DNA of 24,169 nt from positions 1 through 24,169 of the IMG/VR virus record IMGVR_UViG_3300023196_003765, one strand, 5' to 3'. This document shows, piece by piece, positions 1 to 24,169 of this stretch (position 1 is the stretch's first letter; each line of letters begins with the position of its first letter). The position numbers and the translations under genes were made by a program. The notes below the pieces were generated by a model. It was not told where the DNA came from. It worked only from the letters and a program-made list of their open reading frames with translations, and ran no database searches. The DNA is from a virus.

Positions 1-405
1 CCCCATCTTTGCGAAAAAGACGATATATACTGCTCTACGGGCAGTTTAGGCATGGGTATAACAGTAGCTGTTGGAAGAGCAATAGCAAATCCAGATCGTA
101 CGGTGTACTGTTTAATAAGTGATGGTGAATGTGCAGAAGGTAGTATCTGGGAAGCATTAAAATTTATCTACGAAAATAATATAAAAAACATCAAAATATA
201 TGTAAATGTAAATGGATATGCAGCATATGATTCAATTGACACAAAATACCTTGTCGACCGATTGAAAGTATTTATGCCTAATATAGAAATAATTTACACA
301 GAAGTCGGTACTTTTCCATTCCTAAGAGGACTTAATGCACATTATCATGTAATGAGCGAAAAAGATTACAATTTTGCTAAAAGGATTATCAACAATGAGG
401 CGTGA
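1..405 (+). CDS. Transketolase N-terminal (TPP-binding) subunit, 5' partial
   Basis: The reading frame is open from base 1, so the gene begins before the window. An apparent ATG at 52 is internal: the codons before it already encode the conserved transketolase stretch CSTGSLGMGITVAVGRA. The next motif, SDGECAEGSIWEA, is the family's GDG/E-G-x-WEA thiamine diphosphate and metal site, with Ser in place of the first Gly, followed by NVNGYAAYD as the second part of the TPP motif. The frame ends after a LRGLNAHYH segment typical of the end of the TPP half. The protein is a separate subunit; the pyrimidine half is the next gene, overlapping by 11 bases. In other surface-sugar loci split transketolases are thought to transfer a two-carbon unit to a sugar. 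That role is inferred here; the family assignment is secure. Confidence 0.9.
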   Translation, partial: PHLCEKDDIYCSTGSLGMGITVAVGRAIANPDRTVYCLISDGECAEGSIWEALKFIYENNIKNIKIYVNVNGYAAYDSIDTKYLVDRLKVFMPNIEIIYTEVGTFPFLRGLNAHYHVMSEKDYNFAKRIINNEA

Positions 406-871
406 CTTTGCTGAAAGATTACATTTAGAAATGGGTAAAAACAAAGACATATATCTTTTGACTGGCGATCTTGGATATGGGTTGTGGGATCGAATTCGAA
501 TAGACTACCAAGACAGGTTTTATAATGTAGGATCCTCTGAACAACTAATGCTTGGAATGGCTAGTGGTTTAGCAATGGAAGGTAAAATACCTGTTGTATA
601 TTCTATCACACCATTTTTACTTTACCGACCTTTTGAGTTTATTAGAAATTATGTTAATCACGAAAAACTAGCAGTCAAATTAATTGGTGGTGGGAGAGAC
701 CGTGATTATGGTTATTTGGGTTTTTCCCATTGGGCAGAAGAAGATAAAGATATTATGAAAAACTTTAATAATATTAAAACTTTACACCCAAAAGATATAA
801 AATCAATGCAACAAGATTTTCAATATGTGATAGATAAAAAAACACCGGTATACCTGAACCTAAAAAGATGA
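395..871 (+). CDS. Transketolase pyrimidine-domain subunit (C-terminal half, short)
   Basis: This 158-residue protein matches the pyrimidine-binding domain of transketolase-like enzymes. It shows NVGSSEQLMLGMASGLAMEG around residues 44-63, with the conserved Glu49 that activates TPP, then a GFSHWAEEDKDIM segment like the family's G-x-T/S-H-x-x-E-D. I chose ATG 395, inside the end of the TPP subunit, because AAGGA lies about 10 bases upstream; a TTG at 374 is also possible. The usual third transketolase domain (about 120 residues after the pyrimidine domain) is absent, so the enzyme is a minimal two-domain form. It should pair with the preceding subunit, since the active site lies at the interface. 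The stop overlaps the next start as ATGA, indicating translational coupling. Confidence 0.88.
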   Translation: MRRDFAERLHLEMGKNKDIYLLTGDLGYGLWDRIRIDYQDRFYNVGSSEQLMLGMASGLAMEGKIPVVYSITPFLLYRPFEFIRNYVNHEKLAVKLIGGGRDRDYGYLGFSHWAEEDKDIMKNFNNIKTLHPKDIKSMQQDFQYVIDKKTPVYLNLKR

Positions 872-1716
872 AAGTATTAATAACTGGATGCAATGGATTC
901 TTAGGAAAAGAGTTAACACGTTATTTTTCCAAAAAACACACAGTCATTGCCACAAATAGAAAAACATTAGATCCAACTAACATAAACAGTGTTTCTTCGT
1001 TTTTTAAAAAAAATAAAATTGATATTGTGATTCACACTGCTGTTAAAGGTGGAAAAAGAACCCATAAAGATCGTATCGAAGATTTATACGAAAACATTAA
1101 AATGTTTGATAACCTATCTTCATTTTCTGATTATTACAAAGCTTTATTTAATTTTGGTTCAGGAGCAGAATTCGATAGAAATAAAAACATTCATCTAGTC
1201 GATGAAACTGATGTTTATAGCGCATTTCCAACAGATTATTATGGATTATCAAAAAATTTAATTACTAGACGAATTAATGATTTAAATTCTAATATTTTTA
1301 ATTTAAGATTATATGGCTGCTTTGGGTTTTATGAAGAAGAGCAGCGTCTTTTTCGTTCAATTTTTAATAAAATTTCTAATGCTGAGCCAATTGAAATATA
1401 TCAAGACAAATATATGGATTATTTTTATGCGCAAGATGTTGGAAAGGTAATAGAGCATCTATCAAACAATGTGGATAAATTAATCAAAAAAGATTATAAC
1501 CTTAGTTATGACAAAAAATATAAATTGAGCGAGTTATCTTTTAAAATTAAAAGTTTGACAAACCACAAACAAAATGTTATTATTAGTAATAATGATTTAG
1601 GTTTTTCTTACACAGGCTCAAATAATAGATTAAAAAAATTAGATATCAATTTATGTGGTCTCGATGAAGGTCTAAAAAATTGCTACATCGAATGGAGAAA
1701 TAATGGATACCGATGA
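868..1716 (+). CDS. NAD-dependent epimerase/dehydratase-family sugar reductase
   Basis: This is a 282-residue extended-SDR protein. The N-terminal Rossmann motif TGCNGFLG (residues 6-13) binds NAD(P), and the catalytic pair is Tyr125-x3-Lys129 in YYGLSK. The downstream R-L-Y-G-C-F-G segment is typical of the NAD-dependent epimerase family. It starts on an ATGA overlap with the transketolase subunit and ends 14 bases into the glycosyltransferase-like gene. The substrate cannot be read from the sequence. Next to a split transketolase and an RfbH-type dehydratase, reduction of a 4-keto or branched keto sugar (the job of YerF in yersiniose synthesis) is a plausible inference. It could equally be a 4-keto reductase or epimerase of another nucleotide sugar. 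Confidence 0.8.
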   Translation: MKVLITGCNGFLGKELTRYFSKKHTVIATNRKTLDPTNINSVSSFFKKNKIDIVIHTAVKGGKRTHKDRIEDLYENIKMFDNLSSFSDYYKALFNFGSGAEFDRNKNIHLVDETDVYSAFPTDYYGLSKNLITRRINDLNSNIFNLRLYGCFGFYEEEQRLFRSIFNKISNAEPIEIYQDKYMDYFYAQDVGKVIEHLSNNVDKLIKKDYNLSYDKKYKLSELSFKIKSLTNHKQNVIISNNDLGFSYTGSNNRLKKLDINLCGLDEGLKNCYIEWRNNGYR

Positions 1717-2767
1717 AAATAAAGAACAACTGTTAGACTTGATTGTCTATATCACAAGTTCGGGTCCCAATACAGAAGACAAAAGATATTGGGGAAATCT
1801 TTTTGAATGTTTGACATCTTTGTGTGATAGTTTAAAAGATGTTAATTATAAATTTTATATTGTTGTAAACAACGATGAATACAAACAGTTTGTTGAAAGT
1901 CTTTTTAATCATAAACAATATCGCGCTTTTATTAATCAAGAATCATTGCTTGAAGTAGTGAATTCAACTAAAACATGGACTGAGTGTTATGTTGACTTTT
2001 TTGAAAAACATAACGAAAAAGCTGAGTATCTTTTAATATCACACGATGACATATTAATTAGACACAGGGGTTTCCTCCAAGAGACATTAAAACTCTTAGA
2101 AGACAAAGAAGAGCCAGTAGCATGGATTACTTTTACAAATGTTAAACATTACTTATATCCTGAAAACAGAAACTCAATTTCAAATTCAGTAAAAAATCCA
2201 TTTGCAAAAGACCGACTTAATCACCCTTGTCTATACGAATGTCACAAATTTGAGAAAGGACAGAGAGTAAAGGTTGAAAGCGACCAATACAATAAATTAA
2301 TGTCTTTTTCAGTTAATAAAAGTTATGACAAACACCTTGTGTGGACAAAAGAAGCAAATCTTGATTTCCCGTCCAACCCTGTTAAAGTTTTCGGACCATA
2401 CTCTCATTTAAATTTGATTAGTTTTGATGCAGCAAGAACAATTGGGCCGCCATCTAATTGGAGCGAGTATACTATTTTTATGGATGATGATTGGAGCATG
2501 GCTGCACTGACAAAAAATTATAACAATGTGTGGATACCAAATGTTCATTATGTACATCCAAACCCAAGGTACACTTCTCTTAGAAAACCGGGCACTGATT
2601 TAAGATATGTTCAAGAGACAGCTACAAAATTTGAACAAAAATGGGGATTCAATCCCGATGGCGAGTTGACAGATGATAACTTAAAAAGTATGATGTTAAA
2701 ATATAGTGATACGCATGTATTTTCTGTTATGAATAAAAATACTTATGATTGGGATTACTTAAAATGA
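1703..2767 (+). CDS. Glycosyltransferase-like protein (GT-A type, putative)
   Basis: The product is 354 residues and starts with a hydrophobic beta strand (LIVYITSSG, about residues 13-21). It carries an acidic motif, SHDDILI (about 113-119), placed like the DxD metal and nucleotide site of GT-A glycosyltransferases, and a later FMDDDWSMAA that resembles the acceptor-side acidic motif. No signal peptide or membrane segment is evident, so it probably acts in the cytoplasm. GGAGAA lies just upstream of ATG 1703, inside the end of the reductase gene. Its place between the reductase and the RfbH-type gene suggests that it transfers a sugar made by this cluster. The class assignment is moderate; donor and acceptor are unknown. 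Confidence 0.6.
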   Translation: MDTDENKEQLLDLIVYITSSGPNTEDKRYWGNLFECLTSLCDSLKDVNYKFYIVVNNDEYKQFVESLFNHKQYRAFINQESLLEVVNSTKTWTECYVDFFEKHNEKAEYLLISHDDILIRHRGFLQETLKLLEDKEEPVAWITFTNVKHYLYPENRNSISNSVKNPFAKDRLNHPCLYECHKFEKGQRVKVESDQYNKLMSFSVNKSYDKHLVWTKEANLDFPSNPVKVFGPYSHLNLISFDAARTIGPPSNWSEYTIFMDDDWSMAALTKNYNNVWIPNVHYVHPNPRYTSLRKPGTDLRYVQETATKFEQKWGFNPDGELTDDNLKSMMLKYSDTHVFSVMNKNTYDWDYLK

Positions 2768-4098
2768 ATAAGTTAGAGCAAATTTTACATCTTGTTGAAG
2801 ATTATATTGCTGAAAAAGAAGGTAATGTTTCATGGGAACCCGGAAAAGACTGGATCTCATACTCTGGTCCACATTTTAACAAAGATGAATATGTAGAAGC
2901 CATTAAGGTATTGCTGAATGGTTGGTTAATATTTGGAGAAAATAGTAGGCAATTTGAAAAAACGTTTCCAGAACATTTAGGCAAAAAACACGGAAGTTTA
3001 ACTAATTCAGGTTCATCAGCAAACCTTTTAGCCATTACATCTTTAAAATCTAAAAATACATTTAATTTACCAGAAGGCAGTAAATTTATCACACCAGTTG
3101 TATGCTTTCCAACAACTATTAACCCTCTTATACAAAATGGCTTTGTGCCAGTTTTTGTCGATGTGACTTTACCAGATATTAATTTAGATCTTGATCAAAT
3201 GGAACAAAAATTAAAAGAAGATCCTGACATAAAAGGCGTCGTGTTTGCTCACACCATGGGCAATCCACCCGATATGGACAGATTTATGTCGCTTGTCGAT
3301 AAGTATGACTTAATTTTTATTGAGGACGCATGTGATTCGTTAGGTGGTTATTATGACGGTAAGAAGTTGGGATCGTTTGGTGTTGTTTCAACATGCTCCT
3401 TTTTTCCAGCACATCATATGACTATGGGCGAAGGCGGCTTTATTGCAACCGATAATAATAAAATTAGAAAAGTAATTGCCAGTATAAGAGATTGGGGCCG
3501 CGCCTGTTATTGCAACACAGCTAAGCCCGGATGTGTAATTAACAGCACAGCATGTGGCAATCGATTTAAAAATTGGTTACCAGCGCTTCCAGAAGCAGTC
3601 TATGATCACAGGTATGTTTTTGATGAAATTGGATACAATTTAAAACCTTTGGATCTGCAAGCAGCATTGGGATTAGAACAAATTAAAAAATTGCCTGAAT
3701 TAGATGAGGCCAGAAGAAAAAATTTCAACCTTTTGTCTGAAATATTTGAGCCGTATAAAAAATACCTACACTTGCCAAAGCCAACAGAAAAAGCTGATCC
3801 GTGTTGGTTTGGATATTTGATGACTGTTCGAACAGACGCTCCATTTTCTAAACAAGAATTAGTTTCTTGGCTTGAACAAAACAAAATACAAACACGTTCA
3901 TATTTTGCTGGTAATGTATTATATCACCCGGGTTACTCCGCGCTTGCAGAAAAACACGAAGACCTTAACTCCGAATTTCCAATTGCAAAAATTGTTACAA
4001 CAAATAGTTTTTTTCTTGGCACCTATATTGGTTTAAGCACTGAAAAAATGGAATATATTAGAAATACAGTTGTAGAATTTTTTGAGGCTTTTGAATGA
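2764..4098 (+). CDS. rfbH: RfbH/DdhC-type 4-dehydro-6-deoxyhexose 3-dehydratase ([2Fe-2S], PMP-dependent)
   Basis: This 444-residue DegT-fold protein belongs to the E1/RfbH branch, which removes the C3 hydroxyl of an NDP-4-keto-6-deoxyhexose using PMP and an iron-sulfur cluster, the first step to 3,6-dideoxy sugars. Conserved blocks are NSGSSANLLA (81-90), FPTTINPLIQNG (115-126), IEDACDSLGG (186-195) and HHMTMGEGG (217-225). The usual PLP-binding Lys is His217, as in E1 and ColD. Cysteines fall at 190, 248 and 250, i.e. C-x57-C-x-C, matching the E1 [2Fe-2S] ligand spacing as I recall it, with Cys264 the likely fourth ligand after a short insertion. Start is ATG 2764 on an ATGA overlap; an upstream TTG is less likely. 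The reductase partner (DdhD/E3) is not in this window. Confidence 0.9.
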   Translation: MNKLEQILHLVEDYIAEKEGNVSWEPGKDWISYSGPHFNKDEYVEAIKVLLNGWLIFGENSRQFEKTFPEHLGKKHGSLTNSGSSANLLAITSLKSKNTFNLPEGSKFITPVVCFPTTINPLIQNGFVPVFVDVTLPDINLDLDQMEQKLKEDPDIKGVVFAHTMGNPPDMDRFMSLVDKYDLIFIEDACDSLGGYYDGKKLGSFGVVSTCSFFPAHHMTMGEGGFIATDNNKIRKVIASIRDWGRACYCNTAKPGCVINSTACGNRFKNWLPALPEAVYDHRYVFDEIGYNLKPLDLQAALGLEQIKKLPELDEARRKNFNLLSEIFEPYKKYLHLPKPTEKADPCWFGYLMTVRTDAPFSKQELVSWLEQNKIQTRSYFAGNVLYHPGYSALAEKHEDLNSEFPIAKIVTTNSFFLGTYIGLSTEKMEYIRNTVVEFFEAFE

Positions 4099-5045
4099 AA
4101 ATAGTTTATATTACTGGTTGTCTTGGGTTTATTGGCTCATATATAACCAAAAAATGTATAGAAAAAGGCTGGATGGTATATGGTGTTGATAAATGCACAT
4201 ACGTTGCAAACACATCATTATTACAAGAATTTAAAAAATACAATAATTTTAAATTCTTAAAAGAAGATATTAAAAACCTTAAACATTTATACGATTGCGA
4301 TTATGTAATAAATACAGCCGCTGAATCACACGTCGGAAATAGTATTATTAGCAGTAAAGAATTTATTGATAGTAATATTGTTGGTGTTCAAAATTTACTA
4401 GATTTGATACGAAACAAGCCTGTTAATTGTAATAGAAGACCTATATTCTTTCATTTTAGTACCGATGAGGTATATGGCGATATTACTGATGGAGAGCATA
4501 CAGAAACAGATTTATTACACCCCAGTAACCCATATTCTGCTGCCAAAGCAGCAGCAGATATGCTGGTTTTAGCATGGGCAAGAACATACAATGTTGAGTA
4601 TGTTATTTTACGACCTACAAACAACTACGGGATTGGACAATATCCAGAAAAGCTAATTCCGTTATCTGTTAAAAATCTAATGAGAAATAAAAAGATCAGA
4701 CTTCATGATGGAGGCACACCCGTAAGAAACTGGTTGCATGCTGACGATACTGCCGAAGCAGTTTTAAAAATTATTGAATCTGAAAAAATTAATGAAATTT
4801 ACAATGTATCTGGTGGTTTCGAACAAAAAAATATAGAAACAGTATTAAAAATTATTGAAAACTACTTTACTGCCGATTATAAATGGGAAGAGTATATTGA
4901 CTTTTCTTATTCTCGTGTTGGTCAAGATGTCAGATATTCCTTAAACGATGATAAACTGCGCTCATTAGGCTGGGCCCCTCAAAAAATATTTAATAAAGAA
5001 ATTCAAAATATTGTTGAATATTATAAAGAAAAATTTATATGGTAA
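4095..5045 (+). CDS. rmlB: dTDP-glucose 4,6-dehydratase-like (RmlB family)
   Basis: This is a 316-residue extended SDR with strong RmlB hallmarks: TGCLGFIGS for NAD binding (7-15), VDKCTYVAN (31-39), AAESHVGNS (75-83), the catalytic STDEVYGD (122-129, Asp124/Glu125), YSAAK (Tyr147/Lys151) and RPTNNYGIGQYPEKLIP. The family converts dTDP-glucose to dTDP-4-keto-6-deoxyglucose in the cytoplasm. It starts by an ATGA overlap with the 3-dehydratase gene, so the two products are made together; a 4,6-dehydratase would supply exactly the 4-keto-6-deoxy substrate that the 3-dehydratase uses. The nucleotide (dTDP or CDP) cannot be fixed by eye. No sugar-1-phosphate nucleotidyltransferase (RmlA or RfbF) is present here. 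Confidence 0.87.
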   Translation: MKIVYITGCLGFIGSYITKKCIEKGWMVYGVDKCTYVANTSLLQEFKKYNNFKFLKEDIKNLKHLYDCDYVINTAAESHVGNSIISSKEFIDSNIVGVQNLLDLIRNKPVNCNRRPIFFHFSTDEVYGDITDGEHTETDLLHPSNPYSAAKAAADMLVLAWARTYNVEYVILRPTNNYGIGQYPEKLIPLSVKNLMRNKKIRLHDGGTPVRNWLHADDTAEAVLKIIESEKINEIYNVSGGFEQKNIETVLKIIENYFTADYKWEEYIDFSYSRVGQDVRYSLNDDKLRSLGWAPQKIFNKEIQNIVEYYKEKFIW

Positions 5046-5049
5046 AAAA

Positions 5050-5937
5050 ATGAACGATAAAGAATACAATGAAATCTCAACAAAATTAATGTTTAAACAA
5101 TATGTAAATCAATTTTACAATGAAACCTTTTTAAAAGACGCGGCATTGACTGATACAATTGAAAAAGAAAAATTTAAAAGCGATATGCTTATTGGTGTTG
5201 ATAAACTCTATGATGCTAGAAATAAATACAAAAATCGACCTGCTTTAATTATGGGCCTAGGTCCTAGCTTGTTAGAAATAGACAAAGAAAAGTATAAGGA
5301 TCATTTAAAAATAACTTGTAACCATTTTTATAGGGTACCAGATTTTTTTGAGGATTCTTTTAAGCCTGATATATGGTGTGCCGCTAATTCTTTTTCTGAA
5401 TTAGAAGAGCCTTTTAAAATTTGTTTACAAAGAGAAATAGAAGCTTTTATTACTATTCCAATAAGAACCGAATTCAATTCTCTATTGGAGATAGCAAGGA
5501 AGGAAAACAAAATGAGCCTTGTTACACCTTGGTTGTGGGAACAGCGTTTTTTCCAAAACGTATTAGCAGCCGAATTTGGTGTAAAGAAAATTTATTCAAG
5601 ATGTAACACAATAACTAATCACATGATAGCTTACGCTCTTTATTTAGGTTGTAACCCAATTGTTATTACCGGTTTTGATCTATCATATAAAAAAGCATTA
5701 GAAAAGTATGGTATTACACACGCAGGGTTTAGTGATAATCAGCGCGCACTCGATATGGGGTTAGACATTGATGCATTTGACAACCCACAAGAAAAAAATC
5801 AAATATTACATGATCTTAGTTATATGTGTCATTTAGGAAAAGCTAGTGATCAGGTTATAATAAATTTGTCTCATGAATCTAATGGGCTTCCACTTGAACT
5901 AACTGAAAATTTCAACTGGACAGCACCCACTACATGA
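5050..5937 (+). CDS. DUF115 / Maf-MptE-like protein, possible nonulosonate transferase
   Basis: The 295-residue product carries a MAF/DUF115-type core: a strand then MGLGPSL (68-74), a nucleotide-binding-like loop, followed by TCNHFYR, a central helix-strand region and VITGFDLSY near the C-terminus. The family includes flagellar motility accessory factors, which attach nonulosonic acids to flagellin, and the archaeal pterin enzyme MptE. Automatic annotation often uses the MptE name. Here the next gene is a CMP-sugar synthetase and NeuB genes follow, which favours a CMP-nonulosonate-dependent transferase. It is much shorter than flagellar Maf (usually 600 or more residues), so only the core domain is present. 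ATG 5050 follows the rmlB stop by 4 bases, with a weak ribosome site. Confidence 0.65.
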   Translation: MNDKEYNEISTKLMFKQYVNQFYNETFLKDAALTDTIEKEKFKSDMLIGVDKLYDARNKYKNRPALIMGLGPSLLEIDKEKYKDHLKITCNHFYRVPDFFEDSFKPDIWCAANSFSELEEPFKICLQREIEAFITIPIRTEFNSLLEIARKENKMSLVTPWLWEQRFFQNVLAAEFGVKKIYSRCNTITNHMIAYALYLGCNPIVITGFDLSYKKALEKYGITHAGFSDNQRALDMGLDIDAFDNPQEKNQILHDLSYMCHLGKASDQVIINLSHESNGLPLELTENFNWTAPTT

Positions 5938-6698
5938 GTAAAAATAATTCTATATTTATAACTGTAAGAAGTAATTCTAATAGATTGCCCGGAAAAGCAT
6001 ACAAGAAAATTAAAGAAAAACATACTATTGAATATGTTATTTCCCAAGCAAAAAAATCAAAACTAGCAAAAAATGTAATTCTTTGCACAACAGACTTGCA
6101 AGAAGATGATTTATTGTGTAGAATAGCAGAAGACAATAAAATATTATATTTTAGAGGAAGCGAAATTGACAAATTAGAAAGATGGAATGGCGCTTGTCAA
6201 AAATTTAACGTAGATTTTTTTGTCACAGCTGATGGTGATGATTTGTTTTGTTCTCATGAATTATTTGATTTAGCGTTTGAACAAAATAACAACGAACCTT
6301 GTGATTTTATTTATGGAGATGAGCTTGTTTGTGGTAGCTTTACTTATGGAATCGACAGTAACGCTTTGAAAAAAGTATGTGATATTAAAGACACAGATGA
6401 TACTGAAATGATGTGGGTATATTTTACAGAAACAAATTTATTCAATACGAAGCCATTAAACAATGTTCCAAAAATATTTAAACGAAAAGATATACGTATG
6501 ACGTTAGATTACGAAGATGATTTTCAGTTTTTTTCTAGTGTTGTGAATTCGATGAACAAAGAAAATTTTAATACAAGAGATGTTTTAAATTTTTTAGACC
6601 AAAACAAGAATATAATTGATATAAATTTTTATTTAGAAGACCAATGGAAGTCTAATCAACTTTCAAAAACAAAATTAACAATTAAGGAATTAAAATGA
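5934..6698 (+). CDS. Cytidylyltransferase, SpsF/NeuA-like (CMP-sugar acid synthetase)
   Basis: The 254-residue product has the nucleotidyltransferase signature ITVRSNSNRLPGKAYKKI (9-26), equivalent to the A-R-x-x-S-x-R-L-P-G-K of SpsF and NeuA proteins. FRGSEIDKLERW (73-84) and TADGDDLF (98-105) follow, the latter positioned as the metal-binding acidic motif. The family activates nonulosonic acids or related sugar acids with CTP in the cytoplasm. It overlaps the Maf-like gene by ATGA and the aminotransferase gene by ATGA. The first Arg of the usual R-M-x-S-x-R motif is kept, but the loop is Asn-rich. With the intact NeuB homologue at 9747 it would form the synthase-activation pair of a CMP-nonulosonate pathway. 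The exact acid is unknown. Confidence 0.8.
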   Translation: MSKNNSIFITVRSNSNRLPGKAYKKIKEKHTIEYVISQAKKSKLAKNVILCTTDLQEDDLLCRIAEDNKILYFRGSEIDKLERWNGACQKFNVDFFVTADGDDLFCSHELFDLAFEQNNNEPCDFIYGDELVCGSFTYGIDSNALKKVCDIKDTDDTEMMWVYFTETNLFNTKPLNNVPKIFKRKDIRMTLDYEDDFQFFSSVVNSMNKENFNTRDVLNFLDQNKNIIDINFYLEDQWKSNQLSKTKLTIKELK

Positions 6699-7687
6699 CA
6701 AAAAAAGAAAGAGTAACTTATCACTGCGGCGAATGGGTACCAGAATCAAAAGCATCTATTCATATTTATGACTCACAATTTATGTTTGGCGATGGTGTAT
6801 TTGAGATGGCACGAACTTTTAATCACAAGTTTTTTTTATTGGAAGAGCATGTTGAACGTCTGTTTAGAAGTATGAGATATTTGCAAATTCCAATAACTAA
6901 AACAAAAAAAGAAGTTATTGAATTATGTCACGAAACACTCGAAAAGAATATTGAGCATTTTAGATTTAACGACGACGGAGATCCAGAAGAGTGCAGGATT
7001 ATGATTAATGTTTCACGCGGACCTCTTGCAATTTACAGAGAAGTATTTGAATTACAAAAAGGCCAAGAATGGAATGAGCCAACTTGGATTATTAATGCAT
7101 GGCCACTTAGCAAGACAGCACGTGCCCTAGGTCACTTTTATAATACAGGTGTAAACGCTGTTATACCCCCTCAAAGACAAATACCAGCCAGACTTTTAGA
7201 AAATAAAGTAAAAAACAGAAGCAGAATGCATTATCAAATGGCAAACTTGCAAACAAAACCATTTGGCAAAGATGCAATGCCTTTGTTGTTAGATGAAGAT
7301 GGGTTCGTTACAGAAAGCACAGGCGCTAATTTTATTATGATTAAAAACGAAAAACTTATTGTACCAGAATTAAGGAATATGCTGCGTGGTTCCAGTATGG
7401 TTTATATTACAGATGTGTTGGCACCACAACTTAATCTTGAAGTTGAATATAAAAATTTTGAACCATACGATGTTATGGATTGTGATGAGGCGATGTTTAC
7501 AGGTACCTATATTAACCTACTTCCTTGTAACAGATTAAATGGAGATTATTTTGATGAATCATTGGTTAGCGATCCTTTTGGACCTGTAACAAAAAAAATA
7601 TGTGAAGGCTGGTCGCAAAATGTTGGTATTGATTTTATTAGCCAGATTAAAAATTGGTCTAAAAATTATAATGGAGATTTTCTATAA
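6695..7687 (+). CDS. Class IV (fold type IV) PLP aminotransferase, IlvE/D-amino-acid transaminase family
   Basis: This is a 330-residue protein of the branched-chain / D-amino-acid aminotransferase family. The N-terminus has IYDSQFMFGDGVFEMAR (24-40), the family's opening motif. The PLP-binding lysine is most likely Lys173 in VKNRSRMHYQMAN, and DGFVTESTGANF (202-213) with Glu207 is the conserved cofactor-side motif. Such enzymes transaminate alpha-keto acids or amino acids rather than nucleotide sugars, which is unusual inside a sugar operon. It may make an amino acid used to decorate the glycan, or act on the keto group of a sugar acid made by the NeuB homologue; both are inference. Coupled by 4-base and 1-base overlaps to its neighbours. 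Confidence 0.85.
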   Translation: MTKKERVTYHCGEWVPESKASIHIYDSQFMFGDGVFEMARTFNHKFFLLEEHVERLFRSMRYLQIPITKTKKEVIELCHETLEKNIEHFRFNDDGDPEECRIMINVSRGPLAIYREVFELQKGQEWNEPTWIINAWPLSKTARALGHFYNTGVNAVIPPQRQIPARLLENKVKNRSRMHYQMANLQTKPFGKDAMPLLLDEDGFVTESTGANFIMIKNEKLIVPELRNMLRGSSMVYITDVLAPQLNLEVEYKNFEPYDVMDCDEAMFTGTYINLLPCNRLNGDYFDESLVSDPFGPVTKKICEGWSQNVGIDFISQIKNWSKNYNGDFL

Positions 7688-8430
7688 TGATAATTTCTGA
7701 AATCGGTTTAAATCATTTGGGAGATTATAAATTAGCATATCACTATGTCAGTCAACTTTTGACGACAGATGTTGATGCGATTACTTTTCAAATTAGAGAA
7801 CCAGAGTTCTATACAGGGCAGTTTAAAAATTTTAAATTAACTCCCACTGAATATAAATCTTTGAAAACTAGAATTAATAATTCGGGTAAGCTTTTTGGTT
7901 ATGCAATTTCAGACATTCCCAATTTTGATGAGTTGGATGCAGATTTTTTTAAAATTTTAAGCAAAGACTTAAATAATCTGAGTTTTATTGAAAAACTTGC
8001 CGAACATGTAAAAAACAAGCCGATTTATTTTTCTACTGGTATGAGCGGTCATGATATAATTCAAGAGACAATTAATGCATGTGAGAAACAAGGTTTTGAA
8101 GATTACAGACTAATACACACAAGGCTATCAAATTGTATTGATGAAGTTAATTTAAAAGCTATCAATAATATGAAAAACAAATTTGGAAATATTGTTGCTT
8201 TCGGCAACCATTGCGAAAATACTAATGTGTTATACACAGCAGTAGCTTATGAGCCAACCGACTATTATTTCTATGTAAAAAACAAAAAACAAAATTACCA
8301 CCCTGACGACTCCCATGCAATTTATTTAGATGATGTTCAGACATACTGTTCAAATATAAATGATTTAATTAGGTCGTTAGGCAGCGGTAATAAAACTAAC
8401 ACTAATAACACAATAAAGGGGCAAACATGA
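7687..8430 (+). CDS. Degenerate NeuB-like TIM-barrel protein
   Basis: At 247 residues it keeps the NeuB fold markers EIGLNHLG (5-12), KILSKD (89-94) and YFSTGMSGHD (114-123), so it is related to sialic acid synthase and its paralogues. Several catalytic positions differ from the intact homologue at 9747. The lysine of the K-F-Q motif is Thr33, the G-Y-S-x-H motif is AFGNH (171-175), and the second metal-binding His after the E-R-H motif is missing (region 191-198 is TDYYFYVK). There is no C-terminal SAF domain. It is therefore unlikely to catalyse normal PEP condensation and may be a diverged enzyme or a partner subunit. It starts on a TAATG overlap with the aminotransferase. Confidence 0.7.
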   Translation: MIISEIGLNHLGDYKLAYHYVSQLLTTDVDAITFQIREPEFYTGQFKNFKLTPTEYKSLKTRINNSGKLFGYAISDIPNFDELDADFFKILSKDLNNLSFIEKLAEHVKNKPIYFSTGMSGHDIIQETINACEKQGFEDYRLIHTRLSNCIDEVNLKAINNMKNKFGNIVAFGNHCENTNVLYTAVAYEPTDYYFYVKNKKQNYHPDDSHAIYLDDVQTYCSNINDLIRSLGSGNKTNTNNTIKGQT

Positions 8431-9074
8431 AAAAAGCAATAGTTTTAGGAGGTACCAGAGGAATCGGCGGTGCCATAGCAAAGAGTTTAGATGAAATTGG
8501 ATTAGACGTCCATGCCTTTTCATCCAAAGCAGTAGATACAGGTAATTTAGAACATATCGACGTATTGGTAACAAACCATCCAGAGGTTGATGTTTTGGTT
8601 CTAAACACCGGTGGACCACCGGCCATAGATTTTTTTAATATTAAAAAGGAAACTTGGGAAAAATATCACAACCAATTATTTTTAGGTTTTTGTACATTAC
8701 TACAAAATATTAATATTAAGGATAATGGATATGTATTTTTAGTTTCTTCTTTTAATATTAGAGAACCTGATCCAAAGTTACTATTGTCTAATTCGTACAG
8801 AATGGCTTTTGTTAGCGTTTTCAAAAGCCTAAGTAAGATATTCGCAAATAGAAAGATAAGCTTCGTTAACATAGCCCCGGGGCCGATTAATACCGATAGA
8901 TTAACGTCGCTAGGTGTTGATATCGAAGAGCTGGGTAAAAAACTTCCAATGGGATATGTTGCTGAACCATCTGAAATTGGTAATTTTGTATCTGCACTAG
9001 TGGATAAGGAAATTAATTATTTATCAGGAGTAACCATTAATTTCGATGGTGCCGCCAGCAACTATGTCCTATAA
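8427..9074 (+). CDS. Short-chain dehydrogenase/reductase, atypical active site
   Basis: This 215-residue SDR begins with GGTRGIGGAIAKS (8-20), the TGxxxGxG cofactor motif of classical SDRs, and has LNTGGPPAIDF (59-69) in place of NAG. It ends with SGVTINFDGAASNYVL, as SDRs end with G-x-x-x-x-x-D-G-G. A catalytic Ser is available at 107/108 and Tyr at 124, but the residue four on, normally Lys, is Phe128. This NTGGP subgroup of SDRs often lacks the canonical YxxxK, so the protein may be a reductase with another mechanism. The gene overlaps the NeuB-like gene by ATGA and the next SDR by 11 bases. The substrate is probably a keto intermediate of the sugar-acid pathway (inference). Confidence 0.78.
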   Translation: MKKAIVLGGTRGIGGAIAKSLDEIGLDVHAFSSKAVDTGNLEHIDVLVTNHPEVDVLVLNTGGPPAIDFFNIKKETWEKYHNQLFLGFCTLLQNINIKDNGYVFLVSSFNIREPDPKLLLSNSYRMAFVSVFKSLSKIFANRKISFVNIAPGPINTDRLTSLGVDIEELGKKLPMGYVAEPSEIGNFVSALVDKEINYLSGVTINFDGAASNYVL

Positions 9075-9753
9075 GAAAAGAATAGTTATTACAGGCGCCT
9101 CTGGGTTAATTGGGGGCCAGCTATTAAAAGATTTATCTGATGAATATGAAATATTAAAACTTGATTTATCAACTGGTCATGATTTAACAAATGAAAATTT
9201 TGTTGAAGAATGGTTTAAAGAAAACAATGATTTACATGGTATGATTGTGTGTCACGCATACAATCCATTACCATTAAAAGAAACAAAAAAAATTGAACCA
9301 ATTGATCAAAGTATTGAAGAGTTGAGAAGCTATTATGAGGTAAATGTAATAAGTGCATTTAATGTGTGCCGGCACTTTATAAAAAATAATAAATCCGGTT
9401 CAATAATCAATATTTCATCTTTATATGGTTTAAACTCACCCAAACATAATATATATAATAATTTCACAAAGCCGATTGGTTATTCTCTTACAAAAAGCTC
9501 AATTATTGCAATGACAAAATATTTAGCAACTTATTATGCACCCGATTATCGGTTTAATGCGGTTGTTTTAGGTGGAGTTTATGACGAAAGATTTGACAAA
9601 TCTTTTATAATGAATTATAATGAACATACACCATTTAAAAGAATGATGAATGTTGAAGAAACAACAGGGATATTTAAATATCTGATGAGTGATTCTTCTA
9701 GCTATACAACAGGTGGTGTTTTCGTTGTTGATGGAGGTTGGACAGCATGGTAA
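9064..9753 (+). CDS. Short-chain dehydrogenase/reductase with intact catalytic triad
   Basis: A 229-residue classical SDR: TGASGLIGG (10-18) for NAD(P), NVISAFN (94-100), IINISSLYG (114-122) with the catalytic Ser, and Tyr140-x3-Lys144 in YSLTKSS. The end is GGVFVVDGGWTAW. ATG 9064 was preferred over ATG 9046 because the Rossmann strand then begins at the usual distance; both overlap the upstream SDR gene. Its end overlaps the neuB gene by 7 bases and its DNA carries that gene's ribosome-binding site. With the upstream SDR it forms a tandem pair between two NeuB-like genes, which suggests two redox steps on the same sugar or sugar acid. The substrate is not known. Confidence 0.85.
   Translation: MSYKKRIVITGASGLIGGQLLKDLSDEYEILKLDLSTGHDLTNENFVEEWFKENNDLHGMIVCHAYNPLPLKETKKIEPIDQSIEELRSYYEVNVISAFNVCRHFIKNNKSGSIINISSLYGLNSPKHNIYNNFTKPIGYSLTKSSIIAMTKYLATYYAPDYRFNAVVLGGVYDERFDKSFIMNYNEHTPFKRMMNVEETTGIFKYLMSDSSSYTTGGVFVVDGGWTAW
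9733..9737 (+). promoter_or_regulatory. Strong ribosome-binding site for the neuB-like gene
   Basis: GGAGG lies inside the last codons of the SDR gene, nine bases before ATG 9747. This decides the start of the next gene against the TTG at 9738, which overlaps the site. Confidence 0.75.
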
Positions 9754-10595
9754 ATTTTAAAGAGCTTGATAAGCCATATTTAATAGGTGAAATAGGTATA
9801 AACCATAACGGTGTTTTGGAAATTACAAAAAAATTAATTGATGCAGTTTATGCTTGCTCATGGGATTGTGCAAAATTTCAAAAAAGAAATCCTGACGTAT
9901 GTGTTCCAGAACACCAAAAAAATGTTTTAAGAGAAACACCATGGGGCAAAATAAAGTATATTGATTATAAGCATAAAGTAGAATTTCAAAAATCTGAATA
10001 TGATTATATTGATCAATACTGTAAATTAAAACCAGTAGATTGGTCAGCTTCTGTTTGGGATCTTGATTCTTTGGAATTCTTGATGCAATATGAATTACCA
10101 TTTATTAAAATACCTTCTGCTATGGCTACTAATGATTTATTAGTCACCGAAACAGCAAAAACCGGCCGGCCTATTATTATGTCTACTGGTATGTGTGAGT
10201 TGGGAGAAGTTGATGAAGCCGTCAATAATGTTTTAAAACATAACAATAATCTAGTTTTAATGCACACAAATTCGAGTTATCCAACCCCAAAAGAAGAAAT
10301 TAATTTAAATTTAATACCATTTTTAAAAGAGCGTTACGACTGCCCAATTGGGTATTCTGGTCATGAAGAAGACTTAGAACCAACAGTGATTGCAGTGGCT
10401 TTGGGTGCTACCGTAGTAGAGAGGCATATAACGTTATCACACGATATGTGGGGTACCGATCAGAAATCTAGTTTAGAAGTGATGGCAATGGATATGTTAC
10501 ACAAAAGAGTTAAAGATGTTAAGACCATACTTGGCAATGCAACAAAAACTGTAACAGAAAGCGAAAAACCAATTAGAAAAAAATTGAGAGGTTAA
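9747..10595 (+). CDS. neuB: NeuB/SpsE-family sugar-acid synthase without SAF domain
   Basis: The 282-residue TIM barrel keeps the key NeuB positions: EIGINHNG (15-22), AKFQK with Lys43, IKIPSAMATN (120-129, Lys121 and Ser124), STGMCELGE (146-154), HTNSSYPTPKEEINL (173-187), GYSGHEED with His206, and VERHITLSHD with His227, the two metal-binding histidines. The family condenses phosphoenolpyruvate with a six-carbon amino sugar or other aldose to form a nine-carbon acid. Typical NeuB proteins are about 340-350 residues with a C-terminal antifreeze-like (SAF) domain that covers the partner's active site. This one stops at the linker (EKPIRKKLRG). It should feed the cytidylyltransferase at 5934. 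Which acid is made is unknown. Confidence 0.88.
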   Translation: MVNFKELDKPYLIGEIGINHNGVLEITKKLIDAVYACSWDCAKFQKRNPDVCVPEHQKNVLRETPWGKIKYIDYKHKVEFQKSEYDYIDQYCKLKPVDWSASVWDLDSLEFLMQYELPFIKIPSAMATNDLLVTETAKTGRPIIMSTGMCELGEVDEAVNNVLKHNNNLVLMHTNSSYPTPKEEINLNLIPFLKERYDCPIGYSGHEEDLEPTVIAVALGATVVERHITLSHDMWGTDQKSSLEVMAMDMLHKRVKDVKTILGNATKTVTESEKPIRKKLRG

Positions 10596-10597
10596 AT

Positions 10598-10894
10598 ATG
10601 ATTATTTTTGTAGATATTGATGAAACTATTTGTATTTCTCCGGATGATAGAAATTATTCTCTTGCAAAACCAATAGCAGAAAATATAGAAAAGATTAATG
10701 AATTATATGATAGTGGTAACACAATAATTTATTGGACCGCAAGAGGGACTGGTTCCGGACTTGATTGGTCTACAACGACAACAGAACAATTTATTGATTG
10801 GGGCGTAAAATATCATGAATTAAGATTTGGAAAACCTGTTTACGATTTATTCATTGATGATAAAAACATAAACTCAAAAGTTTTCTTTAATTAA
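10598..10894 (+). CDS. Small HAD-superfamily phosphatase-like protein
   Basis: The 98-residue product has all four HAD motifs in miniature: FVDIDETI with Asp6 and Asp8 (motif I), WTARG (46-50, motif II), Lys79 in GKPVYD (motif III) and FIDDK (85-89, Asp87/Asp88, motif IV). There is no cap domain. Such small proteins, often labelled capsule biosynthesis phosphatase, occur in bacterial and phage surface-polysaccharide clusters. Here it could remove the phosphate from a sugar-acid 9-phosphate or other phosphorylated intermediate, since NeuB-type synthases differ in whether they act on phosphosugars. It begins two bases after the neuB stop and is the last gene of this coupled block. Confidence 0.82.
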   Translation: MIIFVDIDETICISPDDRNYSLAKPIAENIEKINELYDSGNTIIYWTARGTGSGLDWSTTTTEQFIDWGVKYHELRFGKPVYDLFIDDKNINSKVFFN

Positions 10895-10905
10895 TTCAAA
10901 AGTTT
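10874..10905 (+). repeat. Pair of 10-bp direct repeats at the only gap in the sugar cluster
   Basis: TCAAAAGTTT occurs at 10874-10883 and again at 10896-10905, a 22-base period spanning the HAD stop codon and the palindrome TTAATTAA. The gap up to ATG 10933 (38 bases) is the largest in the sugar cluster and carries AGAAGGA as ribosome site for the next gene. Whether the repeats are an operator or promoter element or chance in AT-rich DNA cannot be told. Confidence 0.4.
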
Positions 10906-10932
10906 GCTATCATATAGAAGGATAAGATATAT

Positions 10933-11871
10933 ATGTCAAATTATTTAAACGAATATTTAATCACCGGTGGATCCGGTATGGTTGGAAAAAGTTTCGAAAA
11001 ACATCTTCCTGATGCTGTATTTTTATCGTCGACTGAATGTGATCTAAGATGTGATGCACAAGTAAAGGAAACATTTAAAAAATATAAGCCACAAAAAGTT
11101 GTTCATCTTGCAAGTAGAGTGGGTGGTGTGTTAGCTAATATGACTCATTTAGGTGAATTTTATTATGATAACATAATGATTAACACTAACGTCTTAGAAA
11201 ATTGTAGAACACATAATGTTGAAAAAGTTATCTCGTGCCTAAGCACATGCATCTATCCAGATAAAGTTATTTATCCGTTAACTGAGGAACAGATACACAA
11301 CGGCCCACCTCATCCTTCAAACTATACATATGCATATACTAAACGTATGATTGAAATACAATCAAAAGCTTATAGAGAACAATATGGATCAAATTTTATT
11401 TGTATTTCTCCTAATAATTTATTTGGCAAACACGATAATTTTGATTTAGAAAATTCACATTTTATTCCGGCGATTATTAGAAAAATTCATGATGCTAAAA
11501 AACAAAACAAAGGTGTTATGTTCTGGGGCGATGGTGCTCCTTTAAGAGAATTTACATATGTTGATGACATACCTGAGATATGTTTGTTTCTAATGAATGA
11601 ATACAATTTATCAGATACGATCAATATAGGTAACACAGGGGAAATATCAATTAAAGAAATAGTAAATAAAGTATCCGAGTACTTCGAATTTGATAATGAA
11701 GTTAAATGGGATATTGACAAACCAAACGGGCAATTCAGAAAGCCGTCCGACAACTCTAAACTTTTATCACTTGGTTGGGATGCATCTAAATATTCTAATT
11801 TTGATGATTCTTTAACTGAAACATGTCGCTGGTTTGAAGAAAATTATCCAAACATAAGGGGAATTAAATGA
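10933..11871 (+). CDS. fcl: GDP-L-fucose synthase (GDP-4-keto-6-deoxymannose 3,5-epimerase/4-reductase)
   Basis: The 312-residue product matches Fcl/WcaG, which turns GDP-4-keto-6-deoxy-D-mannose into GDP-L-fucose with NADPH. Visible are [10 protein letters not shown] (11-20), [10 protein letters not shown] (61-70), STCIYP (104-109), YAYTK (Tyr133/Lys137), [10 protein letters not shown] (161-170) and [10 protein letters not shown]. Ser104, Cys106, Tyr133, Lys137 and His176 fall three positions before the catalytic Ser107, Cys109, Tyr136, Lys140 and His179 of the E. coli enzyme as I recall them, so it should be active. Start ATG 10933 has AGAAGGA ten bases upstream. It precedes gmd, which supplies its substrate, with an ATGA overlap. 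Confidence 0.95.
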
Positions 11872-12854
11872 AAAAAACCGCATTAATAACTGGTATAACT
11901 GGTCAAGACGGATCGTACTTGGCCGAGCTGCTACTCGAAAAAGGCTACAAAGTAGTCGGTATCAAACGCAGAACGTCTTTGATTAACACTAATAGAATCG
12001 ATCACATATTTGATAAATTGTACAATACCTCCGATTTTGATTTAGTGTATGGTAACATGATTGATTCTGGAAATATTTATAGAATCTTACAACAATATAG
12101 ACCAACCGAAGTCTACAATCTGGCCGCACAATCGCATGTTAGAGTTTCATTTGATACACCAGAAGAAACAGCAAATGTTGTAGCAATGGGCGCGCTTAGG
12201 CTTTTAGAGGCTGTTAGAAATTTAGATCCTAAAATCAAAGTCTACCAAGCATCTTCATCTGAAATGTTTGGAGATAATCCAGAAAATCCACAATCTGAGA
12301 CCACTAGTTTGATGCCAGCTAGTCCTTATGCTTGTTCAAAAGTTTTTGCACACAACCTTTGTAGAAACTATCGAGAAAGTTATGGTATGCACTTATCTAG
12401 CGGTATACTTTTTAATCATGAATCACCGCGCCGCGGCGAAACATTTGTTACCCGCAAAATTACCAAAGCAGCCGCAAGAATAAAATTAGGCTTACAAGAT
12501 AAACTATATTTAGGGAATCTAGATGCTAAAAGAGATTGGGGCTTTGCCGGCGATTATGTCGAAGCAATGTGGCTCATGCTGCAACAGGAAACCCCTGACG
12601 ACTTTGTTATTGCTACCGGCGAGACTCATACCGTGAAAGAGTTTTTAAACGAAGTATTTGAATACGCTAATTTGAGTGTAGATAAATATGTTGAAGTTGA
12701 TCCGCGTCTTTTTAGACCACATGAAGTACCATTACTATTAGGTGATCCTACAAAAGCAAAAGAAAAACTAAATTGGGAACCAAAAGTTAAATTTAAACAA
12801 CTTGCTCAAATGATGTTTGATGGGGACTTAGAGAGTTTAAAAAATGGCTCATAA
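11868..12854 (+). CDS. gmd: GDP-mannose 4,6-dehydratase
   Basis: The 328-residue protein is a clear Gmd: [20 protein letters not shown] (8-27), [14 protein letters not shown] (33-46), [13 protein letters not shown] (84-96), SSSEMFGD (129-136), PYACSK with Tyr154/Lys158, and [19 protein letters not shown] (181-199). It converts GDP-mannose to GDP-4-keto-6-deoxymannose, the substrate of Fcl encoded just upstream. Length and active-site residues are normal for the family. No phosphomannomutase or mannose-1-phosphate guanylyltransferase is encoded here, so GDP-mannose would come from the host or from genes outside the window. It is the last sugar gene; its end overlaps a small phage gene by 11 bases. 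Confidence 0.97.
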
Positions 12855-13056
12855 AATTGGCGACCTAATTAAGTGGCATGAAACATATGCTGATATAAAT
12901 ATGATAAGAGATTTGGGTACCGGTATTATAATTGCCTCCAAAAAGAAAGAATATAAGAATGATAAATTTATGTTATACACAGTTTATAGAACCAAAATAA
13001 ACGATACTATGAATTTTCATGAAAAAAATATAACCACCATTATTAAAGGAGATTAA
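12844..13056 (+). CDS. Small phage protein, unknown function
   Basis: This is a 70-residue protein with a short beta-rich look: [10 protein letters not shown] near the start, [10 protein letters not shown], then alternating hydrophobic strands and TTIIKGD at the end. The G-D-L-x-K-W opening resembles small SH3-like barrel proteins found beside tail and late genes in marine T4-like phages; this is from memory of the style, not a firm family call. It overlaps the end of gmd by 11 bases and is followed one base later by the next small gene, whose ribosome site lies in its last codons. It marks the switch from the sugar genes to the phage core. Confidence 0.6.
12894..12901 (+). promoter_or_regulatory. 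Candidate T4-type late promoter (TATAAATA)
   Basis: Exact match to the T4 late promoter word recognised by gp55-RNA polymerase. It sits within the first small gene after gmd, 157 bases upstream of the strong ribosome site at 13045 and the run of late genes. Position is sensible, but several such words are expected by chance in a sequence this AT-rich. Confidence 0.35.
13045..13052 (+). promoter_or_regulatory. Strong ribosome-binding site AAAGGAGA
   Basis: Near-ideal Shine-Dalgarno sequence five bases before ATG 13058, overlapping the end of the preceding gene. It is stronger than nearly all sites in the sugar cluster. Confidence 0.7.
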
Positions 13057-13057
13057 A

Positions 13058-13273
13058 ATGGAAAATATGCAACTATCTGATCAAGCACTAGGTTCGATCA
13101 TGATGGCCTTACAAGAATCACTTTTGAATGAATTGGACATTGTTCCTATTTTGAAAAATTTTGAATTCGTTGAAAGTAAAGCAGGCTTGGTCGTTACAAA
13201 CCCACCAACCGTAAGATTTACTGATGAATCGAATGTTACCGAAGATGATTTAAAAAGCTTGGGTGCCCGGTAA
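13058..13273 (+). CDS. Small phage protein, unknown function
   Basis: The 71-residue protein begins with an amphipathic helix-like half (LSDQALGSIMMALQESLLNE) and ends with a strand and an acidic tail (ESNVTEDDLKSLGAR). No motif, signal peptide or membrane segment is seen. The strong ribosome site directly upstream and its tight place between two other small genes support that it is expressed. It may belong to the group of small conserved proteins near gp55 in marine T4-like phages. I do not recognise a function. Confidence 0.65.
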   Translation: MENMQLSDQALGSIMMALQESLLNELDIVPILKNFEFVESKAGLVVTNPPTVRFTDESNVTEDDLKSLGAR

Positions 13274-13289
13274 ATATAAATTTAATTAT

Positions 13290-13553
13290 ATGCCAATATA
13301 CAAATATAAATGTCAAAATTGTAACGAAGTAATAAGCATGCTACATAGCATGAGTGAGACTATAAAAGATTGTACTTTATGTGATGCATCTGAAACACTA
13401 ATAAAATTAATTGGGAAACCTTTTATTAATAAGACAGAAAATTCTAGTGAATCTAATATTGGCGAAATTACTAAAAAATTTATAGAAGACAACAAAGACG
13501 TCTTACAACAACAGAAAGACGAATTTAAAAATAAAACCTATGACAAATCTTGA
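13290..13553 (+). CDS. FmdB-family zinc-ribbon protein
   Basis: The 87-residue protein opens with MPIYKYKCQNCNEVISML, the hallmark of FmdB-type regulatory zinc ribbons (M-P-x-Y-x-Y-x-C-x-x-C). A second pair, CTLC, follows, making a four-cysteine site, and then GKPFINK. The C-terminal half is charged and probably helical. I chose ATG 13290 because the family starts exactly at M-P-I-Y; a GTG at 13263 would add nine unrelated residues. FmdB proteins in bacteria are linked with transcription control, and homologues sit near late-gene regulators in marine phages. A role in late transcription is inferred from its place two genes before gp55. It overlaps the next gene by 14 bases. Confidence 0.83.
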   Translation: MPIYKYKCQNCNEVISMLHSMSETIKDCTLCDASETLIKLIGKPFINKTENSSESNIGEITKKFIEDNKDVLQQQKDEFKNKTYDKS

Positions 13554-13887
13554 ACTAATACTATCAATTCTATTATCATTTTCAGTATTAATGAATATTG
13601 GATTAATTGTATATATTAGAAAAGCAATTATCGAATTATTGCGAATTTCTGAGGAATTATATGATATTAAAGAAATGACAGAAGTTTTTGGAGCACACAT
13701 TCAAGAAGTATACGAATTAGAGATGTTTTACGGAGACGAAACTTTAAACAGTCTTCTGGAACATGCAAAATCGTTTGCTGTGCATTTGGAAACATTTGAG
13801 TATATTTACGATTTAGTTGAAGAGGAAGAAGAGGATAAAGAGAACATAATAGATGATACAACAGAAACAGAAGAGACGCAAGCGTAA
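13540..13887 (+). CDS. Small membrane-anchored acidic protein
   Basis: The 115-residue protein has one hydrophobic N-terminal segment (about residues 5-26, LELILSILLSFSVLMNIGLI), followed by R-K, so the N-terminus would lie outside and the rest in the cytoplasm. The remainder is helical and acidic, ending in a run of Glu and Asp (about 93-115). This architecture recurs directly before gp55 in marine T4-like phages as far as I recall, but its function is unknown. Its last 35 bases also encode the start of gp55 in another frame, where the same purine-rich DNA gives a basic peptide. Confidence 0.72.
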   Translation: MTNLELILSILLSFSVLMNIGLIVYIRKAIIELLRISEELYDIKEMTEVFGAHIQEVYELEMFYGDETLNSLLEHAKSFAVHLETFEYIYDLVEEEEEDKENIIDDTTETEETQA

Positions 13888-14554
13888 AAAGAATCATTAT
13901 TTTACGCAAATTCATGAGGATGCGATTGTTCGATACACAGTAACAAATTGCTCACGTGAAAGAACAGAATTATATGTAAAATGGATTGGTCCTGCATTTA
14001 ATGAAATGGTTGATAAGATTGTATTTACATACAAGTTTACCAACCTGCCAAATATTGATTCGTTGCGAGATGAATGTAAAATTTGGTTGATGACCATCCT
14101 TGATAAATATGATCAATCAAAAGGTTCAAAAGCTTTTTCATATTTTAGTGTTATTACAAAAAATTGGTTCATACATAAAGTCAAAAAACAACAACGTAAA
14201 AACACAACAGAGATAAATTATGACAATTTGTCAAAACATTATGAGGAAGAATTTTTATCTACCGATGAGTCTTATCTTTCTGAGCGAGAAAGAGATGAAT
14301 TTTGGGAACTTTTTTACAATGAATTGAAATCTTGGGACACTTCTTTAATGAAAGAAAACGATCTTAAAGTTTACCAAGCTATCTGCGTACTCTTTGATTC
14401 AAAAGAAGACATACAAATATTTAACAAGAAAGCTATTTACCTATACCTCAGAGAAATTACTGGTCTTAATACCAAGCAAATAGTTAATTCTTTGAAGAAA
14501 TTTAAGAAAAAGTATTATTTATTTATGCAAAACTGGAATAATGGTGAATTATGA
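13853..14554 (+). CDS. 55: T4 gp55-like sigma factor for late transcription
   Basis: This 233-residue protein is a phage late sigma factor. The segment from VDKIVFTYKFTNLPNID (53-69) through ECKIWLMTILDKYD and SKGSKAFSYFSVITKNWF (89-106) is sigma-region-2-like, with FSYFSVITKNWF being the core-binding and promoter-melting helix typical of gp55. A later AIYLYLREITGLNTKQIVN helix-turn-helix-like stretch is near the C-terminus. It would direct host RNA polymerase to TATAAATA-type promoters. The N-terminus is strongly basic (KQKRRKRKKN, 5-14). The gene overlaps its neighbours by 35 and 4 bases. This is the main evidence that the window is a T4-like phage. Confidence 0.93.
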   Translation: MIQQKQKRRKRKKNHYFTQIHEDAIVRYTVTNCSRERTELYVKWIGPAFNEMVDKIVFTYKFTNLPNIDSLRDECKIWLMTILDKYDQSKGSKAFSYFSVITKNWFIHKVKKQQRKNTTEINYDNLSKHYEEEFLSTDESYLSERERDEFWELFYNELKSWDTSLMKENDLKVYQAICVLFDSKEDIQIFNKKAIYLYLREITGLNTKQIVNSLKKFKKKYYLFMQNWNNGEL

Positions 14555-14844
14555 GTAAAGATAATTTAGAGTCACTTGTTAGTGAAGCGCTTGTTAATAT
14601 TCGAAGTGACCGAAAAGTTGCTAGGGAATTTTTAAATGAGATAGCAAATATAATTTCCAGCGATGCGGACCAAAATAAATACCTTAGCCCGGTTGCTGCT
14701 AAGCATATAGAAACACTCCAAAGATCAAATGAGCAGCTTGTTAAAATTATTTCTATACAAAAGAAAGATAAAGAATCTTCCAACAAATTAAGTGAAGAAG
14801 ATAAAGATAGCTTATTTAACTTAATACAGAACAACAGGGAATAA
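14551..14844 (+). CDS. Small helical protein after gp55, possible gp33-like late co-activator
   Basis: The 97-residue protein is almost wholly helical by eye: an N-terminal SKDNLESLVSEALVNIRSDR, a middle ETLQRSNEQLVKIISIQKK, and a charged linker. The end, EEDKDSLFNLIQNNRE, places an acidic patch and S-L-F-N-L close to the C-terminus. That is the kind of hydrophobic-acidic tail by which T4 gp33 and gp55 bind the sliding clamp. It starts by ATGA overlap with gp55, so the two are made together. gp33-like function is a guess from place and tail; otherwise it is a conserved small phage protein of unknown role. Confidence 0.6.
   Translation: MSKDNLESLVSEALVNIRSDRKVAREFLNEIANIISSDADQNKYLSPVAAKHIETLQRSNEQLVKIISIQKKDKESSNKLSEEDKDSLFNLIQNNRE
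14674..14681 (+). promoter_or_regulatory. Possible late promoter (AATAAATA) before the gp5-like gene
   Basis: Seven of eight matches to the T4 late word; marine T4-like phages are thought to use a relaxed NATAAATA form. It lies about 170 bases before ATG 14850. The same word occurs elsewhere inside genes (for example near 14102 in gp55), so support is weak. Confidence 0.22.
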
Positions 14845-14849
14845 ACAAA

Positions 14850-16055
14850 ATGTCAAACAACGATACCTTTAATCTTGAACAACTAACAGACGACGGCGGC
14901 GGTTTTGAATTTTTAGCACAAGCTGTTAAACAAACCAATTCTCCAAATGCTTACGAAGACAAAACAGAATTTAAAGCTATCATCATTAGCCCGGGCCAAA
15001 TGGTATTAAAAACAAAACAAATTCCGGGTGTTTTTGGTACCGGCCCCGGTGAACTTGTGACTACTGCTCATGGCACCGCTGCTCCGGGCTACTACGGATA
15101 TCGCGTGAGAATTACGGAAGAAAATTCGCCGCATTCTTTTCTTCCTATGCCATGTGGAAAAAACTCTAAGAAACCCGAAGTAAATAATTTGTTGATGGAA
15201 ATCCATACACTAGGTTACACAACAATGAACAGCTTATCAGAAGGGGATGAAGTTACAATAAGTTTGAGAAAAAGAGACGGTGTATATGATTTGGCATACG
15301 GCCGTATACTTGAAAAAATTGGGACAAATAAATTAAAATTAATGGAAATGAGAACACAAACAGGTAACAATACGTGCGTTTCGCCATCTAATAGTTTTGG
15401 TGAAAATTCAATAAACATTCTTGCAGGAGCACAAATGCAAAAAGCCAATCCTATTGAATTTATAATAGGAGGTCCTTCAACCGCCGCTGATATTATAAAT
15501 GTTTATGGAATTAGTCCACAATTTGCACAAGCAATTGTTGATACTGCAAATGCTGTTGGAGTTCCGGATCCGGGCTGGATAGCCAATATTATTAACATAG
15601 AGTCAGCTGGAACATTCAAGTCATCAACAGTTAACTCGGGTTCTGGTGCAACAGGTTTGATTCAATTTTATCCCGGCGAGACTCGCGAATCAGGTGGCAT
15701 TTCGTCATTGATGGATAATGACACGTTAGGTATTTTTGTTGATCAGAATGGTGAACCTTTAAGTTCATTTAAAAAAGCCCACCGAAGAGAAGCAGCCAGA
15801 ATATTGGGTGAATTATCAGAACTTGACCAGATGGTTATTGTAAAACAATATTTCAATAAGTATAGAGGCAGGATGAAAACCCAACTAGATGTTATCACAG
15901 CTGTTTTTATGCCGGCATATCTTGGCACTAACCCGTATCAAACATTTTCTAATGCGGCCGCAATTGAAAAATACAATCCCGGAATTAGATCAATAGCGGA
16001 TTACTATAATAAATTTTATCCAAGTCGCTACAAGTTACCAACCAGTTTAAATTAA
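14850..16055 (+). CDS. 5: gp5-like baseplate hub protein with lytic transglycosylase/lysozyme domain
   Basis: The 401-residue protein has two parts. Residues about 40-170 form a beta-rich OB-fold-like section (PGQMVLKTKQIPGVFGTGPG, GYYGYRVRITEE, GDEVTISLRKRDGVYDLAYGRI), as at the N-terminus of T4 gp5. Residues about 220-395 are a goose-lysozyme/SLT-like domain with NIESAGTF, Glu251 being the likely catalytic acid, then SGATGLIQFYPGE and VITAVFMPAYLG. It would sit at the tip of the tail tube and open a hole in peptidoglycan during entry. There is no C-terminal beta-helix needle as in T4 gp5. AGGGA precedes ATG 14850 by nine bases. Confidence 0.85.
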   Translation: MSNNDTFNLEQLTDDGGGFEFLAQAVKQTNSPNAYEDKTEFKAIIISPGQMVLKTKQIPGVFGTGPGELVTTAHGTAAPGYYGYRVRITEENSPHSFLPMPCGKNSKKPEVNNLLMEIHTLGYTTMNSLSEGDEVTISLRKRDGVYDLAYGRILEKIGTNKLKLMEMRTQTGNNTCVSPSNSFGENSINILAGAQMQKANPIEFIIGGPSTAADIINVYGISPQFAQAIVDTANAVGVPDPGWIANIINIESAGTFKSSTVNSGSGATGLIQFYPGETRESGGISSLMDNDTLGIFVDQNGEPLSSFKKAHRREAARILGELSELDQMVIVKQYFNKYRGRMKTQLDVITAVFMPAYLGTNPYQTFSNAAAIEKYNPGIRSIADYYNKFYPSRYKLPTSLN

Positions 16056-16068
16056 AAGTGAGGTTTTA

Positions 16069-17166
16069 ATGGCAGTCAAAATCTATAATAGCGAATTAGC
16101 AGCTAAAAAAATAAAACAAGCAACAAATTCGATTTTAGCAGACGTAAATCAGGGCGCCCAAGCCCAAAGTGAATATTTTAGTGCAGGTATTCCGGAGGAT
16201 CTCGGTACCCTTCCAAACTATAACGAGGCTTTGTTTCAAACGGTACAAGATAGAATTACCTCAAATGAACCAGTTAATTATGCTGAGAATGGCTTATTTC
16301 ATACTGCTATTCCGCTACAAACAATTAGTTATAAAAGAGCACCTAATGAACATGTTGTACAAAATGAAGGTTCTTATATGGTGCTCGGCACTGATAGACC
16401 AGCCGGCCTAGCAGATGGTTATGGCGCCATGGGTTCTAACATAGCAAACTCAATTGACTTAGTTGTTGGTAGAATGTCCGGTGCTCGTAAAGGCAAGGGT
16501 CCTCCGGGTCAAGAAGAAGAATCTGCACAAGTCGATAATTCGTTTTTTGCAGATGCTGCCAGAATTCACATAAGCCAATTAACTGATATCGATAAAAACT
16601 TTGGTATTGTACAAACTGATGTAGAAAATGTTAGGGGTCGATCTGGTATTGGTATAAAAGCTGATGAAGTAAGACTTATCGGTAGGACAGGAATTAAAAT
16701 TGTAACTGGTAAAGCCGATGGTTTAGAAGGCGGAGAATCGAACTCACTAGGTGGGAAGATAATTCAGCCGGCACCCTCTATTGACTTGATTGCTGGTAAT
16801 AACACAGGAACTGTGCTTACGTGGGGAGGTCTTTATAGGCCTATTGAAGAAATACCAAACTTACAACCTATTTTAAAAGGTTATATAACAAGAGACTGTT
16901 TTTTAGAACTAAGTAATATAATTGATGATATTTGGTCTTCTTTATATACATTAACTTTGACTCAGATTATGTGGAATGCGGTTTTGGGTGTTTCTTTCTG
17001 GGAGCCATGGCGACCGGGCCCGGGAGCCGCCACTGTAACAAATCAAATTATGTTTGTAATGAATACGTTGTATCATGTAAGAACTAATAAAGCATTGTGG
17101 GAGTTTAACTACTTAACTGCTGGTGGTTATAAATATATTTGTAGTAGGAACGTTAATACCACGTAG
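16069..17166 (+). CDS. Virion baseplate protein, possible needle/hub companion of gp5
   Basis: The 365-residue protein follows the gp5-like gene after 13 bases, with GTGAGG as ribosome site. The centre contains short strand repeats, IGIKADEVRLIGRTGIKIVTG and later IDLIAGNNTGTVLTWGG, which resemble the register of gp5/VgrG beta-helix repeats. The N-terminal third is Asn/Gln-rich and loop-like, with a glycine-proline linker (GARKGKGPPGQEEES). The last 100 residues are aromatic and helical (IIDDIWSSLYTLTLTQIMWN) with a proline-glycine turn. No catalytic motif is seen. Its place and the strand repeats suggest that it supplies the needle section missing from the gp5-like protein; this is an inference. 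Conserved structural protein is the safer label. Confidence 0.68.
   Translation: MAVKIYNSELAAKKIKQATNSILADVNQGAQAQSEYFSAGIPEDLGTLPNYNEALFQTVQDRITSNEPVNYAENGLFHTAIPLQTISYKRAPNEHVVQNEGSYMVLGTDRPAGLADGYGAMGSNIANSIDLVVGRMSGARKGKGPPGQEEESAQVDNSFFADAARIHISQLTDIDKNFGIVQTDVENVRGRSGIGIKADEVRLIGRTGIKIVTGKADGLEGGESNSLGGKIIQPAPSIDLIAGNNTGTVLTWGGLYRPIEEIPNLQPILKGYITRDCFLELSNIIDDIWSSLYTLTLTQIMWNAVLGVSFWEPWRPGPGAATVTNQIMFVMNTLYHVRTNKALWEFNYLTAGGYKYICSRNVNTT
17128..17135 (+). promoter_or_regulatory. Candidate T4-type late promoter before the giant gene
   Basis: Exact TATAAATA, 40 bases before ATG 17175, at the distance expected for a late promoter with a short leader. It lies in the last codons of the preceding gene. 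Transcription would start about six bases downstream, leaving room for the AGGAAA ribosome site at 17165. This is the best placed of the late promoter words seen. Confidence 0.45.
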
Positions 17167-17174
17167 GAAAAATT

Positions 17175-20100
17175 ATGGCTAAATTTGATGATAACCCAAC
17201 AAAAACTATGGTTCCTGATTTGGAAAAACAGGATTTTGAAAAAGTAAATAGTTTTCTTAAATTCCAAGATAAAAACGGCGATAAATTACCAGACATCTGT
17301 GTGGTTGATATAATCCCGCCAGAAAAAGTTTGTTTAGATTGTGTTCCTAATCCAAATGCAATTGTTACCGATTGGCGGAAAAAAACTAGCAATTTTGAGC
17401 CTTATCTTAATGAAAAATTATGCAAATTTGAAATTTCAATTATGACTAGTCTTCAAACAACTAACTATGAGCGAGGCGAATCTGAGTCTCAAAGTACAGA
17501 AAAATTAAGACACATATTTGATGCATACGTCGAAGAAGCAATTACTAATATGTTAGTTGAACTTAGTAAAGATACTTCTGAGGATTCAATTAGCAGGGTC
17601 AAGCAATATATTGATTACAAAGATTTTTATCTTGCTCCTCATAACAAATCATATTTGAAATTGTTATATTCTGTTGACTTTCCCATTATCTTTAATTTAC
17701 CAAACGAAACACCCGAAGAAGACGAAGAAGAGGACACTGCCGAAGCAAATGACATTCAGGTTTCTATGAACACTAGCAAGATGTCAGTCAACAATATGAA
17801 GATAAGAAAAGTGCTGGGTCTTCACTATCGTTATTTAAAAGTTTATAGAGCATTAGAGGGCGGAAATATGCTTTTTCGTCACTCAAATAGAATATTTAAT
17901 TTAAATATTTATGGCAAGCTATCAATAATGAAATCAGACGATCAAGTCGGACAAGTACTAAATGATCTGGACGGTTGGTTATTGAATCGAGGATATAATA
18001 TACCCGGCGTCGGTAGTTGGTCTAGTATTTTTTATGGTAAAAAAGTTGAAAAATTAGATTTTATTTTTGATAGCAGTTATAAAGTTAAGCAAGTGAGTGT
18101 TTATGTCGAAGGTTGTTCCGACAAGCCAAAAGTCTATAAATCAAATAGATTAAGAGGTCTTTTAAGTAAGCCCGGCTGGCGTGATCCAACAGCGGTAGCT
18201 TACTATGTTCAACAGGATACTATGGCTCGTGATGCAGAAGCCCGAAGACCTCGACCATGGATAGAGTTTTTAAAGACGTATACTTATCCAGAAGTTTATG
18301 AAACCATACCAGAGGGAACAGCTGCTAATAAATTTGATCCGTCCTCATCTGATGCTGAAAATTCAACTATTGGTTCGTGCATGAAGGATGCCTTAGCGAA
18401 CGAGTTTAAAGAACTTGGTGATGATATCATGGACGAAGTATTTAGTTTGGGCGATGCAATCGCAAAAGCTTTCCATGATGCATTGTGTCGCAAAAGTTTA
18501 GATGAGGTATATGATGATTTTTACAAAATAGGATTAGATCCAGCAGCTATAAACCCAGCCGATCCTAAGTTTTTGAAACAAATGGCTGAGATGCAAGGTT
18601 ATTTTGATGTTAACGAAAAAGATCCAATTTTTGTCTCCATGTGTAAGCAAATGTTATTTGCTGCTGCCTCTGGTACTCCAATGCAGCAAATGGACTCAAT
18701 ATACTCAGCAGGAATTAATAAACTGAAAATATGCGGATTAATGGATTTGTTATTAGATCTTCTTGCTTGTTTGTTAAAGGGTTTAAATCTTGAAGAAGCT
18801 CTTCAATCAATGATAAAAAGCGCTTTAAAAGCTATGGGAGCAAATGATTTTGGAGACTTGTTTATAGGCCTTCCACCTGAAAAACAAGCGCAAATGGATG
18901 CATTAGTCAGGCAAAAATTGTCAGAGGGTATCGTACATGATCCCGATTTATCGACTGGTGATGCAGCCCAAGCAGCAGCAAACCAAAGAAGAAGTAGCTC
19001 TCAGCAAGGTGTTAACAGTCCCAAAAGTACTCCCTTTCTAGGAAAAATGAAAGTTCAAAAACCTTGGGAAGATAAAAAATTCGTTGAATATCAAGAAAAA
19101 CAAAGTAGAACCGGAAACTATGGAAATAGTGTCCCAACACGTTCTCCCTCGCATGGTTACGACGGTGGCAGTTCAGAAAGAAGAACACTTGGCCAACAAC
19201 TCTCCGGCCCATCGCCACTGCAATCTGGATTAGATCCTAACAAAATTATGGAAGCTTACATGTTAGCTTTACTTGAAGTATATCAAGATAATTTGTTAGA
19301 ACTTCTTGATGAGCTTAATAAGTTCCCGGGCGCCCAATTTATTGCTAAATTAATTAGTATTTTGGACTGTCCGAGCCCTCCACTATTTAATCCAAGTATT
19401 ATGGATTTTATAAAAAGTATTGAATTACCATTTTGTAGAACTCAGCAAGATTTAGTACTACCAAGACTTGAAAATCCGTTTGCTCATATACCAAAATTAA
19501 GTGATATTCTTTACCTAATATTTTTAATTCTCAAAAATGAACTCATTAAGCTTGTTATAAAAATTATTCTTATGATTTTTGCAAAAATTTGTGAAATTAT
19601 TGGTGATGCTATTTGTAAAGCCCTTGAAATTGTTGGTAATTTGGCCGCGGCAGCAATCACTGGCACAAATGCTATGGATCTAATCAGAGAAACGATATGT
19701 GGTCCAGATGCCGATGACAATAAAGTCAAAGCTACAATGACCGATATGGTTGCTAGCCTAGGTGTTGGTGGAGCTGCACTAGCTGATCCAGAAACTGCAC
19801 AAAGCTTTTTTGCAGATGCAATTAATACTATGACTAGAAACGAAGCAATCGACGCTTTGCTTAATGGTCCGACAGACGAAGTGGCAGCAAGGACATGGAA
19901 TTTGGTTAATTATGAATACCCAGAGTATTTAGAAGCATTTCCAAACCCAACCAGTATTAAGGCTTTCATGAAAAATTGTGGAAACTTAATCTCAGCAGGA
20001 ACAAAAAACACTTTAAAAGATAGTTTACTAGTTTACGCTGATGAACTTGACTTACCAGCAAACCCAAGTATTTGTGCTTCTCCGGAAGAGCAAGATCTTT

Positions 20101-23100
20101 TTGATAAAAATAGATGTGCTTTATTGGAGGGTAGAATGTCGCCCGCTGATTGTGATGCACAAAATCAAAAATTAAAAGAACAATTGTTAGAAAATCTTGA
20201 TCAAGTTGGAAACTTATTACACGCTGGTATAGGTCCAATTGTTGAAGCAAATATGCCGCCCATATTTTCAGACCCAGAATGTGATAATGGGCTGTTACCA
20301 TTTGAGCCAGAGCCAGCCAAACAAGTTGCAACAATGGGCTTAAAAGGTGACATTGATAAATTACACATGGCTTACGTTCAAGATATGTTAAACGAGGGAA
20401 ATCTTTTTACTGGTAAAAAATCAGTAGGATTTATAAATATGGTTCTTTCAGACACGCTCGGCAACCCATATACAGTGCATCAGAGAAAAGCAAACAATAA
20501 TGATTTTTATGTTGATTTTACTACTAATAATCTTTCTTCTTTAACTAGTGATCAAAAAGAAACTATTGGCATTGGTGATTCCTCACCATTTCCAGCATCA
20601 GTGGTTGAAGTGTTACAAAAGGGAGCCTATCCATATTACGTTGGTGATTGGTTGCGCGCCCAAATGAAAGGCATTAATGGCGCCCACGATCTAATGGGTT
20701 CAGTCGGCGGATCCGCAGAAACTGAATCAGACGGGATATCTTTCTTTTCTAGTAATATTCCAAGCACTCGATCAGTCAGAACCAAATCTTTTAAAGATTT
20801 AGGATTTGTAGGGTTTTTTGGAACGACAAATGTTGATTTAACAGCAGTTCCTGATCATGGCTACAATGTTCTGAGAGCAGTTGATTATGTTAATGATAGG
20901 GTAACATTTACAAGATTATCACGTAAGAATAATCCTGATACAATATTGCGATTTAAAGATAATGCAAAAGGTTATAGATCCGAAGGCAAAGAAAAATATT
21001 CATATGGATTTGATATAGAAGCATATTATGGCGACATTATCGAAAACCCAGATAAAGAAGCCGGCGGCTATTTTAATCAACCCAATGATAATTGCAGAGT
21101 TAAAATAATCGATAAGATTAATTTATTTTCAAATCCTGCCAAAGCTCTTGAAGAATTAAGCGACGGCGGCGCCGCGGATGACGATGGTTCTGGTATATTA
21201 GCTTATAGACGCTTTGAATTTATGGGAATTGATTCAACTTTGGATGAAATAGATTTACAAGAATTTCCGAATCTATTCAAAGCTTTTAGTCAACAAACGT
21301 CATTTGCTCCACAAGTTTTCGCTTTATATGATTTATTCAAAGGAGACTTAGCAGAAGCGCCGTTTCCCATCGAGGAATGCAAAGAGATATATGACACAGT
21401 TAATCACTCGATACTCAAAAAAACTATTCAATATGTAGGAAGCAACGAAGCCGGCTGGCTATTTGGTGCAGCACCGGATACATTAACAAGAGATGATTTT
21501 GAATACGGGATTAAGCTGACAGAGGATGACGCTGGAATTAATAGTGGCTCACCGGGAGATTTTATTCAGTATTCAAAATATAGAATAAGAAAAGCAGAAG
21601 GTGGTACCAGAATAGTTGAAAATGACGACGGAATTTTAGGAATCAGCTTTAACCAATGGCAAACTGAACGTGATGGAACACATCCAGATAAAACAAGAGT
21701 ATTTTATCTTAATCCATCTAAATTTGGTGCAGCTTATGTGATGCCAACTTTTTATGTCAAACCTAATACTGATGGTGCTGGTTGGCTTGCACTTGTTAAT
21801 GCTATGTTTCCAGAGTACAGTCCTTGTAAGCCAAGAAAACAACAATTAGTTAATTTTGAAGACATACAAAATATGATCGATCAATCATATCCAAGAATAC
21901 CGGAAGATAAAAGATTGAAAGATGATCCTGACTGTGTACTAGAAGTTCCTTTTAATAGAATTCTTGGCCGGCCAGCAAAAGCTGGAATACAGGCTCTTAT
22001 AATGTCAATGATCAGAATTTTTTCAAGCGTTCATTTCTTGAAAGCAATTGCAACCTTTTCATCAATATATCCCAAATTTCCAGATAATTATGGTAATTTA
22101 TTTGCTGCTTATATAACTGAAAGAATGGAAGAATCTTGCAAAGAAGGTGGTAATGATTGGTTTTATGGTCCGTTTAAAGATGAAGAATTTTGGTATGCAT
22201 TCTTAGAACAATCAGTTCAGCTTTATTCAAGAAGACTTGATGATCCAAACGATGAAGTTTTTACTCCTGATAATTGCCCATTACATGTTCAAAATGCAAT
22301 ACAAAAAATTAATGATTTACAAGAAAACTATGATTATGCTGATCGAAAAGATTTCAAAGATGCACCGCTTGAAGATAAGGGTCTTTTTGAAACCCTTAAA
22401 GGTTATCGTCAAGAAAAAAACCTCGAAGCGGTTGCCCAAGTTGAAGAACACGCCAAATTAATTTTACATGAATTAGTAACTGAACAGTTAGTAGTAATGG
22501 GTGAAACATTTATCTCCAACTTAAAAGAAAATGGTTTTGATAAACCAGTCGTAACAACTGACGATATCTTCTTCTCAGAATATATAACTAACCATTCTTT
22601 AAAAATTACGAGTGATTCTACTTATATTGAAACACCGTTGCCCGGCACTTCATTGGGGACGGGTTATAATCTATACTCAACTGGCGAAGTACTCTGTCTT
22701 CCCGATGGAACACCTTACGCTGGCCCTTATCACACCCATACAGATGACAACGGTGAACTCTCTTATATGGTCGGCGAAGAACACAAAGCAGATATTGAAC
22801 ATGATATATTAAGGCCATTCGCAGAGTTATTAAGTGTTGGCATTCTAAACATCTCGTTATCTCCAACATGGACAGTTACATCGCCAAAAGAAGAATCAAA
22901 ATATGTTTCTGAAATTATCGGCATTGGCGATGTAGGCACCACTGTACCGGCCGGCGATGTTTTTTATGTGCGCAAGAAGATATTAATAAATGGCTCCGAA
23001 CGTTCTTCCTACACTTCCGCTGTTAACAGTGTTCAATCTGCGAAAGGGTTAATATCTGATAGTTTCCGACATACTTTAAGACACACGTATAATAAAGCTG

Positions 23101-23831
23101 GTGAAATAACTGGAATTTCCGGAAATATCGGAGTTCAATATGCATTAGAGTTTGGCTTACGCGGCCAAGCTCTTGGAGAAGTGGTGGTAGACGCTTTGGA
23201 TTTACCGTGTAGTAATTTTGCTGGTATACCAGAAAATAGTAAAATTTTACTTTGCTTAGTAGAAAATCTTAAAAAAGATACAAAATTTAGAATGGTTGTA
23301 GATTATATCTTTTCTATGAGAAAAGCCAACTCGTTGGTAGCTATATACAACGATATGGGGCTTTTACCATCAATTGGTGAATATACAGTAAACAAAGGCG
23401 ATCTCCGTAGCCCCGGCAATAAACCCGGTATGGCAATTGACTTAGGTACGCTGGTACCCGGTGAAGGTGGTAGAATTTCAATTGCATCCGCTGACATTAG
23501 CGCAATTAAAGGATGGGCTCACGAAAAAGACCGTCGACCGGGCTTTCTTTCTGACCTATTATATTTAGATTATGATGAGTGGGACCAGAAAACTTTAAAA
23601 AAATCAGTTAAAAGAGTTAAAAGATTATTTAGACCATATTATCGTTTTAGAAGATTTTCTGTTGAAGATTCCCTCGCAGCTGGTGGTCCGTCACCTGCAC
23701 AGATGCAATTGGACACCCTCATGGAGACATTCAGACCAATGCCGGGTATACCTCTTCCGTCATGGATGAGAATGTTTCAGAGAGATAATCCTTTTGACTC
23801 CAAAGGTCGGATGTGCAAAAAGCCCGATTGA
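17175..23831 (+). CDS. Giant virion structural (baseplate) protein, 2218 residues
   Basis: One uninterrupted frame of 6.66 kb, ribosome site AGGAAA at 17165. No enzyme domain is recognised. From the N-terminus: four cysteines at 42, 53, 56 and 83; an acidic loop about 185-193; a hydrophobic helix about 517-540 (GLMDLLLDLLACLLKGL); a Ser/Gln/Pro/Gly-rich, probably disordered linker about 592-690; a long hydrophobic stretch about 777-830; long mixed regions; and a His-rich motif with His1853, 1855, 1870 and 1876. The C-terminus is basic. Giant structural proteins of this kind sit between the gp5 hub gene and gp25 in marine T4-like phages, so a baseplate or tail-tip role is likely. Its exact position in the virion and any membrane action are unknown. 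Confidence 0.8.
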   Translation: MAKFDDNPTKTMVPDLEKQDFEKVNSFLKFQDKNGDKLPDICVVDIIPPEKVCLDCVPNPNAIVTDWRKKTSNFEPYLNEKLCKFEISIMTSLQTTNYERGESESQSTEKLRHIFDAYVEEAITNMLVELSKDTSEDSISRVKQYIDYKDFYLAPHNKSYLKLLYSVDFPIIFNLPNETPEEDEEEDTAEANDIQVSMNTSKMSVNNMKIRKVLGLHYRYLKVYRALEGGNMLFRHSNRIFNLNIYGKLSIMKSDDQVGQVLNDLDGWLLNRGYNIPGVGSWSSIFYGKKVEKLDFIFDSSYKVKQVSVYVEGCSDKPKVYKSNRLRGLLSKPGWRDPTAVAYYVQQDTMARDAEARRPRPWIEFLKTYTYPEVYETIPEGTAANKFDPSSSDAENSTIGSCMKDALANEFKELGDDIMDEVFSLGDAIAKAFHDALCRKSLDEVYDDFYKIGLDPAAINPADPKFLKQMAEMQGYFDVNEKDPIFVSMCKQMLFAAASGTPMQQMDSIYSAGINKLKICGLMDLLLDLLACLLKGLNLEEALQSMIKSALKAMGANDFGDLFIGLPPEKQAQMDALVRQKLSEGIVHDPDLSTGDAAQAAANQRRSSSQQGVNSPKSTPFLGKMKVQKPWEDKKFVEYQEKQSRTGNYGNSVPTRSPSHGYDGGSSERRTLGQQLSGPSPLQSGLDPNKIMEAYMLALLEVYQDNLLELLDELNKFPGAQFIAKLISILDCPSPPLFNPSIMDFIKSIELPFCRTQQDLVLPRLENPFAHIPKLSDILYLIFLILKNELIKLVIKIILMIFAKICEIIGDAICKALEIVGNLAAAAITGTNAMDLIRETICGPDADDNKVKATMTDMVASLGVGGAALADPETAQSFFADAINTMTRNEAIDALLNGPTDEVAARTWNLVNYEYPEYLEAFPNPTSIKAFMKNCGNLISAGTKNTLKDSLLVYADELDLPANPSICASPEEQDLFDKNRCALLEGRMSPADCDAQNQKLKEQLLENLDQVGNLLHAGIGPIVEANMPPIFSDPECDNGLLPFEPEPAKQVATMGLKGDIDKLHMAYVQDMLNEGNLFTGKKSVGFINMVLSDTLGNPYTVHQRKANNNDFYVDFTTNNLSSLTSDQKETIGIGDSSPFPASVVEVLQKGAYPYYVGDWLRAQMKGINGAHDLMGSVGGSAETESDGISFFSSNIPSTRSVRTKSFKDLGFVGFFGTTNVDLTAVPDHGYNVLRAVDYVNDRVTFTRLSRKNNPDTILRFKDNAKGYRSEGKEKYSYGFDIEAYYGDIIENPDKEAGGYFNQPNDNCRVKIIDKINLFSNPAKALEELSDGGAADDDGSGILAYRRFEFMGIDSTLDEIDLQEFPNLFKAFSQQTSFAPQVFALYDLFKGDLAEAPFPIEECKEIYDTVNHSILKKTIQYVGSNEAGWLFGAAPDTLTRDDFEYGIKLTEDDAGINSGSPGDFIQYSKYRIRKAEGGTRIVENDDGILGISFNQWQTERDGTHPDKTRVFYLNPSKFGAAYVMPTFYVKPNTDGAGWLALVNAMFPEYSPCKPRKQQLVNFEDIQNMIDQSYPRIPEDKRLKDDPDCVLEVPFNRILGRPAKAGIQALIMSMIRIFSSVHFLKAIATFSSIYPKFPDNYGNLFAAYITERMEESCKEGGNDWFYGPFKDEEFWYAFLEQSVQLYSRRLDDPNDEVFTPDNCPLHVQNAIQKINDLQENYDYADRKDFKDAPLEDKGLFETLKGYRQEKNLEAVAQVEEHAKLILHELVTEQLVVMGETFISNLKENGFDKPVVTTDDIFFSEYITNHSLKITSDSTYIETPLPGTSLGTGYNLYSTGEVLCLPDGTPYAGPYHTHTDDNGELSYMVGEEHKADIEHDILRPFAELLSVGILNISLSPTWTVTSPKEESKYVSEIIGIGDVGTTVPAGDVFYVRKKILINGSERSSYTSAVNSVQSAKGLISDSFRHTLRHTYNKAGEITGISGNIGVQYALEFGLRGQALGEVVVDALDLPCSNFAGIPENSKILLCLVENLKKDTKFRMVVDYIFSMRKANSLVAIYNDMGLLPSIGEYTVNKGDLRSPGNKPGMAIDLGTLVPGEGGRISIASADISAIKGWAHEKDRRPGFLSDLLYLDYDEWDQKTLKKSVKRVKRLFRPYYRFRRFSVEDSLAAGGPSPAQMQLDTLMETFRPMPGIPLPSWMRMFQRDNPFDSKGRMCKKPD

Positions 23832-23858
23832 TCTAATTATTAAACAGGAACTATTTAA

Positions 23859-24169
23859 ATGTCTTCATTATCTGTAAAATTACCATTAGTCAGAGATATC
23901 GGCGATGGCTTTTTGATGATTAAAGATTTTGGTACTTTAATAAAACAAAATTTTAAAATGCTAATTTTAACTAATCCCGGTGAAAGAATTATGATTCCTG
24001 ATTTTGGTGTTGGGATTAAGCAATATTTATTTGAAAATTTTAGTGAAGTAACTTATTCAAGAATAGAAAATAAAATTTTTGAGCAAACAGAAGCTTATAT
24101 GCCATTTATAAAAATACAAGAAATGGTTTTTGAGGGTTTTGTTGGTAATGATGGTAAAACAAAATTAAA
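23859..24169 (+). CDS. 25: gp25-like baseplate wedge protein, 3' partial
   Basis: The frame opens at ATG 23859, 28 bases after the giant gene's stop, with CAGGAA as ribosome site, and runs off the window after 103 codons. The motif NPGERIMIPDFGVGIKQYLF (about residues 39-58) is the hallmark of the GPW/gp25 family, preceded by DFGTLIKQNFKMLILT and followed by a helix with I-E-x-K-I-F-E-Q. T4 gp25 is about 130 residues, so most of the protein is present. It forms part of the baseplate wedge around the hub and helps trigger sheath contraction. gp6 would be expected next. Confidence 0.95.
   Translation, partial: MSSLSVKLPLVRDIGDGFLMIKDFGTLIKQNFKMLILTNPGERIMIPDFGVGIKQYLFENFSEVTYSRIENKIFEQTEAYMPFIKIQEMVFEGFVGNDGKTKL

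Follow-up and report, generated by a model that had tools for sequence, protein, structure and literature searches.

A run of sugar-synthesis genes that begins with a transketolase, at the left end of a marine phage contig, raises the question of what these enzymes could be making together. The window that we analyzed comprises 24,169 nucleotides, positions 1 to 24,169 of IMG/VR virus record IMGVR_UViG_3300023196_003765, and thus begins at base 1 of a 68,357-base record, with any leftward sequence being unreadable. As judged from the genes themselves and from their relatives, the most likely product of this compact phage gene set is a branched deoxysugar of an unusual kind.

Gene content of the locus

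Six genes lie within positions 1–5045, and neighboring genes overlap by 4–14 bases (Table 1). This is the coupled run described in the initial annotation, and its coordinates, strand and overlaps all match. Many different contigs of phages show the same gene order, and the gene set is thus not a product of chance. Searched at the DNA level, phage records gave no match to the 5 kb, while protein searches of phage isolates revealed no close TKC (best matches 28–35%) and only distant E1 proteins (up to about 40%).

Table 1. Genes at the left end of the window, with predicted functions
Gene	Position	Strand	Predicted product	Supporting model
TKN	1..405	+	Minimal split transketolase, TPP (pyrophosphate)-binding half, truncated at its 5' end	Pfam TPP_enzyme_C/XFP_N
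TKC	395..871	+	Pyrimidine-binding half, 158 aa	Transket_pyr, 1.8e-14
SDR1	868..1716	+	Extended SDR, RmlD-like	Epimerase/RmlD_sub_bind
GT-like protein	1703..2767	+	Family unclassified; label from appearance only	
E1	2764..4098	+	RfbH-type PMP- and [2Fe-2S]-dependent nucleotide-sugar 3-dehydratase	NF011936
RmlB	4095..5045	+	RmlB-type nucleotide-sugar 4,6-dehydratase, probably with dTDP-glucose as substrate	TIGR01181

The two dehydratases and the nucleotide

By its sequence, E1 is a true RfbH/E1 3-dehydratase. It scores above the NCBIfam RfbH cut-off (NF011936, 464.8 versus 423 bits), and its best PDB matches are the Yersinia E1 structures 3bcx and 3bb8 (E 1e-98). Histidine replaces the PLP lysine in the PAHH active site (SFFPAHHMTMGEGG, H219 invariant), and four invariant cysteines are in place for the [2Fe-2S] cluster (C191, C249, C251 and C265; C-X57-C-X-C-X13-C), albeit with a longer last spacing than in Yersinia E1. 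The catalytic histidine and all four cysteines are kept in 63/63 distinct E1-type sequences checked, this phage's included. Fe-S assembly genes are present at some, though few, E1 loci.

For RmlB, the best model is the dTDP-glucose 4,6-dehydratase TIGR01181 (292.9 bits, under the equivalog cut-off of 365.1), while the CDP-glucose dehydratase model reaches just 71.6 bits, and the nearest PDB entry, 2hun, is a dTDP-glucose 4,6-dehydratase. The initial annotation had allowed for either nucleotide; because RmlB is of the dTDP type, CDP is unlikely and the nucleotide is probably dTDP, the type of RmlB being the sole basis for assigning dTDP use to the E1-type enzyme. An upstream pyrophosphorylase and a DdhD-like reductase had also been hoped for, but neither a pyrophosphorylase (NTP_transferase) nor the Fer2 domain of a DdhD-type E3 partner was found in 23 related phage records, so both would have to be supplied by the host. 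Host proteins may take the place of a dedicated E3, as for SpnQ (PMC8987622).

A split transketolase of minimal size

TKN is without about 75 N-terminal residues because the window starts at the record's first base; its full-length relatives measure 202–218 aa. A TKN profile built with 21 relatives and a TKC profile both found the Carboxydothermus split transketolase as their best genuine PDB match (6yak, E 8e-21, and 6yaj, E 6e-25, respectively). PPR matches for TKN in the PDB were rejected as repeat artefacts. TKN carries the motifs SDGE..NVNG and AHYH, joined by ILSxGH and GHP in the full-length relatives, and in TKC both E49 and H112 are invariant. The pair thus keeps the TPP motif, the catalytic glutamate and the donor-site histidines of a transketolase (EcTK H66, H100 and H473), where the N-terminal histidine sites are taken from the relatives' sequences because TKN is cut. 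At position 100, histidine marks the transketolase type and phenylalanine marks DXPS (PMC7661550). The phage pair has the two-chain architecture and the TPP and donor-site residues in common with the split-gene enzyme of Carboxydothermus hydrogenoformans, but its chains are only about 210 and 158 aa, and the transketolase C-terminal domain is absent, the TKC protein stopping after its Pyr domain.

The initial annotation had cited avilamycin as the precedent for a split transketolase. Enzymes of the avilamycin/everninomicin type turn out to be pyruvate-dehydrogenase-like (PMC10338323): EvdU5/EvdS3 of everninomicin, also heterodimeric and TPP-dependent, is proposed to introduce a branch into a 4-keto sugar (PMC10338323), but is of the PDH type, whereas TKN matches no E1_dh domain in Pfam and is of the transketolase type. 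The fitting precedent is instead offered by the split transketolases of miharamycin and amipurimycin synthesis in Streptomyces, which are likewise proposed to add hydroxyacetyl to a keto sugar, a role that is itself unproven (PMC12247030). Unlike the phage pair, these belong to antibiotic clusters with no phage E1 beside them, and the phage pair is without the C-terminal domain.

Exchange of the TPP-dependent enzyme in related marine phages

Beside SDR1–E1–RmlB, related marine phages have a slot that is occupied by one of three TPP-dependent types, namely the split transketolase, a YerE-like carboligase or a minimal pyruvate-dehydrogenase-like pair. An enzyme of these types is found at 40/42 distinct E1 loci, and none is nearby at two close E1 loci, L039 and L040. 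Among loci fetched by their upstream glycosyltransferase, a TPP enzyme accompanied E1 in 25/25 cases versus 18/38 without E1 when scored by HMM (p=3.2e-6), and in 26/26 versus 15/37 when scored by BLAST (p=2.8e-7), with the reservation that the related loci in these counts are not independent samples. We count about 15 changes of TPP type along the E1 tree; even sister E1s that are close to each other can differ in type (L050/L051, L007/L053, L038/L138). The PDH-like pair stands in place of the transketolase at L043, L053, L059 and L190 (in L059 and L043 as E1_dh pairs) and is also present at L067. The YerE-like enzyme is closest to PDB 8rph (431 bits versus 243 for acetolactate synthase), and PanB or HpcH/HpaI genes often adjoin its gene. 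Their products could be the 4-hydroxy-2-oxo acid donors of the YerE-like enzyme; 4-hydroxy-2-oxo acids are the substrates of ErwE (PMC12247030).

That three TPP types replace each other beside SDR1–E1–RmlB supports a TPP enzyme acting together with E1 and the reductase. This part of the initial proposal is also in keeping with the conserved donor-site histidine and glutamate, while addition at C4 and the product itself stand as predictions. Since all three classes are known or proposed to branch 4-ketosugars, we infer with good support that the sugar is branched.

SDR1 and the GT-like protein

SDR1 is closest to RmlD in both the PDB and NCBIfam. It is present at 26/26 E1 loci of the BLAST set, and in many loci it is the gene immediately downstream of the TPP genes. 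Homologues also come after TPP genes at loci devoid of E1, both phage and bacterial, and adjoin bacterial YerE-like genes in L097, L109 and L110. From this neighborhood, we propose that SDR1 is the reductase of the transferred ketol group, in a YerF-like role. An SDR1 nearest to RmlD could reduce C4 instead.

The GT-like protein has no match in Pfam or NCBIfam and is encoded by an accessory gene, relatives of which turned up in just three further phage contigs (L206–L208, 30–40% identity). It shows SHDD and DDDW motifs, and the AF2 model is of poor quality, with a mean pLDDT of 51.

A proposed pathway and its alternatives

Taken together, the genes probably yield a C4-branched 3,6-dideoxysugar in nucleotide-activated form, which the phage would use in glycosylation. 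RmlB would convert host dTDP-glucose to dTDP-4-keto-6-deoxyglucose. E1 would strip this intermediate of its oxygen at C3, drawing on a ferredoxin or flavodoxin reductase of the host for electrons. TKN/TKC would then transfer a two-carbon ketol (hydroxyacetyl) from a host donor to the C4 ketone, forming a tertiary alcohol, and SDR1 would reduce the new side-chain ketone before the sugar is used by a glycosyltransferase. In the relatives, the YerE-like or pyruvate-dehydrogenase-like enzyme would extend the same C4 ketone to give other branches. Family, motifs, gene order, co-occurrence and exchange are read from the sequences, and from them we infer the nucleotide, the attack at C4, the donor, the stereochemistry, the role of SDR1 and the final target. 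As target, we think phage proteins more likely than lipid-linked glycans, against which the lack of flippase (PF01943) and WecA-type (PF00953) families in 12 records speaks mildly.

The closest characterized routes are those to yersiniose A in Yersinia (RfbH/E1, YerE and YerF) and to erwiniose (ErwE), which have in common with the phage locus an E1-type 3-dehydratase, an adjoining TPP enzyme and an SDR reductase; the phage relatives even hold YerE-like enzymes in the same slot. In contrast to the yersiniose A system, this phage-borne locus uses a split transketolase pair and no YerE-like carboligase, has an RmlB-type (dTDP) dehydratase rather than a CDP-glucose supply (RfbF/RfbG), and is without its own pyrophosphorylase or E3.

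A different, though unlikely, explanation is that the locus serves two tasks: RmlB, E1 and SDR1 would make a plain 3,6-dideoxyhexose, with SDR1 reducing C4 as for abequose or paratose, and the transketolase pair would be an unrelated neighbor serving host carbon metabolism. E1 usually leads to plain dideoxyhexoses (PMC8987622), the kinship of SDR1 with RmlD fits such a reduction, and a distant cyanophage-like E1 clade (L068–L085) has no nearby TPP enzyme of the three types. Close E1s, however, are almost always accompanied by a TPP enzyme, with three types filling the slot, and SDR1 homologues persist behind TPP genes that have no E1.

E1 is not the sole partner of the transketolase pair, since the pair also occurs away from it, beside heptose-type PfkB/cytidylyltransferase genes at 7/36 distinct phage-like loci and in Patescibacteria and Omnitrophota operons, the bacterial ones having the form SDR–methyltransferase–GT2. 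The pair might alternatively make sedoheptulose 7-phosphate for a nucleotide heptose while E1 and RmlB make another sugar. In a sister phage group, genes for a PfkB kinase, a cytidylyltransferase and a HAD protein, which look like heptose-activation genes, come after TKN–TKC–SDR1. We regard this as very improbable: those kinase and nucleotidyltransferase genes are found at 0/20 distinct transketolase loci with a close E1, the sister group's TKC is just 52–56% identical to that of this phage, and YerE-like or PDH-like replacements would not yield sedoheptulose.

Least probable of all is transfer of the ketol to RmlB's ordinary 4-keto-6-deoxysugar, with E1 acting later or on another pool, for although L011 and L016 have RmlB–TKN–TKC–SDR1 but no close E1, and RmlB accompanies the pair in L020 and L036, E1 sits between SDR1 and RmlB in this phage's close relatives, and the substrate of YerE and ErwE is a 3,6-dideoxy-4-keto sugar (PMC12247030).

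A possible modular locus for surface sugars

Returning to the C4-branched 3,6-dideoxysugar, we lean, by a little, toward a broader reading in which marine T4-like phages carry a modular sugar-diversifying locus: a constant RmlB/E1/SDR1 core would be combined with an exchangeable TPP carboligase that sets the branch, with its own donor gene (PanB/HpcH) where needed, and related phages would carry different branched sugars. If so, the constant core would deliver a reactive 4-keto-3,6-dideoxysugar, and the version in this phage would be a transketolase adding to a nucleotide-sugar ketone. That relatives exchange the one enzyme predicted to set the branch suggests that replacement of a single component is how phages diversify their surface sugar coat.

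Split transketolases that accept ketones are so far a proposal, without demonstration in vitro, and the list of 13 comes entirely from Streptomycetes (PMC12247030). The phage loci add dozens of small natural candidates for which a substrate can be clearly predicted, alongside two further types of carboligase that apparently do the same job, which makes the ketone-acceptor question directly testable. The proposed pathway would also offer a likely function for part of the phage 'LPS' gene clusters, left open in 2010 (PMC3037559). Such clusters in the T4-like cyanophages S-SM2 and P-TIM68 contain sugar genes with a 'transketolase central region-containing protein', which differs from the pair studied here in being PDH-like and in having no E1 annotated beside it.

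Organization of the six-gene run

The window spans bases 1-24169 of a virus record of 68,357 bases, and its first 5 kb hold, as the initial annotation had it, a coupled run of six genes on one strand, with neighbors overlapping by 4 to 14 bases. Because the record starts within TKN, the first half of the split transketolase (202-218 residues in complete relatives), the region to its left cannot be read. Phage structural and replication genes come after the additional sugar genes to the right of RmlB. These additional genes encode an MptE-like protein (PF01973), a cytidylyltransferase, a class IV aminotransferase, two NeuB-like synthases, two SDRs, a small HAD-like protein, a GDP-fucose synthase-like protein and a GDP-mannose 4,6-dehydratase, and appear to provide for at least two more activated sugars beyond the one studied here. 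By reading, the sugar region of a related locus, L006, begins behind a phoH-like gene. Undetermined bases (N, or X in translation) lie at about record position 24167-24178, the right edge of the window.

Sugar genes of the window
Feature	Position	Strand	Remark
TKN	1-405	+	5' part cut by record start
TKC	395-871	+	
SDR1	868-1716	+	
GT-like gene	1703-2767	+	
E1	2764-4098	+	
RmlB	4095-5045	+	
Additional sugar genes	5050-12854		right of RmlB

The earlier assignment of E1 as a 3-dehydratase is borne out: the protein passes the curated RfbH cut-off and retains the catalytic His and the C-X57-C-X-C-X13-C pattern, both of which are kept in 63/63 distinct E1-type sequences checked. The nearest families of RmlB are dTDP-glucose 4,6-dehydratases, with the CDP type far off, and SDR1 is an extended SDR with RmlD nearest. 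The gene for the proposed glycosyltransferase-like protein is present, but its product gave no family match and has only three viral relatives.

TKN and TKC match the two transketolase halves, and the best genuine PDB matches of profiles of their phage relatives are the two chains of the Carboxydothermus hydrogenoformans split transketolase, in agreement with the two subunits originally proposed. Donor-binding residues of transketolase include EcTK H66, H100 and H473, and His at position 100 marks the transketolase type, Phe DXPS (PMC7661550). Equivalents of the EcTK donor-site His residues and the catalytic Glu are invariant in the relatives (H51 and H78 in TKN of the related locus L005; E49 and H112 in TKC). 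The transketolase C-terminal domain is absent, and the phage pair is thus a minimal form.

Three types of TPP enzyme beside E1

Viral contigs scanned with TKC and with E1 yielded 32 and 49 loci, respectively. The usual order is a glycosyltransferase block, a TPP enzyme, SDR1, E1, RmlB, often GDP-fucose-type genes, and then phage genes. At many loci a YerE-like enzyme of 530-640 residues takes the place of the transketolase pair; L006 has both the transketolase pair and a YerE-like/PanB pair, and the top PDB match of its YerE-like protein is 8rph (431 bits, vs 243 for an acetolactate synthase). PanB often follows the YerE-like enzyme (NF001452, 319 bits, cut-off 272), and an HpcH/HpaI aldolase accompanies it at other loci. 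A short two-gene pyruvate dehydrogenase E1-type pair (PF00676) replaces transketolase in L043, L053, L059 and L190, and immediately follows E1 in L067. The same phage cluster was seen on L086, L087 and L088; these contigs are assigned to Thaumarchaeota and Maricaulis MAGs and are probably phage contigs within the bins.

One of the three TPP types lies near 40 of 42 distinct E1 sequences, the window's included, the exceptions being L039 and L040. To avoid selection on E1 or TPP enzymes, we also fetched 80 loci by the upstream glycosyltransferase and removed near-copies. Here, a TPP enzyme was found in 25/25 loci with E1 vs 18/38 without (Fisher p=3.2e-6, HMM-based), and, in a BLAST-based count where one locus was reassigned because its E1 lies farther along the same contig, in 26/26 vs 15/37 (p=2.8e-7); both p-values overstate independence, as the loci are related. 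SDR1 was present at 26/26 E1 loci vs 3/37 E1-less loci (BLAST-based). The E1 tree requires about 15 changes of TPP type, and close, well-supported sisters carry different types, which argues that the TPP enzymes were often exchanged while the combination of E1 with some TPP enzyme persisted.

Neither partner is invariably tied to the other. Distant cyanophage-like E1 loci had no TPP enzyme, so phage E1 need not imply branching. Likewise, the transketolase pair is not bound to E1, since it also occurs beside PfkB-type genes and in bacterial operons: PfkB/cytidylyltransferase/HAD genes adjoin it in 7/36 distinct phage-like loci (close E1 in 0/7), and in Patescibacteria and Omnitrophota it adjoins an epimerase-type SDR, a methyltransferase and a GT2. 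Cytidylyltransferase, PfkB kinase and HAD genes follow TKN-TKC-SDR1 in L023, L026-L028, L030-L032 and L113, a set resembling heptose activation. A bacterial operon with the minimal pair lies at L092:7358-11410, with similar ones in L090-L122.

PanB-YerE-like or PDH-like pairs were also seen without E1 (L143, L153, L167, L173, L188; L168, L174, L184, L192), adjoining an epimerase-like SDR and a protein of ~505 aa, by eye a putative B12-binding radical SAM enzyme; these loci possibly specify another branched sugar. The protein at L153:4275-5600 has a cytidylyltransferase-like start, perhaps continuing into a PEP-mutase-like domain (by eye), hinting at phosphonate in the phage glycan.

A proposed route to a branched sugar

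A 2025 review distinguishes three classes of TPP enzymes that convert ketones to tertiary alcohols in branched sugars: YerE-like enzymes, with CDP-3,6-dideoxy-4-keto-glucose as substrate; alpha-keto-acid-dehydrogenase-like enzymes; and, as a proposal for miharamycin and amipurimycin, split transketolases (PMC12247030). Each of the three types seen in the phage slot has its counterpart among these classes. In the reading that best accounts for these loci, the TPP enzyme would extend the E1 product at its C4 ketone, after which SDR1 would reduce the new side chain; the transketolase version would give first a hydroxyacetyl and then a dihydroxyethyl branch. ErwE prefers 4-hydroxy-2-oxo acids (PMC12247030), and, judging from their families, PanB-like or HpcH-like enzymes could make donors of this kind.

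The initial annotation knew of no such phage pathway, and a limited literature search, which is weak evidence, likewise found no description of one for a branched dideoxysugar. The 2010 description of large LPS-type clusters in T4-like cyanophages offered no explanation for them (PMC3037559). In S-SM2 and P-TIM68, a protein with the annotation "transketolase central region" is related to the PDH-like pair.

Target and host supply

A search of 12 records for flippase (PF01943) and WecA-type (PF00953) genes gave no match, and the window's MptE-like protein has a fold also present in Maf-type protein glycosyltransferases. For these two reasons we infer that glycosylation of phage proteins is a little more likely than remodeling of host LPS.

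A pyrophosphorylase and a DdhD-type ferredoxin reductase had been anticipated nearby, but neither a nucleotidyltransferase (PF00483) nor a Fer2 protein occurs in 23 related, possibly incomplete, records, so activated glucose and electrons must be host-derived. SpnQ, an E1 relative, works with general ferredoxin or flavodoxin systems (PMC8987622). IscU-, NfuA- and IscA-like Fe-S assembly genes lie near the cluster at a few E1 loci (L006:639-1580; L046:9566-9955) and might serve the E1 Fe-S cluster there.
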